Shown: in pieces, positions 1 through 64,000 of the stretch
Numbering within the stretch: position 1 is the stretch's first letter
Layout of the letters: each line of letters starts with the position of its first letter
DNA from: Streptomyces sp. ICC1
GTDB lineage: Bacteria > Actinomycetota > Actinomycetes > Streptomycetales > Streptomycetaceae
Length of the DNA: 64,000 nt
NCBI RefSeq assembly: GCF_003287935.1
Contig: NZ_CP030287.1
Coordinates: 4,368,267 to 4,432,266, forward strand
Direction of reading: 5' to 3'
Made by a program: the position numbers and the translations under genes
Notes under the pieces: generated by a model
Seen by the model: the letters and a program-made list of their open reading frames with translations, nothing else
Told to the model about the DNA's origin: nothing
Databases searched by the model: none

Positions 1-382
1 CGAGCTGGACCAGTTCCAGCATGTCGTCGACCTGCTTCTTGACGGACTTGATGCCGCGGCGGCGCAGTCCGAAGGCGATGTTCTCGGAGACGTCCAGGTG
101 CGGGAAGAGGGCGTAGCTCTGGAAGACCGTGTTCACCGGGCGCTTGTACGGCGGCAGGTGCGTGACCTCGCGGTCGCCGAGGCTGACGGTGCCGGTGGAG
201 GGCTCCTCCAGACCGGCGATCATGCGCAGGGTGGTGGTCTTCCCGCAGCCCGAGGCGCCGAGCAGGGCGAAGAAGGAGCCCTGGGGGATGGTGAGATCCA
301 GCGGCTGCACGGCGGTGAAGGATCCGTAGTGCTTGCTGATCCCGGCGAGGCGGACGTCGCCGCCCGCGGTCTTGTCAGTCAT
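1..382 (-). CDS. potA: Polyamine ABC transporter ATP-binding protein, partial (3' end outside window)
   Basis: Cytoplasmic ATPase subunit expected to power spermidine/putrescine import. The protein reads from ATG at 382 and runs off the window's left edge, so only about the first 127 residues are visible. They contain a Walker A motif (GASGCGKTT, about residues 43-51) and a Q-loop region (NTVFQSYALFPHL), both standard for the PotA/CysA/MalK subfamily. The binding-protein gene at 468-1718 is on the same strand 85 bp upstream, and an aldehyde dehydrogenase precedes that, so this is one polyamine uptake and oxidation operon. Permease genes (potB, potC) would be expected beyond position 1. The general ABC ATPase identity is certain. 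Polyamine specificity rests on the neighbours. Confidence 0.9.
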   Translation of the reverse strand, partial: MTDKTAGGDVRLAGISKHYGSFTAVQPLDLTIPQGSFFALLGASGCGKTTTLRMIAGLEEPSTGTVSLGDREVTHLPPYKRPVNTVFQSYALFPHLDVSENIAFGLRRRGIKSVKKQVDDMLELVQL

Positions 383-467
383 GGGCCTGGGCCTTCGGTG
401 GTGTGTCGTGGAAGGGGCAGGTGCCGGTACGGGCGCTGTTGCTGGTGGGGGGCAGCGGCGCGACCCG

Positions 468-1718
468 TCAGGCTCCGATGAGCTTGGCGAACTTCTCCTC
501 GTACGCCGTCTCTTCCTCGCTGGTGAGGGAGCGGAAGGCGTGCGACTTGGCGGACATCGCCTTGTCGGGGACGATCAGGACGTTGTCCGCGAGTGCCGGG
601 TCGATCTTGGCCAGCTCGTCCTTGACGCCCTCGACCGGGCAGACGTAGCTGATGAACGCGGCCAGCTGGGCGGCCACCGCCGGCTCGTAGTAGTAGTCGA
701 TGAGCTTCTCCGCGTTGGCCTTGTGCCGGGCCTTCACGGGGACCAGCAGGTTGTCGCTGGAGGTGATGTAGCCGGGGGCCGGGATCGCGTACTGGATGTC
801 CGGGTTGCCGGCCTGCAGCTGGATGACGTCGCCGGCCCAGGCCAGGCAGGCTGCGAGGTCGCCCTTGTCGAGGTCCGAGGTGTAGTCGTTGCCGGTGAAG
901 CGGCGGATCTGCTTCTTGTCCACGCCCTTTTGGAGCCGGCCGATCGCCTCGTCGTAGTCGGCGTCGGTGAAGTTCGCCGGGTCCTTGCCCAGGTCGAGGA
1001 GGGTCATCCCGACGCTGTCGCGCATCTCGGTGAGGAAGCCGACGCGGCCCTTGAGGGAGGGGTCGTCGAGCAGCTGGGTGACGGAGTCGACCTTCTTCCC
1101 GCCGGTCGCCTTGGTGTTGTAGGCGATGACGGTGTCGATGCCGGTCCACGGGTAGCTGTGCGCGCGGCCCGGGTCCCAGTCGGGGTTGCGGAACTGCGGG
1201 ATCAGGTTGGCGTAGGCGTGCGGGAGGTGGGAAGGGTCCAGCTTCTGCGCCCAGCCGAGGCGGATGATGCGCGAGGCGAGCCAGTCGGTGACGACGATCA
1301 GGTCGCGGCCGGTGTCCTGGCCCGCCGCGAGCTGCGGGCGGATCTTGCCGAAGAACTCGACGTTGTCGTTGATGTCCTCGGTGTACTTGACCTTGATTCC
1401 GGTCCGCTTGGTGAACTCCTCCAGCGTGGGACGGGTCTTCTCGTCCTCGCTGGTGTCCATGTACTCGGTCCAGTTGGAGAAGTTGATCTCCTTCTCCTGG
1501 TCCGAGTGGTCGTCGGAGGCCACGGCGGGGCCGTCCGCGCGCTTGGCGGGCGGGATGCCGCAGCCGGCGAGCGCGGACAGGCCGCCGAGCGTGAGAGCGC
1601 CGACTCCGGAGGCGCGCAGCAGCGAACGGCGGGTGAGGGCCCCGCGCCCGCTGTCGATGCTGCGTCGCATCGCCGCGAGTTGCGCCGCCGAGAGGCGGTC
1701 GGGCTCGAACTGCTCCAT
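468..1718 (-). CDS. Spermidine/putrescine-binding lipoprotein (PotD-like), copy 1
   Basis: Extracellular solute-binding protein of a polyamine ABC transporter, 416 residues. The N-terminus has a twin-arginine-like motif (TRRSLLRASG, about residues 29-38) followed by a hydrophobic stretch and a lipobox (LAGC), so it is probably exported by Tat and lipid-anchored. The mature part has the PotD-type start INFSNWTEYMD and the conserved RRFTGNDYTSDLDKGD and GDVIQLQAGNPDI segments. Both the upstream aldehyde dehydrogenase and the downstream ATPase are on the same strand. A paralogue lies at 12654-13832 with the same motifs and layout but no adjacent transporter subunits. The ligand (putrescine, spermidine or a related amine) cannot be read from the sequence. 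Confidence 0.9.
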   Translation of the reverse strand: MEQFEPDRLSAAQLAAMRRSIDSGRGALTRRSLLRASGVGALTLGGLSALAGCGIPPAKRADGPAVASDDHSDQEKEINFSNWTEYMDTSEDEKTRPTLEEFTKRTGIKVKYTEDINDNVEFFGKIRPQLAAGQDTGRDLIVVTDWLASRIIRLGWAQKLDPSHLPHAYANLIPQFRNPDWDPGRAHSYPWTGIDTVIAYNTKATGGKKVDSVTQLLDDPSLKGRVGFLTEMRDSVGMTLLDLGKDPANFTDADYDEAIGRLQKGVDKKQIRRFTGNDYTSDLDKGDLAACLAWAGDVIQLQAGNPDIQYAIPAPGYITSSDNLLVPVKARHKANAEKLIDYYYEPAVAAQLAAFISYVCPVEGVKDELAKIDPALADNVLIVPDKAMSAKSHAFRSLTSEEETAYEEKFAKLIGA

Positions 1719-1770
1719 GGGAGGTGCCCTTTCGGGATGGGTGCGGGCCGCTGGTCGGGCGGCTACTTGG

Positions 1771-3297
1771 CTATCGGTCCCCGAAGATCGTGCGGTGCCA
1801 GTCCTTCGCGGCGACCGCGGTGTTGTCGTACATCACGTGCTTGACCTGCGTGTACTCCTCGAAGGAGTAGGTGCTCATGTCCTTTCCGAAGCCACTGGCC
1901 TTGTAGCCCCCGTGGGGCATCTCGCTGATGATCGGAATGTGGTCGTTGATCCAGACGCAGCCCGCCTTGATCTCGCGGGTGGCGCGGTTCGCCCGGTAGA
2001 CGTCGCGGCTCCAGGCGGAGGCGGCGAGGCCGTACGGGGTGTCGTTGGCCAGTGCGATGCCCTCGTCGTCGGTGTCGAAGGGCAGTACGACGAGGACCGG
2101 CCCGAAGATCTCGGACTGGACCACCTCGCTGTCCTGCGCGGCGCCGGAGATCAAGGTGGGCCGGTAGTACGCCCCGTCGGCCAGGTCGCCCCCGGGGATC
2201 TCGCCGCCGGTGACGACGGTGGCGTAGGAGCGGGCGCGCTCGACGAAGCCGGCGACCCGGTCGCGCTGGGCGTGCGACACCAGCGGGCCGAGGTCGGTGG
2301 ACGGGTCGAAGGGGTCGCCGACGCGGACGGTGTCCATCAGCTCGGCGACCCGGGCGACGAAGGCGTCGTGCAGCGGGCGCTGGACGTAGGCGCGGGTGGC
2401 GGCCGTGCAGTCCTGGCCGGTGTTGATGAGGGAGGCGGCGACGGCGCCGTTGGCGGCGGCCTCCAGGTCGGCGTCGTCGAAGACCAGGAAGGGCGCCTTG
2501 CCGCCGAGCTCCAGGTGGAGCCGCTTGACGGTGGCGGTGGCGATCTCGGCGACCCGCTTGCCGATGGCGGTGGAACCGGTGAAGGAGGTCATGACCACGT
2601 CCGGGTGGCCGACCAGGTGCTCCCCCGCGTCCCGGCCGGCGCCGGTGACGATGTTGACCACGCCGTCGGGCAGGCCCGCCTCCTTGGCCGCCTGCGCGAA
2701 CATCAGGGAGGTCAGCGGGGTGAGCTCGGCCGGCTTGAGGACGATGGTGTTGCCCGCGGCGATCGCCGGAAGGATCTTCCAGGCGGCCATCTGCAGCGGA
2801 TAGTTCCACGGCGCGATGGAGCCCACGACCCCGATCGCCTCGCGGCGCACGTAGGAGGTGTGGTCCCCGGAGTACTCGCCCGCGGCCTGCCCCTGGAGGT
2901 GGCGTGCGGCGCCCGCGAAGAACGCGGTGTTGTCGATGGTCCCCGGCACGTCGAACTCCGTGGACAGCTTGACCGGCTTGCCGCACTGCAGGGACTCGGC
3001 GTACGCGAACTCCTCGGCCCGTTCGGCCAGTACGCCGGCCAGCCGGTGCAGCGCGTCGGAACGCTCGCCCGGGGTGGCGCCGGACCATCCGGGGAAGGCC
3101 CGCTTGGCGGCGGCGACGGCCGCGTCGACGTCCGCGGTGGAGGCCAGCTCGTAGGTGAGCACCTCCTCGCCCGTCGCCGGGTCGACCACTGTGTGTGACC
3201 GTCCGGAGGTTCCGGGCCGCAGCTGCCCGTCGATGTACTGCGCGCCCTCGGCGAAGCGGTCCTTGACCTGGACCTTGACCTGGAAGCGGTTGCCCAT
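1771..3297 (-). CDS. Aldehyde dehydrogenase, probable gamma-aminobutyraldehyde dehydrogenase, copy 1
   Basis: NAD(P)-dependent aldehyde dehydrogenase, about 508 residues, the usual family length. It carries the ELGGKAP segment with the general-base glutamate, the catalytic cysteine in NTGQDCTAATR (about residue 300), and the C-terminal EIFGPVL motif. The operon with a polyamine-binding protein and PotA suggests oxidation of 4-aminobutanal, the product of putrescine transamination, to GABA. A GTG at 3300 directly precedes the ATG at 3297 in frame; either could be used, with purine-rich sequence (GGAGAG) upstream. A perfect 8+2+8 palindrome lies 29 bp upstream of the start. The paralogue at 13937-15376 shows the same catalytic motifs. 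Substrate assignment is inference from context. Confidence 0.88.
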   Translation of the reverse strand: MGNRFQVKVQVKDRFAEGAQYIDGQLRPGTSGRSHTVVDPATGEEVLTYELASTADVDAAVAAAKRAFPGWSGATPGERSDALHRLAGVLAERAEEFAYAESLQCGKPVKLSTEFDVPGTIDNTAFFAGAARHLQGQAAGEYSGDHTSYVRREAIGVVGSIAPWNYPLQMAAWKILPAIAAGNTIVLKPAELTPLTSLMFAQAAKEAGLPDGVVNIVTGAGRDAGEHLVGHPDVVMTSFTGSTAIGKRVAEIATATVKRLHLELGGKAPFLVFDDADLEAAANGAVAASLINTGQDCTAATRAYVQRPLHDAFVARVAELMDTVRVGDPFDPSTDLGPLVSHAQRDRVAGFVERARSYATVVTGGEIPGGDLADGAYYRPTLISGAAQDSEVVQSEIFGPVLVVLPFDTDDEGIALANDTPYGLAASAWSRDVYRANRATREIKAGCVWINDHIPIISEMPHGGYKASGFGKDMSTYSFEEYTQVKHVMYDNTAVAAKDWHRTIFGDR

Positions 3298-3325
3298 CAC
3301 GCTCTCACGCTCTCCGTAGCTACAG

Positions 3326-3343
3326 TTCGAGCTAAAGCTCGAA
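3326..3343. promoter_or_regulatory. Perfect palindrome, probable operator of the polyamine operon
   Basis: TTCGAGCT-AA-AGCTCGAA is a perfect inverted repeat 29 bp upstream of the aldehyde dehydrogenase start at 3297, in the region where that gene's promoter should lie. Its compact size and symmetry fit a dimeric repressor site. The regulator is unknown. The Lrp/AsnC protein at 15561 is one candidate by function only. Confidence 0.5.
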
Positions 3344-3491
3344 TTGAGTGCCGATCCTGGCAGAGGTGCACCCCTCGGCCAAGTGATTCCGTTGTTGCCT
3401 TTTGATTACGCGACGGAATCGGTCGACCATGTGTCGAGGCGCGCCCAAAAACCCGTACGAAGTGTCCGTGGCTCCTGCGAGACTCGCGTGC

Positions 3492-4040
3492 ATGGAGATG
3501 ATCGAGGAACTGATCGGGCAGGTCAGCCGGGGTGAGCGGGTGAAGTACCTGCCGTTCTGGGGACACCGTCCGCGGCCCGACGGGACGCTCGGCCCGAGCT
3601 GCCTCAGCCAGTGGTGGCCGTCCGTGTTCACCGTGGGTGACGTGCGGTACGCCACCGCCGAACACTGGATGATGGCCGGAAAGGCCCGCCTGTTCGAAGA
3701 TCCGGAGGCGGAGCGCGCGGCGCTGGAAGCCAGGAGTCCTGCGGCCGCGAAGAAGGCCGGGCGGCTGGTGCGCGGCTTCGACGACGCGGTGTGGGAGCGG
3801 GAGCGGTTCGCGCTGGTCGTGGAGGGCAGCGTGCACAAGTTCGGCTCCGACCCGGCGCTGAAGTCCTATCTGCTCTCCACCGGCAAGCGGGTGCTCGTCG
3901 AGGCCAGTCCGATGGACCGGATCTGGGGCATCGGGCTCGCGGCCGACGACGAGCGGGCCCTGGACCCGGCGCGCTGGCGGGGGCTGAACCTGCTCGGCTT
4001 CGCCCTGATGGAGGCACGGGAGCAACTGCGCGCCGGGTAG
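3492..4040 (+). CDS. NADAR family protein (YbiA-like, DUF1768)
   Basis: About 182 residues, matching the compact NADAR fold. Recognisable signatures are the early YLPFWGH segment, the SQWWPS and YATAEHWMMAGKARLF region (about residues 40-75), and the C-terminal DRIWGIGLAADD and WRGLNLLG segments. Members act as N-glycosidases on riboflavin-pathway intermediates or remove ADP-ribose from modified guanine, as NADAR partners of DarT toxins do. No toxin gene is adjacent, so the exact reaction here is unknown. The open frame extends upstream to 3402, but that extension is poorly conserved-looking, and ATG 3492 (or ATG 3498) is the likelier start. The gene directly precedes the Y RNA/Ro60 locus; whether the link is functional is unknown. 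Confidence 0.85.
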   Translation: MEMIEELIGQVSRGERVKYLPFWGHRPRPDGTLGPSCLSQWWPSVFTVGDVRYATAEHWMMAGKARLFEDPEAERAALEARSPAAAKKAGRLVRGFDDAVWERERFALVVEGSVHKFGSDPALKSYLLSTGKRVLVEASPMDRIWGIGLAADDERALDPARWRGLNLLGFALMEAREQLRAG

Positions 4041-4098
4041 GGGCGGCGGTGCGTTAATTCGATCGCGGCCGCCGGGGAGGGCGGCTAGCGTGATCCTC

Positions 4099-4232
4099 GT
4101 CCAGGTGCGAAGGCGAGACCTACTTCGACTCATAATCGGGCGGCCGCGGGTTCGAGTCCCGTCACCGGCTTCGGGCCGGTGTAGCTCAGCTGGTAGAGCA
4201 CCTTGTGGTTTCGCCGAATCCGACCTCTGGAC
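4099..4232 (+). ncRNA. Y RNA-like module 1 carrying a circularly permuted tRNA-like domain
   Basis: A closing stem (GTCC 4099-4102 with GGAC 4229-4232; AGGT 4103-4106 with ACCT 4223-4226), an internal loop, and a 9-bp stem 4112-4120/4207-4215 form a Y-RNA-like Ro-binding stem. Inside is a permuted tRNA. Its parts in order are: anticodon stem 4124-4128/4136-4140 around loop CTCATAA (CAT at 4131-4133); variable loop 4141-4145; T-arm 4146-4162 with loop TTCGAGT; 7-bp acceptor stem 4163-4169/4175-4181 capped by TTCGG; TA at positions 8-9; D-arm 4184-4199 with loop AGCTGGTA; and A26 at 4200. Bacterial YrlA-type Y RNAs beside rsr genes are known tRNA mimics. The adjacent Ro60 gene supports the call. 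Transcription and exact ends are not shown. Confidence 0.82.
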
Positions 4233-4246
4233 ACCTACGTCACGCA

Positions 4247-4316
4247 CCTCCCGGTGCGCATGGCTGCGGCTACTTCTTGCAGAAATCACGCCGCCGCCGC
4301 TTCTGATCTCGGGAGG
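4247..4316 (+). ncRNA. Y RNA-like module 2, short form without tRNA-like domain
   Basis: CCTCCCG (4247-4253) pairs with CGGGAGG (4310-4316). CACGC (4241-4245) can extend the stem with GCGTG (4320-4324). An internal loop separates this from an inner stem GGC-T-GCGGC (4262-4270) with GCCGC-C-GCC (4290-4298). The tip is a small hairpin TTCT-TGC-AGAA (4274-4284). The 5' strand repeats the GGTGCGCA and CGGCTACTTC elements of modules 1 and 3, and the 3' strand repeats GATCTCGGG. It is therefore the same Ro-binding stem with the tRNA-like domain replaced by a small hairpin. It may be a separate RNA or part of one long leader. Its closing strand 4311-4316 can alternatively pair with 4473-4478. Confidence 0.65.
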
Positions 4317-4320
4317 CACG

Positions 4321-4467
4321 CGTGTGGAACGCCCGGTGCGCAGGCAGCGGCTACTTCCGGATCAACGGGTTGCGGGTTCGAGTCCCGCCCGGCTCCGGCC
4401 GGTAGCTCAATCGGATAGAGCAGTCGACACAGTCCGCCGCCGACTTCGATCTCGGGCGTTCCACACG
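4321..4467 (+). ncRNA. Y RNA-like module 3 with reduced permuted tRNA-like domain
   Basis: A perfect 15-bp closing stem pairs CGTGTGGAACGCCCG (4321-4335) with 4453-4467, and can be lengthened by GGGAGGC 4311-4317 with GCCTCCC 4472-4478. Inner stem GGC-A-GCGG 4343-4350 pairs with 4434-4441. The tRNA-like part has T-arm 4372-4388 (loop TTCGAGT), an acceptor-like stem of only 5 bp (4389-4393/4398-4402) closed by TCCG, and D-arm 4405-4421 (loop AATCGGATA). The anticodon-like arm is degenerate: 4 bp at 4356-4359/4366-4369 with a 6-nt loop. It shares GGTGCGCA, CGGCTACTTC and GATCTCGGG with module 2. Less tRNA-like than module 1, but the same permuted order. Confidence 0.78.
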
Positions 4468-4475
4468 TCACGCCT

Positions 4476-4501
4476 CCCCCCGTTCCACTGAATTCGGGGG
4501 G
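4476..4501 (+). promoter_or_regulatory. Hairpin sequestering the Shine-Dalgarno of the Ro60 gene
   Basis: CCCCCCG (4476-4482) pairs with CGGGGGG (4495-4501), leaving a 12-nt loop. The G-run is the only credible ribosome-binding site for ATG 4508 (6-nt spacing), so the hairpin would block translation. The 5' C-run overlaps GCCTCCC (4472-4478), which can instead pair with GGGAGGC (4311-4317) in the extended stem of Y module 3. The two pairings compete, suggesting a translational switch. This is read from complementarity only. Confidence 0.5.
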
Positions 4502-4507
4502 ATTCAC

Positions 4508-6130
4508 ATGGCTCGTTTCAACCTGCGCCCGTCCAAGGCGGCCCCGGCCGCCGCTGTGGCGCCGCCCACCTCGCCCGTCACCTCGACCGGCGCCCGGGCC
4601 CGCAACCACCACGGCAGCCGCGGCTTCGTCCGCGACCCGCGTTCCGAGCTGTTCCTGCTCGCCGTCGCCAACTTCGTGACGCAGCGGACCACTTACGAGG
4701 ACGGCGGGGACCGCGACGACCGCTTCGCCGCGCTCGTGCGCGAGCTCGCCGTGGAGGACCCCGCGTGGACGGCCGGCCTGCTCGGCTGGCTGCGCCGCGA
4801 CGGCGGCATGCGTACGGCCTCGCTCGTCGGCGCCGCCGAGTACGTCAAGGCGCGGCTCGACGCCGCGGCGACCGGGGGTCCGTCGAACCGGCAGGTCGTG
4901 GACTCCGTGCTGCTGCGCGCGGACGAGCCCGGCGAGCTGCTCGCCTACTGGACCGCGACGTACGGGCGGGCCGTGCCCAAGCCCGTCAAGCGCGGGATCG
5001 CCGACGCGGTGCGCCGCCTCTACGGCGAGACCTCCCTCCTGAAGTACGACACCGCGTCCGCCCGGCGGGGGTACCGGTTCGGTGACGTCCTCAACCTCGT
5101 GCACGCCTCGCCCGACCCGGCCAAGCCCTGGCAGGGCGAGCTGTTCCGCCACGCCCTCGACCGCCGGCACCACCCGCAGGACGCCGAGGTCCCGGCGGGC
5201 AGCCGCACGCTGCTCGCGCACCGGGCCCTGATGGAGCTGCCCGTGGCCGAGCGCCGGGCCGTGGTCACCGCCGCGGACGGCGCCGAGCGGCTCGCCGCGG
5301 CGGGCATGACGTGGGAGACCCTCGCGGGCTGGCTGCAGGGGCCGATGGACGCGGCCGCCTGGGAGGCGGTCATCCCGTCCATGGGCGCGATGGCGCTGCT
5401 GCGCAACCTGCGCAACTTCGACCAGGCCGGAGTCTCGGACGAGGTCGCCGCGCGGGTCGCGGCGAAGGTCTCCGACCCGGAGACCGTCGCCCGGGCCCGG
5501 CAGTTCCCCTTCCGCTACCTGGCCGCCTATCAGCACGCGCCCTCGCTGCGCTGGGCGTACCCGCTGGAGCGGGCGCTCGGGCACTCGCTGGGCAACGTGC
5601 CGGCGCTGCCCGGCCGGACGCTGATCCTCGTGGACCGCTCGGGGTCGATGTGGTCACCGCTGTCGGACCGCTCGCAGCTGAACCGGGCGGACGCGGCGGC
5701 CGTCTTCGGCACGGCGCTGGCGCTGCGCGCCGAGCACGCGGACCTGGTGCAGTTCGGCACCGCCAGCAAGGCGGTCGCCTACGGCCCGGGCGAGTCGGTG
5801 CTCAAGGTGCTCGAGCGGTTCGGGGACCTCGGCGGCACCAACACGGCGGAGGCCGTGCGCGCGCACTACGAGGGGCACGACCGGGTGCTGATCGTCACCG
5901 ACGAGCAGGCCACGTACTCCTCCGGCGGGGACCCGACCGCGCTCGTGCCGGACACCGTCCCGGTGTACACGTGGAACCTGGCCGGATACCGGGTCGGCCA
6001 CGCGCCCTCCGGGTCCGCGAACCGGCACACCTTCGGCGGTCTCACCGACGCCGCCTTCCGCATGGTGTCCCTGATCGAGGACGGCCGGGACGCCGCGTGG
6101 CCGTGGGAGGCCGCGGACGCGCGGGCCTGA
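4508..6130 (+). CDS. rsr: Ro60/TROVE domain RNA-binding protein (Rsr-like)
   Basis: Bacterial orthologue of the Ro60 autoantigen, 540 residues, the usual length. The TROVE domain is an alpha-helical repeat ring (about residues 25-360, beginning at GSRGFVRDPRSELFLLAVANF) that binds single-stranded 3' ends of misfolded RNA through its hole and Y RNA on its outer surface. The C-terminal von Willebrand A domain has an intact MIDAS-type motif DRSGSMW (about residues 376-382) and GGTNTAEA and VTDEQA segments. In Deinococcus and Salmonella, Rsr with Y RNA acts in rRNA maturation and RNA turnover under stress, in part with PNPase. Three Y RNA-like modules lie immediately upstream. RtcA/RtcB, the usual neighbours in some bacteria, are absent here. 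The GGGGGG ribosome-binding site lies in a hairpin. A strong terminator follows. Confidence 0.93.
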   Translation: MARFNLRPSKAAPAAAVAPPTSPVTSTGARARNHHGSRGFVRDPRSELFLLAVANFVTQRTTYEDGGDRDDRFAALVRELAVEDPAWTAGLLGWLRRDGGMRTASLVGAAEYVKARLDAAATGGPSNRQVVDSVLLRADEPGELLAYWTATYGRAVPKPVKRGIADAVRRLYGETSLLKYDTASARRGYRFGDVLNLVHASPDPAKPWQGELFRHALDRRHHPQDAEVPAGSRTLLAHRALMELPVAERRAVVTAADGAERLAAAGMTWETLAGWLQGPMDAAAWEAVIPSMGAMALLRNLRNFDQAGVSDEVAARVAAKVSDPETVARARQFPFRYLAAYQHAPSLRWAYPLERALGHSLGNVPALPGRTLILVDRSGSMWSPLSDRSQLNRADAAAVFGTALALRAEHADLVQFGTASKAVAYGPGESVLKVLERFGDLGGTNTAEAVRAHYEGHDRVLIVTDEQATYSSGGDPTALVPDTVPVYTWNLAGYRVGHAPSGSANRHTFGGLTDAAFRMVSLIEDGRDAAWPWEAADARA

Positions 6131-6150
6131 CCGAGCCGACGCCCCGACGG

Positions 6151-6183
6151 GCCGGGCCGGGACACCACGTGTCCCGGCCCGGC
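6151..6183. terminator. Strong 15-bp hairpin terminator after the Ro60 gene
   Basis: GCCGGGCCGGGACAC (6151-6165) and GTGTCCCGGCCCGGC (6169-6183) are perfectly complementary with a 3-nt loop, 20 bp past the stop codon. There is no U-tract, which is usual in Streptomyces. It may also serve the convergent gene at 6266-6949. Confidence 0.75.
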
Positions 6184-6250
6184 CCGCTCTTCGTGGCCCG
6201 CTCTTCGTGGCCCGCTCTTCGTGGCCCGCTCTTCGTGGCCCGCTCTTCGC
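6181..6250. repeat. Five tandem copies of a 14-bp repeat
   Basis: GGCCCGCTCTTCGT is repeated head to tail five times with no intervening bases (6181-6194, 6195-6208, 6209-6222, 6223-6236, 6237-6250). Only the last base of the fifth copy differs. The array sits between the convergent Ro60 and DUF4190 genes, directly against the terminator hairpin. The copies are identical and uninterrupted, so this is a minisatellite, not a CRISPR array. Confidence 0.95.
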
Positions 6251-6265
6251 GCCCCCGCGCGCGGC

Positions 6266-6949
6266 TCAGTCCTGGTAGAGGACCTGTGTGTTCCTCGGTC
6301 CCGAGTACCCGCCCTCCGAGTCGGAGTCCGGGTCGCCGAATATGACGCCCACGACGATGAGCACGATCATCAGGCAGCTGATCGCGATGCCGACCGCGCC
6401 GGTGATGATGCCGGCCAGCGCCATGCCGCCGTTGTCCGCCTCGCCGCGCTTGGCCTTGCCCCGGCCGAGCACGCCGAAGATGACGGCGGGTACGCCGAAC
6501 AGCAGGCCCAGGTAGCAGGTGACCACGGCGATGATCCCGAGCACGAGCGCCGTGACGCCGAAGCCGTTGCTCCGCTGCGGGTAGGCCGGGAATCCGCCCT
6601 GCCCCGGGTATCCGGGGTAGCCCTGGTACCCGCCGTACGGAGCCTGCGGGGCAGCCGGCTGGCCCGGGTAGCCGTACGGGGTCTGCGGCGCGGCCGGCGG
6701 GGCCGGGTAGCCGTACCCGGCCGGATCCGGCTGCGCCGGATACCCGTAGGCGGGCGTCGGCCCCGGCTGGGACGCGGGCACGGGCGCCTGCCCGGCCGGC
6801 GGCGCACCCGGCGGCATGCCGGCGCCGGGCATGCCCGCGACGGTCTGCTGGTCGTGGACCCCCGGCACGCCCTGCTGCTTCCCCAGGTCGACGGCGGGCC
6901 TCTCGGGCGGCGCCCAGGGGTCTCGCGGCTCAGGGCTCTGATCGGTCAT
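6266..6949 (-). CDS. DUF4190 membrane protein with Pro/Gly/Tyr-rich N-terminus
   Basis: 227 residues. The first 125 or so are low-complexity, rich in P, G, Y and Q, with repeated GYP and PYGYPG units. Two hydrophobic segments follow (GVTALVLGIIAVVTCYLGLL, about residues 129-148, and a second around 180-205), with the basic loop GRGKAKRGEADNGGMA between them, the typical DUF4190 arrangement. The C-terminus is short and acidic (DPDSDSEGG). Such proteins are common single-gene membrane proteins in streptomycetes with no known function. Start ATG 6949. It is transcribed divergently from the deaminase at 7058. Confidence 0.85.
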   Translation of the reverse strand: MTDQSPEPRDPWAPPERPAVDLGKQQGVPGVHDQQTVAGMPGAGMPPGAPPAGQAPVPASQPGPTPAYGYPAQPDPAGYGYPAPPAAPQTPYGYPGQPAAPQAPYGGYQGYPGYPGQGGFPAYPQRSNGFGVTALVLGIIAVVTCYLGLLFGVPAVIFGVLGRGKAKRGEADNGGMALAGIITGAVGIAISCLMIVLIVVGVIFGDPDSDSEGGYSGPRNTQVLYQD

Positions 6950-7057
6950 ACGGCGCCCCCCTCTCGTACAGCCATGCTAAGCGCTGCCTGCGACAGTCCG
7001 GGGCCTGCCTACGATGAAGGCGATCCGTCCGCACCGCGTCCCTCCGGAGGCACCCTC

Positions 7058-8083
7058 ATGCCCGACCTGCACCCCTTCATCGCGGGGCTGCCCAAGGCCG
7101 AACTGCACGTCCACCACGTCGGCTCGGCTTCCCCGCGCATCGTGGCCGAACTCGCCTCCCGGCACCCCGACTCCAAGGTGCCCACCGATCCCGAGGCCCT
7201 CGCCGACTACTTCACCTTCACCGACTTCGCGCACTTCATCGAGGTCTACCTGTCGGTCGTCGACCTCGTCCGCACCCCCGCCGACGTACGCGACCTCACC
7301 TTCGAGGTCGCCCGCGACATGGCCCGGCAGAACATCCGCTACGCCGAGCTCACCATCACCCCGTACTCCTCCACCCGCCGCGGCATCGAGGAGAAGGCCT
7401 TCATGGAGGCCATCGAGGACGCCCGCAAGGCCGCCGAGAGCGAGCTCGGCGTCATCCTGCGCTGGTGCTTCGACATCCCCGGCGAAGCCGGTCTGGAGGC
7501 CGCCGCCGAGACCACCCGCCTCGCCGTCGACCTGCGCCCCGAAGGGCTCGTCTCCTTCGGCCTGGGCGGACCCGAGATCGGCGTGCCGCGCCCGCAGTTC
7601 AAGCCGTACTTCGACGCCGCCCGCGCCGCCGGCCTGCACAGCGTGCCGCACGCCGGTGAGACCACCGGCCCGGAGACCGTCTGGGACGCCATCCGCGAGT
7701 TGGGCGCCGAGCGCATCGGCCACGGCACCAGCTCCGTCCGTGATCCGGAGCTGCTCGCCTACCTCGCCGAGCACCGCATCGCGCTGGAGGTCTGCCCGAC
7801 CTCCAACATCGCCACCCGCGCGGTCACCGACCTCGACCTCCACCCGGTCAAGGAGATGGTCGCGGCCGGCGTGCTCGTCACCATCAACAGCGACGACCCG
7901 CCGATGTTCGGCTCCGACCTGAACAACGAGTACGCGGTGGCCGCCCGGCTGCTGGACCTGGACGAGCGGGGCCTGGCCCAGCTCGCGAAGAACGCCGTCG
8001 AGGCCTCCTTCCTGGACCCGGCCGGCAAGGCGGAGCTCAGCGCCGAGATCGACACGTACACCTCCGCCTGGCTGGCCTCCTGA
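7058..8083 (+). CDS. Adenosine deaminase family hydrolase
   Basis: 341 residues, a metal-dependent amidohydrolase TIM barrel. The metal-binding HxH lies in ELHVHHVGS (about residues 14-22). HAGE (about 199-202), RIGHG (about 223-227) and the NSDDPPMF motif carrying the catalytic and metal aspartates are all present. Classical adenosine deaminases read HLHLDGS at the first motif. The HHVGSASP variant here recalls paralogues acting on other 6-aminopurine nucleosides, such as 6-aminodeoxyfutalosine in menaquinone synthesis, so the substrate is open. Start ATG 7058 is set by GGAGG at 7046-7050. The open frame reaches back to 6221, but that part overlaps the divergent gene and is not coding. Confidence 0.88.
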   Translation: MPDLHPFIAGLPKAELHVHHVGSASPRIVAELASRHPDSKVPTDPEALADYFTFTDFAHFIEVYLSVVDLVRTPADVRDLTFEVARDMARQNIRYAELTITPYSSTRRGIEEKAFMEAIEDARKAAESELGVILRWCFDIPGEAGLEAAAETTRLAVDLRPEGLVSFGLGGPEIGVPRPQFKPYFDAARAAGLHSVPHAGETTGPETVWDAIRELGAERIGHGTSSVRDPELLAYLAEHRIALEVCPTSNIATRAVTDLDLHPVKEMVAAGVLVTINSDDPPMFGSDLNNEYAVAARLLDLDERGLAQLAKNAVEASFLDPAGKAELSAEIDTYTSAWLAS

Positions 8084-8104
8084 CGCCTGCGCAGAATGGG
8101 GTGC

Positions 8105-8794
8105 ATGCGCACCCTGACTGCCGTAGGCCACCGCGGGGATCCCTACCGCGTCCGCGAGAACACCCTCGCCTCGATCCGCTCCGCCTTCGACCGCGGGGCG
8201 GACGCGGTCGAGATCGACGTGCGACTGACCCGCGACGGGGTCCCCGTGCTGCTCCACGACGAGAAGCTCCAGCGGCTGTGGGGCCACGACGTGCGGCTCG
8301 ACGCCGTCACGGCCCCGCAGCTGCGGGAGTTGGCGGGCGGCGGGGTTCCGACCCTGCGCGAGGCCCTGATGGCGGCCGGCCCGGGCCGGGTCATGGTCGA
8401 TCTGCCCGGCGCGACGGCCGAGACCGTGCGCACCGTCGTCGGACAGGTCCGCGAGTGCGGGGCGCGCGACCGCACGTACTACTGCGCGGGGCCGGACACC
8501 ATGCTGGCCGTGCGCGCCGCCGACCCCGGCGCCGAGATCGCGCTGACCTGGACCACGCTGGCGCCGCCGCGCCGGGTGCTGATCGACGCGGTGGCCCCGA
8601 GCTGGCTCAACTACCGTTTCGGGCTGGTCGGCCGGGAGCTGGTGGACGCCGTGCACCGGGACGGCCTGCTGGTGTCGGCCTGGACCCCGGACACCAAGCG
8701 GTCGATGCGCGCGCTGGTCGCGGCCGGCGTCGACTCGATCACGACGAACCGGGTGGACGTGCTGACGGCGGTGCGGGCCGGGTTCGGCCGGTGA
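8105..8794 (+). CDS. Glycerophosphodiester phosphodiesterase family protein
   Basis: About 229 residues, a single GDPD TIM-barrel domain that hydrolyses glycerophosphodiesters to glycerol-3-phosphate and an alcohol. The family motifs HRG...REN (about residues 7-17), EIDVRLTRDG and the catalytic-acid region LLHDEKL are present, and the C-terminal SAWTPD and GVDSITTNR segments match the family. There is no signal peptide, so it is cytoplasmic. An in-frame ATG at 8096 could also be the start; neither has a convincing ribosome-binding site. Its stop overlaps the GTG start of the histidine kinase (GTGA at 8791-8794), so the three genes 8105-10694 are probably cotranscribed. Confidence 0.88.
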   Translation: MRTLTAVGHRGDPYRVRENTLASIRSAFDRGADAVEIDVRLTRDGVPVLLHDEKLQRLWGHDVRLDAVTAPQLRELAGGGVPTLREALMAAGPGRVMVDLPGATAETVRTVVGQVRECGARDRTYYCAGPDTMLAVRAADPGAEIALTWTTLAPPRRVLIDAVAPSWLNYRFGLVGRELVDAVHRDGLLVSAWTPDTKRSMRALVAAGVDSITTNRVDVLTAVRAGFGR

Positions 8795-9987
8795 CGCGCG
8801 CCTGGGGGGAACTCGGCGCGCGGATCCGGCGGACCGATCCGCGCCGGCAGGACCTGGGGCTGACGCTGCTGGTGCAACTGGCCGTCACCATGCCGTTCGT
8901 GGTCCCCCGGTCGGACGACGTGCCGCCCGCGGACTGGGCCTCGTACGCGATGACCTCGCTCGGCGTGCTTCCGCTGGTCTGGCGGCGGCGGGCTCCGGTG
9001 GCGGTGCTGGTCGCGATCCTGTTGGCGGGCGGCGCGTACAAGCTGGCGATCGACGGTCCGGGGCAGCCGCTTCCGTACGCGGGCCTGCTCGCCCTCTACA
9101 CGATCGCCCTGCAGTGCACGGCCCGCGTCCGCCTCGCGGTGGGCGCGCTCACGGTCCTCACGGTCGCCGTGTCGGTGGGCTGGAACACCGGGACCGCGCG
9201 CGAACTGCTCTTCACGCTCTTCGTGTCGGGCGCCGCCTACGCGCTGGGCCGGCTCCAGCACACGCGTCAGGCCTACCTGAGCGCGGTGGAGGACCGGGCG
9301 GCACAGCTGGAGCGGGCCAACCGGATCGAGGCGGAGCAGGCCGCCGCCCGCGAACGGGCCCGGATCGCCCGGGAGATGCACGACATCCTCTCGCACGCGG
9401 TCAGCATCATGATCGTGCAGGCGGAGGCCGGTCCGGTGGCGGTTCGCCGGGCCCCGGAGCGGGCCGAGGCCGCCTTCGACGCCATCGCGGACGCGGGCCG
9501 GGAGGCGATGACGCAGCTGCGCGGCATGCTGGGCGTGCTGCGGGAGGACGGTCCGGCGCCGCGCGAGCCCCAGCCGGGGGTCGCCGGACTGCCCGCGCTG
9601 CTGGACCGGGTGCGGATGGGCGGCCCGGAGGTCTCGTACGAACAGACCGGCCGGGTGCGGGAGCTGGCCCCGGCGGTGGACACCACCGTGTACCGGATCG
9701 TGCAGGAGGCGCTGACCAACGTGGTCAAGCACGCGGAGGCCGGGCGGGTGGCGGTACGCCTCCACCACGCGCCCCGGGAACTGGCGATCACGGTGACGGA
9801 CGACGGTCGGGGTCCCGCGCCGGGCGGCTCGGGCGGGCACGGCGCGCGGGGCGGCCACGGGCTGATCGGCGTACGGGAGCGGGCCGCGGCCCACGGGGGC
9901 ACGGCGGAGTCCGGGCCCGGGCCCGGCGGGCGGGGCTTCTCGCTGCGGGTGGTGCTTGTAACCTCGCCGCTGGAGGTGTGGAATTGA
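8791..9987 (+). CDS. NarL-type sensor histidine kinase
   Basis: About 398 residues. The N-terminal half has several membrane segments (about residues 20-160, including LGLTLLVQLAVTMPFVV and AVGALTVLTVAVSVGW). A short coiled linker follows, then a HisKA_3 dimerisation domain with the phospho-acceptor histidine in REMHDILSHAVS (about residue 200), and a HATPase domain (VQEALTNVVKHA, DDGRG, GHGLIGVRER). There is no obvious extracellular sensor domain, so it probably senses a membrane signal, like LiaS/DesK-type kinases. Start GTG 8791 overlaps the upstream stop. Its own stop overlaps the TTG start of the response regulator at 9984, so the pair is translationally coupled. Confidence 0.93.
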   Translation: MTRAWGELGARIRRTDPRRQDLGLTLLVQLAVTMPFVVPRSDDVPPADWASYAMTSLGVLPLVWRRRAPVAVLVAILLAGGAYKLAIDGPGQPLPYAGLLALYTIALQCTARVRLAVGALTVLTVAVSVGWNTGTARELLFTLFVSGAAYALGRLQHTRQAYLSAVEDRAAQLERANRIEAEQAAARERARIAREMHDILSHAVSIMIVQAEAGPVAVRRAPERAEAAFDAIADAGREAMTQLRGMLGVLREDGPAPREPQPGVAGLPALLDRVRMGGPEVSYEQTGRVRELAPAVDTTVYRIVQEALTNVVKHAEAGRVAVRLHHAPRELAITVTDDGRGPAPGGSGGHGARGGHGLIGVRERAAAHGGTAESGPGPGGRGFSLRVVLVTSPLEVWN

Positions 9988-10694
9988 CGATCCGTGTGGT
10001 GGTGGCCGATGACCAGGAGCTGGTGCGCAGCGGCTTCGCGATGATCCTCGACGTCCAGGACGACATCGAGGTGGTGGCGGAGGTCGGGGACGGCGCGGCC
10101 GCCGTGGAGGCGGTCAGCTCGCTGCGGCCCGACGTGGTGCTGCTGGACGTGCGGATGCCGGTGCTCGACGGGATCGCGGCGTGCCGGACCATCACGGCGC
10201 AGAGTGCGTGCCGCACGGTGATGCTGACGACCTTCGACTCGGACGAGTACGTGTACGAGGCGCTGCACGCGGGGGCGAGCGGTTTCCTGCTGAAGGACGT
10301 GCGGCGGGACGACCTGGTGCACGCGGTACGGGTGGTGGCGGCGGGCGAGTCGCTGCTGGCGCCCTCGGTGGCGCGGCGGCTGATCGAGGAGTACACGGCG
10401 GCGACGGCCCGGTCGGCGGGGGCGGCCGCGGGGGCGGCGCTGTCCGCCGAGCGGCTGGCGGTGCTGACGGCCCGGGAGCGGGAGACGCTGCTGCACCTGG
10501 GGCGGGGGCTGTCGAACGCGGAGATCGCGGTGGCGCTGACGGTGAGCGAGCACACGGTGAAATCGCATGTGGGCAACGTGCTGTCGAAGCTGGGGCTGCG
10601 GGACCGGATCCAGGCGGTGATCTGCGCGTACGAGACGGGGCTGATCGCGGCCGGCGCGGTGTCCGGCTCTGGGGTATCTCCCTCTGGGGAGTGA
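9984..10694 (+). CDS. NarL/LuxR-family response regulator
   Basis: 236 residues. The receiver domain (about 1-120) has the acidic pocket VVADDQE, the phospho-acceptor aspartate in VVLLDVRMP and the conserved lysine in LLKDV. The C-terminal LuxR-type helix-turn-helix reads LTARERETLLHLGRGLSN and VSEHTVKSHVGNVL. Start TTG 9984 overlaps the kinase stop (TTGA), with GGAGGT at 9972-9977 as ribosome-binding site. An unusual alanine-rich linker (around TARSAGAAAGAALSAERL) joins the two domains. It is the partner of the upstream kinase. Targets are unknown. Confidence 0.93.
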   Translation: MTIRVVVADDQELVRSGFAMILDVQDDIEVVAEVGDGAAAVEAVSSLRPDVVLLDVRMPVLDGIAACRTITAQSACRTVMLTTFDSDEYVYEALHAGASGFLLKDVRRDDLVHAVRVVAAGESLLAPSVARRLIEEYTAATARSAGAAAGAALSAERLAVLTARERETLLHLGRGLSNAEIAVALTVSEHTVKSHVGNVLSKLGLRDRIQAVICAYETGLIAAGAVSGSGVSPSGE

Positions 10695-10698
10695 GGTG

Positions 10699-10718
10699 GC
10701 GGGGGTCTCCTCCCCCGC
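10699..10718 (+). terminator. Hairpin terminator after the NarL-type operon
   Basis: GCGGGGG (10699-10705) and CCCCCGC (10712-10718) form a 7-bp GC-only stem with a 6-nt loop just after the response-regulator stop codon. Confidence 0.6.
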
Positions 10719-10838
10719 GGTGGTGAGTTGTCGTACCGGTGAAAACCCCTCTCGGTGGTGATCCGCAACCACCGCTCTGACCTGGAGCATTGAGGTCATC
10801 GGGGCGGCACCGCCCCGCGGATCTCACAGGGGGAAACC

Positions 10839-12053
10839 ATGAACGCGACCACGCGCACGCTGCTCGCCGCCGCTCTGGTCCTGGGCGTCGCGGCCGGACC
10901 GGCCGTCGCGCACGCCGCTCCGGCGCCGGCCTCGGCATCGGCCTCGGCGCCGGTCTCGGCCTCGCCCTCGGCGCTGTTCTCGACACCGCCCGATGCGGCG
11001 GCTCTGGAGCGGGCGATCGCCGGCCTCGGCGCCGACCACAAGTACGCCACGGCCGCGTCGGTCCGGGTGAGCGGTCCGAGCGGCAGCTGGCGGGGCAGCT
11101 CGGGCGTCTCGGACGTCCGCACGGGGGCGGCGGCGATCGCCGACGGCCGCTTCCGGGCCGGTTCGGTGACGAAGACCTTCACGGCGGCGGTGGTGCTTCA
11201 GCTGGCCGCGGAGCGCAGGGTCGATCTCGACAGGCCGGTCCAGGAGTACCTGCCGGGCACCTTCCCCGAGAACTTCGAGCCGATCTCGGTGCGGCAGCTG
11301 CTGAACTACACGAGCGGCATCCGCGCCGCCGACGGTCCCGGCGATTCCTTCTCCGCCCAGTGGGAGCACCGCTTCGACGTGACCGACCCGCACGCGCAGA
11401 TCGCGAACGCCCTGGCGAAGGGGCCGGAGAGCGCTCCCGGCGCGTTCCAGCACTACCAGAACATCAATTACACGCTGCTGGGCGTCCTGATCGAGAAGGT
11501 GACGGGCTCGACGTACGAGAAGGCGGTCGAGAAGCGGATCCTGAAGCCGCTGGGCCTGCGCCAGACCTCCCTCCCGGGCCGGACGCAGACGCGGATCCCC
11601 GGCCGGCACAACCTCGGCTACCAGGCGGTGCCGCTGCCGGGCGGGGGTAGCGAACTGCGCGACGTCAGCGTGTGGAACGTGTCCGACCGATGGGCCGCGG
11701 GGGACCTCATCTCCTCGACGGCGGACCTGGAGCGGTTCACGCGGGCGCTGTTCGCCGGGCGGATCGTGCCCCGGCCCCAGCTGGAGGAGATGTTCACCGT
11801 CCCCGAGGGGGCCCTGGAGTTCGGGTCCGCCACGACGCCCGCCTCGCGGACGGCGGGGATGCAGCGGCTGGTCCTCCCGGACGGCACCGTGGTCTACGGC
11901 AAGACCGGTGCCCGCCCCGGCTACAGCACCGGGATCGGCGGCGCGGGGGACGGGTCGCGGATCGTGGTCTTCACGGTCAACTCCAAGGACGCCAAGAGCG
12001 AGGACCCGAGCCCGGTGACCGGGGCGATAGTCGCCGCGTCCATGGCTAGGTAG
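10839..12053 (+). CDS. Secreted serine hydrolase of the beta-lactamase / D-Ala-D-Ala carboxypeptidase family
   Basis: 404 residues. An N-terminal signal peptide (about residues 1-27, ending AHA-AP) is followed by an Ala/Ser/Pro-rich linker and a class C-type serine hydrolase domain. The active-site SxxK is SVTK (about residues 109-112), the YxN-like motif is in QNINYTLLGV, and the third motif is the KTG in VVYGKTGARPGY. Family members are DD-carboxypeptidases, esterases or D-stereospecific peptidases, so substrate cannot be fixed. The ribosome-binding site is AGGGGG near 10829. A small GC hairpin (10801-10816) sits in the leader. The 3' end overlaps the convergent gene at 12046 by 8 bp. Confidence 0.9.
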   Translation: MNATTRTLLAAALVLGVAAGPAVAHAAPAPASASASAPVSASPSALFSTPPDAAALERAIAGLGADHKYATAASVRVSGPSGSWRGSSGVSDVRTGAAAIADGRFRAGSVTKTFTAAVVLQLAAERRVDLDRPVQEYLPGTFPENFEPISVRQLLNYTSGIRAADGPGDSFSAQWEHRFDVTDPHAQIANALAKGPESAPGAFQHYQNINYTLLGVLIEKVTGSTYEKAVEKRILKPLGLRQTSLPGRTQTRIPGRHNLGYQAVPLPGGGSELRDVSVWNVSDRWAAGDLISSTADLERFTRALFAGRIVPRPQLEEMFTVPEGALEFGSATTPASRTAGMQRLVLPDGTVVYGKTGARPGYSTGIGGAGDGSRIVVFTVNSKDAKSEDPSPVTGAIVAASMAR

Positions 12054-12588
12054 CCGGGGCGGGCACGGGCATCCTCTCGGGCACAGGCTCGGGCATGGCC
12101 TCCAGGCGCTTGATCATGCGGCGCAGGACCAGCAGGGGGACCACCCCGAAGACGCCGAACGACATGTCGATCAGCGACCAATAGAAGGGGATGCCCCGGA
12201 TGGGCCCGCAGATCAGGGCCAGCGGGATGATGCCGGCGCAGGCGATCATGCCGGCGTCGACGATCCAGATGTTGCGGACGGGGTCGCGGTGGACCCCGTA
12301 GAAGAACACGGCGATCACCAGGTGGGCGAAGGCCAGCCAGTCGGTGCCGTAGAGGAGGAAGGGGTATGCGGAGTCCGCCTGGTCCAGTCCGTCGCCGACC
12401 CGGCGCAGCCACTCGTTGTCCAGCAGGGCATTGGCCCAGCGGAGTTCGCTGACCAGGGGGAAGGCCGTGAGTCCACTGAGTACGAGGCAGACGAGGAACA
12501 GGGTCAACCAGGCACGGATCCGCCGCTGAAGGGCGCTTCTCTCGCTCATGGAAGGAAGACTATCCAGTTTTCTGAACACGTTCAGCAC
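12046..12588 (-). CDS. Small multi-pass membrane protein of unknown function
   Basis: Up to 180 residues with about four predicted membrane segments: ...LTLFLVCLVLSGLTAF (about 29-46), WLAFAHLVIAVFFYGV, AGMIACAGIIPLALICG and MSFGVFGVVPLLVLRR. The C-terminal tail is rich in P, E and M. The family was not recognised. Possible starts are GTG 12588, GTG 12579 and ATG 12549. GGGAAA upstream of 12588 sits best for GTG 12579. The start region lies inside one of two near-identical 14-bp palindromes (12572-12607), so expression is probably controlled by a repressor that occludes initiation. Confidence 0.75.
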   Translation of the reverse strand: MLNVFRKLDSLPSMSERSALQRRIRAWLTLFLVCLVLSGLTAFPLVSELRWANALLDNEWLRRVGDGLDQADSAYPFLLYGTDWLAFAHLVIAVFFYGVHRDPVRNIWIVDAGMIACAGIIPLALICGPIRGIPFYWSLIDMSFGVFGVVPLLVLRRMIKRLEAMPEPVPERMPVPAPAT

Positions 12589-12607
12589 TTTCCCTGAACA
12601 TGTTCAG
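12572..12607. promoter_or_regulatory. Paired palindromic operator, CTGAACAnGTTCAG twice
   Basis: CTGAACACGTTCAG (12572-12585) and CTGAACATGTTCAG (12594-12607) are near-identical. The second is a perfect palindrome. Centres are 22 bp apart, two helical turns, as expected for two dimers on one DNA face. They overlap the 5' end of the membrane protein gene at 12588 and lie downstream of the binding-protein gene stop (12654). The cognate regulator is not evident in this window. Confidence 0.65.
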
Positions 12608-12653
12608 TTCCGTGGCCGGACCGTGATCACGACTCCGCGCGGCCCCGCGCGCC

Positions 12654-13832
12654 TCACAGGCCGACGATGGCGTTCCAGCGCTTGGCGAGGGGACCCCGCT
12701 CGGCCGAGGAGATGTCGCGGGACACCACCAGCCGCTTGCGCATCTCCTCGTCGGGGAAGATCAGCGGGTTCTCGGCCAGTTCGGCGGTCTCCCTGTCGTC
12801 GGAGGAGGCCAGGACTTCGCGGGCGGCCGGGACGGGGCAGACGTAGTTGACGGAAGCGGCCAGCTCCGCGGCCACGGCGGGGTCGTAGTAGAAGTCGACC
12901 AGGGCCTCCGCGTTGGCCTTGTGCCGGGCGAGGTTGGGGATGAGCAGGCTCTCCGCCCAGAGCTCGGCACCCTCCTCGGGGATCACGAACTCGATGTCGG
13001 GGTTGTCGGCCTGCAGCTGGATCACGTCTCCGGAGTAGGCCTGGCAGGCCAGGACGTCGCCCTTGCTGAGATCGGAGGTGTAGTCGTTGCCGGTGAAGCG
13101 GCGGATGTGCTTCTTCTTCACCATGCTCTCGACCTGGTCGCACATCCGGTGGAAGTCGGACTCGGTCCACCGGGTCACGTCGACGCCGTTGCCCTGCATC
13201 AGCAGCGAGAAGGACTCGTCGAGGCCGGAGAGGAGCGTGACCTTGCCCGCCAGGTCCGGGTGCCACAGGTCCTTGACCGACTTGATCTCCCGGCCGAGCG
13301 CCTTGCGGTTGTAGGCGATGCCGGTGATCCCCGACTGCCAGGGGACGGTGTGCAGCCGGCCCTCGTCGAAGGCCGGGGAGCGCAGCTGGGGGTCCAGGTA
13401 CTTGGCCACGTTGCCCTGCGCCGAACGGTCCATCTTCTGGGTCCAGCCCAGGTGGACGAAGCGGGCGGCCATCCAGTCGCTGACCACGACCACGTCGTGG
13501 CCGGTCTCCTGGTGGTTCATCAGCGCCGGACTGACCTTGCCGAAGAACTCGTCGTTGTCGTTGATCTCCTCGGAGTACCGGACCTCGATGCCGGTCTTCT
13601 CCGAGAAGGCGTCCAGCGTCGGCCGCCGGGTCTCGTCCTCGTCGTCGGTGTCGATGTAGAGCGGCCAGTTCGAGAAGGAGACGCTCCGGTCCCGGTCGGA
13701 GCGGTCCCGGCCCTCCCGCCGGCCCTCGGGGACGTATGCGGCGGGGACACCACAGCCGGTGAGGGCGGCCAGCAGGCCCGCGGCACCGAGGCCGCGCAGC
13801 GCCGCGCGGCGGGAGAAGGCGAGTTCAGGCAT
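12654..13832 (-). CDS. Spermidine/putrescine-binding lipoprotein (PotD-like), copy 2
   Basis: 392 residues, paralogous to the protein at 468-1718. Start ATG 13832 is supported by GAGG eight bases upstream; an in-frame ATG at 13874 lacks such a site. The N-terminus has paired arginines (FSRRAALRGLG) and a lipobox (LTGC), indicating a Tat-type lipoprotein. It shares with copy 1 the FSNWPLYID start, SDWMAARFVHLGWTQKMD and the RRFTGNDYTSDLSKGD region. It follows an aldehyde dehydrogenase on the same strand but has no ATPase or permease beside it. It probably feeds the transporter encoded around position 1 or a remote one. Confidence 0.9.
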   Translation of the reverse strand: MPELAFSRRAALRGLGAAGLLAALTGCGVPAAYVPEGRREGRDRSDRDRSVSFSNWPLYIDTDDEDETRRPTLDAFSEKTGIEVRYSEEINDNDEFFGKVSPALMNHQETGHDVVVVSDWMAARFVHLGWTQKMDRSAQGNVAKYLDPQLRSPAFDEGRLHTVPWQSGITGIAYNRKALGREIKSVKDLWHPDLAGKVTLLSGLDESFSLLMQGNGVDVTRWTESDFHRMCDQVESMVKKKHIRRFTGNDYTSDLSKGDVLACQAYSGDVIQLQADNPDIEFVIPEEGAELWAESLLIPNLARHKANAEALVDFYYDPAVAAELAASVNYVCPVPAAREVLASSDDRETAELAENPLIFPDEEMRKRLVVSRDISSAERGPLAKRWNAIVGL

Positions 13833-13860
13833 GGGCAAAGCCTCGGGGAACGCGAAGGGG

Positions 13861-13889
13861 CGGGCAATAGACATGTTGTCTACTGCCCG
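13861..13889. promoter_or_regulatory. Intergenic hairpin between aldehyde dehydrogenase and binding-protein genes
   Basis: CGGGCA-A-TAGACA (13861-13873) pairs with TGTCTA-C-TGCCCG (13877-13889), a 12-bp stem with one A/C mismatch and a 3-nt loop. It lies in the 104-bp gap between two genes read on the minus strand, so it may be an attenuator, a processing site setting the ratio of the two mRNAs, or an operator. There is no T-run after it. Confidence 0.5.
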
Positions 13890-13936
13890 CCCCATCAAGG
13901 CCTTGCCCTGATCAGTGCGATCGGCGCCGCGGAAGG

Positions 13937-15376
13937 TCAGCCGTCGAGCGAGGTCATCACGTGCTTGATCCGCGTGTAGTCCTCGAAGCCGTAGGCGGAG
14001 AGGTCCTTGCCGTAGCCGGACTTCTTGTACCCGCCGTGGGGCATCTCGGCGACGAGCGGGATGTGGGTGTTGATCCACACGCAGCCGAAGTCGAGGTTCT
14101 TGGACATCCGCATCGCGCGGCCGTGGTCCTTGGTCCACACGGAGGAGGCGAGGGCGAACTCGACGTCGTTCGCGTACTGCAGGGCCTGGGCCTCGTCCGT
14201 GAAGGACTGGACCGTGATGACGGGGCCGAAGACCTCGTTCTGGATGATCTCGTCATCCTGCTTGAGGCCGGAGACCACGGTCGGGGCGTAGAAGTAGCCC
14301 TTCTCGCCGACCCGGTGGCCGCCCGCCTCGACCTTGGCGTGGGCGGGGAGGCGCTCGATGAAGCCCGCGACCTGCTTCAGCTGGTTCGGGTTGTTCAGCG
14401 CGCCGTAGAGCACGTCCTCGTCGTCCGGCTGCCCGGTCTTGGTGTCGGCCGCGTTCTTGGCCAGCGCCGCGACGAACTCGTCGTGGATCGACTCGTGGAC
14501 CAGGACGCGGCAGGCCGCCGTACAGTCCTGGCCGGCGTTGAAGAAGCCCGCGACCGCGATGTCCTCGGCGGCCTTGGCGATGTCGGCGTCTTCGAAGACC
14601 ACGACGGGGGCCTTGCCGCCGAGCTCCAGGTGGACGCGCTTGACGTCCTTGGAGGCGCTTTCGGCGACCTGCATGCCCGCGCGGACCGAGCCGGTGATGG
14701 AGGCCATCGCCGGGGTGCGGTGCTCGACCATGGCGCGGCCGGTCTCGCGGTCGCCGCAGACGACGTTGAAGACGCCCTCGGGCAGGATCGAGCCCATGAT
14801 CTCCGCCATCAGGACGGTGGAGGCCGGGGTGGTGTCCGAGGGCTTGAGGACCACGGTGTTGCCCGCGGCGAGGGCCGGGGCGAACTTCCAGACGGCCATC
14901 ATCATCGGGTAGTTCCACGGCGCGACCTGGGCGCAGACGCCGACCGGCTCACGGCGCACGATCGAGGTCATGCCCTCCATGTACTCGCCGGCCGAACGGC
15001 CCTCGAGCAGGCGCGCGGCGCCCGCGAAGAAGCGGATCTGGTCCACCATCGGCGGCAGCTCCTCGCTGGCCGTGAGGCCCAGCGGCTTGCCGGTGTTCTC
15101 CGACTCGGTGGCGACCAGCTCGTCGGCGCGCGCCTCGAAGGCGTCCGCGATCTTCAGCAGCGCCTTCTGGCGCTCGGAGGGGGTCGCGTCGCGCCAGGCC
15201 GGGAAGGCCGCCGCGGCGGCGGCCATGGCCTCGTCGACGTCCGCCTGGCCGGAGAGCGGGGCGGTCGCGTACGCCTCGCCCGTGGCGGGGTTGACCACCT
15301 CGGTGGTCCGCCCGTCGGCGGCGTCCTTGAACTCCCCGCCGATGTAGTTGCGCAGACGACGCAGTTCGGTGGTCAC
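13937..15376 (-). CDS. Aldehyde dehydrogenase, probable gamma-aminobutyraldehyde dehydrogenase, copy 2
   Basis: About 479 residues. It has the NAD(P)-dependent aldehyde dehydrogenase motifs ELGGKAPVVVFEDAD, the catalytic cysteine in FNAGQDCTAACR (about residue 290) and NEVFGPVI. The chosen start is GTG 15376, ten bases after AGGAG. A GTG at 15397 opens the frame earlier but has no such site. It is divergent from the Lrp regulator and class III aminotransferase and upstream of a polyamine-binding lipoprotein. The natural role is therefore the second step of putrescine breakdown, aminobutanal to GABA. Protein organisation matches copy 1 at 1771-3297, but the sequences are clearly diverged. Confidence 0.9.
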   Translation of the reverse strand: MTTELRRLRNYIGGEFKDAADGRTTEVVNPATGEAYATAPLSGQADVDEAMAAAAAAFPAWRDATPSERQKALLKIADAFEARADELVATESENTGKPLGLTASEELPPMVDQIRFFAGAARLLEGRSAGEYMEGMTSIVRREPVGVCAQVAPWNYPMMMAVWKFAPALAAGNTVVLKPSDTTPASTVLMAEIMGSILPEGVFNVVCGDRETGRAMVEHRTPAMASITGSVRAGMQVAESASKDVKRVHLELGGKAPVVVFEDADIAKAAEDIAVAGFFNAGQDCTAACRVLVHESIHDEFVAALAKNAADTKTGQPDDEDVLYGALNNPNQLKQVAGFIERLPAHAKVEAGGHRVGEKGYFYAPTVVSGLKQDDEIIQNEVFGPVITVQSFTDEAQALQYANDVEFALASSVWTKDHGRAMRMSKNLDFGCVWINTHIPLVAEMPHGGYKKSGYGKDLSAYGFEDYTRIKHVMTSLDG

Positions 15377-15560
15377 TACAGCCACACTCCTGATCACATG
15401 TCCAGTGGTTGAGACAGCTCCTCAGCCTATCCCCTTGGACGCCGTTTTCGACAGGCCCACCCACCACGAACTACGGAATCGGTGAGATCCGAGGTCCGAA
15501 ACAACGAATTACATCGTTCTCGCCTTGCGGAACAGACGACTCCTCGTGCAGAGTGAGGTT

Positions 15561-16049
15561 GTGGTCAGTCGAAGCGCAGATTCCAGGAACAGACAACCGT
15601 CCCCTTCGGTCGATGCTGTGTCCCTGGCGATCATCGAGCAACTGCAGGAGGACGGTCGCCGTCCCTACGCAGCGATCGGCAAGGCCGTGGGCCTGTCCGA
15701 AGCGGCGGTGCGCCAGCGCGTACAGAAGCTGCTCGACCAGGGCGTCATGCAGATCGTCGCGGTCACCGACCCGCTCACCGTGGGGCTACGGCGCCAGGCG
15801 ATGGTCGGCATCAACGTCGAGGGAGACCTCGACCCGGTGGCCGATGCTCTGACCGCCATGGCCGAGTGCGAGTACGTGGTGATGACCGCGGGCTCGTTCG
15901 ACCTAATGGTGGAGATCGTCTGCGAGGACGACGACCACCTGCTCGAAACGATCAACAAGAAGATCCGCGCGCTCCCCGGCGTGCGATCAACCGAAAGCTT
16001 CGTTTACCTGAAGCTGAAGAAGCAGACCTACATGTGGGGAACGCGATAG
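15561..16049 (+). CDS. Lrp/AsnC family transcriptional regulator
   Basis: About 162 residues. The N-terminal winged helix-turn-helix reads LAIIEQLQEDGRRPYAAIGKAVGLSEAAVRQRVQKLL. A C-terminal RAM (ligand-binding ACT-like) domain contains GSFDLMVEIVCEDDDHLLE. Several in-frame starts exist (15525, GTG 15546, GTG 15561); GAGG precedes the last closely. The stop is 2 bp before the aminotransferase start, so the two are an operon. It is divergent from aldehyde dehydrogenase copy 2 across a 180-bp gap that should hold both promoters. Lrp-type proteins sense amino acids or related amines, so it probably controls the adjacent polyamine-degradation genes. Confidence 0.9.
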   Translation: MVSRSADSRNRQPSPSVDAVSLAIIEQLQEDGRRPYAAIGKAVGLSEAAVRQRVQKLLDQGVMQIVAVTDPLTVGLRRQAMVGINVEGDLDPVADALTAMAECEYVVMTAGSFDLMVEIVCEDDDHLLETINKKIRALPGVRSTESFVYLKLKKQTYMWGTR

Positions 16050-16051
16050 CC

Positions 16052-17413
16052 GTGAGCCAGGACCTCTCCAAGACCGCCTACGACCACCTGTGGATGCACT
16101 TCACCCGCATGTCGTCGTACGAGAACTCGCCCGTACCCACCATCGTGCGGGGCGAGGGCACCTACATCTTCGACGACAAGGGCAAGCGCTACCTGGACGG
16201 TCTCGCCGGCCTGTTCGTGGTCAACGCAGGTCACGGCCGCAAGGAACTGGCCGAGGTCGCGTACAAGCAGGCGCAGCAACTCGCGTTCTTCCCCATCTGG
16301 TCGTACGCGCACCCCAAGGCCGTCGAGCTCGCCGAGCGTCTCGCGCACTACGCTCCGGGCGACCTGAACAAGGTCTTCTTCACCACCGGTGGCGGCGAGG
16401 CCGTCGAGACCGCGTGGAAGCTCGCCAAGCAGTACTTCAAGCTGCAGGGCAAGCACACCAAGTACAAGGTCATCTCCCGCGCGGTCGCCTACCACGGCAC
16501 CCCGCAGGGCGCGCTGTCCATCACCGGCCTGCCGGCCCTCAAGGCCCCCTTCGAGCCGCTGGTCCCCGGCGCGCACAAGGTGGTCAACACCAACATCTAC
16601 CGCGCCCCGATCTACGGCGACGACCCCGAGGCCTACGGCCGCTGGTGCGCCGACCAGATCGAGCAGGAGATCCTGTTCGAGGGCGCCGACACCGTCGCCG
16701 CCGTCTTCCTCGAGCCGGTACAGAACGCCGGCGGCTGCTTCCCGCCGCCGCCCGGGTACTTCCAGCGGGTCCGCGAGATCTGCGACGAGTACGACGTGCT
16801 GCTCGTCTCCGACGAGACGATCTGCGCCTTCGGCCGTCTGGGCACGATGTTCGCCTGTGACAAGTTCGACTACATCCCGGACATGATCACCTGCGCCAAG
16901 GGCATGACCTCGGGCTACTCCCCGATCGGTGCCTGCATCATCTCGGACAAGCTCGCCGAGCCGTTCTACAAGGGTGACAACACCTTCCTGCACGGCTACA
17001 CCTTCGGCGGACACCCGGTGTCCTCCGCGGTGGCGCTCGCCAACCTCGACATCTTCGACAAGGAAGGCCTCAACCAGCACGTGCTGGACAACGAGGACGC
17101 CTTCCGCTCGACGCTGGAGAAGCTGCACGACCTGCCGATCGTCGGCGACGTCCGCGGCAACGGCTACTTCTACGGCATCGAGCTCGTCAAGGACAAGGCC
17201 ACCAAGGAGTCCTTCACGGACGAGGAGACGGAGCGCGTGCTCTACGGCTTCCTCTCCAAGGCGCTCTTCGAGAACGGCTTGTACTGCCGCGCCGACGACC
17301 GTGGCGACCCGGTCATCCAGCTGGCCCCGCCGCTGATCGCCGACCAGGGCACCTTCGACGAGATCGAGGGCATCCTGCGCCGCGTGCTCACCGAGGCCTG
17401 GACCAAGCTCTAA
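16052..17413 (+). CDS. Class III aminotransferase, probable putrescine/diamine aminotransferase
   Basis: 453 residues, a PLP-dependent fold-type I omega-aminotransferase. Visible features are the TTGGGEAVETAWKLAKQY cofactor-phosphate region, SDETICAFGRLG with the PLP-ring aspartate, and the Schiff-base lysine in TCAKGMTSGYSPIGA (about residue 285), with HGYTFGGHPVSSAVAL after it. Start GTG 16052 follows GGGGA and lies 2 bp from the regulator's stop. Next to aldehyde dehydrogenase and polyamine-binding genes, it most likely converts putrescine (or cadaverine/spermidine) with pyruvate or 2-oxoglutarate to an aminoaldehyde. Beta-alanine:pyruvate aminotransferase is the main alternative. A hairpin terminator follows. 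Confidence 0.9.
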   Translation: MSQDLSKTAYDHLWMHFTRMSSYENSPVPTIVRGEGTYIFDDKGKRYLDGLAGLFVVNAGHGRKELAEVAYKQAQQLAFFPIWSYAHPKAVELAERLAHYAPGDLNKVFFTTGGGEAVETAWKLAKQYFKLQGKHTKYKVISRAVAYHGTPQGALSITGLPALKAPFEPLVPGAHKVVNTNIYRAPIYGDDPEAYGRWCADQIEQEILFEGADTVAAVFLEPVQNAGGCFPPPPGYFQRVREICDEYDVLLVSDETICAFGRLGTMFACDKFDYIPDMITCAKGMTSGYSPIGACIISDKLAEPFYKGDNTFLHGYTFGGHPVSSAVALANLDIFDKEGLNQHVLDNEDAFRSTLEKLHDLPIVGDVRGNGYFYGIELVKDKATKESFTDEETERVLYGFLSKALFENGLYCRADDRGDPVIQLAPPLIADQGTFDEIEGILRRVLTEAWTKL

Positions 17414-17469
17414 CCAGCGGCGTCCGCCGGCCGCGAGCGGCAGGCGGTTCTTCGCGCAGTAGTCCGACC

Positions 17470-17520
17470 ACACGGCCCGGATCCCCCGTTCGAGTGAGAA
17501 CGCGGGTGTCCGGGCCGTGT
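17470..17520 (+). terminator. Terminator after the aminotransferase
   Basis: A 12-bp outer stem, ACACGGCCCGGA (17470-17481) with TCCGGGCCGTGT (17509-17520), encloses a second short inverted repeat (CCCGTTC...GAACGCGGG). It lies 57 bp past the stop codon. Confidence 0.7.
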
Positions 17521-17616
17521 GCTGTCCGCATCCAAGGCGTTCATCTCTTTACATCTCATTGTGGCGCCAGTGACCAAGCTGGCTCCGCTTCGTTCCCCCG
17601 GACGGAGGTGTACGCC

Positions 17617-18699
17617 ATGGTGGCTCCACCGGACAACGCTCCGCCAGACAACGCCCTGCCCCGCGAGGACGTCCTCTGGGCGCGGTCCCTTCACTACTCC
17701 CACAGGGGGTCCCCCCGGACGAAGTCTGGGGGAGGTTCGCCGGGCCTCATCGGGGTCTCGATCGGCGTCCGCGCGGGCGAGATCCTCGCCGTCACCGGCC
17801 CGCGCGGCAGCGGCAAGACCACCCTGCTGGGCTGCCTCTCCGGTCAGCTGCGGCCCGAACAGGGCGAGGTCTGGTTCAACAGCGTCCCCGTGCACACCAT
17901 GGGGGCCCTGGCCCGCGAGCGGCTGCGCCGCGACCGGTTCGGCTGGATCGGCCCCGAGCCAGGGCTGCTGCCCGAGCTCCGGGTCTGGGAGAACGCCGCG
18001 CTGCCGCTGCTGATCGCCGGCGCGACCCACCGCAGTGCCAAACGGGCCGCCTGCGAATGGCTGGACCGCCTCGACATCAGCGCCTTCGCCCGCAAGCACC
18101 CCGACGCCCTCAACCGGGCCGAGTCCCAGCGCGTGGCCCTCGCCCGCGCCCTCGTGGGCGAGCCCGCCGTGATCTTCGCCGACGAGCCCACGGCCCCGCT
18201 GCACCGCGCCGAGCGCGCCCTGCTGCTCCGTACGCTCACCACCGCGGCCCGCTCGCACGGCATCACCGTCCTGCTGGCCACCCACGATGAGGAGACCGCC
18301 GCCGTCGCCGACCGGCGGGTCGCCCTGCTCGACGGCCGCCCCGCCGCGGCCGCGCCCCTCCTCCTCCCCGCCCCCCCCCTCTTACCCATTTCCGAGCCCC
18401 CGCGCCTCCGCCAGCCCTCCCTTTTCCTCCTTGTCTTTCACAAAGAAAAACACATCATCCTTAATCATAACTTCAAGCTGCATGGGCCGCGCAAGGGACG
18501 ACTTGCCCCCCCGCGGCAAGTCCCTGTAGCTTATTCACCTCTCCCAGCCTCCCATACTTCGCCATCGCTGCCTGCCGGGAGAACGGCTTGGCCGCGTCCC
18601 GCAGCCGGTCCCTTCGGTCCTGGTTCACGTTGCCAGCCTAACCACGTCCGTGGTACCACAGGTGTAGCACCACGGCTGTGGTGGTTGGTGACGGGGTGA
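17617..18699 (+). CDS. Orphan ABC transporter ATP-binding protein with atypical signature and doubtful C-terminus
   Basis: Start ATG 17617 after GGAGG. The ABC domain (about residues 30-240) has Walker A GPRGSGKTT and Walker B AVIFADEPTA with an H-loop (LLATHDEE). The usual LSGGQ signature is replaced by NRAESQRVALARAL, and the residue after DEPTA is non-standard. This resembles LolD/MacB-type ATPases, but no permease gene is adjacent. From about residue 250 the frame enters a C9 tract (18371-18379) and then AT-rich sequence with un-Streptomyces-like codons, so the last 100 or so residues are probably readthrough. A true end near 18350 or a frameshift at the C-run is likely. Confidence 0.7.
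   Translation: MVAPPDNAPPDNALPREDVLWARSLHYSHRGSPRTKSGGGSPGLIGVSIGVRAGEILAVTGPRGSGKTTLLGCLSGQLRPEQGEVWFNSVPVHTMGALARERLRRDRFGWIGPEPGLLPELRVWENAALPLLIAGATHRSAKRAACEWLDRLDISAFARKHPDALNRAESQRVALARALVGEPAVIFADEPTAPLHRAERALLLRTLTTAARSHGITVLLATHDEETAAVADRRVALLDGRPAAAAPLLLPAPPLLPISEPPRLRQPSLFLLVFHKEKHIILNHNFKLHGPRKGRLAPPRQVPVAYSPLPASHTSPSLPAGRTAWPRPAAGPFGPGSRCQPNHVRGTTGVAPRLWWLVTG
18500..18522 (+). terminator. Hairpin, possible terminator of the orphan ABC gene
   Basis: GACTTGCC (18500-18507) and GGCAAGTC (18515-18522) form an 8-bp stem with a 7-nt loop, inside the AT-richer stretch following the ABC domain. Its position inside the nominal reading frame supports an earlier end of that gene. Confidence 0.5.
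18641..18682. promoter_or_regulatory. Inverted repeats upstream of the FAD monooxygenase
   Basis: ACCAC-GTCC-GTGGT (18641-18654) is followed immediately by ACCACAG (18655-18661) and, 14 bp on, CTGTGGT (18676-18682). These nested repeats end 28 bp before the start at 18710 and are suitable as operator sites. No neighbouring regulator gene was seen. Confidence 0.45.
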
Positions 18700-18709
18700 G
18701 GGGTGCGCC

Positions 18710-19816
18710 ATGGACACGAGTGCGGCGGGTGCGGAAGCGGGAGCGGACGCCGGTTCGGACGCCGGTTCGGACGGGGGCTCGGCGCTCGTCGTCGGCGCCG
18801 GGGTCGGCGGGCTCGCCACCGCCATCGGCCTGCGCCGCGCCGGATGGACGGTGACCGTCCTCGAGCGCCGGGCCGCGCCGGAGCGCTACGGAACCGCCTT
18901 CGGCATCCACCCCACCGCCCAGTCGGCCCTGGACCGGCTCGGTCTCGGCGCCGCGCTCCGGGAGCGGGCGGTCCCGTACCGGGACGCGCGGATCCGGCGT
19001 CCCGACGGCCGGGTGCTGGCCGCGCTCCCGCTCGAGCGGATCGAGCGCAAGGCGGGCCGGCCCGAACTCCTCGTGTCCCGCCCCCACCTGATCGACGCGC
19101 TGCCCGCCGAGCTCGACCGGCTCGGCGGCACGGACATCGCGTACGGGTGCCCCTACGATCCCGGGGCCCCGGGCGGCGCCGACCTGCTCGTCGGCGCCGA
19201 CGGCATCAACAGTGCGGTCCGCGCCGCCCGCTTCGGCGCGGCCAGCGCCCCGCGCGAGCTCGCCGAGGCGGCCTGGATCGGCATCGCCGGATTCGAGACC
19301 GGCGTCTACGGCGAGACCTGGGGCCGCGGCCGCTTCTTCGGGATGACCCCCGTCGAGCCCGGCCGCACCAACTGGTACGCCACCGTCCCCGGGGCCACCA
19401 CCGCGCGGGAACTGCGGGCCGCCTTCGCCGACTGGCACGACCCGATCCCGCGCGTGCTCGCCGACACCGACCCGCAGACCTGGATCCGCTACCCGATGCG
19501 CCACCTCCACCCGGCGCTGCCCTCCTTCACCCGCACGGCCGGACACGGGCCCGTCGCGCTGGTCGGCGACGCGGCGCACGCCATGACCCTGAACCTCGGC
19601 CAGGGCGCGTGCACCGCGCTCCTCGACGCCGAAGCGCTGGCCCGGGCCGTCGCCGCCCACGGACCCGGTGGCCTGCCCGCCGCGCTGCGCGCGTACGACG
19701 GTGAGCGCCGCCGCAGCGCCCAGCGGGTGGCCCTCGGCTCCAGGACCCTGCACCGCTTCATGACGGCCCGCCGCCCGGCCTTGCGGGACGCGCTCGTCGG
19801 CCTCCTCCCCAGCTAG
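18710..19816 (+). CDS. FAD-dependent monooxygenase
   Basis: 368 residues, class A flavoprotein monooxygenase. The N-terminal Rossmann motif is VVGAGVGGLATAIGLRRAG (about residues 26-44) ending in the ribose-binding glutamate of LER. The middle DG-type motif is LVGADGINSAVR, and the FAD ribityl-binding GD motif is VALVGDAAHAMTLNLGQGA. The length is short but complete. Such enzymes hydroxylate aromatic or polyketide substrates or inactivate drugs; no cluster context points to a substrate. The first 25 residues are Gly/Ala/Asp-rich and probably disordered. Start ATG 18710 follows GAGGGG. Nested inverted repeats upstream suggest local repression. Confidence 0.9.
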   Translation: MDTSAAGAEAGADAGSDAGSDGGSALVVGAGVGGLATAIGLRRAGWTVTVLERRAAPERYGTAFGIHPTAQSALDRLGLGAALRERAVPYRDARIRRPDGRVLAALPLERIERKAGRPELLVSRPHLIDALPAELDRLGGTDIAYGCPYDPGAPGGADLLVGADGINSAVRAARFGAASAPRELAEAAWIGIAGFETGVYGETWGRGRFFGMTPVEPGRTNWYATVPGATTARELRAAFADWHDPIPRVLADTDPQTWIRYPMRHLHPALPSFTRTAGHGPVALVGDAAHAMTLNLGQGACTALLDAEALARAVAAHGPGGLPAALRAYDGERRRSAQRVALGSRTLHRFMTARRPALRDALVGLLPS

Positions 19817-19879
19817 GGGGGTGGTCCGCGGCTCGCCGCCGGACCCGGGCGGGCGAGGGCGGTGGCGTGCGGGGGGAAC

Positions 19880-20413
19880 GTGAGTACGCTGCTACACATG
19901 ACGGTTCACCCCCCGGGTCCGCTCTGGACTGGCCGGGCCTCCAACCGCGTGCAGTGGCTGCTCGCCGCGGCCGGTGCGGCCTGCCTCGCCCTCGGCGTCG
20001 AGCTGGCCGTGGACCACGCCGGGGACGTCGGCATCGTCGCGCTGCTCATGGCGGTGATCGGCTGCCTCGCCGCGGGCCTGCTGATCCTCTTCGGCACCCT
20101 GGCCTTCGTGCACGTCGCCGTCACCGTCGACGCGGAGGCGGTGGAAGTGCGCTGCGGCCACATCGGAGTGCCGCGCCGGAAGATCCGGCTCGCCGAGGTG
20201 GCCTCCGCCGAGTTCGTCCCCCGGATCACCCCCCAGCAGTGGGGCGGCTGGGGCTACCGCTGGCGCCCCGAGAAGGGCACCGCCGTCATCGTGCGGCGCG
20301 GCGAGGGCGTGGAGCTGAGGCTCGGCGACGGCAAGCTCTTCACCGTCACGGTGGACGACGCCGCGAACGCGGTCCTCGTGATCCGCACCCATCTGCGGTC
20401 CCTCGCCCACTGA
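19880..20413 (+). CDS. Small membrane protein with two TM helices and a PH-like domain
   Basis: About 177 residues from GTG 19880 (GGGGGG four bases upstream); ATG 19898 is an alternative. Two membrane segments (about 25-43 and 52-80, including ALLMAVIGCLAAGLLILFG) are followed by a cytosolic domain (about 85-170). The pattern VDAEAVEVRCGHIGVPRRKIRL...VEFVPRIT is like bacterial PH-fold DUFs that start with a beta-rich strand set. No catalytic residues were recognised. It lies between a monooxygenase and the apolipoprotein N-acyltransferase, with a 156-bp gap to the latter. Confidence 0.75.
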   Translation: MSTLLHMTVHPPGPLWTGRASNRVQWLLAAAGAACLALGVELAVDHAGDVGIVALLMAVIGCLAAGLLILFGTLAFVHVAVTVDAEAVEVRCGHIGVPRRKIRLAEVASAEFVPRITPQQWGGWGYRWRPEKGTAVIVRRGEGVELRLGDGKLFTVTVDDAANAVLVIRTHLRSLAH

Positions 20414-20470
20414 TCCGGACGCGGGCCGGGACCCGAGCGCGGGCACCGGCCCGGGCACCGACCCGGCGCC

Positions 20471-20519
20471 CCGGGCTGCGACCCGGGCTGCGAGCCACCC
20501 GACGCATCACCCGACGCAC
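20471..20519. repeat. Two adjacent 12-bp tandem duplications
   Basis: CCGGGCTGCGAC occurs twice (20471-20482, 20483-20494, last base differing), followed by CACCCGACGCAT/CACCCGACGCAC (20496-20507, 20508-20519). They fill much of the 156-bp gap before the Lnt gene, where no other feature is evident. Confidence 0.7.
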
Positions 20520-20569
20520 CACCCGCCGGGCCGTCCGCCGGCACAGGCCGGGGACGTACACTCCGCCAG

Positions 20570-22189
20570 ATGAGCAGCAGTGCGACCCGCGCGGCCGGAA
20601 ACGAGCCCCCGAAGCCCGTCAGCCGGCCCGAAGCGGAAGCGGAATCAGTGACCCGTTCCCCGGAGTCCCCCGCGCGGCGGTGGGCCGAGCGGCTGGCGCG
20701 CCCCGCCCTCGCCGCCCTCTCCGGCGTGCTGCTCTACCTCAGCTTCCCGCCCCGCCCCCTGTGGTGGCTGGCCCCCCTCGCGCTCGCCCTGCTCGGCTGG
20801 TGCCTGTACGGGCGCCGCGCACGGGCCGGGTTCGGCCTCGGCCTCCTGCACGGCCTCGCCTTCCTGCTGCCGCTGCTCGTCTGGACCGGTGAGGGCGTCG
20901 GCCCGGTCCCGTGGCTGGCCCTCGTCACCCTCGAATCCCTCCTCCTCGGCCTGACCACCCTCGGCATCGCCCTCGTCACCCGGCTCCCCGCCTGGCCGCT
21001 GTGGGGCGCCGCCGTCTGGATCGCCGGCGAGGCCCTGCGCGCCCGGGCCCCCTTCGGCGGCTTCTCCTGGGGCAAGCTCGCCTACGGACAGCCCGACGGG
21101 GTCTTCCTGCCGCTCGTGGCGTTCGGCGGCACCCCGCTGCTCTCCTTCGCCGTGGCCCTGTGCGGATTCGGCCTCTACGAGGTGGTGCGCGTCGGCGCCG
21201 ACACCCGCCGGGCCACCGCCGCGCTGCTCGCCGCCACCGCCGTGGCCGCCCCGCTCGCCGGCGCCCTCGCGGCCCGGCCCCTGGTCTCCGACACGGCAGA
21301 GGACGGCACCGTGATCGCCGCCGTCATCCAGGGCAACGTCCCGCGCGCCGGCTTCGACTTCAACGCCCAGCGCCGCCAGGTCCTCGACAACCACGCCAAC
21401 CGCACCATCCAGCTCGCCGAGGACGTCAAGGCCGGCCGGGTGCCCAAGCCGGACTTCGTCGTCTGGCCGGAGAACTCCTCCGACATCGACCCGTACGCCG
21501 AGGCCGACGCCTACGCCGTCATCGACAACGCGGTCAAGGCCATCGGGGTGCCCGTCGCCATCGGCTCCGTACTGGCCCCCGAGACCGGACCGCTGCGCAA
21601 CACGATGATCCTGTGGGACCCGGTCAAGGGCCCCACCGACACCTACGACAAGCGCAAGATCCAGCCCTTCGGCGAGCGCATCCCGATGCGGTCCTTCGTC
21701 CGCCTCTTCAGCTCCGACGTCGACCGGGTGCGCCGCGACTTCGGCCCCGGCGAGGAGCCCGGCGTCTTCGACATGGCGGGCAGCGGAGTCGGCATGGTCA
21801 CCTGCTACGAAGCCGCCTTCGACGACGCCGTCCGCTCCACCGTCCAGGCCGGCGCCCAGGTCATCGCGGTGCCCAGCAACAACGCCACCTTCGGCCGCAC
21901 CGAGATGACCTACCAGCAGCTGGCCATGGACCGGGTCCGCGCCGTCGAGCACAGCCGCACCGTCCTGGTCCCCGTCACCAGCGGGGTCAGCGCCGTCATC
22001 CGCCCCGACGGTGCGATCGTGCAGCAGACGAAGATGTTCACCGCCGACGCCCTGGTCGCGGAGATCCCGCTGCGCTCCACCGAGACCCCCGCCACCCGCT
22101 ACGGCCCGCTCGCCGAGTACGTCCTGCTGGCCGTCGCCGCGGCCGGCCTCGGCTGGTCGTTCGCCCGCCGCTTCGCGAAGGACTCGTAA
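20570..22189 (+). CDS. lnt: Apolipoprotein N-acyltransferase
   Basis: 539 residues, an integral membrane enzyme transferring a third acyl chain to the N-terminal cysteine of lipoproteins. The N-terminal 240 residues hold several TM helices (PALAALSGVLLYLSF, PLVAFGGTPLLSFAVALCGF and others). A nitrilase-type catalytic domain follows with glutamate in VVWPENSS (about residue 300), lysine in KRKIQPFGE (about 361) and cysteine in VTCYEAAFDDA (about 411), the complete E-K-C triad. A last TM helix is at the C-terminus. A Nudix gene starts 10 bp later, probably in the same transcript. Several lipoproteins in this window are potential substrates. Confidence 0.93.
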   Translation: MSSSATRAAGNEPPKPVSRPEAEAESVTRSPESPARRWAERLARPALAALSGVLLYLSFPPRPLWWLAPLALALLGWCLYGRRARAGFGLGLLHGLAFLLPLLVWTGEGVGPVPWLALVTLESLLLGLTTLGIALVTRLPAWPLWGAAVWIAGEALRARAPFGGFSWGKLAYGQPDGVFLPLVAFGGTPLLSFAVALCGFGLYEVVRVGADTRRATAALLAATAVAAPLAGALAARPLVSDTAEDGTVIAAVIQGNVPRAGFDFNAQRRQVLDNHANRTIQLAEDVKAGRVPKPDFVVWPENSSDIDPYAEADAYAVIDNAVKAIGVPVAIGSVLAPETGPLRNTMILWDPVKGPTDTYDKRKIQPFGERIPMRSFVRLFSSDVDRVRRDFGPGEEPGVFDMAGSGVGMVTCYEAAFDDAVRSTVQAGAQVIAVPSNNATFGRTEMTYQQLAMDRVRAVEHSRTVLVPVTSGVSAVIRPDGAIVQQTKMFTADALVAEIPLRSTETPATRYGPLAEYVLLAVAAAGLGWSFARRFAKDS

Positions 22190-22198
22190 GGTCGGGGG

Positions 22199-22750
22199 AT
22201 GACCACACCCGACTTCATCCGCACCCTGCGCGCCACCGCCGGGCACCAGCTGCTCCTGCTGCCCGGGGTGACCGCCATCGTCGTCGACGACCTGGGGCGG
22301 GTGCTGCTCGGGCGGCGCGCCGACACCGGGCGCTGGTCGGTGATCGGCGGGATCGCCGAGCCGGGGGAGCAGCCCGCCGACACGGCGGTGCGCGAGGTGT
22401 ACGAGGAGACGGCGGTGCGGTGCGTACCGGAGCGGGTGGTGCTGGTGGAGATGCTCCCGCCGATGACGTACCCCAACGGCGACGTCTGCCAGTTCCAGGA
22501 CATCACCTTCCGCTGCCGGGCCACGGGCGGGCGGGCGCGCGTCAACGACAACGAGTCGCTGGAGGTGGCCTGGTTCGAGCCGGACGCGCTGCCGGAGCCG
22601 CTGGAGTCCTTCGCCGTCGACCGGATCCGCCGGGCCCTGCGGGACGAGCCGACCTGGTTCGAGGCCCCCGCCACGTCCGCCACGGCCGCCGCGTCCGCGA
22701 CTCCCGGCACGCAGAGCACGCAGAGCACGCAGAGCACGCGGGGCGCGTAG
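22199..22750 (+). CDS. Nudix hydrolase
   Basis: 183 residues. The Nudix box is complete (GGIAEPGEQPADTAVREV, then YEETAV; about residues 55-78) and should bind Mg2+ through its glutamates to hydrolyse a nucleoside diphosphate-X compound. Substrate is unknown. Start ATG 22199 follows GGGGG closely, 10 bp after the Lnt stop. The C-terminal tail (ATSATAAASATPGTQ and beyond) is low-complexity and includes three copies of TQS encoded by a 9-bp tandem repeat. Confidence 0.9.
   Translation: MTTPDFIRTLRATAGHQLLLLPGVTAIVVDDLGRVLLGRRADTGRWSVIGGIAEPGEQPADTAVREVYEETAVRCVPERVVLVEMLPPMTYPNGDVCQFQDITFRCRATGGRARVNDNESLEVAWFEPDALPEPLESFAVDRIRRALRDEPTWFEAPATSATAAASATPGTQSTQSTQSTRGA
22707..22742. repeat. 9-bp coding minisatellite in the Nudix gene tail
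   Basis: GCACGCAGA is present three times in a row (22707-22733), followed by a degenerate fourth copy (22734-22742). It encodes repeated TQS at the C-terminus, so copy-number change would preserve frame. Confidence 0.9.
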
Positions 22751-22763
22751 GGCGTACGGCGCC

Positions 22764-23537
22764 TCAGCCGTTGTCGGCCGCCTCCCGGTAGAGCTCCACC
22801 GCCTGGTCGCCCATGACCGCGCTGTACGAGACCTCCGGGACGGTCCCGCCGCCCTCGTGGCCGCCGAGGACCCCCGCGAGGGCGCCGTCGACGAGCCAGG
22901 GACTGCCGCTGGTGCCGCCGCTGAGCTCGGGGCAGTCGATGCGGCGCTGGGTCGCGGAGAGCAGCGTCGTGCCGTTGGCGCAGTACAGCGGGGACTCGTC
23001 CGAACTCGGATAGCCCACGATCGAGACCGTGGCGTCGGCGGGCTGCTCCGCCGCCACCGGGAAGCCGCCGACCACGTCCTCGACCTGCCGGCCGTCCAGC
23101 GGGGCCAGCGTGGCGAAGGCGATGTCGTGGTCCGGGTTCCGGCCGTCCGTCCAGTCCGGCGCCACGTACATGTCCGTCAACTTCCACAGGCCGTACGGTG
23201 CCTCGCCGTCCCGGTAGCCGGGGGCGAAGTAGGTGTCGTCCAGGGCCCCCAGACAGTGCGCCGCGGTGGCGATCACGTCGCGGTCCTCGCTGCGCACCAC
23301 GGAGGCCGTGCAGAAGTGCCCACCGCCGAGGCCGCCCGCGAAGAGCGCGCCGACGCGCTGGGCCGTCGCGTCGGCCGCGGCCGTCGCGGTGACGCCGAGC
23401 GGCGGCTTCGCGAGCGCGTCGGGCACGTCGACGCTGAGCAGCGCGGTCATCGCGGCCAGGGCGAGCAGGATCCGGGACGCGCGCCGGCCACGGGCGCGGG
23501 GGCGGCGGTCCGGTCGGTGGGGAAGGCGCTGGATCAT
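22764..23537 (-). CDS. Secreted trypsin-like serine protease
   Basis: About 257 residues from ATG 23537. A basic N-terminus (RPDRRPRARGRRASR) and hydrophobic stretch (ILLALAAMTALLS) form a signal peptide, then a chymotrypsin-fold domain. The catalytic triad is visible: histidine in IATAAHCLG, aspartate in NPDHDIAFATL, and serine in SGGTSGSPWLVDG. Four cysteines (HFCTA, AAHC, LYCAN, DCPEL) probably form two disulfides. The open frame extends to 23672, but that part overlaps the divergent gene's promoter region. It is convergent with the Nudix gene, only 13 bp apart. Confidence 0.9.
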   Translation of the reverse strand: MIQRLPHRPDRRPRARGRRASRILLALAAMTALLSVDVPDALAKPPLGVTATAAADATAQRVGALFAGGLGGGHFCTASVVRSEDRDVIATAAHCLGALDDTYFAPGYRDGEAPYGLWKLTDMYVAPDWTDGRNPDHDIAFATLAPLDGRQVEDVVGGFPVAAEQPADATVSIVGYPSSDESPLYCANGTTLLSATQRRIDCPELSGGTSGSPWLVDGALAGVLGGHEGGGTVPEVSYSAVMGDQAVELYREAADNG

Positions 23538-23687
23538 GCCCAGAGCCTCGTCGGCGAACCTGTGGCCGGAGTCGGGTAATTCATGTGAATCGGCTGTGAA
23601 GTCGCCGCCGGGGGTCCCTCGGGGGTCCGCCGTGGAGCGCGAAATCCCCTTGGTGTCAGAGCCGGACCGCACGGAGAATCACGGCCC

Positions 23688-24311
23688 ATGGGAACAGACA
23701 TACATGGATTCGTGGAGTGCGTGGTCGAGGACGACGAGCCGTGGGTGGCGGCCGTCGACATCGAGCTGCTCCACCACGGGCGGTCGTACGACGCCTTCGG
23801 CTGCCTCTTCGGCATGCGCAACTTCGCCGGCTTCCGGCCGCTCGCCGAGGACAGGGGGCTGCCGAAGGACGTCTCGGACGTGGTGCGCGCGCAGTTCGCG
23901 GACTGGGGCGTCGACGGGCACAGCCCCACCTGGATCAGCTGGGCCGAGCTCAAGCGGGTCGACTGGTCGGAGCCGGCGGAGCGGGTCGACGCCCGCATCC
24001 ACGAGTACCGCCGCACCGACGAAGGCTGGGTGATGACCGGCAAGACGGGCTGGGACCCGCGGATCGCCGAGGTGGCGGGCCTGTCCACCGTCCGCGACCC
24101 CGGCAGGCTGTTCCGGTACGAGGCGCACGACTTGCCGGAGGGCACCGAATGGCCTGACGGCGATGACCGCCTCTACCGGATCGGGCGGATCACCCGGCGC
24201 GACGCCGTCGCACCCGACGGGGAATGGAAGCCGCTCTGGACGGTGATGGAAACCCTCGCCGGGCTGTACGGCGACGAACGGGTCCGGCTCACCGTGTGGT
24301 TCGACAACTGA
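23688..24311 (+). CDS. Conserved hypothetical protein beginning MGTDIHG, of phage-associated type
   Basis: 207 residues. The MGTDIHGFVE opening followed by a small beta-rich protein matches a family found widely in phages and scattered in bacterial genomes, with no known activity. Other visible segments are FGCLFGMRNFAGFRPL, SWAELKRVDWSEP and a C-terminal LTVWFDN. It is acidic, with no signal peptide or membrane segment. Start ATG 23688. It is divergent from the secreted protease. No other phage gene is nearby, so a single-gene acquisition is possible but unproven. Confidence 0.7.
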   Translation: MGTDIHGFVECVVEDDEPWVAAVDIELLHHGRSYDAFGCLFGMRNFAGFRPLAEDRGLPKDVSDVVRAQFADWGVDGHSPTWISWAELKRVDWSEPAERVDARIHEYRRTDEGWVMTGKTGWDPRIAEVAGLSTVRDPGRLFRYEAHDLPEGTEWPDGDDRLYRIGRITRRDAVAPDGEWKPLWTVMETLAGLYGDERVRLTVWFDN

Positions 24312-24374
24312 GGCCCCTGCCCGCGCCCGCGGGCCGTCCTCGGTGTCCCGCGCCCGCGCCCGCGCCCGGCGGGA

Positions 24375-25865
24375 TCAGGGGCGGCGTTCGTACACCGTCA
24401 CCCGGCGGCCCCTGAGCTGCACGTCCTCGACCACGGTGAAGTCCGCCGCCAGGACGGCGGCCTTCATCCTGTCCGCCGCGGAGCCCGGGGGCCTCGCCGC
24501 CTTCGCCGCGTCCGTCACCAGCAGTATCCGGCGCCGCCCGCCCAGCGCCGCCCGGATCCGGTCAGGGCCGGCCTCCTCGCCCTTGAGGGTGCCCGATTCC
24601 ACCGGGCCGCGCGCCAGCGCGACGTCCGTCAGCCCCGCGAACGCCCCGGGCGAGACCAGCGCGGTGTCCCGCCGGGCCGCCGGGACGAAGAGCACCCCGT
24701 CGCCGTCCCGCTTCAGCCGGGACACCTCCCCGGCCGCCGCCCGTACGTCGTCCACCCGGCTGGCCGGGGACCGGTCGGCCAGCGCCACCGGCAGCATCGC
24801 CAGCGCCGCGACCCCGACCACGGCCGGTACGAGCGCGGCCGACGCCTTCGGACACCGCGGCGCGAGGGCCCGTACGGCCGCACCGAGCCCCGCGCCGATC
24901 AGCAGGGCCAGGCCCAGCATGGCGAACAGCACGTACCGGTCCAGGAACAGCGGCTGGACCAGCGAGGCGGCGGCCAGCCCCAGCAGCGGCACGGCCAGCA
25001 GCGGCAGCCCGACCGATGCCGCCGACAGCCGCCGGCGCCGGCCGGTGCGCGGCCCGTTCCACCGGTCCGCCCACGCCCCCAGCGCGCCGACCGCCAGCAG
25101 GACCGCCGGGCCGATCAGCATGTGCCAGGTCAGCGGCGGAATCCACGAGACCTGCCCGGACTGGGTCCGGCTGAACAGGATCAGCGGCAGTGCCCCCGCC
25201 ACGGCCGCCGCCGAGGCGGCCAGCCAGCGCGCCGGGACGCCGCGCCCGGCCCGCACCCACCACAGGGTCACCGCGTGCGCGGGAAGGATCAGCAGCGAGA
25301 ACCAGTTCAGCAGCGCGCAGACCAGCACGACGCCCCCGTACGCCGTCCAGCGCGGCCAGCTCCGCCGCCCGGCCCCGGCCCCGGCGCCGGGTGCGGGTGC
25401 GAGCAGCGAGACCAGCAGCAGGGTCGAGACCCCGGCGCCGCCCGCGACCAGCGCGTACGGGCGGCCCTCCTGGAGCTGGAACTGCACGGCGGGCAGCAGC
25501 CCGAGGGCCAGCCCGCCGGCCGCTCCCGCCCACGGGCCGGCCAGCCGGCGCCCGATCAGCGCCACGCACGCTGCGGCCACCGCCACCGCCAGCACGGAGG
25601 GGAGGCGCAGGGTCGTCGTACTCGCCCCGAAGGCCTCGAAGAGGAAGTGCATCAGCAGGTAGTACAGGCCGTGGACGGCGTCCACGGTGCCGAGCATGTG
25701 CCAGATCTCGCCGGGGGAGCGCGCCGCCACCTGCCAGGTCGCCGCCTCGTCCCGCCACACGCTGTCCTGCCGGGAGAGCCCCCACAGTCCGAGCGCCAGC
25801 GTCCAGAAGACCGGAACCAGCCACGCCAGGTACGGGCGCGGGGCGGTGGATATGTGGGATGTCAT
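24375..25865 (-). CDS. GT39-like polytopic membrane glycosyltransferase
   Basis: About 496 residues with roughly ten predicted membrane helices. The first loop contains SVWRDEAATW, the acidic pair typical of GT-C enzymes (mannosyl/arabinosyl-type) that use a polyprenyl-phosphate sugar donor. Hydrophobic segments extend to about residue 400, then a C-terminal extracytoplasmic domain of about 110 residues. The donor and acceptor are unknown. ATG 25865 is the preferred start. A start at 25925 adds 20 residues that look like leader sequence. There are no glycosylation-pathway genes next to it. Confidence 0.85.
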   Translation of the reverse strand: MTSHISTAPRPYLAWLVPVFWTLALGLWGLSRQDSVWRDEAATWQVAARSPGEIWHMLGTVDAVHGLYYLLMHFLFEAFGASTTTLRLPSVLAVAVAAACVALIGRRLAGPWAGAAGGLALGLLPAVQFQLQEGRPYALVAGGAGVSTLLLVSLLAPAPGAGAGAGRRSWPRWTAYGGVVLVCALLNWFSLLILPAHAVTLWWVRAGRGVPARWLAASAAAVAGALPLILFSRTQSGQVSWIPPLTWHMLIGPAVLLAVGALGAWADRWNGPRTGRRRRLSAASVGLPLLAVPLLGLAAASLVQPLFLDRYVLFAMLGLALLIGAGLGAAVRALAPRCPKASAALVPAVVGVAALAMLPVALADRSPASRVDDVRAAAGEVSRLKRDGDGVLFVPAARRDTALVSPGAFAGLTDVALARGPVESGTLKGEEAGPDRIRAALGGRRRILLVTDAAKAARPPGSAADRMKAAVLAADFTVVEDVQLRGRRVTVYERRP

Positions 25866-26047
25866 GAAGGCGTAGGGGTCCTCGGTCAACAGTTCGGGCG
25901 GAAACCACCAGTCTATGGACGACACGGACGGTTTCCGGACCGGGTGTTGTGCACGACGGAGCGTGAGCGCGGGGCCCGCCCGCCCCTAGCCTCGCGGCAG
26001 AAGGTGCGCGGCAGGCACGCAGGAGCACGAACGAGGGGCGGTACCCG

Positions 26048-27337
26048 GTGAACTGGCTGATCCACGACTACCGCGAGAGCGATCTCGCGGCCGTTGTCCA
26101 CCTGATCGACACCACGGCCGAACTCGGCCAGGAGTCGGTCTTCTCACTCGCCGAGTGCATCAGCGCCCTGACCGACCGGCAGCCCTGCGTGGTCGCCGTC
26201 CACCAGGGCGTCCCGATCGGCGCCGCCCTCGCCTGCGTCACCGGTGAGCGCGCGTGGGTCATGCGCATCGCCATCGCCGCCGGCTGGCGCGGCCGGGGCC
26301 TGGCCAGCGCCCTGCTCGTGGAGCTGGAGCGGCGGCTCATCGCCGCCCGCGTCGGCCGCATCGCCTACGTCCTGCCGGAGGAGGACATGCTCGGCGAGGG
26401 CCTGCTGAACGCGGGCTACACCCGGCAGCCCGCCGTCGCCTACTTCGAGAAGACCGAGCCGCTGCACGGCCCGGCCGCCGGCCTCCTCGACGACCTCGGC
26501 GGCCGCTTCCTGCAGGGCGACCTGTGGGCCAAGGTCGCCGGCATGGAGAAGGAGAAGGACCTCATCGAGCGGCGCGTGGTGCTGCCGCTCGCCGAACCGG
26601 AGCGGGCCGCCTCGCACGGGGTCCGGCCGCCGCGCGCCATCACCCTCTTCGGCCCGCCCGGCACCGGCAAGACCACCTTCGCCCGGGCCATCGCCTCCCG
26701 GCTCGGCTGGCCGTTCGTGGAACTGCTGCCCTCCCGGCTGGCCGACGAGGGCAACCTCGCGGCCGCGCTGCGCGACGCCTTCGCGCGGATCGCCGAGCTG
26801 GAGCGGGTCCTCGTCTTCATCGACGAGGTCGAGGAGATCGCGCCCGTGCGCACCGAGCCCGCGCAGCCCGGCGGGATCCACGGGGTGACCAACGAGCTGC
26901 TCAAGCTGATACCGGGCTTCCGGGAGGGCGACGAGCGGCTGCTGGTCTGCGCGACCAACTCCATCCGCTCGCTCGACCCGGCTTTCCTGCGGCCCGGACG
27001 CTTCGACTACCTGATCCCGATCGGCACCCCGGACGCGGGGGCCCGCGCCGCCATCTGGTCCCGCTACACGGCGGGCCGCCCCGACGTGGACGTGGCGGCC
27101 CTGGTGGCGGCGACCGAGCTGTTCACCCCGGCCGACATCGAGCACGCGGCGCGGATCGCGGCGCAGGTGTCCTTCGAGCGGGACCTGGAGGCGGTGGGCG
27201 CGCGGGGCGCGACGGCGGCGCAGCTCGGCGCGAGCACGGAGGACTACCTGGCGGCCGTGGCGCAGTGCCGGCCGACGGTGACCCCGGCGATGACGGGGGA
27301 GTTCGCGGCGGACATCACGGCCCACGCGAGGTTCTGA
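26048..27337 (+). CDS. GNAT acetyltransferase-AAA ATPase fusion protein
   Basis: 429 residues. Residues 1-140 or so form a GNAT domain, with the acetyl-CoA pyrophosphate motif in AAGWRGRGLASALL (about 79-92). After a short linker (MEKEKDLIERRVVLPL) comes a complete AAA+ module: Walker A GPPGTGKTT (about 203-211), Walker B RVLVFIDEVEEI, sensor-1 asparagine in VCATNSIRSLD and arginine-finger region FLRPGRFD. FtsH/Cdc48-type AAA modules with this layout remodel proteins; fusion to an acetyltransferase suggests an acetylation-linked chaperone role, which is inference. Start GTG 26048 follows GAGGGG. A terminator hairpin follows. Confidence 0.88.
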   Translation: MNWLIHDYRESDLAAVVHLIDTTAELGQESVFSLAECISALTDRQPCVVAVHQGVPIGAALACVTGERAWVMRIAIAAGWRGRGLASALLVELERRLIAARVGRIAYVLPEEDMLGEGLLNAGYTRQPAVAYFEKTEPLHGPAAGLLDDLGGRFLQGDLWAKVAGMEKEKDLIERRVVLPLAEPERAASHGVRPPRAITLFGPPGTGKTTFARAIASRLGWPFVELLPSRLADEGNLAAALRDAFARIAELERVLVFIDEVEEIAPVRTEPAQPGGIHGVTNELLKLIPGFREGDERLLVCATNSIRSLDPAFLRPGRFDYLIPIGTPDAGARAAIWSRYTAGRPDVDVAALVAATELFTPADIEHAARIAAQVSFERDLEAVGARGATAAQLGASTEDYLAAVAQCRPTVTPAMTGEFAADITAHARF

Positions 27338-27353
27338 GGCCGGACGGCAAGGT

Positions 27354-27387
27354 GGCCCGCAGCCACTCCCCAAAGGGACTGCGGGCC
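27354..27387 (+). terminator. Terminator after the GNAT-AAA gene
   Basis: GGCCCGCAG (27354-27362) pairs with CTGCGGGCC (27379-27387), continuing into TCCC/GGGA (27367-27370/27375-27378) around a CAAA loop, with a 4-nt bulge on one side. It starts 16 bp after the stop. The following 250 bp to 27644 hold no convincing gene. Confidence 0.7.
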
Positions 27388-27644
27388 TCCCGCGCGGACT
27401 TGGCAGCCGTGCGGGACAGCCACGTTCCGTTTGGGGTGTATCGCCGGCTGGAACGTGGCGGCAAGGGTGCCGTGAAGGCGTCCTGAGCGCCTTCGTCAAC
27501 ACCTTCGAGTCAACCAGCGCGGGGGTGCGCGCGCCTCGGCCGCACGGCCCCGATCCCCCGGCCGGAAGGACCGGACCCGGGGCCGCGGCAGTGGGCCGAA
27601 AGGACGACCTGGGCCCGGGGCAGGACACCGCTTAGGCTCGGGCC

Positions 27645-27776
27645 ATGGCCTTCATCGTCTTCATGACCCTGCCGGGGCTGGCGCTGCTGCTCACCGCCAT
27701 GGCCTTCCTCGACCTGGCGCTGGAACGCGCGGGGCGCGCGGGCGTGCTCCCCTGGCGCTGGAACGGCCGCAAGGGG
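27645..27776 (+). pseudogene. DUF6191-like small membrane protein gene, 5' part (split by an IS element)
   Basis: Begins ATG 27645 and encodes 44 residues with one hydrophobic helix (MTLPGLALLLTAMAFLDLAL) and the LPWRWNGRKG turn. It then meets the IS607-type element at 27777. The 3' part resumes at 29919. Removing the 2142-bp element rejoins the two parts in frame (...RKG-QMSATGF...) to give a protein of about 111 residues. A stop at 27777-27779, inside the element, truncates it now. Function of the family is unknown. Confidence 0.8.
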
Positions 27777-27838
27777 TGAACAACAGTTCCCATTTCTTTC
27801 GGTGGATATCCGGCATCATCAGTGAACATCCTGATGTC

Positions 27839-28417
27839 GTGAAGCTTTCCGAGTGGGCGGCGCGCAACGGCGTGCACTACCAGACCGCGTGGACCTGGGC
27901 GAAAGAGGGCCGTATGCCGGTCCCGGTCGTCCAGACGCCGTCGGGTACATGGCTCGTGACCGGGCCCGCCCCGCAGGCCGCCGGGCGGGTCGTGGCGTAC
28001 TGCCGTGTCTCGTCCGTTGATCAGAAGGCGGACCTGGAGCGCCAGGTCGCCCGGACCGTTCAGGGCGCAACGTCCCAGGGTCTCGCGGTCACTGACGTGG
28101 TGACGGAGGTCGGTTCCGGCTTGAACGGGCGCCGCCGCAAGTTGCACCGGCTGCTCGCCGACCCGGGTGTGGGGACGATCGTGGTCGAGCATCGCGACCG
28201 CCTCGCCCGGTTCGGCGTCGAGCACCTGGAAGCTGTCCTCTCGGCCTCGGGGCGGCGTCTGGTCGTCCTTGACCCGGCGGAGACCGCCGACGACCTCGTA
28301 CGGGACATGACCGAGGTTTTGACCTCGATGTGCGCACGTCTGTACGGCCGGCGCTCCGCGAACAATCGCGCCGCCCGGGCCGTCGCCGTCGCCACAGGCC
28401 CGGAGGTGGCCGGATGA
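27839..28417 (+). CDS. tnpA: IS607-type serine recombinase (TnpA)
   Basis: About 192 residues from GTG 27839. The N-terminal MerR-like helix-turn-helix (KLSEWAARNGVHYQTAWTWAKEG) binds the element ends. The catalytic resolvase/invertase domain has the nucleophile serine in YCRVSSVDQKADLERQ and arginine-bearing segments EHRDRLARFG and NGRRRKL. No essential residue looks damaged, so it may still be active. The open frame extends upstream to 27776, which crosses the element boundary and is not likely used. Its stop overlaps the tnpB start (ATGA, 28414-28417). Confidence 0.92.
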   Translation: MKLSEWAARNGVHYQTAWTWAKEGRMPVPVVQTPSGTWLVTGPAPQAAGRVVAYCRVSSVDQKADLERQVARTVQGATSQGLAVTDVVTEVGSGLNGRRRKLHRLLADPGVGTIVVEHRDRLARFGVEHLEAVLSASGRRLVVLDPAETADDLVRDMTEVLTSMCARLYGRRSANNRAARAVAVATGPEVAG

Positions 28418-29852
28418 AGAAGTTCAAGCCACGGCCGGGCTTCACCGTCCTCGCGCACAAGCTCGCGCTCGCCACCTGCACTCGCACGGAGGTGGGGCGC
28501 GGGCCGCGTACAACTGGGGGGTCGCGTACGTCACCGCTGTGTGGTGGCAGCGCAAGGCCGAGCAGTCGTACGGCATCCCCGAGGACGAGCTGACTCCGTG
28601 GCGGTCGTGGTCGCTGCCCTCGCTGCGGAAGGCGTTCAACGAGGACAAGTGCACCAACCCGCGCTTCGCCGACTGGTGGGAGGAAAATTCCAAAGAGGCG
28701 TACAACACGGGCCTGGCCAACGCGTCGGCGGCGTTCGGCAACTACACGAAGTCGAAGAGCGGGAAGCGCAAGGGCCCGAAGATGGGTATCCCCCGCTTGA
28801 AGTTGAAGGGGAAAGCGCGCCTGACCTGCCGGTTCACCACGGGCACGATCCGTATCGAGCCTGACGGCAGGCACATCACCCTGCCCAGGATCGCCGCCGT
28901 CCGCCTCCACGAGAACCGAGCTGACCTGCGAGCCCTCATCGACGAGGGAAACATGCGGATCCTCTCCGCGACCGCATGCCTGGACCGGGGCCGCTGGTTC
29001 GTGTCCCTCCAGGTCGAGCAGAAGCACCAGCTGGTGAAAGTGGCCCGTCCGGACGCGGCGGTCGGTATCGACCTCGGCATCAAAACGCTGGCCGTCCTCG
29101 CGGACAGCGATGGTGTCCTCAGCGAGGAACCCAACCCACGCCACCTCGACCGCGCACAGAAACAGCTGCGCCGCGCCAGCCGGATCGTCTCCCGCCGGCG
29201 CGGCCCCGACCGGCACACCGGGCAGCAGTCGTCGAAGCGCTGGGAGAAGGCCAACCGGGCTCGGAACGTGATCCATCACCGGGTCGCGAACCTCCGCGAG
29301 GACACCCTCCACAAGATGACGACCCGTCTCGCCTGCGAGTACGGCACGATCGTCGTCGAAGACCTCAACGTCGCCGGAATGGGCCGCAACCGGCGCCTGT
29401 CCCGCCGGATCGCGGATGCCGCGTTCGGCGAGATCCGACGCCGGCTCACCTACAAGACCCGTCGGCACGGCACGCGTCTCGTCGTCGCCGACCGCTGGTT
29501 CCCCTCCTCGAAGACCTGCTCCCGCTGCGGTGCGGTGAAAACCAAGCTGCCCCTCAGCACGCGCGTCTTCGAGTGCGACGCCTGCGGCCTCGTCCTTGAC
29601 CGGGACGCGAACGCCGGACACAACCTGGTCGCCCTCGCGGCCCGCACCACAGGTACCGGAGTGGCCGGAGACCTGGACAACGCCGTCGAGGCGGAGTCGA
29701 AGCCCCGTGGAGCCGACCGGAAGACCCGCGCCACTCGCCCGCGCCGCAAGGCCGGGACGGGGCGGGCAGGTGGCGCGATCCCCAGCCCCCGGGCCGGGAA
29801 GGAAACGGGAGACCGTCAACACGACACCGGCGCGCAACTCGCCTGCTGGTGA
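28414..29852 (+). pseudogene. tnpB: TnpB RNA-guided nuclease, frameshifted near its N-terminus
   Basis: Starts ATG 28414 (MKKFKPRPGFTVLAHKLAL) but the frame is lost at about 28475. Homologous-looking sequence continues in another frame as GGGARAAYNWGVAYVTAVWW and stays open to 29852. About 10-15 codons expected around LDPTP...LRSHC are missing, so a deletion with frameshift is inferred. The rest is intact: RuvC aspartate in GIDLGIKTLAV, glutamate in IVVEDLNVAGM, zinc finger CSRC...CDAC, and final aspartate in DRDANAGHN. Internal initiation at GTG 28539 could still make an N-terminally shortened protein. The loss affects the wedge domain, so guide RNA and TAM binding should suffer. Confidence 0.8.
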
Positions 29853-29938
29853 CCCGTTACGGACCATTCCGGTGGAAACACCGGGATTGCTGAGATCACT
29901 TGATGATCAAAGCAACGGCAGATGTCCGCCACCGGCTT
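29853..29938 (+). other. IS607 right end and possible guide (reRNA) region
   Basis: By analogy with other TnpB elements, the 3' end of tnpB plus the right end is expected to give a reRNA whose 3' guide is the first 15-20 bases of flanking DNA, here from 29919 (CAGATGTCCGCC...). The right end contains CCGGTGGAAACACCGG (partly self-complementary) and TTGATGATCAA, which could fold. No transcript evidence is available from the sequence. Confidence 0.4.
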
Positions 29939-30122
29939 CGAGCAGCTCCACGCCAGCTTCTCGCCGGGCAAGCAGAACGAGCTCAAGGAGCGGCAGAGCG
30001 CCCTCGTCATGCGCGACGACGAGGAGGACGGCGCTCCGCCGCGCTCCCGCGTGGACCTCGACGTCGGCCTCGCCGTCATCCGGATCCCGGCGGGACGGCC
30101 TACGGGCGGCAGCGGTAGGTGA
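29919..30122 (+). pseudogene. DUF6191-like gene, 3' part (after the IS element)
   Basis: Encodes about 67 residues (GFEQLHASFSPGKQNELKER, ..., VDLDVGLAVIRIP) in the same frame as 27645-27776 once the IS is removed. An ATG at 29922 could in principle permit independent translation, but without the membrane segment. Its last 23 bp overlap the 3' end of the convergent gene at 30100. Confidence 0.78.
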
Positions 30123-30884
30123 ACTCCGCCGAGGCCGTGCGCCGGTCCGGCGAGACCAGCTGGAGCTCGGCCTTCGCGGGGTAGGTCCCCGCGCCCTGGA
30201 AGGTCCACAGCAGGTGCAGCCGGGCCTCGTGCCGGCCGCTCGGCACCCGCTCGGTCAGCTGCTCCGAGCGGGTCCCGTCGCTGCGCAGCCAGCGGTAGGT
30301 GATGACCCCCGGTCGGCCGTTGGTCCGTACGACGGCGACGACGTCGGCGGTCGCGTCGCAGCCGGGGCCCTCGGGGCCGGTGGTGACCGCAACGTCCCGG
30401 ACCTCCAGGGCCGGGCCGTAGCGCTGCCAGCCAAGGTAGGCGAGGACCGCGAGCAGGATCACGGCCGCCAGGGTGTAGCGGCGCCATTCGCCGCGCCGGC
30501 GGGGCGGCCGGGGTGGCGGGGCCACCGGGAACGGCAGCGGGAGGGCGGCCGTCACCCCCGGACCGAACCGCAGGACGGACCCTTCGACGCGGTCCGGCAC
30601 GGCCTCGGCCGGCACGCGCCGGGTCCCGTCGCCGACGGGCATCTCCAGCTGCCGGGTTCCGTCCCCTGCGGCCGGTATCTCCAGCTGCCGCGTCGCGCCC
30701 TCGGCGGGCGCCAGCCGCTCGGTCGCGTCCTCGGCGGGCGCCTCGAGCTGCCGGGTCGCGTGCTCGCCGGGCGCCTCCAGCCGTTCGGTCTCGTCCGTGC
30801 GCTGGGGCGGGCCGCTGATCCAGTGGCTGCCCAGGACGGTGGCGCTGTACTCGTCGTCTTCGCCCTGCGGGGCGCGGGGGTCGC

Positions 30885-30888
<4 letters not shown>
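30100..30888 (-). CDS. Single-pass membrane protein with TRQLE-type repeats, in kinase operon
   Basis: 262 residues. The N-terminal cytosolic part carries about six imperfect repeats of the form T(R/E)(Q/R)L(E)(A/I/M)P (about residues 33-95), rich in threonines that could be kinase targets. A basic PPRPPRRRGEWRR segment precedes one TM helix (YTLAAVILLAVLAYLGW, about 140-156). The C-terminal extracytoplasmic domain of about 100 residues has two cysteines (GCDATADV, YRCRP) and looks like an Ig-type beta domain. Its start overlaps the kinase stop (ATGA at 30885-30888), so it is translationally coupled to the Ser/Thr kinase and a likely substrate or partner. The family is not named. Confidence 0.8.
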
Positions 30889-32468
<1,580 letters not shown>

Positions 32469-32548
32469 ACCCTTCCCCCTGCCGTGGCGTGACCGCGCCC
32501 CGGGGCCGGTCCTCGCGGGGACCGGCCACCCACTGGGACACCTTCCGG

Positions 32549-32598
32549 CCACGGCCGGTTCCCGGCGAACCGGTCTCGGCCGGGTAACGCGGCCGTGG
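32549..32598. terminator. Branched hairpin between the Tm-1-like and kinase genes
   Basis: CCACGGCC (32549-32556) pairs with GGCCGTGG (32591-32598), enclosing a second inverted repeat (GGTTC...GAACC). It lies beyond the 3' end of the minus-strand gene at 32607, so it could terminate that gene before the kinase operon. Confidence 0.5.
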
Positions 32599-32606
32599 CG
32601 GCCGGA

Positions 32607-33869
32607 TCAGGCCGCCTCCGCCTCCGCCTCCGCGCCGATCATGGCGTGCAGCCGGTCGGCGGCCGCCCGCCCGAAGTCCGGATCGTTGATGTGGGTGTCG
32701 TAGTCGTAGAGCCGGGCGGCGCTGCCCCGCAGTCCCTCGCGCAATGCCGAGAACAACGCCCCGTCGGCGTCGGGGTCATGGTAGGGTCCGCCCGGCGCAC
32801 CGAGGGTGGACAGTCCGCGCAGTGGGACGCAGACGGCCGTGGGGCCGGTGGCCGCACGGAGTTTGGCGGCGACCCGGCGGCCGAGTTCGGCGCATTCGGC
32901 CCCGGTCGTACGGATCACCGTGATCGAGGGGTTGTGGACGCGGACGCGGCGGTAGCGGACCCGCTCCGGCAGGCTCTCCAGCGGGCCGAACTTCACCATG
33001 TCCAGCGCTCCCAGGCTCACCACCTGCGGAATCCCGGCCCTCCCGGCCGCGCTGAGCCGGTCGGGGCCGGCGCTGAGTATGCCGCCGCACAGGTCGTCGG
33101 CGAGCTCGCTGAGCGTGAGGTCGAGGACGCCCGCGAAGATCCCCTGGCCGGCCAGGGTCTCCAGGGTCCGGCCGCCGGTGCCGCTGACGTGGAAGACCAG
33201 CACCTCGTAGCCGAGCTCGGTCAGCCGCTCCCGGGCCGCGTCCACGCCGATCGTGGTCACGCCCGCCATGCTGGCCGCGATCAGCGGCCGGCCGCCCTCG
33301 CCCAGCCGGGCCGGGCGCCGCAGCTCCGAGGAGGCGCCTTCGAAGGCCTTGGCCATCCCCGCGACGGCCTGCACGGCATTGGCCAGGACCGGTGCGGAGA
33401 TGCTGTTGATCCCCGCGATGTCCACGACGCTGTACATCATGGTGATGTCCGCGGACCCGACGTACGGGGCCACGTCCCCGGACGCCATGGACGAGACCAT
33501 CACCTTCGGGACGCCCAGCGGCAGCGCGCGCATCGCCCGGGTGGCGATGGAGGTTCCGCCGCTGCCGCCGATGGCGAGGACCCCGTGCAGTCTGCCCTCG
33601 GCGTGCAGGCGTAAGAGGGTCGCCTCCGCGCCCCGGGCCATCGCCGTCACGGCGGCGCCGCGGTCGGCGGCCGTGCGCAGCTCGTTCAGTTCCGTTCCCG
33701 CGGCCCGCGCCACCGCTTCACGCGGCACATCGGCGGGCACACGGGGCTCGTCCATGATTCCTGTGTCGACCATGACCACTTCGACGCCGGCGCGCAGCAG
33801 TCCCTCGCGCAACCAGCCGTACTCCACACCCTTGGTGTCCAGGGTTCCCACCAGCACGACGTTCGTCAT
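32607..33869 (-). CDS. Tm-1-like ATP-binding domain protein (UPF0261)
   Basis: About 420 residues. The N-terminal VVLVGTLDTKG segment (about 4-14) and glycine-rich AIGGSGGTSIATRAMRALPLGVPKVMVS region belong to the Tm-1/UPF0261 family, two Rossmann-like domains first known from the tomato Tm-1 resistance protein. The second domain carries VFHVSGTGGRTLETL and GIPQVVSLGALDMV. In bacteria such proteins are widespread, with uncertain biochemical roles. ATG 33869 is preferred; ATG 33884 and GTG/ATG 33905 are alternatives. It lies 49 bp downstream of a Nudix gene on the same strand. Confidence 0.88.
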   Translation of the reverse strand: MTNVVLVGTLDTKGVEYGWLREGLLRAGVEVVMVDTGIMDEPRVPADVPREAVARAAGTELNELRTAADRGAAVTAMARGAEATLLRLHAEGRLHGVLAIGGSGGTSIATRAMRALPLGVPKVMVSSMASGDVAPYVGSADITMMYSVVDIAGINSISAPVLANAVQAVAGMAKAFEGASSELRRPARLGEGGRPLIAASMAGVTTIGVDAARERLTELGYEVLVFHVSGTGGRTLETLAGQGIFAGVLDLTLSELADDLCGGILSAGPDRLSAAGRAGIPQVVSLGALDMVKFGPLESLPERVRYRRVRVHNPSITVIRTTGAECAELGRRVAAKLRAATGPTAVCVPLRGLSTLGAPGGPYHDPDADGALFSALREGLRGSAARLYDYDTHINDPDFGRAAADRLHAMIGAEAEAEAA

Positions 33870-33917
33870 ACGTGCAATGTCCATGCAGGTGGGGTTTGTT
33901 GGCAAGTAAAGGTCGGG

Positions 33918-34394
33918 TCAACCCTCGTTCTCCAGGAGTTCCAACAGCCTCTGCAGGAAGGGGATCTGAGAGACCACCAGCTTCGACCTGGCCGTCTCCG
34001 GAGCGAACCACTCCACCCGGTCCAGCTCGGGGAACTCCGCCGTCCGCCCCGACTTCGGCGGCCACTCCATGGTGAAGGTCCCCGGTACCGCCAGCGCCGG
34101 ATCGAGGTCCCCGCGGACCGCCCAGATCGTCACCAGCTTCCCGCCGATCATCCGGATCTCGCCCAGCGGCAGGTACGGACCCTCGGGCGGCGGCAGCCCG
34201 ATCTCCTCCTCGAACTCCCGGCGGGCGGCGTCGATCGGGGTCTCCTCGGGCCCGTACTCGCCCTTCGGGATCGACCAGGCGCCCGCGTCGCGCCGCTCCC
34301 AGAGCGGGCCGCCCATGTGGCCGAGCAGGATTTGCGGCCCGGCCCCGGGGGGACGGCGGAACAGGAGCAGTCCGGCACTGCGCTTCGCTGTCAT
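33918..34394 (-). CDS. Nudix hydrolase, Ap4A-hydrolase-like
   Basis: 158 residues from ATG 34394 (ATG 34406 possible). The sequence MTAKRSAGLLLFRR, WSIPKGEY and the Nudix box GEYGPEETPIDAARREFEEE (about residues 47-66) match the small Nudix subfamily annotated as diadenosine polyphosphate hydrolases or NUDIX-type pyrophosphohydrolases. The C-terminus is helical (FLQRLLELLENEG). It may be cotranscribed with the Tm-1-like gene. Substrate is not determined. Confidence 0.9.
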   Translation of the reverse strand: MTAKRSAGLLLFRRPPGAGPQILLGHMGGPLWERRDAGAWSIPKGEYGPEETPIDAARREFEEEIGLPPPEGPYLPLGEIRMIGGKLVTIWAVRGDLDPALAVPGTFTMEWPPKSGRTAEFPELDRVEWFAPETARSKLVVSQIPFLQRLLELLENEG

Positions 34395-34424
34395 GACCTC
34401 ATGCATGCCCCGTCCGGGGGCCGC

Positions 34425-35468
34425 TCAGTGATCGTGCGGGCCCTGGCGGTGGACCGGGCCGTGGGAGTCGGCGCAGTGCGGGTCCGTGTCCGCGAAGTCG
34501 TCGCCCGCCCGGCCGACCGTCAGGAGGGAGTCGTGGGCGTGGTCCACCTGGAGGGTGGTGTGCGTGATCCCGTACTCCTTGGACAGCAGGGCCTCCAGGT
34601 CCCGGCGCACGGCGTGGCAGTCGCCCTCCGGGGCCACCAGCACGTGCGCGGAGAGCGCCGCCTGCCCCGAGGTGATGGTCCAGATGTGCAGGTCGTGGAC
34701 CTCGGTGACCGGCGGGTGCCCGACGAGCCGGTCGCCGACCGTGTCCGGGTCCACATGGGCCGGGGCGGCCTCCAGGAGGATCCGGCCGGACTCGCGGACC
34801 AGTCCGTAGCCCGCCTTGACCATCAGCACGACCACGACGAGCGAGGCGATCGAGTCGGCCTGCCGGAAGCCGGTGGTGAGCACGATCAGACCGGCGACGG
34901 CGGTGCCGATGAACGCGAACAGGTCGTTGAGGATGTGCTGGTAGGCGCCCTCCACGGCCAGGGAGGTGCGGTTCGCCTTCGAGATGCACCAGGCCGCCGC
35001 GATGTTGACGACGATGCCCGCCAGCGCCGTCACCAGGACCAGCCCGCCCTCCACGGGAGGCGGATCGAGCAGCCGGCGCACCGCCTCGTACGCCAGCCAG
35101 ACCGCCAGCAGGAGCAGCGTGAGGCCGTTGGCCTGCGCGGAGAGTATCTCCGCGCGCTTGAGCCCGTAGGTGAAACCGCCGCGCGCGGGGCGGGCCGCCA
35201 GCCGCATCGCGATCAGCGCGAGGACGATCGACACGGCGTCCGTCAGCATGTGCGCGGCGTCGGAGATCAGCGCCAGGGAGTGCGCCAGGACGCCGATGAC
35301 CACCTCGATGGCCATGAATCCGGTGATCAGGCCGAGCGCGATGCCGAGCCAGCGGCGGTCGGCGTCCGCGGCGACCCCGTGGCTGTGCCCGGCGTGGCCG
35401 TGCCCGCCGTGCGCGCCGTCCGCCTCGTGGTCGTGCGCGCCGTCCGCCTGGTGATCGTGCCCGCTCAT
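34425..35468 (-). CDS. Cation diffusion facilitator metal exporter (CzcD/ZnT-like)
   Basis: 347 residues. The N-terminus is histidine-rich (several HD/HG pairs such as GHGHAGHSHG, about 20-30), a likely metal chelator. Six TM helices follow, with the transport-site HxxxD motifs in SDAAHMLTDAVS (helix II, about 74-85) and HILNDLFAFIG (helix V). A C-terminal cytosolic domain (EVHDLHIWTITSG) and a second His-rich tail complete it. It probably effluxes Zn2+/Co2+. Start ATG 35468 has GGGGGACG just upstream. It is divergent from the FHA-ABC gene; the 182-bp gap 35469-35650 is relatively AT-rich and should hold both promoters. Confidence 0.93.
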   Translation of the reverse strand: MSGHDHQADGAHDHEADGAHGGHGHAGHSHGVAADADRRWLGIALGLITGFMAIEVVIGVLAHSLALISDAAHMLTDAVSIVLALIAMRLAARPARGGFTYGLKRAEILSAQANGLTLLLLAVWLAYEAVRRLLDPPPVEGGLVLVTALAGIVVNIAAAWCISKANRTSLAVEGAYQHILNDLFAFIGTAVAGLIVLTTGFRQADSIASLVVVVLMVKAGYGLVRESGRILLEAAPAHVDPDTVGDRLVGHPPVTEVHDLHIWTITSGQAALSAHVLVAPEGDCHAVRRDLEALLSKEYGITHTTLQVDHAHDSLLTVGRAGDDFADTDPHCADSHGPVHRQGPHDH

Positions 35469-35650
35469 GGCGTCCCCCGTTGGTCGTCCGGTCGCCCGGT
35501 CGTTTCGTGATGCCGCAGGATGCGTCGCCTGAAGTGAAGCGCACCGAACGAATATGGGCAAAGGCTGCAACGGGGACCGTTGTCATTACCCATAACGCCG
35601 TTCTGACCTGCGGTTATGCCGGTCCGTCCGGATCGTGGGAAAATCGCTCC

Positions 35651-38002
35651 ATGGTCCAGCGCCCCGGTGTGCCGACCGCGCCCGAGCTCCTTCTGGAAAC
35701 GGACAGGGGTTCCACCGCGATGAGCCCGCGCCGGACGTACCACGTCGGCCGGGACCCCCTCTGCGAGATCTGCCTCGACGACGCCCGCGTCTCCTGGCAC
35801 CACGCGATCCTGCGTCCCGACGGCGACCACTGGACGCTGGAGGACGAGGACAGCACCAACGGCACGTGGGTCGACGGCCACCGCGTCCGCGAGTGGGCCG
35901 TCGGCGTCGGCAGCGAACTGCGCTTCGGCAGCGCCGCCGACGGCCCGCGCGTGCGCTTCGCCGAACCCGCCACGGCCGCCCCCCGCCCCTCGTCGGTCTC
36001 CCAACCGGCCATGACCAGCACCTTCCGGCAGCCGACCTCGGTCCGCCCGCTGGCCCCGCGGGCCGCCGTCCGCATCGGCCGTGCCCCGGACAACGACCTG
36101 GTCATCGACGACCTCGTCGTCTCCCGCCACCACGCCGAACTGCGCGCCCGCGCCGACGGCACGTACGAGATCGACGACCTCGGCAGCCACAACGGCACCT
36201 ACCTCAACGGTGCCCGCCTCGCCCGGGCCGCGGCCATCGGCGAAGGAGACATCGTCGGCATCGGACACTCCGCCTTCTGCCTCGTCGGAAACCAACTGCA
36301 GGAGTACGTCGACACCGGCGAGGTCTCCCTCGACGTCCAGGACCTCTCCGTCACCGTCGACCACGGCCGCAAGACCCTCCTCGACCACGTCTCCTTCCCC
36401 GTCGCCACCACTTCCCTGCTCGCCGTGGTGGGCCCCAGCGGCGCCGGCAAGTCCACCCTGCTCGGCGCACTGACCGGCCTGCGCCCCGCCGACCACGGCA
36501 CCGTCCTGTACGACGGCCGCGACCTCTACCGCGACTACGCCGAACTGCGCAGCCGCATCGGCCTCGTCCCGCAGGACGACATCCTGCACGCGCAGCTCAC
36601 CGTCCGCCGCGCCCTCGTCTACGCCGCCGAACTGCGCTTCCCGCAGGACACCGCCAAAGCCGAACGGCAGGCCCGGGTCGACGAGGTGATCGGCGAACTC
36701 GGCCTCCAACAACGCGCCGACCAGCCCATCCACAGCCTCTCCGGCGGCCAGCGCAAACGCGTCTCCGTCGCCCTGGAACTGCTGACCAAGCCCTCCCTGC
36801 TCTTCCTGGACGAGCCCACCTCCGGGCTCGACCCGGGCATGGACCGCTCGGTGATGCACATGCTGCGCGGCCTCGCCGACGACGGCCGCACGGTCATCGT
36901 CGTCACCCACAGCGTGCTCAACCTGAGCGTCTGCGACCGCCTCCTGGTCCTCGCGCCCGGCGGCCGCATCGCCTACTACGGCCCTCCCGACGAGGCGCTC
37001 GGATTCTTCGGCTACGACCAGTGGCCCGAGGCCTTCGAAGCCTTCGAGAACGAGCGCGACCGCGACTGGGCCGGCGGCTACCGCGGCTCACCGCTGCACC
37101 GCCGCTACGTGGACGTCACCGGCCGGATCCCCCTCGCGGGCGCCGCCGACCGGGCCGCCGGCGTCGCGCCGAAGCCGCCGCCCAAGGCCCAGAGCTGGGG
37201 CTCCCAGCTCTCCACCCTGATCCGCCGGTACGCGGCCGTGCTCAGCGCCGACCGCACCTTCCTGATCATCATGGTCGCGCTGCCGTTCGTCATGGGCGCC
37301 ATGGCCCGCGCACTGGCCGGCAGCGAGCTCACGGCCGAGACGGCGCTCAACGCGCTGTTCATCCTCTGCGTGGGCGGAGTCCTGACCGGCGCGGCCAACG
37401 CCGTGCGCGAACTCGTCAAGGAACGCGTCATCTACCAGCGCGAACGCGCCGTGGGCCTGTCCAGATCGGCCTACCTGATGTCCAAGGTGGTCGTCCTCGG
37501 CGCGGTCACCGTCGCCCAGGCCGTCGTCCTCACCCTGGTCGGCCTGGCCGGGGTCAAGACCAACGCCCCCAAGGGCAAGGGCGTCTTCCTGCCACCGCTG
37601 ATCGAGATCACCCTCGCCGTCGCCCTGCTGTCCGTCACCGCGATGCTGCTCGGCCTGCTGATCTCCGCCCTGGTGAGCAAGGAGGAGGTCACCATGCCGC
37701 TGCTGGTCCTGCTCACCATCGTGCAGGTCGTCTTCTGCGGCTCCCTGCTGAAACTGACCGGAGTACCCGTCATCGAACAGCTCGCGTGGTTCGTGCCCGC
37801 CCGGTGGGCCATGGGGGCGATGTCGAACACCATCGACCTCGGCGCCATCGTGCCCGGCAAGATCACCCAGGACCCGATGTTCGACCACGAGGCCGACCTG
37901 TGGCTCACGGAGATGGGCATGCTGGTCGCCCTGTGCGTGCTGTTCGGCGTGCTGGTCATCAGGGTGCTGCGCCGCCACGAGCCGGCCATCATGCGGAAGT
38001 AG
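35651..38002 (+). CDS. FHA-domain ABCG-type transporter (two FHA domains, ATPase and permease fused)
   Basis: 783 residues. Two forkhead-associated domains come first (about 20-95, with GRDPLCEI, WHHAIL and NGTWVDG; and about 138-205, with GRAPDNDLVI, SRHHAEL and NGTYLNG), which bind phosphothreonine. The ABC domain has VGPSGAGKSTLL (about 260), signature LSGGQRKRVSVALELL and Walker B LLFLDEPTSGLD. The permease half (about 520-783) has six TM segments of the ABC2/ABCG type. Start ATG 35651. A short gene and a Ser/Thr kinase follow, so kinase-controlled transport is likely. The cargo is unknown; Rv1747-like mycobacterial transporters have the same layout. Confidence 0.93.
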   Translation: MVQRPGVPTAPELLLETDRGSTAMSPRRTYHVGRDPLCEICLDDARVSWHHAILRPDGDHWTLEDEDSTNGTWVDGHRVREWAVGVGSELRFGSAADGPRVRFAEPATAAPRPSSVSQPAMTSTFRQPTSVRPLAPRAAVRIGRAPDNDLVIDDLVVSRHHAELRARADGTYEIDDLGSHNGTYLNGARLARAAAIGEGDIVGIGHSAFCLVGNQLQEYVDTGEVSLDVQDLSVTVDHGRKTLLDHVSFPVATTSLLAVVGPSGAGKSTLLGALTGLRPADHGTVLYDGRDLYRDYAELRSRIGLVPQDDILHAQLTVRRALVYAAELRFPQDTAKAERQARVDEVIGELGLQQRADQPIHSLSGGQRKRVSVALELLTKPSLLFLDEPTSGLDPGMDRSVMHMLRGLADDGRTVIVVTHSVLNLSVCDRLLVLAPGGRIAYYGPPDEALGFFGYDQWPEAFEAFENERDRDWAGGYRGSPLHRRYVDVTGRIPLAGAADRAAGVAPKPPPKAQSWGSQLSTLIRRYAAVLSADRTFLIIMVALPFVMGAMARALAGSELTAETALNALFILCVGGVLTGAANAVRELVKERVIYQRERAVGLSRSAYLMSKVVVLGAVTVAQAVVLTLVGLAGVKTNAPKGKGVFLPPLIEITLAVALLSVTAMLLGLLISALVSKEEVTMPLLVLLTIVQVVFCGSLLKLTGVPVIEQLAWFVPARWAMGAMSNTIDLGAIVPGKITQDPMFDHEADLWLTEMGMLVALCVLFGVLVIRVLRRHEPAIMRK

Positions 38003-38007
38003 CCGCC

Positions 38008-38646
38008 ATGACCAGCCCCGGCCCGGCCGCGGACTTCAGGCCCACCCACATCGTCCCGCAGGAGGGGCTGCCGGCGTGGGAGACCCCCGACATGTCCCGC
38101 CCCACGGTGGCGCTCGACGCCTTCCTCCCCGTACGGCTGCTGTCCCGGCGCGGCGAGTGGGGGGAGATCCTGTGCGCCAACGGCTGGTCCGCCTGGGTGG
38201 ACGGCCGCCTGCTGCTCACCGTGCCGCAGCCCCCGCCGACCGGCGGCCGCCCGCTGATGCGCACGGAGGACCCGCAGCCGCTGCTCGCACGCTGCGCCGA
38301 GGAGCTGGAGCGCTACCGGCGGGCGGTGGCGGACCTCGCCGCCGACCGGATCGACGCCGAGGCCTTCCGGCGCGCCCTGCGGGGACTGCGCGCCGGGATC
38401 GTCGTCGACGGGGAGTCCGTGTGGCTCTACGACGAGGCGGCGGGACGGTGGATGTACGGGGACGGGACCCGCCTGGCGACCTACGCGGTCGTCGCGGGGC
38501 CGGGTGCCCCGCCCGGGCGGGAGACGCCGCCGCCGGAAGCGGACACCGCGCGGGCGGCCGACGTACAAGACGTACGGGGGGACCCCTCGGCCGCGCACGA
38601 ACCGACCAGGATCGCCGATCTTCCCGGGTCGGAGGACGGGCGGTGA
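38008..38646 (+). CDS. Hypothetical protein between FHA-ABC transporter and kinase
   Basis: 212 residues, starting ATG 38008, 5 bp after the transporter stop and overlapping the kinase start (GTGA 38643-38646). The first third (LPAWETPDMSRPTVALDAFL, then LLSRRGEWGEILCANGWSAW) resembles an SH3-like segment repeatedly seen with GW/W-rich cores. The middle is helical (LLARCAEELERYRRAVADL), and the end is disordered and acidic. No membrane segment. Its position suggests an adaptor between kinase and transporter. Family not recognised. Confidence 0.85.
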   Translation: MTSPGPAADFRPTHIVPQEGLPAWETPDMSRPTVALDAFLPVRLLSRRGEWGEILCANGWSAWVDGRLLLTVPQPPPTGGRPLMRTEDPQPLLARCAEELERYRRAVADLAADRIDAEAFRRALRGLRAGIVVDGESVWLYDEAAGRWMYGDGTRLATYAVVAGPGAPPGRETPPPEADTARAADVQDVRGDPSAAHEPTRIADLPGSEDGR

Positions 38647-39617
38647 CGGCGGGCCCCGACCCGGAGCCGGTGCGCGGGCGCGCTTCCGACCTGCGGGGGC
38701 GGCGGATCGCCGGCTACGTGGTGGAGGACGAGATCGGCCGCGGCGGCATGGCCGTCGTCTACCGGGCGCACGACGTGCGGCTCGACCGGACGGTCGCGCT
38801 GAAGCTGCTCGCGCCCGAGCTGGCGCGCAACGACACCTTCCGGCAGCGGTTCGCGCACGAGTCGAAGGTCGCTGCCGCCATCGACCACCCGCACATCGTG
38901 CCCGTCTTCGAGGCGGGGGAGACGGACGGCCTGCTCTACATCGCCATGCGGTACGTGCCCGGCCAGGACCTGCGGGCGATGCTGGACCGGACGGGCCCGC
39001 TGCCCGTGGAGGCGGCGGCCCGCATCGCCGGGCAGGTCGCCTCGGCGCTGGACGCGGCACACGACCACGACCTGGTGCACCGGGACGTGAAGCCCGGCAA
39101 CATCCTGGTCGCGGGGGGAACGGACAGCGAACACCCGGAGCACGTGTACCTGACGGACTTCGGGCTCACCAAGAAGTCGCTGTCGCTGACCGGGTTCACG
39201 AGCGTCGGGCAGTTCGTCGGGACCCTGGACTACGTGGCGCCCGAGCAGATCGCCGGAAAGCCGGTGGACGGGCGGTGCGACGTCTACAGCCTGGGGTGCG
39301 TGGTCTACGAGATGCTGGCCGGGGGACCGCCGTTCCAGCGCGACGACGACATGGCACTGCTGTGGGCCCACCAGTACGACCCCCCGCCGGCGGTGAGCTC
39401 GAGGCGGGACGGGTTGCCGGCGGGGGTGGACGAGGTGCTGGCACGGGCGCTGGCCAAGCTGCCGGAGGACCGGTGGGAGAGCTGCCTGGAGTTCACGGGG
39501 GCGCTGCGGCGGGCGGGATCGGGCCCGGTCGGGCCGGTACGCGTGCCCACCCGGGTGGCCGCGGCCTCCGACGGGCCCCCGCCGCCACCGCCGAGGTGGG
39601 CGCTGCCGGTGTTCTGA
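38643..39617 (+). CDS. Soluble Ser/Thr protein kinase (PknB-type)
   Basis: 324 residues. A complete kinase domain (about 20-285) has IGRGGMAVVY, ATP-lysine in VALKLLAPEL, VHRDVKPGNIL, TDFGLTKK, and APEQIAGKPVDGRCDVYSLG. The C-terminal 35 residues are Pro-rich (PPPPPPRW). No TM helix is present, unlike the kinase at 30885. Start GTG 38643 overlaps the preceding stop. It should phosphorylate the FHA-ABC transporter system upstream, whose FHA domains read phosphothreonine. Confidence 0.93.
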   Translation: MTAGPDPEPVRGRASDLRGRRIAGYVVEDEIGRGGMAVVYRAHDVRLDRTVALKLLAPELARNDTFRQRFAHESKVAAAIDHPHIVPVFEAGETDGLLYIAMRYVPGQDLRAMLDRTGPLPVEAAARIAGQVASALDAAHDHDLVHRDVKPGNILVAGGTDSEHPEHVYLTDFGLTKKSLSLTGFTSVGQFVGTLDYVAPEQIAGKPVDGRCDVYSLGCVVYEMLAGGPPFQRDDDMALLWAHQYDPPPAVSSRRDGLPAGVDEVLARALAKLPEDRWESCLEFTGALRRAGSGPVGPVRVPTRVAAASDGPPPPPPRWALPVF

Positions 39618-39672
39618 GGCCCGGGCGCGGAGCCGGGGTGCGCGGAGCCCGGCGGCTGACGGCTGCCTGGGG

Positions 39673-40053
39673 TCAGTCGCCGTCGGGGGCGGACGCGCAC
39701 ACGACGTGCGCGGTCACGTCGGCGTGCGAGGCGGAGGCGTACCAGCCGGTGCGGCCCTCGGCGTCCGTGACGGGGTGGCTGGCCAGGACCGTGTGCCCGG
39801 GCGAGCCGCCGCGTGCGAGGTCCCGGTGGGCGGTCGAGTACCCGCCGGCCTGGACGACCGTGCCGCGCGGGCAGAACACCCGGCTGACGGACACGGCTTC
39901 GGCGGTCGCGTCCCGGCGGCCGGTGTCGCCGGAGAGGTGGCGGGCGCCGGCGCCGGTCGCCTGGGTGGGAAGGGCGGTGGAGAGGGTCAGGGCGAGCGCG
40001 GAGAGGGCGAGCAGGCCAGCGGCGTGGAGCGGCCGGAACAGGCCCTTGGTCAT
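39673..40053 (-). CDS. Small secreted protein of unknown function
   Basis: About 126 residues. A signal peptide (LHAAGLLALSALALTLSTAL, with an Ala-X-Ala-like site near ATGA) leads to a mature part of about 90 residues with two cysteines (VFCPRGTVV and VVCASAP), likely one disulfide. Segment GGYSTAHRD and GWYASASH are beta-like. No family recognised. ATG 40053 is preceded in frame by GTG 40059. No clear ribosome-binding site. Confidence 0.7.
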   Translation of the reverse strand: MTKGLFRPLHAAGLLALSALALTLSTALPTQATGAGARHLSGDTGRRDATAEAVSVSRVFCPRGTVVQAGGYSTAHRDLARGGSPGHTVLASHPVTDAEGRTGWYASASHADVTAHVVCASAPDGD

Positions 40054-40151
40054 GTTCACGGAAGCGAGCGTGACATGCGGAAACGATCCCCCGATGAACC
40101 GATATCCGCCCCTTCACCCGGACGGCGTAGTCGCCGGGCCCCGCTGCCGGG

Positions 40152-41423
40152 TCAGGCGCGGTGGCGACGGCGGGGGAACAGGGCGCCGAGGAATCCCGCC
40201 ACCGCGCCCGCGACGAAGGCGAGGCCGACGGTGCGCCAGAGGAGCGGCCGCAGTTCCACGTCGCCGCCGAACTGGTCGACGTCGCCGAGGCCCAGCAGGG
40301 AGAGGCCGAACTGCGCCTGGACCCGGACCAGCAGACAGACCATCAGGGTGGCCAGCGCCAGGGCCACGGCCAGGTGGAGGGCGTGCTGCCAGGGGCGTAC
40401 GTACGCGGGTGACCGGGCGGCCGCCAGCGCGCCCGCGCCGAGCAGCAGGACCGCGGCGAGCGCCACCAGCCACCAGGCCCGCGCGTCCCGCTCCGCGAGC
40501 GAGGCCACGTCGATGGTGGACAGGTCGGAGCCGGATCCGCCGCCCCGCAGCACCTGGTCCAGGATCTGCGGCATCGGCAGCCCGAACGGCCCCTCCGCCT
40601 TGCCCTCCCAGGCGCCGCCGAAGCCGAGCGTGAGCGCGAGCCAGACCAGGTTCGGCAGGCCCAGCAGGACCACCGCCATGGTCCGGTCGGCGTGCCCCTG
40701 GGTCACGGCCACCAGCACGCCCGCGCCGATGCCGATGACGACGTACACGAGGAGCAGCGCGACGACGGCGAAGGCCGCCGGCCGCACCGCCGCGTGGAAG
40801 CGGACCAGGCGGCTGGGGAGGGGCGCGCGGCGGGAGACCAGCAGGGCGACCAGCAACAGGCCCAGGATCCACAGCAGTCCGAAGAGGAGCGTGGCCGGGA
40901 CCGCCGCCTTGAAGCCCACCGTCGGGCCGGCGTCGAGGATCTCGCCGATCTCCCCGAGGGGCGAGTCGCCGGTGGAGATCGCGAAGTTCCGGCCGGCCAG
41001 GAGGGCCGTGGCGGTCAGCGCGGCGAGCCACAGGAGCACCAGCGGCGCGGCGCGGGCGAGGAGCTCGCGGGAACCGGCCACCGCCCGGTTGTGCAGGGGG
41101 CGCAGGAAGAGCCAGCCGGTGGTGAGTGCGCCGGCCAGGCTGACGGAGAGGGGTAGGACGGACAGGCTGGCGTCGGCCCCCGCGAGGAAGCCGGCCCCGC
41201 CCGTCACCTCGACCGAGCCTCCGGCGGCCATCACGACGACGGCGGCGACCACGTGCGGGAACGCCCCGTCCGGGAGGTTGCCGGCGCCCGCCAGGAACAG
41301 ACCCGCGGCGGCCACGGCGGCCATCACGAGGAAACCCGCGACGACCGCGACGAGGGCGTCGCGCCAGGCTCGCGCGGCCGGGGCCGATTTCGATGCCGTG
41401 ACCGGTGCCGATGTGGGGCTCAC
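40152..41423 (-). CDS. Streptophobe family integral membrane protein
   Basis: About 423 residues from GTG 41423; the open frame continues upstream to 41582 without a plausible start. At least nine hydrophobic segments, with characteristic stretches ALVAVVAGFLVMAAVAAAGL, VSLAGALTTGWLFLRPL, FALGLLWILGLLLVALLV-like and LHLAVALALATLMVC. The streptophobe family is named for its occurrence in Streptomyces and extreme hydrophobicity, with no known function. The central loop carries a GNFAISTGDSPLG-like extracytoplasmic region and a later GGGSGSDLSTIDVASLAERD segment. Single-gene unit. Confidence 0.82.
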   Translation of the reverse strand: MSPTSAPVTASKSAPAARAWRDALVAVVAGFLVMAAVAAAGLFLAGAGNLPDGAFPHVVAAVVVMAAGGSVEVTGGAGFLAGADASLSVLPLSVSLAGALTTGWLFLRPLHNRAVAGSRELLARAAPLVLLWLAALTATALLAGRNFAISTGDSPLGEIGEILDAGPTVGFKAAVPATLLFGLLWILGLLLVALLVSRRAPLPSRLVRFHAAVRPAAFAVVALLLVYVVIGIGAGVLVAVTQGHADRTMAVVLLGLPNLVWLALTLGFGGAWEGKAEGPFGLPMPQILDQVLRGGGSGSDLSTIDVASLAERDARAWWLVALAAVLLLGAGALAAARSPAYVRPWQHALHLAVALALATLMVCLLVRVQAQFGLSLLGLGDVDQFGGDVELRPLLWRTVGLAFVAGAVAGFLGALFPRRRHRA

Positions 41424-41574
41424 CCTGCAACGGTAGGCACGCTCGGCTTGCGGCCACCACCCGGACGGCGCACACAATGGTCGCCAGGAGTGCAATAAAT
41501 CCGGAGATTTCCGCCCGTACACCGGCGGAACGTCCGTAGGGGACCGGAACCCCTCCGCCTGGGAAGAAGAGCCC

Positions 41575-41709
41575 GTGACCACTCAACCCTCCGGCCAGCA
41601 GCCGCCGTGGCCGACGAAGCCGTCACAGCCGCCGTCGCAGCCGCCGCCGTCCGAGCGCCCCACGGGCCCGCCCTCCGGGCCGCTGTCCGGGGGGCGGGAA
41701 GGCCCGGGC
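41575..41709 (+). pseudogene. Truncated remnant of a proline-rich protein gene
   Basis: GTG 41575 follows GGGAAGAAGAG and opens a convincing N-terminus, MTTQPSGQQPPWPTKPSQPP, then repeated PS/PPS/GPPSG units. This type of disordered leader normally precedes a kinase, protease or membrane domain in streptomycetes. After about 45 codons the frame runs antisense through the gene at 41710-42525 and loses coding character, so the remainder of the gene has probably been lost. Confidence 0.45.
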
Positions 41710-42525
41710 TCAGTCCCGGGCGCGGGACCGGTCGTAGGCCAGGGCGCCCGCGCCGTGTGCGACCAGCAGGGTCCCCGCGGCCAGCCAGCCCGCGTCCCGG
41801 CGGCGGGCCGCCCACATCATCAGGGGTGCGCCGACGGCCACTTGCGCCCCGCCCAGCAGCCGCGCCCCGGGGCCCCGCCGCCACGGCCCGAGGAGGCCGT
41901 CCTCGACGACGGCGAGTTCCGCCCGTACCGCGTCGCGCCAGCCCGACCACTCCACCCGCTCGGCCCCCGGCGCGACCCGGGCCGCCTCCCGGAGCCGGTC
42001 GGCCGGTTCCCCCGGAGCCAGGCCGGCGGGCAGCACGAGGCCCGCGCGGGAAAGCAGCGCGATGAGGCCGAGCAGCCGGGCGTCGCCGTCCGCGGCCTCG
42101 TCGGGCCGGGTGAGGTGCTCCAACTCCTCCAGGTCCAGTACGGGGTCCAGCCCGAGCCGCGCCGCCAGCACCCGCATGGCGTCGGGGTCCGGCTCGCCGT
42201 ACGGCCGGCCCGTCGCGTCCCAGGCGTAGGCCGCTGACCGGCGGAAACCCGAGGCCAGCACGAAGCCGGTCCGGCCGTCCTCCCACCACAGGCCGAGCAC
42301 CGGCCAGCCGGAGCTCAGCGCGACCGCCGAGCCCCATCCCGCCAGCACCTCGGCCACGGACTCCTCGCCGTCGAGCCAGGGCTTGCCCTCGGGGACCAGC
42401 GCGCTCCACCCGCCGGCCGGGGCGAGCAGCAGGCGCTCGCGCAGGATGTGCGCGGCGGGGCGGGCGGCGAGGGGCTCGGCGCGGCAGAGGAGCAGTCCGC
42501 CCGCGGTGGTCCGGGAGATCGACAT
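41710..42525 (-). CDS. Hypothetical protein with possible C-terminal membrane segment
   Basis: About 271 residues from ATG 42525 (ATG 42531 possible). The opening MSISRTTAGGLLLCRAEPL and the middle VLGLWWEDGRTGFVLASGFR and LDLEELEHLTRPDEAA segments are consistent with a soluble protein. The end (GARLLGGAQVAVGAPLMMWAARRRDAGWLAAGTLLVAHGAGAL) contains two moderately hydrophobic stretches. No known family recognised. It is divergent from the DUF4097/PadR operon, and its upstream region holds the operator-like sequences at 42583-42637. Confidence 0.75.
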   Translation of the reverse strand: MSISRTTAGGLLLCRAEPLAARPAAHILRERLLLAPAGGWSALVPEGKPWLDGEESVAEVLAGWGSAVALSSGWPVLGLWWEDGRTGFVLASGFRRSAAYAWDATGRPYGEPDPDAMRVLAARLGLDPVLDLEELEHLTRPDEAADGDARLLGLIALLSRAGLVLPAGLAPGEPADRLREAARVAPGAERVEWSGWRDAVRAELAVVEDGLLGPWRRGPGARLLGGAQVAVGAPLMMWAARRRDAGWLAAGTLLVAHGAGALAYDRSRARD

Positions 42526-42582
42526 GTCCACACGCTAAGCCAAACCGCCCCAAACCGAGGATTTCGGATCTTCCCGACGTGC

Positions 42583-42637
42583 TTGACTTCCTCCAACCGC
42601 GATATATCGTGTTAGCCAGAAGACGCGATATGTTGCG
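42583..42637 (+). promoter_or_regulatory. Promoter and operator of the DUF4097-PadR operon
   Basis: TTGACT (42583-42588) and TATCGT (42605-42610, 16-bp spacer) form a reasonable -35/-10 pair. The palindrome CGATATATCG (42600-42609) overlaps the -10, and a related element CGCGATATGTTGCG lies at 42624-42637. Such AT-centred CGATAT sites fit autoregulation by the PadR protein encoded in the operon. The match is by inspection only. Confidence 0.6.
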
Positions 42638-42684
42638 TGCGTCGAGCCCCAGTCCGTGCACGTACGCCGAGGAGGAGCAGCACC

Positions 42685-43629
42685 ATGGCAGAGGCAGAGC
42701 AGAAGACGTGGTCGGTCGCCGAACCGCAGAAGCTCACCTTCGAGGAGCCGCTGACCGAGGTCCGCGTCCGCGTGGTCGGCGGCACGGTCAATGTCGTCGC
42801 CGCCGACGAGGGCCCGGCCCGCCTGGAAGTGGCCGAGATCGACGGGCCGCCCCTGTATGTGGTGCAAGAGGGCGGCACCCTCACCGTCTCCTACGAGGAC
42901 CTCCCGTGGAACGGCGCGCAGGGGTTCAAGAAGTGGTTCGAGGGCAAGCCCTGGAAGGCCTGGTCCGCCTCCGACTCGGGCCGCAAGGCCTGGGAGCGCA
43001 GCGCGACCGTGACCCTGACGGTCCCGGCCGCCGCCCACGTGCGGCTGGCCACCGTCAGCGCCACCGTCTTCGTCTCCGGCGTCGACGGCGGCACCGACGT
43101 CCAGGGGGTCTCCGGAGACGCCACGCTCGTCGGCCTGTCCGGCCGGATCAAGGCGCACACCGTCTCCGGCAGCGTCGAGGCCCAGTCCGTGACCGGCGAG
43201 CTCGGCTTCCACTCCGTCTCCGGCGGACTGACCGTCGTCGACGGCGCGGGCGGCAGCGTACGGGCCGACTCGGTCAGCGGCGACATGCTCATCGACCTGG
43301 CGCTCGACGACCGGTCGCCGTCGCACCCGGTCGAGATCTTCCTCAACTCCGTCTCGGGGGAGGTCGCCATCCGCCTCCCGCACCCGGCGGACGCCCGGGT
43401 CGAGGCCAACACCGCCACCGGCGGCGTCTCCAACGCCTTCGAGGATCTGCGCGTCTCCGGCCAACTGGGCGCCAAGCGGATCACCGGCACCCTGGGCGCG
43501 GGCACCGGTAGCCTGCGCGCCACCACCGTCTCCGGATCCATCGCGCTGCTGCGCCGCCCGGCGGCCTCCTCCCCGACCGACCCGACCGGCCCGGCCACCC
43601 CGATCGCGCTCGACAAGAAGGTGCTCTGA
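42685..43629 (+). CDS. DUF4097 adhesin-like beta-repeat protein
   Basis: 314 residues. ATG 42685 follows GAGGAGGAG. After an N-terminal region (about 1-105), a long right-handed beta-repeat follows with many GVSGDATLVGLSGRIK-type units, about 12-20 residues each with VSG turns, typical of DUF4097. It lacks a signal peptide, so it is cytoplasmic or exported atypically. One base separates its stop from the PadR gene, so the pair is an operon; DUF4097 proteins are often paired with PadR regulators. Confidence 0.9.
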   Translation: MAEAEQKTWSVAEPQKLTFEEPLTEVRVRVVGGTVNVVAADEGPARLEVAEIDGPPLYVVQEGGTLTVSYEDLPWNGAQGFKKWFEGKPWKAWSASDSGRKAWERSATVTLTVPAAAHVRLATVSATVFVSGVDGGTDVQGVSGDATLVGLSGRIKAHTVSGSVEAQSVTGELGFHSVSGGLTVVDGAGGSVRADSVSGDMLIDLALDDRSPSHPVEIFLNSVSGEVAIRLPHPADARVEANTATGGVSNAFEDLRVSGQLGAKRITGTLGAGTGSLRATTVSGSIALLRRPAASSPTDPTGPATPIALDKKVL

Positions 43630-43630
43630 C

Positions 43631-44554
43631 ATGCCGCCCGTCTTCGCCCACGGCCGCCTCCGCCTCTACCTCCTCAAGCTGCTCGACGAGGCCCCGCGCC
43701 ACGGGTACGAGGTGATCCGGCTGCTCGAGGAGCGCTTCGAGGGGCTGTACGCGCCCTCCGCGGGCACGGTGTACCCGCGGCTGGCCAAGCTGGAGGCCGA
43801 AGGCCTGGTCACGCATGCCACCGAGGGCGGACGCAAGGTGTACTCGATCAACGAGGCGGGCCGTGCCGAACTGGCCGACCGCGGCGGTGAGCTGGCCGAT
43901 CTCGAACTGGAGATCCGCGACTCCGTCTCCGAGCTGGCGGCCGAGATCCGCGCCGACGTGAGCGGTGCGGCGGGCGAGCTGCGGCGCGAGCTGCGGGCCG
44001 CGGCCAGCGCCTCGGCCACGCAGGTGGAGGACGAGTCCTGGAAGGCGGCCAAGGAGGAGCTCCGCAAGGCGAGGGCGGAGTGGAAGGAGCAGGCGCGCCG
44101 GGCGAAGGACGAGAGCCGCCGGGCCCGCGAGGAGGCCCAGACGGCCCGCCGCCAGGCCAAGGAGGCGCAGGAGCGCGCCCGCGAGGAGGTCCAGCGGATC
44201 GCGAGCCAGCTGCAGGAGCAGTTCGCGAAGTCGGGCGGAGTCCTGGGCAACCTGGCCGGAGCCTGGCTGGGCAGCTCCACCCCGGCCGCGCCGTCGCCCC
44301 CGTCCGCGCCGACCGCCGCGGACACGGCGGCCCCTTCGGCCGCGCCGGCCTCCGCCTCCGCGGACTGGGCGCGGGACGTGTCGACGACGGGGGACCCGGC
44401 CCGCGACCTGGACCGGCTGCTGGACCGCTTCCGCGACGACATCCGCGACGTGGCCCGCGACCGGGGCGTCAGCGACGGCCAGCTGTCGCAGGCCCGTACC
44501 CACCTGGCGGAGGCGGCCGCCCGCATCGCCTCGGCCCTCGGCCCGCAGGCCTAG
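43631..44554 (+). CDS. PadR family transcriptional regulator with long coiled-coil C-terminus
   Basis: 307 residues, much longer than a minimal PadR (about 110). The winged helix domain (about 8-85) reads LRLYLLKLLDEAPRHGYEVI and GTVYPRLAKLEAEGLV. A long Arg/Glu/Ala-rich coiled coil (about 100-200, KARAEWKEQARRAKDESRR and similar) follows, then an Ala/Pro/Ser linker and a helical C-terminal domain (DLDRLLDRFRDDIRDVARD). Probably represses its own operon through the sites upstream of DUF4097. Confidence 0.92.
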   Translation: MPPVFAHGRLRLYLLKLLDEAPRHGYEVIRLLEERFEGLYAPSAGTVYPRLAKLEAEGLVTHATEGGRKVYSINEAGRAELADRGGELADLELEIRDSVSELAAEIRADVSGAAGELRRELRAAASASATQVEDESWKAAKEELRKARAEWKEQARRAKDESRRAREEAQTARRQAKEAQERAREEVQRIASQLQEQFAKSGGVLGNLAGAWLGSSTPAAPSPPSAPTAADTAAPSAAPASASADWARDVSTTGDPARDLDRLLDRFRDDIRDVARDRGVSDGQLSQARTHLAEAAARIASALGPQA

Positions 44555-44580
44555 GCCTTCGCTTTCGGCTCTAGGGGCGC

Positions 44581-44605
44581 CCGGCCGGCCCGTGTGGCCG
44601 GCCGG
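44581..44605. terminator. Convergent hairpin terminator
   Basis: CCGGCCGGCC (44581-44590) pairs with GGCCGGCCGG (44596-44605) around a 5-nt loop, between the convergent PadR and ALF-repeat genes. Each arm is itself palindromic. Confidence 0.65.
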
Positions 44606-44617
44606 TGTGTGGTCGGG

Positions 44618-45778
44618 TCAGCGCGCGGAGGCGGCGCGGCGCATCCGCGAGGCGAGCAGGAGACCTGCCCCGGCGACGAGTGCGGTGCCCGCACCACCCG
44701 CGATCAGAGCGGAGTCACCGGCGCCGGTGGAGGCGAGGGAGGAACCGCTGCCGCCCTGAGGGGTGACAGCGGAATTCCCGGTGCTGCTCCCGGAGCCGGA
44801 GCCGGAGCCGGAGTTGTCCTGCTCCGGCTTCTCCTGCTGCTCCTTTTCCTGCTGTTCCTTCTCCTTCTCCTGCTGGGCCTTCTTGTCCTTGGCGCGCGCC
44901 TCGTGCTGGCCCGTCTTCAGGAACTCGCTGCGGTCGGCGGCGGTACCCGCCAGCGCCGCGCGGCCGGCCTTGACCAGTTCCGGGCCCCCGCCGTCGATGA
45001 TCTTCGCGATCGCGACACGGTTGTCCTGGTCGCGCAGTTCGTACTGGGTCACCTGGAGGAAGTGGCGCAGCTCGGCCGGGGTCGCGGAACCGTTCAGGAG
45101 CTTGCCGATCGCCTCGCTCAGGAGGGGGCCGTCCCAGCCTTCGTCGATGCGGGCGAGCTCGACGCGGTCGTCGGAGGCCTGCGCGAGGTACTGCCCCGTC
45201 TTCAGGAAGGCGATGCGGTCGGCGGGAGTGCCCTTCAGGGCCTCCTTGCCCGCCTCCTTCACCGCGGAGCCACCGGTACCGATCAGCCGGGAGATGTCGA
45301 CCTTGTTGTCGTCGTCGCGCAGCTCGTGCTGGGTGACCTCGTAGAAGTGGCGCAGCTCCGCCAAGGTCGCGTCGGCCCGGAAGATGTCCTTGATCCCCTT
45401 TATCAGACCGGGACCGGCGTCGTTCGCCAGCCGGGCGATCAGCACCCGGTAGTCGTCGCGGCGGATGGTGTGCTGGCCGGTCTCGATGAACTTGCGCATG
45501 GCCGCGGGGCCGTCGGCGATGGCCTTGAGGCCGGCTTCCTTCATGTACGCGCTGGCCATCGGGTCGGCGATGATCGCGAGGATGGCTTTGCGGTCCTGCT
45601 CGGCCTGGTCCTTGCCGGGCTCGTCCTGGCCGGGCTGGTCGGCCGGGGCCTGGTCGGGTGCGGTCGGAGCGGCGGGGGCCCCGGCCTCCTGGCCCGTGGC
45701 GAAGGCCGGGGAGGACAGGAGCACGGCCGGAGCCAGAGCGGCAGCGGCGACCGCCGCGGCGATGCGGGACAACTTCAC
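44618..45778 (-). CDS. ALF-repeat surface protein with LAxTG sortase signal
   Basis: About 386 residues from GTG 45778, eight bases after AGGGGG. A signal peptide (SRIAAAVAAAALAPAVLLSS) is followed by at least four ALF-type repeats (short helical units such as RVLIARLANDAGPGLIKGI and FLKTGQ), a charged coiled region (KAQQEKEKEQQEKEQQEK), a Ser/Gly linker, then the sorting signal LASTG, a hydrophobic helix and a basic tail (RMRRAASAR). Class E sortases in Streptomyces recognise LAxTG, so wall anchoring is likely. ALF repeats have no assigned function. Confidence 0.9.
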   Translation of the reverse strand: MKLSRIAAAVAAAALAPAVLLSSPAFATGQEAGAPAAPTAPDQAPADQPGQDEPGKDQAEQDRKAILAIIADPMASAYMKEAGLKAIADGPAAMRKFIETGQHTIRRDDYRVLIARLANDAGPGLIKGIKDIFRADATLAELRHFYEVTQHELRDDDNKVDISRLIGTGGSAVKEAGKEALKGTPADRIAFLKTGQYLAQASDDRVELARIDEGWDGPLLSEAIGKLLNGSATPAELRHFLQVTQYELRDQDNRVAIAKIIDGGGPELVKAGRAALAGTAADRSEFLKTGQHEARAKDKKAQQEKEKEQQEKEQQEKPEQDNSGSGSGSGSSTGNSAVTPQGGSGSSLASTGAGDSALIAGGAGTALVAGAGLLLASRMRRAASAR

Positions 45779-45880
45779 AGACAAAACCCCCTGGAGAACG
45801 TTCTTTCGCAGCACGAGACTCGCGGGCCGTGCCGATGGTTGTACGGGACACCGAAAGAACGCGGGGAGTTTCGTCGCGTC

Positions 45881-46393
45881 TCAGGCCGCCAGGGCGGCCT
45901 CGGCTCCCGCGTAGGTGATCCCGTGGTCCGTGAGGACCTCAGCGGGCGTACCGGGGCGGGAGAGGAGGGAGAGGAGCAGGTGGAGCGTGGAGATGTGCCG
46001 GTCCTTGCGGCCCAGGGCGATGCGCAGCGACTGCTCCAGGACCTTCTTCGCGCCCGGAGTGAAGCGGGTGCGGCCGCGGCGTTCGCGGGCGGCGGGGGCC
46101 GAGAGCGCGCCTTCGCCGTGGGTCTCCTCGATGCGGGCGACGATCGCGGTGAGGTCGATGCCGAGGCCGGCCAGCGCCTCCTCGTCCGCCTTGGACATGC
46201 CGCCCCGGCGGCGGGCCGCCGCGAGGTCGGCGGCGATCGCGTTCCGGTCTGCGTCCAGGGGGTCCAGGACGCCCGTCGACAGCAGGGAGAGAAGCAGGTG
46301 CTCCTCGGTGACGGCCGCGGCCCCGGACCGCTCGGCCTCGGTGACCGCGCCCGTCACGGCGGACCGGGCATCCTGGGTGAAGCGTTCGAACAT
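45881..46393 (-). CDS. Clp N-terminal domain protein without ATPase domain
   Basis: 170 residues: MFERFTQDARSAVTGAVTEA, then EEHLLLSLLS, and a second repeat HISTLHLLLSLLSRPG. Two Clp R-domain repeats of the kind found at the N-terminus of ClpC/ClpA, but with no AAA module, so it may be an adaptor or decoy for Clp substrate entry. It is coupled to the HTH gene upstream (TGATG overlap at 46393-46395), and probably controlled by the palindromes at 46604-46652. The similar ClpS/McsB-like adaptors suggest protein quality control. Confidence 0.88.
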   Translation of the reverse strand: MFERFTQDARSAVTGAVTEAERSGAAAVTEEHLLLSLLSTGVLDPLDADRNAIAADLAAARRRGGMSKADEEALAGLGIDLTAIVARIEETHGEGALSAPAARERRGRTRFTPGAKKVLEQSLRIALGRKDRHISTLHLLLSLLSRPGTPAEVLTDHGITYAGAEAALAA

Positions 46394-46602
46394 CAGAGCC
46401 TCCCGTGCTTCTTGTGTACGGCCTGCCGGCTGACGCCCAGCTCGGCCGCGATGTCCTGCCAGGACCAGCCCTGCGCGCGGGCCCCGCGCACCTGTACGGC
46501 CTCCAGCTGCTCCAGCAGCCTGCGCAGGGCGGCCACGGCGCGCAGGCCCACTCGCGGGTCGCGGTCGCCGGCCCGTGCGGCGAGATCGGTAGCTTCCGTC
46601 AT
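46393..46602 (-). CDS. Small HTH protein, probably expressed from a leaderless mRNA
   Basis: 69 residues from ATG 46602. The C-terminal helix-turn-helix reads WQDIAAELGVSRQAVHKKHG; the rest is helical and Arg-rich. A promoter on the minus strand (TTGACA, 17-bp spacer, TACATT) places transcription start at or one base before the ATG, so no Shine-Dalgarno exists. The TGTCAA-N6-TTGACA palindromes overlapping the promoter are its likely autoregulatory operator. It should regulate the coupled Clp-domain gene too. Confidence 0.82.
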   Translation of the reverse strand: MTEATDLAARAGDRDPRVGLRAVAALRRLLEQLEAVQVRGARAQGWSWQDIAAELGVSRQAVHKKHGRL

Positions 46603-46603
46603 G

Positions 46604-46652
46604 CATGTCAATGTAGGTTGACAACGGGAGGGTGTCAACCCACATTGACATG
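46604..46652 (-). promoter_or_regulatory. Promoter with duplicated TGTCAA-N6-TTGACA operator
   Basis: Two palindromes, TGTCAA-N6-TTGACA at 46607-46623 region and at 46633-46650, are themselves arranged as a larger inverted repeat (46604-46623 against 46633-46652, 19 of 20 bases matching). On the minus strand TTGACA (46633-46638) and TACATT (46610-46615) with a 17-bp spacer give a near-consensus promoter for the HTH-Clp operon. A repressor on the palindromes would cover both -35 and -10. Confidence 0.8.
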
Positions 46653-46677
46653 CCGCGGCGGTCGCCGCGCGCGGGGG

Positions 46678-47640
46678 CTACATCGTGAGGACGATCTTGC
46701 CGAACAGGTCCCCGGACTCCAGCTTCTCGAAGCCCTCGCGGGCCCGGTCCAGCGGCAGCGTCTCGTCGATCACCGGGCGGACGCCGGTCGCCGCGCAGAA
46801 GGACAGCAGGTCCTCCAGCTCGTCCTTCGAGCCCATCGTCGAGCCGACCACCTTGAGCTCCAGGAAGAAGATCCGGGTCAGCTCGGCGTGCGCCGGCCGG
46901 TCTCCGCTCGTGGCGCCCGAGATGACCAGGGTGCCGCCGGGGCGCAGGGACTTGACCGAGTGCGACCAGGTGGCGGCGCCGACCGTCTCGATGACGGCGT
47001 CGACCCGGCGGGGGAGCCGTGCGCCGGGCTCGTACGCCTCCTCGGCCCCCAGCTCCACGGCGCGCTTGCGTTTGGCCTCGTCCCGGCTGGTCGCGAAGAC
47101 CCGCAGGCCGGCGGCCTTGCCGAGGACGATGGCGGCGGTGGCGACGCCGCCGCCCGCGCCCTGGACCAGGACCGAGTCACCGGGGCGGACGCCGGCGTTG
47201 GTGAACAGCATCCGGTAGGCGGTCAGCCATGCGGTGGGCAGGCAGGCGGCCTGTTCGAAGGTGAGCTCGGCGGGCTTGCGCAGGACGTTCCAGGCGGGGA
47301 CGGTGACCTGCTCGGCGAAGGTCCCCTGGTAGCGCTCGGTCAGGATCGAGCGGGGCTCGTCGGGACCGACCCCGTGGCCGCTCTGGCCGATGACGGAGTG
47401 CAGGACGACCTCGTTGCCGTCCTGGTCGATCCCGGCCGCGTCGCAGCCGAGGATCATGGGGAGCTTCTCCTCGCCGAGGCCGACTCCGCGCAGCGACCAC
47501 AGGTCGTGGTGGTTGAGGGAGGCGGCCTTGACGTTCACGGTCACCCAGCCGGGGCGGGCCTGCGGGGCGGGGCGGTCGCCCAGCTCAAGGCCTCGGAGCG
47601 GCTGGTCACGGTCGATTCGGGCGGCGTAGGCAGCGAACAT
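46678..47640 (-). CDS. Zinc-independent alcohol dehydrogenase family / quinone oxidoreductase-like enzyme
   Basis: 320 residues from ATG 47640 (the open frame extends to 47763 but without support). The medium-chain dehydrogenase fold has a GroES-like part with NVKAASLNHHDLWSLRGV and ILGCDAAG, and the Rossmann motif VQGAGGGVATAAIVLGKA (about 150-167). Structural-zinc cysteines are absent, as in quinone oxidoreductase/enoyl-reductase-type members. NADPH is the likely cofactor. Substrate unknown. It is downstream of the malic enzyme, separated by a strong terminator. Confidence 0.88.
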   Translation of the reverse strand: MFAAYAARIDRDQPLRGLELGDRPAPQARPGWVTVNVKAASLNHHDLWSLRGVGLGEEKLPMILGCDAAGIDQDGNEVVLHSVIGQSGHGVGPDEPRSILTERYQGTFAEQVTVPAWNVLRKPAELTFEQAACLPTAWLTAYRMLFTNAGVRPGDSVLVQGAGGGVATAAIVLGKAAGLRVFATSRDEAKRKRAVELGAEEAYEPGARLPRRVDAVIETVGAATWSHSVKSLRPGGTLVISGATSGDRPAHAELTRIFFLELKVVGSTMGSKDELEDLLSFCAATGVRPVIDETLPLDRAREGFEKLESGDLFGKIVLTM

Positions 47641-47712
47641 GGCCGCGAGGCTACCGCCCGGTAGCCCGCGGATCCAGGGCAGGCGGGCCGCACGGGCGTC
47701 GGGGCGTACGAA

Positions 47713-47750
47713 AGCAGGGCCCCGCCGAATGGTTTCGGCGGGGCCCTGCT
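47713..47750. terminator. 17-bp terminator hairpin after malic enzyme
   Basis: AGCAGGGCCCCGCCGAA (47713-47729) and its complement (47734-47750) form a perfect stem with a TGGT loop, 22 bp beyond the malic enzyme stop in minus-strand sense. Confidence 0.85.
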
Positions 47751-47771
47751 CCGTATGGCTCAACGTGGCCG

Positions 47772-48974
47772 TCAGGCCAGGCGGGCCACGCCGTCCGCCT
47801 TGGCGGCGGCCGCGACGGCCGCGGTCACGGCCTCCGCGACGCGCGCGTCGAACGGCGAGGGGATCACGTAGTCGGCGGCGAGCTCGTCACCCACGACGCC
47901 GGCGATGGCGTCGGCGGCGGCGATCTTCATGCCCTCGGTGATCCGGGTCGCGCGGACCTTCAGCGCACCGGCGAAGATGCCCGGGAACGCCAGCACGTTG
48001 TTGATCTGGTTCGGGAAGTCCGAACGGCCCGTCGCCACGACCGCCGCGTACTTGTGCGCGACGTCGGGGTGGACCTCCGGGTTCGGGTTGGCCATGGCGA
48101 AGACGAAGCAGTCCTTCGCCATCGTCGCCACCGCGGACTCGGGGACCGTACCGCCGGAGACGCCGATGAAGACGTCCGCGCCCGCGAGCGCGTTCTCCAG
48201 GGAGCCGGTCTGGCCCGTCTTGTTCGTCAGGCCCGCGATCTCCGCCTTGACGTCCGTCAGGTCGGACCGGTCGGCGGAGACGACGCCCTTGCGGTCGGTG
48301 ACGCAGACGTCGCCGATGCCCGCGTCGACCAGGATCTTGGCGATGGCGATGCCCGCCGCGCCCGCGCCCGAGATCACGGCGCGCAGGTCGCCGAGGGTCC
48401 GGCCGGTGAGCTTCGCGGCGTTGCGCATGGCGGCCAGCGTCACGATGGCCGTGCCGTGCTGGTCGTCGTGGAAGATCGGGATGTCCAGGGCTTCCTGGAG
48501 GCGGCGCTCGATCTCGAAGCAGCGCGGCGCCGAGATGTCCTCCAGGTTCACCCCGCCGAAGGACGGCGCGAGGCGGATCACGGTCTCGATGATCTCGTCC
48601 GTGTCCTTGGTGGCGAGCGCGATCGGAACCGCGTCCACACCACCGAACTGCTTGAAGAGAATGGCCTTGCCCTCCATCACGGGGAGGGAGGCTTCCGGCC
48701 CGATGTCACCGAGTCCGAGCACGGCCGTACCGTCGGTGACGACGGCGACCACGTTGGACTTCCAGGTGTATTCGTTCACCAGGTCGGGCTGCTCGGCAAT
48801 GGCGCTGCAGACCTTCGCAACGCCGGGCGTGTACGCCAGGGACAGGTCGTCCTTGTTGTGGACCGGCACGGTGGCCACGATGGCCATCTTGCCGCCCCGG
48901 TGCAGCGCGAACACCGCATCCGGGTTGTTGTCCGTCACGCTGTCGCTGCGAGGATTGACGATCTCCGCTGCCAC
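47772..48974 (-). CDS. NAD(P)-dependent malic enzyme
   Basis: 400 residues, the short bacterial malic enzyme type, converting malate to pyruvate, CO2 and NAD(P)H. Features in order: SLAYTPGVAKVC with the catalytic tyrosine (about 48), VVTDGTAVLGLGDIGP, KAILFKQFGGVDAVP with catalytic lysine (about 105), FEIERRL...FHDDQHGTAIV for metal binding, Rossmann ISGAGAAGIAIAKIL, and FAMANPNPEV, GRSDFPNQINNVLAFPG. No C-terminal phosphotransacetylase domain, unlike MaeB. Start GTG 48974 follows AAGGGG. A 527-bp gap separates it from the divergent amino-acid transporter operon. Confidence 0.95.
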   Translation of the reverse strand: MAAEIVNPRSDSVTDNNPDAVFALHRGGKMAIVATVPVHNKDDLSLAYTPGVAKVCSAIAEQPDLVNEYTWKSNVVAVVTDGTAVLGLGDIGPEASLPVMEGKAILFKQFGGVDAVPIALATKDTDEIIETVIRLAPSFGGVNLEDISAPRCFEIERRLQEALDIPIFHDDQHGTAIVTLAAMRNAAKLTGRTLGDLRAVISGAGAAGIAIAKILVDAGIGDVCVTDRKGVVSADRSDLTDVKAEIAGLTNKTGQTGSLENALAGADVFIGVSGGTVPESAVATMAKDCFVFAMANPNPEVHPDVAHKYAAVVATGRSDFPNQINNVLAFPGIFAGALKVRATRITEGMKIAAADAIAGVVGDELAADYVIPSPFDARVAEAVTAAVAAAAKADGVARLA

Positions 48975-49501
48975 TGTGTTGACCCCTTAAGTCTTTGAAT
49001 CGTTGAGGGTGACCACTCCTGGTTAAGGGGTGGGCGGGCACCGCGTCCGTCCGCCGCGTCGACGGTTTGGCCCGTCGCCGCGAAGGGGGAGGTTCGTACG
49101 CGCGGGCGCGCCGCACGCGCGCCCTGAGCCCCGGATGAGGGGTGTAAGGATCTGTTCTACCCGAAGAACACTCACCCAGACGAGTCGATTCCCCCTCGAC
49201 CATAGGTCGGATGCCCTGGTTTTGGCGAAAAGTCCAAACCTTGCCGTCCAACAGGCGAGACGTGCCGCAAAAACTGCGGCGAAAAGCCCTGGTCACAGCG
49301 TTTAATCCGGTCCGGAGGGCCCTACTCCGCAGGGCTGTTGGGCGCCGGGGGGTGTCCGTTATCCGATTTTGACCTGACGGGCACCCTGAATGTCTCAGTC
49401 CGAATGGCAAGATGCCGTAATCACACAAGGTCGCGACACTCGATGGTGCGTGCCCGACCTCTCTCGGATGCGTTTTTCCCCACTGCCGGAGGAACCAGCT
49501 C
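48975..49501. other. Divergent intergenic region between malic enzyme and amino-acid ABC operon
   Basis: No convincing gene. An imperfect inverted repeat AGCCCT...AGGGCT spans 49285-49336. TTTGACCTGACGG near 49367 and several AT-rich patches (TTTTGGCGAAAAG near 49220, TTTTTCC near 49470) are candidate promoter elements. GGAGGAACC before ATG 49502 is the transporter's ribosome-binding site. The long leader may hold a regulatory RNA, but no known riboswitch was recognised. Confidence 0.6.
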
Positions 49502-50461
49502 ATGACCGCAAGCACCACCCGTCGTACGACCGCCGCCCGGTCCCGGATCGCCGCGGTCGGCGCGATCGCGGTCGCCGGCGCCCTGATCCTCACCGGCTGT
49601 GGTGACCAGACGGACAAGGGTTCCGCGGCCACGCCGTCGGGCAAGGAGAACAGCGCCCCGCTGTTCTCCAAGCTGCCGAAGAAGATCCAGGACGCGGGCG
49701 TCATCAAGGTCGGCACGGACGCCACCTACGCGCCGATGGAGTTCACCGAGGGCGGCAAGATCGTCGGTGTCGACCCCGGCATCGCCGAGGCGCTCGGCAA
49801 GCAGCTCGGTGTCACCTTCAAGTTCGAGTCGGGCACCTTCGACACCCTGATCGGCAGCATGCAGACGGGCCGCAGCGACGTGGTCATGTCCTCGCTCACC
49901 GACACCAAGGCCCGTCAGGAGGGCCTGGACGACAAGGGCGCCAAGACCGGTGCGGGCGTCGACTTCGTCGACTACTTCAGCGCCTCGACCGGCATCCTGG
50001 TCAAGAAGGGCAACCCGGACGGGATCAAGACCCTCGACGACCTCTGCGGCAAGAAGGTCGCCGTCCAGCGCGGCACGACCTACGAGCAGTCCGCCAAGGA
50101 CCAGTCCGAGAAGTGCAAGACGGCCGGCAAGGGCGAGGTCTCCATCGAGTCCTTCCCGACCGACGCCGAGGCCCAGACCCGCGTGAAGGCCGGCGGCGCC
50201 GTCGCCGACCTGAACGACTCCCCGGTCGCCGCGTACATCGCGCAGACCGCCGGCGGCGGCAACGACTTCGAGGCCATCGCCAACCCGACCGACGCCGGCC
50301 TGTTCGGCATCGCGGTGGACAAGAAGAACACCGAGCTGCGCGACGCCCTCAAGGCAGCCCTCGACGCGATCATCAAGGACGGCTCGTACAAGGCCGCCCT
50401 CGACAAGTGGAACGCGGGCTCCGGCGCCGTTACCGAGGCCAAGACCAACGCAGGCCAGTAA
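49502..50461 (+). CDS. Polar amino-acid ABC transporter substrate-binding lipoprotein
   Basis: 319 residues. Signal peptide with lipobox ILTGC (cysteine about 33), then a type 3 (GlnH/HisJ-like) binding fold: IKVGTDATYAPMEF, GVDPGIAEALGKQLGV, SGTFDTLIGSMQTGRSDVVM, LDDLCGKKVAVQRGTTYEQ. Together with permease and ATPase downstream it makes one operon. Ligand is probably glutamate/aspartate/glutamine or a cationic amino acid; not determinable here. Start ATG 49502 with GGAGGAACC. Confidence 0.93.
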   Translation: MTASTTRRTTAARSRIAAVGAIAVAGALILTGCGDQTDKGSAATPSGKENSAPLFSKLPKKIQDAGVIKVGTDATYAPMEFTEGGKIVGVDPGIAEALGKQLGVTFKFESGTFDTLIGSMQTGRSDVVMSSLTDTKARQEGLDDKGAKTGAGVDFVDYFSASTGILVKKGNPDGIKTLDDLCGKKVAVQRGTTYEQSAKDQSEKCKTAGKGEVSIESFPTDAEAQTRVKAGGAVADLNDSPVAAYIAQTAGGGNDFEAIANPTDAGLFGIAVDKKNTELRDALKAALDAIIKDGSYKAALDKWNAGSGAVTEAKTNAGQ

Positions 50462-50499
50462 CCTCCGCGCCCCACGCAGCACACTGAAGGGCAGTCACT

Positions 50500-51440
50500 G
50501 TGACTGACAAGCTCGACAAGGTCCCGGGCCCGGCGGACACCCCGCCGGCCGGGGCCGTCCCCCCCGAGGCGATCCGTGCCATCCCGGTCCGCCACTACGG
50601 GCGCTGGATCAGCGCCATCGTCGTCATCGGCCTGGTCGTGGCGCTCGCCATCGCCTTCTCGCAGGGCAACGTCCGCTGGGCGACCGTGCCGGAGAAGCTG
50701 TTCGACTCCACCATCATCCGGGGTCTGTTCAACACGATCTGGATCAGCGTCGCCTCGATGGCCCTGGGCTTGGTGCTCGGTGTCCTCTTCGCAGTGATGC
50801 GGCTCTCGAAGAACCCGGTGACCAGCACCATCGCCTGGTTCTACATCTGGTTCTTCCGCGGCACCCCGGTGTACGTGCAGCTCCTCATCTGGTTCAACCT
50901 CGCCCTGATCTTCCCGGTCCTGAACCTCGGGTTCTACAAGGACGAGATGACCCAGGTCATGACCCCGTTCCTGGCCGCCCTGCTGGGCCTCGGCCTGAAC
51001 GAGGGCGCGTACATGGCGGAGATCGTCCGGGCCGGCATCCAGTCGGTCGACGAGGGCCAGACCGAGGCCTCGCACGCGCTCGGCATGACCCAGGCGAAGA
51101 CCATGCGCCGGATCGTGCTGCCGCAGGCCATGCGGGTGATCGTGCCGCCCACGGGCAACGAGTTCATCAACATGCTCAAGACCTCGTCGCTCGTGGTCGC
51201 CGTCCAGTACTTCGACCTGCTGCGCGCGGCCCAGGACATCGCCTCCACCTCGTTCGCGGTGATGGAGATGTTCTTCGTCGCGTCGATCTGGTACCTCGCC
51301 CTGACCAGCGTGTTCAGCGTCGGGCAGTACTACCTGGAGCGCCGCTACTCGCGCGGCACGCTGCGATCCCTGCCGCCCACCCCGCTGCAGAAGATCAAGG
51401 CGAACCTCTCCCGCTTCTCGAACCGCAAGGCGGTGGCCTG

Positions 51441-51441
<1 letters not shown>
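50500..51441 (+). CDS. Polar amino-acid ABC transporter permease
   Basis: 313 residues from GTG 50500. About five or six TM helices with the HisM/GlnP-type permease core: [35 protein letters not shown] and the EAA-loop [21 protein letters not shown] that docks to the ATPase. N-terminal 25 residues are Pro-rich and cytosolic. One permease gene only, so it forms a homodimer. Its stop overlaps the start of the ATPase gene (TGATG at 51439-51443). Confidence 0.94.
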
Positions 51442-52208
<767 letters not shown>

Positions 52209-52254
52209 CCGCTCCGCTGCTCCGCTGCTCAGCTGTCACCGCTCCACACGCGCC

Positions 52255-52286
52255 AGGGGCGGTACGGGTCCTCCCGTACCGCCCCT
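52255..52286. terminator. Bidirectional terminator between ABC operon and methyltransferase
   Basis: AGGGGCGGTACGGG (52255-52268) pairs perfectly with CCCGTACCGCCCCT (52273-52286), loop TCCT. It lies between two convergent genes. Confidence 0.85.
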
Positions 52287-52306
52287 GCCGCATGCCCGGG
52301 TCCCTG

Positions 52307-53077
52307 CTACTTCAGGCCCAGCACCAGTGCGTCCGACGGCGAGCGCCAGACCGTACGGGCCTCCGCGAAGCCGGCGGCGCGCAGCGTGTCCGCGTGCCAG
52401 GACTCGGGCGGGGTGTCGCCGTCCGCGTGCTCCCCGTAGATCTCGAAGCGGGCCTTCGTCGGCTCGGCGAGCGCCGGGTCGGCGGCCGCGAGGGCCCACC
52501 ACTCGCGCCAGTCGAGCACCCCGGCCGCCTTCGCCCGGTCCATGCCTGCGTGGCGGTGGGCGCGCTCGGCGGCGTTGATCCGCGGGGTGGCGGGGTCGGG
52601 CATGTGGTCGGCGTTCATGAACACCCCGCCGGTGCGCACCAGGGGCGCGAGCTGCCCGTACAGGACGGTCAGGTCCTCGCTGGGCAGCCAGTGCAGGGCG
52701 GTGGCGGTCAGCACGGCGTCGTAGGAGCCGTGGGGGAGGGCCGCGCGCCAGTCGGGGTCCTTGAGGTCGGCGGTCACGAAGGTGACCCGCGGGTCGCCGG
52801 CGAAGTGGCCCCGGGCGATCGTCAACAGCGCGGGGTCGAGATCGACGCCCGTACTGGTGGATTCCGGGAACCTCTTGAGGACGCGGTCCGTGATGCTTCC
52901 CGTGCCGCAGGCGAGGTCCAGCACCCGGGGGGCGGTGCCCACCAGGGCCTCGAGCATGTCCAGCATCACCCGGAACCGCTCCTCGCGGTCCGGCATGTAC
53001 CACTCCTGCTGGCGGTCCCAGCTGTCCTGCCAGGCCTGCCAGTCGGCGGGTGCCGTATCAGAGCGTGCCGTATCCAC
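52307..53077 (-). CDS. Class I SAM-dependent methyltransferase (trans-aconitate methyltransferase-like)
   Basis: About 256 residues. The SAM-binding motif I is VLDLACGTGSITDRVL (about 50-65), motif II acid GVDLDPALL, and motif III DAVLTATALHWL. The HWL segment and the C-terminal PPESWHADTLRAAGFAEART resemble trans-aconitate 2-methyltransferase and other small-molecule enzymes. GTG 53077 (or 53080) follows GGAGG and is preferred over the open-frame start at 53134. Divergent from the CGNR gene. Confidence 0.85.
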   Translation of the reverse strand: MDTARSDTAPADWQAWQDSWDRQQEWYMPDREERFRVMLDMLEALVGTAPRVLDLACGTGSITDRVLKRFPESTSTGVDLDPALLTIARGHFAGDPRVTFVTADLKDPDWRAALPHGSYDAVLTATALHWLPSEDLTVLYGQLAPLVRTGGVFMNADHMPDPATPRINAAERAHRHAGMDRAKAAGVLDWREWWALAAADPALAEPTKARFEIYGEHADGDTPPESWHADTLRAAGFAEARTVWRSPSDALVLGLK

Positions 53078-53159
53078 CACGAAATCCTCCACGCGTAATA
53101 CCCTCGAACATGTCTCAGCCGTTACCCGAGACACTAATCCGCAGCCGTAAGGACTACAA

Positions 53160-53816
53160 GTGGAACTGGCCCATTACTCGGACTATGCCGTGCGCCTGGT
53201 CAACACCGAGGAGCCGGCCCGCAACAAGGACTCGCTGACCTCCGTGGACGCCGTCCGCACCCTGTTCGGCGCCAGCGTGCAGATGGCCCGCCGCGTCACG
53301 GACGGCGACGTCACCCGCTTCCGCAACGTCCGCGGCCGGCTGCGCTCGGTCTTCGAAGCCGCCGACACGGGCGACCACGTACTCGCCGTCGACCTGCTGA
53401 ACTCCCTGCTCATGGAGTTCCCGGTCAGCCCCCAGATCTCGGGGCACGTGGCCATCGACGAGCACGGCGAACAGGGCGAGCACAGCGAGCACGGTGGCCC
53501 CGACTGGCACATCCACCTCGCCGACCACCCCTCGAACGCCTCCGCCGGCTACGCCGCGATCGCGTGCTTCGGGCTGGCCTTCCACCTCACCGCGCACGGC
53601 CCCGACCGGCTCGGCCTGTGCCAGGCGCCGCCCTGCCGCAACGCCTACCTCGACACCTCCACCAACCGCTCCCGGCGCTACTGCTCCGACCGGTGCGCCA
53701 CCCGCGCGAACGTGGCCGCCTACCGCGCCCGCAAGCGCCTGGAGGCCGAGACGTCCGTGCGCAGCGGCCGCAGCGCCGAGGAGGCCCAGGAAAGCCACGC
53801 CCTCAGCGAGCGCTGA
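53160..53816 (+). CDS. CGNR zinc-finger transcriptional regulator (ABATE family)
   Basis: 218 residues. An N-terminal ABATE-like helical domain (about 1-145; TEEPARNKDSLTSVDAVRTL) is followed by a CGNR zinc finger with cysteines in LGLCQAPPCRNAYLDTSTN and RRYCSDRCATRANVAAYRAR (about 152-188). ABATE-domain proteins are stress-linked regulators. Start GTG 53160, without an evident ribosome-binding site. A His/Glu-rich insertion (DEHGEQGEHSEHGG, about 99-112) could bind metal, of interest beside the nickel SOD genes. Its 3' end overlaps sodX by 97 bp. Confidence 0.85.
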   Translation: MELAHYSDYAVRLVNTEEPARNKDSLTSVDAVRTLFGASVQMARRVTDGDVTRFRNVRGRLRSVFEAADTGDHVLAVDLLNSLLMEFPVSPQISGHVAIDEHGEQGEHSEHGGPDWHIHLADHPSNASAGYAAIACFGLAFHLTAHGPDRLGLCQAPPCRNAYLDTSTNRSRRYCSDRCATRANVAAYRARKRLEAETSVRSGRSAEEAQESHALSER

Positions 53817-54187
53817 TCGTCCGCCGCGTGCTCGGGGCGCGGCCGCGGCCGCCAGCGCGCCACCCCGGTCGCCAGCACGAGCTCGTCGGGCACCGCCCCG
53901 TAGTCGGTGCTGTCGCCCGTCTCGTTGTACGGGTTGTCGCCCAGCACCCACCAGCCGCCCGGCCGCCGCTCCGCCGCCCGCTTGACGACCAGCAGGTCCT
54001 GCTGGAACGGGTGGCGCAGCACCACCACGTGGCCCGGGCGCACCGGAGCCCCGTAGCGGACCAGCAACTGGTCCCCGTGCTCCAGCGTCGGGGCCATCGA
54101 GGGGCCCGTCACCTCCAGGATCCCGATCCGCTTCAACGGCGACGTCCACTCCCGCGTCCGCCGGCGCGAGCGCGCGCTCTCCGCCAT
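53720..54187 (-). CDS. sodX: Nickel-type superoxide dismutase maturation protease
   Basis: 155 residues, a small S26 (signal-peptidase-like) serine protease. Catalytic serine in EVTGPSMAPTLEHGD (about 30) and lysine in DLLVVKRAAERR (about 70) are visible, along with WWVLGDNPYNETGDS. It is the standard neighbour of sodN and cleaves the SodN propeptide so that the nickel-hook histidine becomes the N-terminus. No signal peptide. Start ATG 54187 follows AGGAGG. It is divergent from sodN, and its C-terminus extends 97 bp into the convergent CGNR gene. Confidence 0.92.
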   Translation of the reverse strand: MAESARSRRRTREWTSPLKRIGILEVTGPSMAPTLEHGDQLLVRYGAPVRPGHVVVLRHPFQQDLLVVKRAAERRPGGWWVLGDNPYNETGDSTDYGAVPDELVLATGVARWRPRPRPEHAADDQRSLRAWLSWASSALRPLRTDVSASRRLRAR

Positions 54188-54370
54188 CCCTGACCTCCTA
54201 GGCCGGCTCTCGTCCCACCCCGCATGCTGCCGCACTCTTCCGTACATTCGCGCACCGCCCCGGGCACGCCCCTGGACTTTTGTCCCAACCACACGGGGGC
54301 GCCCGCGAAAAGGCCCTTCGCACGGAGTAATCTCCCCCTTGAGAAGACGATCACGAGGAGGACAAACTCC

Positions 54371-54766
54371 ATGCTTTCCCGCCTGTTCGCCCCCAAGGCG
54401 AAGGTCTCCGCCCACTGCGATCTTCCGTGCGGCGTGTACGACCCTGCCCAGGCCCGCATCGAGGCCGAGTCCGTCAAGGCCGTGCAGGAGAAGTACCAGG
54501 CCAACGACGACGCCGACTTCCGCGCGCGCGCCATCACCATCAAGGAGCAGCGCGCCGAGCTCGCGAAGCACCACGTCTCCGTGCTGTGGAGCGACTACTT
54601 CAAGCCGCCGCACTTCGAGAAGTACCCGCAGCTGCACTCCCTGGTCAACGACACCCTGAAGGCCCTCTCGGCCGCCAAGGCGTCGAACGACCCGGCGACC
54701 GGCGCCAAGGCGCTGGAGCTCATCGCCGAGATCGACCGCATCTTCTGGGAGACCAAGGCCGCCTGA
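54371..54766 (+). CDS. sodN: Nickel superoxide dismutase
   Basis: 131 residues. A 14-residue propeptide (MLSRLFAPKAKVSA) precedes the nickel hook HCDLPCGVYDP, where His1, Cys2 and Cys6 bind nickel. The rest is a four-helix bundle (ESVKAVQEKYQ, HHVSVLWSDYFKPPHF, ALELIAEIDRIFWETK). Hexameric enzyme removing superoxide. Start ATG 54371 with GAGGAGG. In Streptomyces, sodN is positively linked to nickel and regulated with Nur; no clear Nur box was found by eye. A strong terminator follows. Confidence 0.97.
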   Translation: MLSRLFAPKAKVSAHCDLPCGVYDPAQARIEAESVKAVQEKYQANDDADFRARAITIKEQRAELAKHHVSVLWSDYFKPPHFEKYPQLHSLVNDTLKALSAAKASNDPATGAKALELIAEIDRIFWETKAA

Positions 54767-54801
54767 GCGCGCCCTGAGCGACCCTGTCCTCCGGGACGAT
54801 G

Positions 54802-54841
54802 ACGAAGGGGCCCGACCGCGTCAGCGGTCGGGCCCCTTCGT
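54802..54841. terminator. 18-bp terminator after sodN
   Basis: ACGAAGGGGCCCGACCGC (54802-54819) pairs perfectly with 54824-54841, loop GTCA. It lies between sodN and the convergent gene at 54877. Confidence 0.88.
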
Positions 54842-54876
54842 CGTGCGTGCGTGCGTGCGCTCGCGCGCGCGCCGCG

Positions 54877-55065
54877 CTACGCGTCCTCGTCGTCCTCGTC
54901 GTCGTCCAGGCGGGCCAGCCACGTGGCGAGGCGTTCCACCGGGACCTCGAAGTCCGGGTTCATGTCGACGAAGGTGCGCAGCTGCTCGGCGAGCCACTCG
55001 AAGGTGACCTCCTCCTCGCCGCGCCGCTTCTCCAGCTCCTCGATGCCGCGATCGGTGAAGTACAA
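54877..55065 (-). CDS. Small acidic conserved protein (DUF6104-like) with TTG start
   Basis: 62 residues. Begins (M)YFTDRGIEELEKRRGEEE and ends with an aspartate/glutamate run, a compact actinobacterial family without known function. No ATG or GTG is in place; TTG 55065 has GGAG six to seven bases upstream and gives the family's expected first residues. The frame stays open far upstream without coding support. Predicted helical and cytoplasmic. Confidence 0.82.
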   Translation of the reverse strand: MYFTDRGIEELEKRRGEEEVTFEWLAEQLRTFVDMNPDFEVPVERLATWLARLDDDEDDEDA

Positions 55066-55203
55066 GTCGGGCTCCGTGCGGTGGTCGGGTGTTTCCCGCC
55101 AGGATAATCCGCCCGGCCGCGGTGGTCGGACTTGACCGCTTTCCGCCGTTCGCGGAGCTCCTCCCCGGGGCAGGGATGGAGGGTCCGCGGCGGGAGGCAG
55201 GCG

Positions 55204-56436
55204 ATGGACCATCCGGAGCCCGGCGAAGGCGTGCTGTGGGCACTCGGCTCGACGGAACCCTCGGCCGAGGGCACCGCGCTGGTGCGCGGCGTACGGCGGT
55301 CCCGGCGGTTGGGGCTGCTGCGCGAGCTGCTGCGGGGCGTGGCCGAGGCCGTCCCCGGCGCGCAGGCGGCCGAGCACTGGGCCCTGCTGGAGGAGGCCGA
55401 GCGGCGCGACCCCGGCGCGGCCGGCGACGTGGTGCACTATCCGGCCACCGGGGTCTGGGCCGAGGAGACGCTGCGCCGGCTGCGCTCCCCGTACGGGCCG
55501 CCGCCCGACACCGGGCACCTCGGGGCGCTCGCCGCCGCCGCGGCGCTGCGGGCCGGCATCGGCTTCAAGGCCACGCTGCGGCCCGCGCACGGACGCCTCG
55601 TCCTGCCCACCCTCGGACTGCTGCGCCCGGCCCGCGCCGGCCCGGTCGTCCTCACCGAGGGCTCCTGGGACCCCGCGGACCCGGCCGCGCTGGCCCTGCA
55701 CGCGCTCCCCGGCGGGCGGGCCGCCCTCGACGACCTCGACCCCTACCGGGCCCCGGGGACCGTGCACCCGGCCCGCCGGCTCACCCCCAAGGGGCACAAG
55801 CGCTGGGACATCCAGTGGTCCGGCGCCCTCACGCTGCTCAGGCGCTACGACACCGCCCGCGCGGAGGAGGCCGGACTGCTGCTGCGCTCCGTCGTCCCGC
55901 TGTCCGGCAGCTCCCGGGCCGCCGGCGGGACCCTGCCCGAGGCGGCCGGCACCGTACTGGCACGGGCACAGGCCCCGCCCGCGCTGGCCGCGACCCTCGT
56001 GCACGAGGTGCAGCACGGGAAGCTGGCGGCCCTGGCGCAGGCGGTCGCCCTGCACACCGCCGACCGCTCCGCGCGCTACTGGGCGCCCTGGCGCGGCGAC
56101 CCGCGGCCCCTGGAGGGCCTGCTGCGGGGCGCGTACGCCCAGCTGGCACTGGCGGGCTACTGGCAGCGCGCCGCGCTCTACGGGGCCAGGGGGGCGTGGG
56201 CCCAGCACGCCCGGATCCGCGCGCAGGTCGCGGCGGTCCTGCCGGTGCTCCTGGCGCGGGCGGAACTCACCCGTGCGGGGCGGGTGTTCGTGGAGGCGAT
56301 GGCCGCGGCGGAGCGGGCCATGGACGGGGACCCGCCGCCGGGGGGCCAGCACGCGGTGGCCCGCGCGGCGGTGGAGCGGGACCGGGTGGCCTGGTGCGCG
56401 GCGCACCCGAACCTGGCCGCGTTCGCGGTCGCCTGA
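55204..56436 (+). CDS. HExxH-motif protein, putative peptide-modification metalloprotein
   Basis: 410 residues. ATG 55204 follows GGGAGGCAGG. Mostly helical and Ala/Leu/Arg-rich, with one clear metal-binding signature LVHEVQHGKLAAL (HExxH, about residues 264-268). It resembles the HExxH domain proteins often paired with radical SAM/SPASM maturases and FxSxx-type precursor peptides. No such partner is next to it here, so its function is unclear. Segments RWDIQWSGAL and SARYWAPWRGDPRPLEGLL look conserved. Convergent with kgd, separated by a terminator. Confidence 0.8.
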   Translation: MDHPEPGEGVLWALGSTEPSAEGTALVRGVRRSRRLGLLRELLRGVAEAVPGAQAAEHWALLEEAERRDPGAAGDVVHYPATGVWAEETLRRLRSPYGPPPDTGHLGALAAAAALRAGIGFKATLRPAHGRLVLPTLGLLRPARAGPVVLTEGSWDPADPAALALHALPGGRAALDDLDPYRAPGTVHPARRLTPKGHKRWDIQWSGALTLLRRYDTARAEEAGLLLRSVVPLSGSSRAAGGTLPEAAGTVLARAQAPPALAATLVHEVQHGKLAALAQAVALHTADRSARYWAPWRGDPRPLEGLLRGAYAQLALAGYWQRAALYGARGAWAQHARIRAQVAAVLPVLLARAELTRAGRVFVEAMAAAERAMDGDPPPGGQHAVARAAVERDRVAWCAAHPNLAAFAVA

Positions 56437-56501
56437 CACTTCGTCTCCCGGGGCTCCGCCCCGGACCCCGCGCATCGAACACGGGAGGGGCCCGAGACGG
56501 C

Positions 56502-56538
56502 CGGAAGGCCCGGACCCCCATGGGGTCCGGGCCTTCCG
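56502..56538. terminator. 17-bp bidirectional terminator
   Basis: CGGAAGGCCCGGACCCC (56502-56518) pairs with 56522-56538 with a 3-nt loop between the convergent HExxH and kgd genes. Confidence 0.85.
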
Positions 56539-56560
56539 CTCTTCGGGCCGAGCGCGGCGG

Positions 56561-59500
56561 CTACGCCTCGAAGACCTCGTTCATGAGGAGCTGCTGCTCC
56601 GCCTGGTGGCGCTTGGCCGAACCGACCGCCGGCGAGGAGCCGTGCGGGCGGGAGATGCGGCGCAGGCGCTCGCCGGCCGGGATGTCCGCGCCGACCGCCA
56701 GGTCGAGGTGGTCGATCAGGTTCAGCGCGATGAACGGCCACGCACCCTGGTTCGCCGGCTCCTCCTGGGCCCAGATGTACTTCGCCGCGTTCGGGAACTT
56801 GGCGATCTCCGCCTGGAGTTCCGCGCCCGGCAGCGGGTACAGCCGCTCGATGCGGATAATCGCCGTTTCGCGAGCCGCAGCGTCGGTGGTACCGCGCTTC
56901 TCCCGCTCGGCCTCGAGGTCGTAGTAGACCTTGCCCGCGCAGAAGACGACCTTGCGGATCTCGTTCGGGTCACCGGCTCCGGAGGAGACGCGCGTGTCGC
57001 CGATGACCGGACGGAAGGAACCGGTCGTGAACTCCTCCGCCTTCGACGCCGCGGCCTTCAGGCGCAGCATCGACTTCGGGGTGAAGACGATGAGCGGCTT
57101 GTGGTGCGGGTTGTGGACCTGCCAGCGCAGCAGGTGGAAGTAGTTCGACGGGAGCGTGGGCATGGCCACCGTCATGTTGTCCTGCGCGCACATCTGCAGG
57201 AAGCGCTCGGGGCGCGCGGAGGAGTGGTCCGGGCCCTGGCCCTCGTAGCCGTGCGGCAGGAGGAGCGTGACGCCGGACGTCTGGCCCCACTTCTGCTCGG
57301 CCGAGGAGATGAACTCGTCGACGACGGTCTGCGCGCCGTTGACGAAGTCGCCGAACTGCGCCTCCCAGAGGACCAGCGCGTCCGGGCGGGCCAGCGAGTA
57401 GCCGTACTCGAAGCCCATCGCCGCGTACTCCGAGAGCAGCGAGTCGTAGACGTTGTAGCGGGCCTGGTCGTCCGACAGGTAGAGCAGCGGGGTGTAGTCC
57501 TCGCCGGTCTCCCGGTCGATGAGGACCGCGTGGCGCTGGCCGAACGTGCCGCGGCGGGAGTCCTGGCCGGACAGCCGGACCGGGGTGCCCTCCATCAGCA
57601 GCGAGCCGAAGGCGAGGGTCTCGCCCATGCCCCAGTCGATGGTGCCGTCGTCGATCATCGCGGCGCGGCGCTGCAGCTGCGGCAGCAGGCGCGGGTGGAC
57701 GGTGACCGTGTCGGGGATGTTGACCTGGGCCTCGGCGATGCGCTTGACGACCTCCTGGGAGATCGCCGTGTTCATCGCCACCGGGAAGTCGGCCTGCGGG
57801 GCCGGGATCGGCGGGATGGCCGCGGGCTGCGTGGCGGCCTCGCGGACCTCCGCGAAGACCTTCTCCAGCTGGCCCTGGAAGTCCTGGAGCGCCTGCTCGG
57901 CCTCTTCCAGGGTGATGTCGCCGCGACCGATGAGGGACTCGGTGTACAGCTTGCGCACCGAGCGCTTCTTGTCGATCAGGTCGTACATCAGCGGCTGCGT
58001 GAACGCCGGGTTGTCGGACTCGTTGTGCCCGCGGCGGCGGTAGCAGATGAGGTCGATGACCACGTCCTTGTTGAACGCCTGACGGAACTCGAAGGCGAGC
58101 CGCGCGATGCGGACCACGGCCTCCGGGTCGTCGCCGTTCACGTGGAAGATCGGCGCCTCGATCATGCGGGCCACGTCGGTCGCGTACATCGAGGAACGCG
58201 AGGACTCCGGGGCGGCGGTGAAGCCGACCTGGTTGTTGATGACCACGTGCACGGTGCCGCCGGTGCGGTAGCCGCGCAGCTGCGACATGTTCAGCGTCTC
58301 GGCGACCACACCCTGGCCCGCGAAGGCCGCGTCGCCGTGCAGGGCGACGGGCAGGACCGTGAAGTCCGTGCCGCCCTTGTTGATGATGTCCTGCTTGGCG
58401 CGGACGACGCCCTCCAGGACCGGGTCCACCGCCTCCAGGTGCGAGGGGTTCGCGACGAGCGAGACCTTGATCTGCTCCCCGTCCAGGCCCGTGAAGGTGC
58501 CGTTGGCGCCCAGGTGGTACTTGACGTCGCCGGAGCCGTGCATGGACTTCGGGTCGAGGTTGCCCTCGAACTCGCGGAAGATCTGCGCGTACGACTTGCC
58601 GACGATGTTGGCGAGCACGTTCAGCCGGCCGCGGTGGGCCATGCCGATCGCGACCTCTTCGAGGCGGGCCTCGGCGGCCGAGTCGATGACGGCGTCGAGC
58701 AGCGGGATGACGGACTCGCCGCCCTCCAGCGAGAAGCGCTTCTGGCCGACGTACTTCGTCTGCAGGAAGGTCTCGAAGGCCTCCGCGGCGTTCAGCCGGC
58801 GCAGGATCCGCAGCTGCTCCTCGCGCTCCGGCTTGGAGTGCGGGCGCTCGATGCGGTCCTGGATCCAGCGGCGCTGCTTCGGGTCCTGGATGTGCATGAA
58901 CTCGACGCCGGTGGTGCGGCAGTACGAGTCGCGCAGCACGCCGAGGATGTCGCGGAGCTTCATCATCGACTTGCCGGAGAAGCCGCCGACCGCGAACTCG
59001 CGCTCCAGGTCCCACAGGGTGAGGCCGTGCTCGGTGATGTCGAGGTCGGGGTGCTTGCGCTGCTTGTACTCCAGCGGGTCGGTGTCGGCCATGACGTGGC
59101 CGCGGACCCGGTAGGAGTGGATCAGCTCGAAGACGCGGGCGGCCTTCGTGACGTCGTCGTCGTGCGAGGCGTCGATGTCCCGGAGCCAGCGGACCGGCTC
59201 GTACGGGATGCGCAGCGCCTCGAAGACGTCGTCGTAGAAGCCGCTCTCGCCGAGCAGCATGTTCGCCACGACGCGCAGGAACTCGCCGGAGGCCGCGCCC
59301 TGGATGGTCCGGTGGTCGTACGTCGAGGTCAGGGTCATGACCTTGGAGATGCCCAGCTTGTTCAGGGTGTCCTGCGAGGTGCCCTGGAACTCCGCGGGGT
59401 AGTCCATCGAGCCGACGCCCATGATGACCGACTGTCCGGGCATCAGGCGGGGCACGGAGTGGACGGTGCCCAGGCCGCCGGGGTTGGTGAGGGAGACCGT

Positions 59501-60460
59501 CACCCCGGTGAAGTCGTCCATCGTCAGCTTGCCGACGCGGGCGCGGCGGACGATGTCCTCGTACGCCTGCCAGAACTCGAAGAAGTTGAGGGTCTCGGCC
59601 TTCTTGATGCCGGCGACGACGAGCTGGCGGTCGCCGTTGGGCTTCACCAGGTCGATCGCGAGACCGAAGTTGATGTGCTCCGGCTTGACCAGGGTCGGCT
59701 TGCCGTCCTTCTCCGCGAAGGAGTAGTTCATCGACGGCATGGCCTTGATGGCCTGCACCATCGCGTAGCCGATGAGGTGGGTGAACGAGATCTTCCCACC
59801 GCGGGCGCGCTTGAGGTGGTTGTTGATGACGATGCGGTTGTCGAACAGCAGCTTCACCGGGACGGCGCGGACGGACGTGGCCGTCGGCACTTCCAGCGAG
59901 GCGTTCATGTTCTTGACCACGGCAGCCGCCGGGCCGCGGAGCGTCACCAGTTCGGGGCCCGTGGGGGCCCCAGTGGTGGGCGCGGCGGCGGGAGCCGGAG
60001 CAGGAGTGGCAGGAGTGGCAGGAGTGGCAGGAGCGGCCGGTGCGGCGGCCGGGGCCTGGGAGGTGACAGTCACAGCAGGGGCACCAGAGGGGGTGGCAGG
60101 TACAGGGGCAGGAGCTGGCACAGGTGTCGTGGTCGCGGCGGCGGCGTCGGAAGCCTGCGGAGTCGCGGCGGTGACGGAGGCGGCGGCCTGTGCGGAGGCG
60201 CCGTCCGTCGTCGTCGCGGCGGGGGGAGGAGTCGGCTTCTCCGTGGGATCGTCCGCCTTCACCGGAGCGACAGCGCCCCCCGGCTTGTAGTCGGCGAAAA
60301 AGTCCCACCAGGCCCGGTCGACCGAGTTCGGGTCCTGGAGGTACTGCTGATAAATCTCGTCGACGAGCCACTCATTGGCACCGAAGCCTGGGGCGGGGTT
60401 CTTCCCGCTCCCTCCTGCTTCGGTCGTGGTGCTCGAGTTACTGGGGGACTGTGGCGACAC
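56561..60460 (-). CDS. kgd: Multifunctional 2-oxoglutarate dehydrogenase E1o / decarboxylase with E2-like domain
   Basis: About 1299 residues. Domains in order: E1o N-terminal segment ([19 protein letters not shown]), Pro/Ala/Thr linker of about 130 residues, E2-type acyltransferase domain without lipoyl domain ([20 protein letters not shown], active-site DHRTIQ), then the thiamine-diphosphate E1 core ([40 protein letters not shown]) and transketolase-like C-terminal region. This fused layout is typical of actinobacteria. It acts in the TCA cycle with E2p/E3 or as decarboxylase. Preferred start GTG 60460 ([10 protein letters not shown]) over 60487. The 258-bp upstream gap holds the promoter. 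Confidence 0.96.
60002..60037. repeat. 9-bp tandem repeats in the kgd linker
   Basis: AGGAGTGGC three times (60002-60028) and one degenerate copy (60029-60037) encode the PAT repeats of the flexible linker between the N-terminal segment and the E2-like domain. Confidence 0.9.
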
Positions 60461-60718
60461 GGCGGCAACCGCCCTCTTCCGCTTCACAAGGTATGGACAG
60501 CGGGAATAAAGGCTACGCCTCCCAGACCGTGAGATGCAGACCGGGCGGGACTTCCGTCGCGTACGTCACATCGAACGGCGGGTTTCACCACCTGGAATGG
60601 CGGGAAACAAGCCCGGTTCGGGCAGGAGGCACCGCGGTTGCGGCCCCCTTGGCTTCGCACCCCTGACGGACCCCGGCGCGTGTGGCCGAGATCATGTCCT
60701 TCCCACTCGAACCCTACG

Positions 60719-61813
60719 TCAACCCGGCGCCTGCGAGCTGCCCGGAAGCGTGACGAGGATGCGGCACCCCCGTGCCGATTCGGCCACCCCGATGTGCCCG
60801 CCGTGCAGCCCGACCGCCCATCTGGCGATGGCCAGGCCCAGACCGGTCCCGCCGTCGCCGCCCCTCGCGCTGCCCCGGTTGAACCGCTCGAAGACCCGGT
60901 GGCGCTCCTCCTCGGGGATCCCGGGCCCTTCGTCCCGCACCTCCAGCGCCAGGCTCCCGGGCGCGTCGCCCGTCCGCGCCCGGACGGTGACCCGGCCGTG
61001 CGGCGGACTGTGCTTGACCGCGTTGTCGATCAGGTTCGCCACGACCTGGTGCAGCCGCTCGGCGTCCGCGTACGCCGTCAGCTCCGGCGGGAACACGTCC
61101 AGGTGGAGGTGGACGTCGTTGCGGGTGTGCCCGCCCGAGCCCGAGGACAGCCCCGGCCGGCCGGAAGCCGCCAGACCCGACTCCTTCAGCACCCCCGACA
61201 GGTACGGCCACACCTCGAAGCGGCGGGCCCGCAGCGGCACCACACCGTTGTCGACGCGGGACAGGTCCAGCAGGGTCTCCACCAGCCGCCCGAGCCGCTC
61301 GGTCTGCTTCAGCGCCGTCCGCATGGTCTCCGGATCGGCGGCCGAGACCCCGTCCACCACGTTCTCCAGCACCGCGCGCAGGGCCGCGATCGGGGTGCGC
61401 AGCTCGTGCGAGACGTTCGCGACGAGCTCCTTGCGGTGCCGGTCCACCGCCTCCAGGTCGTCCGCCATCAGATTGATGGTGGAGGCCAGGTCGCCCAGCT
61501 CGTCGCGGCGGCCCGCCCCGCGCACCCGGCGCGTGTAGTCCCCGTGCGATATCGCCCGTGCCACCGTCGTCATGTCGTCCAGCGGCGCGGTCAGGCCGTG
61601 CGCGACGAACTGCGTGATGAGCATCGAGGCGATCACCGAGAACACCGTGATGAAGCGCACCTCGGTGCTCGTGCGCACCGCCACCATCAGCAGGCCCGTG
61701 GTGATGAAGACCGACACGACGACGAGCGTGCCCAGCTTGGTCTTGATCGAGAACGGCGAGAAGGGCCGCAGCCCCCCGGGAGGCCGCTGCCCCGGCGGCC
61801 GGTGCCCGCTCAC
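60719..61813 (-). CDS. OmpR-type sensor histidine kinase
   Basis: 364 residues from GTG 61813, overlapping the regulator's stop (GTGA). Short N-terminus, two TM helices (TLVVVSVFITTGLLMVAV and a second around FITVFSVIASMLITQF) with almost no extracellular loop, HAMP domain (GLTAPLDDMTTVARAISHGDY), HisKA with histidine in NVSHELRTPIAAL (about 155), and HATPase (NLIDNAVKHSPP, DEGPGIP, GTGLGLAIARW). With so little outside, it probably senses membrane state or an intracellular signal. Next to kgd, as in other streptomycetes. Confidence 0.93.
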   Translation of the reverse strand: MSGHRPPGQRPPGGLRPFSPFSIKTKLGTLVVVSVFITTGLLMVAVRTSTEVRFITVFSVIASMLITQFVAHGLTAPLDDMTTVARAISHGDYTRRVRGAGRRDELGDLASTINLMADDLEAVDRHRKELVANVSHELRTPIAALRAVLENVVDGVSAADPETMRTALKQTERLGRLVETLLDLSRVDNGVVPLRARRFEVWPYLSGVLKESGLAASGRPGLSSGSGGHTRNDVHLHLDVFPPELTAYADAERLHQVVANLIDNAVKHSPPHGRVTVRARTGDAPGSLALEVRDEGPGIPEEERHRVFERFNRGSARGGDGGTGLGLAIARWAVGLHGGHIGVAESARGCRILVTLPGSSQAPG

Positions 61814-62553
61814 GGCTGCGCCGGGGTCTCCAGGGCGTACCCGACGCCGTGGACCGTACGGATCCGCTCGGCGCCGATCTTCCGGCGCAGGGCCTTGATG
61901 TGGCTGTCGACCGTACGGGTCCCGGACGCGTCGGCCCAGTCCCACACCTCGGCGAGGAGCTGCTCCCGCGAGAGCACCGCCCGGGGCGTCCCGGCCAGGC
62001 ACACCAGCAGGTCGAACTCGGTCGGCGTCAGGTGCACGTCCTCGGTGTGCACCCGCACCCGCCGCTGCGCGTGGTCGATCTCCAGATCGCCCAGGCGCAG
62101 CGTGGCCCCGCGCGGGGCGTGCGCGGCCACGTTGGCCCGCTCCACCCGGCGCAGGAGCACGTGGACCCGCGCGGCCAGCTCGCGCATCGAGAAGGGCTTC
62201 GTCATGTAGTCGTCGGCGCCGACCCCGAGGCCGACGAGCATGTCGGTCTCGTCGTCCCGGGCGGTGAGCATCAGCACCGGGACGGGCCGCTGGGCCTGGA
62301 CCCGGCGGCACACCTCCAGGCCGTCGAAGCCGGGCAGCATGACGTCCAGGACCAGCAGCTCCGGCAGCCAGCTCTCGGCCGCCGTCACCGCGGCCGGGCC
62401 GTCGGCGGCCGTCTGCACCTGGAAGCCCTCGGCGCGCAGCCGGGCCGCGATCGCCTCGGCGATGGTGTGGTCGTCCTCGACGACGAGCACCCGGCGCTGC
62501 GCGCCGGGGGTGGCCGCGGCGCCGTTGTGGGTGGTGGTGTGCGTCTGTTCCAT
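61810..62553 (-). CDS. OmpR/PhoB-family response regulator
   Basis: 247 residues. Receiver domain (about 20-140) with VVEDDH acidic pair, phospho-acceptor aspartate in LLVLDVMLPGFDG and lysine in YMTKPFSMREL. The winged helix DNA-binding domain reads LTPTEFDLLVCLAG, LLAEVWDWADASGTRTVDSHIKALRRKIG. Upstream of and coupled to the kinase. Start ATG 62553. N-terminal 20 residues are polar and unstructured. Confidence 0.94.
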   Translation of the reverse strand: MEQTHTTTHNGAAATPGAQRRVLVVEDDHTIAEAIAARLRAEGFQVQTAADGPAAVTAAESWLPELLVLDVMLPGFDGLEVCRRVQAQRPVPVLMLTARDDETDMLVGLGVGADDYMTKPFSMRELAARVHVLLRRVERANVAAHAPRGATLRLGDLEIDHAQRRVRVHTEDVHLTPTEFDLLVCLAGTPRAVLSREQLLAEVWDWADASGTRTVDSHIKALRRKIGAERIRTVHGVGYALETPAQP

Positions 62554-62915
62554 GTCCCGCCCCTGAAGATCCCGCGTGGTAGGGGTGCAGCGTAGAGGAG
62601 CGGCTGGCCTCCGGCTATGACGGGTTCGCCGGGCGGGATCCCGCCCGACGCCGGCGGGGCCGGATTGTGATGCCGTGCCGTGCCACTGCGGCGAGGTGCG
62701 GCGCCGCCGCCGGGGGCTCCGCCCCGGGGGCCTCGGGCGCAACCCGGGCTCGCCGGGTCGGGGCGGAGCCCTGGGAACGGGGGAACCGGGGGTCCCCCCG
62801 GACGGCGTCCGGGGGGGAGGGTGGGGGACTCCGCCCCGCAGGGCCGACGACCCGCACCCGCCCACCGGGCCGAAGCCCGGGAAGCGCGCCGGCGCTGAGC
62901 GGTGCGGGGGACGCG
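62554..62915. other. Intergenic region with GC-rich inverted repeats
   Basis: No gene is supported in this 362-bp stretch. It contains a 10-bp perfect hairpin CCCCCCGGAC-GGC-GTCCGGGGGG (62794-62816), a likely terminator of the GH3 gene, and G/C-runs around 62700-62770 (GGGGGCTCCGCCCC) that form further inverted repeats. The promoter of the two-component operon should lie in 62554-62640. Confidence 0.6.
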
Positions 62916-64000
62916 TCAGGAGCTGAGGGTCAGGCCGTGGCCGTGCGGGAAGACCGGGTCGGCGGTGTCGTTCGGGACGTCCGGGCGGGAGGCCTCGACG
63001 GCCGCCATCGAGCGCGGGAGCTCGAAGGGCAGGCGCCCCTCGGCCGCGGCCCGGCCGAAGGCCACGTCCAGCAGGGCGGCGTCCGAAGCCCCGTAGTCCG
63101 CGATCAGCGCGGCCGCGTGCTCCGCGATCTCCGGGATCACCGCGGCCCGCTCCAGGTTGATGCAGACCAGGGTGGGGACGGCGTCCAGGAGGGCCAGGAT
63201 CTCCGCGAGCTCCGGCTCGGCGAAGGCCAGCGAACCCGAGTGGAAGAAGGACTCGAAGACGTTGGTCCGGGGCTCGTGCGGGGTGCGCAGCCGCAGCACC
63301 GCGAGGTCCGCCTCGGCCGGGTCGGACACGAGGTCCCCGTACGCCGCGGCCACGGCCTCGTCCACGTCCTTGACGTAGAGCTTCGGGCGGCCGGACAGGG
63401 GCAGGAACCGCCCGGTGTTGGTGAGCACGGTCAGCGAGCGCCGCTGGGCGGCGGCGCCGGCGGCCGCGAAGTCGGCCCGGCCGACCGTCTCCGCCGCCGC
63501 GTCCGGGTCCACGTACGGGTTCTCGAACAGGCCGAGCACGAACTTCTCGCGCAGCAGACGGCGCACGGACTCGTCGATGCGGGACTCCGGGACCCGGCCC
63601 GAGCGGACCAGCTCCACGATGACCTCGGGGCACTGCTCGCCGCCGAACTGGTCCGAGCCCGCCTCCAGCGAACGGGCCGCGCGCTCGGCGGTGCTCAGGT
63701 GCTCCAGGCCCCACGCGCGGGCCGGGTGCGATTCGCCGAAGATCACCGAGTCCGAGAGCAGCCCCCAGTCGGTGCAGACGATCCCCTGGAAGCCGAGCTC
63801 CTCGCGCAGCAGGCCCGTGACCACGCCCTTGTTGAAGCCGAAGCCGACCTCTTCCCAGTCGGTGCCGATGGGCTGGCCGTAGTACGGCATCATCTGCGCG
63901 CAGCCGGCCGCGATCGCCGCCTTGAAGGGCTCCAGGTGGTGCTCGCGCATCCCGCCCGGGTAGATCTGCTCCTTGCCGTGCGCGAAGTGCGGGTCCTCGC
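62916..64000 (-). CDS. Glycoside hydrolase family 3 protein, partial (5' end outside window)
   Basis: At least 361 residues seen; the frame continues through the window's right edge, so the N-terminus is missing. The (alpha/beta)8-barrel end has the GH3 nucleophile-type aspartate in GIVCTDWGLLSD. The second, alpha/beta sandwich domain begins around RRSLTVLTNTGRFLPL and ends PFELPRSMAAVEAS and HGHGL. Family members are beta-glucosidases, beta-xylosidases or N-acetylglucosaminidases. The specificity is not evident. There is no C-terminal fibronectin-like extension. Confidence 0.9.
   Translation of the reverse strand, partial: EDPHFAHGKEQIYPGGMREHHLEPFKAAIAAGCAQMMPYYGQPIGTDWEEVGFGFNKGVVTGLLREELGFQGIVCTDWGLLSDSVIFGESHPARAWGLEHLSTAERAARSLEAGSDQFGGEQCPEVIVELVRSGRVPESRIDESVRRLLREKFVLGLFENPYVDPDAAAETVGRADFAAAGAAAQRRSLTVLTNTGRFLPLSGRPKLYVKDVDEAVAAAYGDLVSDPAEADLAVLRLRTPHEPRTNVFESFFHSGSLAFAEPELAEILALLDAVPTLVCINLERAAVIPEIAEHAAALIADYGASDAALLDVAFGRAAAEGRLPFELPRSMAAVEASRPDVPNDTADPVFPHGHGLTLSS

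Follow-up and report, generated by a model that had tools for sequence, protein, structure and literature searches.

Known Y RNAs act in trans, and YrlB of Salmonella is without a tRNA part. That YrlA is circularly permuted has been published (PMC11472068), and its mimicry of a tRNA is known as well: a review describes a resemblance to the D, T and acceptor arms only (PMC8394870). YrlA has also been reported as a substrate of DusA and TruB (PMC8394870), and in Deinococcus a Y RNA guides the effector PNPase to the Ro60 orthologue (PMC8394870, PMC7790460). Here, we describe an interval of Streptomyces sp. ICC1 DNA, within a window of 64,000 nucleotides, that holds three tandem Y RNA-like modules (M1, M2 and M3) directly ahead of a Ro60 gene, rsr. 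Judged from sequence comparison, this interval is probably the source of three Y RNAs that serve the Ro60 made from the next gene.

The array and its modules

The features of the locus are as follows, with positions counted from the start of the window.

4086-4091, + strand: -10-like hexamer TAGCGT, starting 12 nt before M1, from sequence
4098-4466, + strand: array M1-M2-M3, directly upstream of rsr
4098-4233, + strand: M1, Y RNA-like, permuted tRNA including anticodon arm (M1 model, 145.7 bits)
4099-4104, + strand: M1 closing stem, 5' strand GTCCAG, pairing with 4227-4232
4124-4140, + strand: M1 anticodon arm, TTCGA-CTCATAA-TCGGG, with loop CUCAUAA at 4129-4135
4141-4145, + strand: M1 variable loop, 5 nt, between anticodon arm and T arm
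4146-4162, + strand: M1 T arm, from sequence and covariation alignment
4163-4181, + strand: M1 acceptor stem, 7 bp, capped by a short loop
4184-4199, + strand: M1 D arm, best match tRNA-His
4227-4232, + strand: M1 closing stem, 3' strand CTGGAC, 6 bp with 4099-4104
4247-4316, + strand: M2, short, Y RNA-like, without tRNA part, no YrlA match
4322-4466, + strand: M3, Y RNA-like, permuted tRNA opened at the anticodon loop (YrlA, 58.4 bits)
4362-4366, + strand: M3 anticodon stem, tRNA 3' strand TCAAC, pairing with 4423-4427
4372-4388, + strand: M3 T arm, from sequence
4389-4402, + strand: M3 acceptor stem, 5 bp, UCCG loop, from sequence
4405-4421, + strand: M3 D arm, from sequence
4508-6130, + strand: rsr, TROVE/Ro60, 540 aa (Pfam TROVE 51.6 bits; PDB 9kop, E 6e-28)

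An earlier note on this DNA placed GGTGCG at 4104, 4253 and 4335, each followed by CTACTTC, and GACCT or GATCT at 4222, 4305 and 4448, and all of these motifs are where it put them. It gave the closing stems as 7-15 bp, which holds for M2 (CCTCCCG/CGGGAGG, 7 bp) and M3 (GTGTGGAACGCCCG/CGGGCGTTCCACAC, 14 bp, extendable) and is one pair too many for M1 (6 bp). Its division into two tRNA mimics and one module without a mimic is borne out by the T, acceptor and D arms, which sit in permuted order on the Y stem in M1 and M3 and are absent from M2; what it did not notice is that M1 has an anticodon arm, that M3 changes its tRNA type between species and that solo copies exist elsewhere, all described below. 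In the stretch from TACTTC to the T arm, M1 forms a 5-bp stem that closes a 7-nt loop, CAU occupying the anticodon position (4131-4133), and then a tRNA-like 5-nt variable loop. M1 would be a whole tRNA mimic, opened between the D arm and the anticodon arm and closed at the acceptor end, a proposal that belongs to an explanation in which, taken as a whole, we have considerable confidence. In M3 the opening lies at the anticodon loop; in the window copy a single A-C mismatch interrupts the anticodon stem, and tRNA-Lys is the best match by a small margin.

A search of 571 bases with the Rfam YrlA model (RF02553) gave 58.4 bits for M3 (E 1e-12), 39.4 bits for M1 (E 3.3e-7) and no match to M2. Since neither reaches the gathering score of 69 bits, we call M1 and M3 YrlA-like rather than members of RF02553; indeed, the score alone proves little, because the same model reaches 44.5 bits across a tandem pair of ordinary tRNA genes in this genome. 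A covariance model made from 40 M1s, the window copy among them, matched only M1 (145.7 bits) and M3 (73.5 bits, 2.2e-16) in the 64-kb window at E<=1. Single-sequence folding compared with shuffles gave modest values for M1 (z -1.7) and M2 (z -1.9) and a clear one for M3 (z -4.0), and at the M1 arm it draws a 6-nt loop in the window, while the RNAalifold consensus gives a 7-nt loop. Within the array interval ARAGORN called no tRNA, all 77 RF00005 hits in the genome lie elsewhere, and neither tRNA-like module is a normal-order cloverleaf with free acceptor ends, the acceptor being capped by a loop. Elsewhere in the window ARAGORN called a 95-nt tRNA-His(atg) on the reverse strand (56458-56552), which is absent from the 77 Rfam tRNA hits and is probably a false call.

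The TROVE gene is the only one found in a scan of the 9.03-Mb genome. Its product resembles the TROVE protein of solved structure 9kop (E 6e-28), shares up to 92% identity with named Streptomyces relatives and received no family name from NCBIfam. Upstream of the array lies a gene for a NADAR/riboflavin-intermediate N-glycosidase (3402-4040), which we considered as a functional partner and set aside: only 33 of 210 loci have it, these being the nearest relatives by Ro60, in a set where 100 of the loci hold just ~750 nt upstream. A GAATTC-GGGG-GAATTC-type element, imperfect in the window, covers the rsr ribosome-binding region at 4490-4505; a loose pattern recovers it from 138 of the 166 unique 40-nt regions compared in Streptomyces, and it is possibly a control element.

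Covariation, layout and promoter placement in Streptomyces

Among 392 Streptomyces genomes drawn evenly across the genus, 217 had a Ro60 match, 192 of them at E <1e-90. Loci were read one each from 122 of these genomes (100 in order of score and 22 others), leaving aside some 70 genomes with a more divergent Ro60; pooled with a second set, the 80 best named loci, they gave 185 unique upstream regions. Modules were recognised by a structural parse that asks for a paired closing stem, GTGCG, TACTTC and GATCT with mismatches tolerated. It found at least one module in 183 of the 185 regions, with 0/185 in reverse complements, 1/185 in gene starts and 3/185 in shuffled regions; together with the YrlA matches, this upholds the earlier claim of Y RNA-like modules beside the Ro60 gene.

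Alignment of 40 diverse M1s to a set structure left 97.5% of cells paired, falling to 33-47% when the structure was slid out of register. Double changes occurred at 14 pairs, giving 51 double-change cells against 7.9 in shuffled alignments, a number reached by 0 of 500 shuffles. For M2, 94.1% of cells were paired and 22 double-change cells compared with 8.7; these sit in the second helix, the closing stem being too constant to contribute. A conserved base-paired stem is thus present, with closing stems that vary little and a second helix that covaries. The earlier note had argued for compensatory pairing from the three copies of one locus and had named a lack of covariation across related species as grounds for giving the idea up; the counts above are that comparison, and the idea stands. 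They also bear on the proposal that the modules are functionless decayed or duplicated tRNA genes, for which one could cite M3 parts that closely match host tRNAs in some species and the ability of tandem tRNAs to score with YrlA. Permuted order, conserved Y stems, compensatory changes and the presence of a module at 121/122 Ro60 genes all speak against it; we take covariation and permuted order to rule it out, and give it a vanishingly small chance.

The layout tRNA-like/short/tRNA-like, as in the window, was found in 94 of the 185 unique upstream regions and in 59 of the 122 genomes of the genus draw. The triple array, which had been thought unusual, is the commonest layout among the Streptomyces loci read. 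Other regions held short/tRNA-like (44), tRNA-like/short (20) or two tRNA-like modules (14), and rarely a short module alone (6), a tRNA-like module alone (5) or none (2). By the same parse, a module adjoins the Ro60 gene in 121 of the 122 loci of the genus draw. We inspected six loci with two tRNA-like modules: four carry a miniature M2, one an intact M2 (L184), so that the parse overlooked at least one such module, and one a mostly lost M2. The miniatures (L221, L247, L225 and L086) lie between M1 and M3 and consist of a closing stem and the GUGCG/GAUCU core, helix 2 and UACUUC being gone, which suggests that the base alone may be kept for some reason, for example processing.

The earlier note had also proposed a covariance-model search over Streptomyces genomes. 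The Rfam YrlA model was run on the locus, as above, and the 40-M1 model across the genus. At E <1e-13 the latter hits 154 of the 192 genomes whose Ro60 match is strong, 3 of the 25 whose match is weak and 3 of the 175 that lack a match, in counts where the model derives partly from the same genomes and a hit may be an M3 or a solo module. Tandem tRNA genes set a background near 4e-11 for this model.

In 177 of 183 regions (shuffled mean 25.8, max 45) the 32 nt ahead of the first module include a TANNNT hexamer, which later modules have ahead of them in 6 of 266 cases (shuffled mean 51.1), counts that pool all layouts and are compared with base shuffles. Because a -10 precedes the first module and rarely the later ones, M1-M2-M3 is likely to be one transcript. 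The median spacer between modules is 15 nt, TTTT occurs in 2 of 266 intermodule spacers, and the last module ends a median of 54 nt before the rsr start codon. One promoter and 15-nt spacers would fit a common precursor, whether or not it serves as the multi-Ro60 scaffold suggested in the earlier note, and the division of labour that the note also suggested would be compatible with the conserved order of the modules. The same arrangement could instead mark a cis-acting rsr leader, to which Ro60 or tRNA-reading enzymes bind and so control translation, no free Y RNAs being needed. The single -10, the 15-nt spacers with TTTT in 2/266, the median of 54 nt between the last module and the start codon, and the GAATTC-GGGG-GAATTC-type element over the ribosome-binding region in 138/166 unique regions all agree with such a leader. 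Against it stand modules that carry a separate -10 and around which ~4 kb yielded no TROVE gene, the varying number and order of modules, and the trans action of known Y RNAs, and we consider a leader unlikely, preferring an array of Y RNAs.

Anticodon arms and tRNA types within and beyond Streptomyces

The M1 anticodon arm is widely kept in the genus. Among 119 unique M1s (145 rows), 110 have all five pairs, 6 have four and 3 have lost the arm, and the geometry of the hairpin appears in at most 3 of 119 at any of 24 other M1 offsets. In the 110 fully paired arms C32, U33 and A38 are invariant, U36 is present in 105 and A37 in 95, and A34 occurs once; the anticodons are CAU (42), GAU (26), CUU (18), GUU (9) and others (15). 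Under stricter geometric rules, 112 of the 119 unique M1s and 2 of the 143 unique M3s still show the arm, the two M3s being well paired and from divergent species. When M1 3' strands are re-dealt among the sequences, a mean of 76.6 of 119 (max 86) still make five pairs; within Streptomyces covariation rests on pairs 30-40 and 31-39, because the two outer U-G pairs hardly vary. Loops identical to a host tRNA loop number 92 of 110 against a column-shuffled mean of 88.6 (171 of 5000 shuffles reach it), and as this is only slightly above the shuffles, selection of particular anticodons is not established. Compared with its own genome's tRNAs, M1 has tRNA-His as its closest match in 39 of 56 cases, in a comparison where margins are frequently small. 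On a Ro60 tree the M1 anticodons (126 rows) require at least 57 changes (shuffled mean 69.8, min 64).

The tRNA type of M3 differs among species and may be Lys/Arg-like, Leu-like or initiator-Met-like. The 54 M3s scored against their own genome's tRNAs returned many isotypes as best match, often by small margins. In the commonest class, named GCTC, at least four of five anticodon-stem pairs form in 88 of 92 M3s (shuffled mean 47.5, max 57), with 6 of 143 M3s in all not measurable; in the initiator-Met-like class, 12 of 150 rows, they form in 11 of the 11 measured. Leu-like M3s (n=34) have 6-21 nt before the T stem in a freer search. Placed on the Ro60 tree, the three classes (150 rows) cannot be explained by fewer than 31 changes (mean 42.9 and minimum 38 after shuffling), the tree being a FastTree of 187 unique proteins in which weak branches and locus transfer can inflate change counts. 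The clearest switch separates L046 and L053, whose Ro60 proteins are 97.3% identical: the T arm and acceptor of their M3s are identical, and the D arm, anticodon stem and variable region have been exchanged.

A class-wide even draw gave Ro60 matches (E<=1e-20) in 51 of 394 genomes, 22 of them Streptomyces. At least one module carries the arm at 9 of 28 non-Streptomyces chromosomal loci and none does at the other 19. All nine lie in one actinobacterial family (f19; 7 genera, 14 of the 28 loci); the arm is absent from all 14 non-Streptomyces chromosomal loci outside that family, and from 8 further sister-family loci, one of which covers just 119 nt upstream. Outside chromosomes, a Ro60 match is present in 84 phage records. 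The Y-module pattern, with 1-5 matches each, occurs at every one of the 13 actinophage Ro60 loci examined and at 3 of 4 plasmid loci, and 8 of the 13 (some of them close relatives) and 1 of the 4 have the arm; the carriers are Streptomyces and Gordonia phages and a Rhodococcus plasmid. Compensation in the arm and T arm amounts to 27 double-change cells against 4.7 shuffled in 34 rows, and to 31 against 8.0 in 14 rows. The distinct arms collected, Streptomyces included, number 48, and as pairing and U33 were required their pairing is partly by construction; A38, which was not a selection criterion, occurs in 46. Non-Streptomyces anticodons are not confined to those reading ANN and include CUC, GUC, UCC and others.

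Phage copies lie within tRNA gene clusters, and some have been annotated as tRNAs. The tRNA-Arg(tct) of VanLee (L284:2129-2200), the tRNA-Ser(gct) of Alone3 (L280:2190-2263) and the tRNA-Arg(cct) of GiJojo (L282:2194-2268), the last of which did not pass the arm test, carry the Y motif and TACTTC in the 5' portion, and we regard all three as most likely Y RNAs. The tRNA-Pro(tgg) of phage Frankenweenie (L343:1176-1266), spanning GGAGCG..TACTTC and a T arm, is perhaps another.

Strong M1-model matches away from the main Ro60 locus exist among the matches listed. In 11 of 13 selected off-locus regions there is no Ro60 match within ~4 kb, so that these solo copies do not adjoin a Ro60/TROVE gene as the window array does (rsr at 4508). 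By a looser test that requires U33, all 11 Ro60-less regions have the arm, and 9 have TANNNT upstream; one of them, L355, is a second array. The other ten solo armed genes (L345-L351, L353, L354 and L356) stand near position 4000 of their regions, 9 of 10 with TANNNT upstream, often TACGGT, and their predicted neighbours showed no similarity between loci at E 1e-8. Loops equal to a host tRNA loop make up 7 of 11 in a list of ten of the solo regions (L355 excluded) plus L383, against a column-shuffled mean of 2.3 (1 of 5000 shuffles reaches 7). In five genomes the M1 model has a hit and Pfam TROVE finds nothing at E<=1, although a weak protein match does exist in G148, one of the five, and among the five hits two are armless and one has a poor arm. 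Given the solo copies and the TROVE-less genomes with hits, the RNA may not always need Ro60.

A further proposal is that armed Y RNAs serve as bait or decoy, the targets being anticodon nucleases or enzymes that modify the anticodon loop, with Ro60 only stabilising them. The changing identities would then reflect a contest with such enzymes, as the varied anticodons and the at least 31 changes of M3 class on the Ro60 tree could be read, and the phage copies stand inside tRNA gene clusters. Cleavage of tRNA occurs in S. coelicolor, as cited in PMC8628891; phage tRNAs have been argued to evade anticodon nucleases (PMC10264068), and uncut YrlA has been proposed as a competitive inhibitor of an anticodon nuclease (PMC7790460). 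True host loops are, on the other hand, without strong excess in Streptomyces M1, the arm is missing from M2 and nearly all M3s, and the class changes are read from a FastTree with weak branches. We regard this proposal as possible but rather doubtful.

Proposed mechanism and comparison with known Y RNAs

If the array is an array of Y RNAs, as we favour, a promoter with its -10 at 4086 would, from its placement, transcribe M1-M2-M3 and probably rsr as one RNA. Each module is predicted to fold into a Y stem composed of a closing stem, the GUGCG/GAUCU internal loop, a second helix and UACUUC. Conservation and the known Y RNAs suggest this stem as the putative Ro60-binding handle, on which three loads would be carried: a plain loop in M2, a tRNA opened at the anticodon loop in M3, like known YrlA, and in M1 a whole tRNA with closed acceptor end and anticodon arm. 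By analogy with PNPase in Deinococcus, the tRNA part may be an effector module that brings a tRNA-binding partner to Ro60. The M1 arm would add a putative dock for readers of the anticodon loop, such as modification enzymes and anticodon nucleases; its most likely use is as bait or decoy for such enzymes, a speculative idea that we hold with little confidence. It is equally tentative that armed Y RNAs form a distinct class of decoys or baits for anticodon-loop enzymes, with Ro60 as their keeper where present, and that this class takes in the complete permuted mimics of Ro60 arrays, phage tRNA clusters and solo genes, a reading we would not yet call probable.

An armed M1 beside an armless M3 is a natural construct pair for probing the function of the tRNA-like part, and comparing the two could single out enzymes whose binding, modification or cleavage is confined to M1. 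The solo and phage copies hint at roles beyond the known uses of Y RNAs, and some phage tRNA annotations may in fact be Y RNAs. In the literature searched, which is partial in coverage, so that prior publication is possible, we found no report of an anticodon-armed Y RNA or of Streptomyces Y RNAs, nor of a unit joining armed, YrlA-like and short Y RNAs, nor of a changing tRNA type or solo Y RNA copies.

Among described systems, YrlA of Salmonella (PDB 6CU1; RF02553) shares the Y stem, the permuted D, T and acceptor arms and the linkage to rsr, and M3 aligns to its Rfam model from the first through the last position. M1 differs from YrlA in its 17-nt anticodon arm, where the Rfam alignment needs a 15-nt insertion, and M1 and M3 differ from it in sharing what is probably a single transcript unit with a short Y RNA-like module. 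The Salmonella rsr-yrlBA-rtcBA operon likewise holds more than one Y RNA with rsr (PMC7790460), whereas in Streptomyces the Y RNAs precede rsr and three are commonest. The RYPER (Rsr-Y RNA-PNPase) system of Deinococcus resembles the present locus in combining a Ro60 orthologue with a Y RNA, the latter being putative here. Finally, the nuclease-evading tRNAs described for phages (PMC10264068) are, like the phage modules, anticodon-loop RNAs in phage tRNA clusters; they are ordinary tRNAs, whereas each module presents its tRNA in permuted form on a Y stem and has a Ro60 gene next to it.
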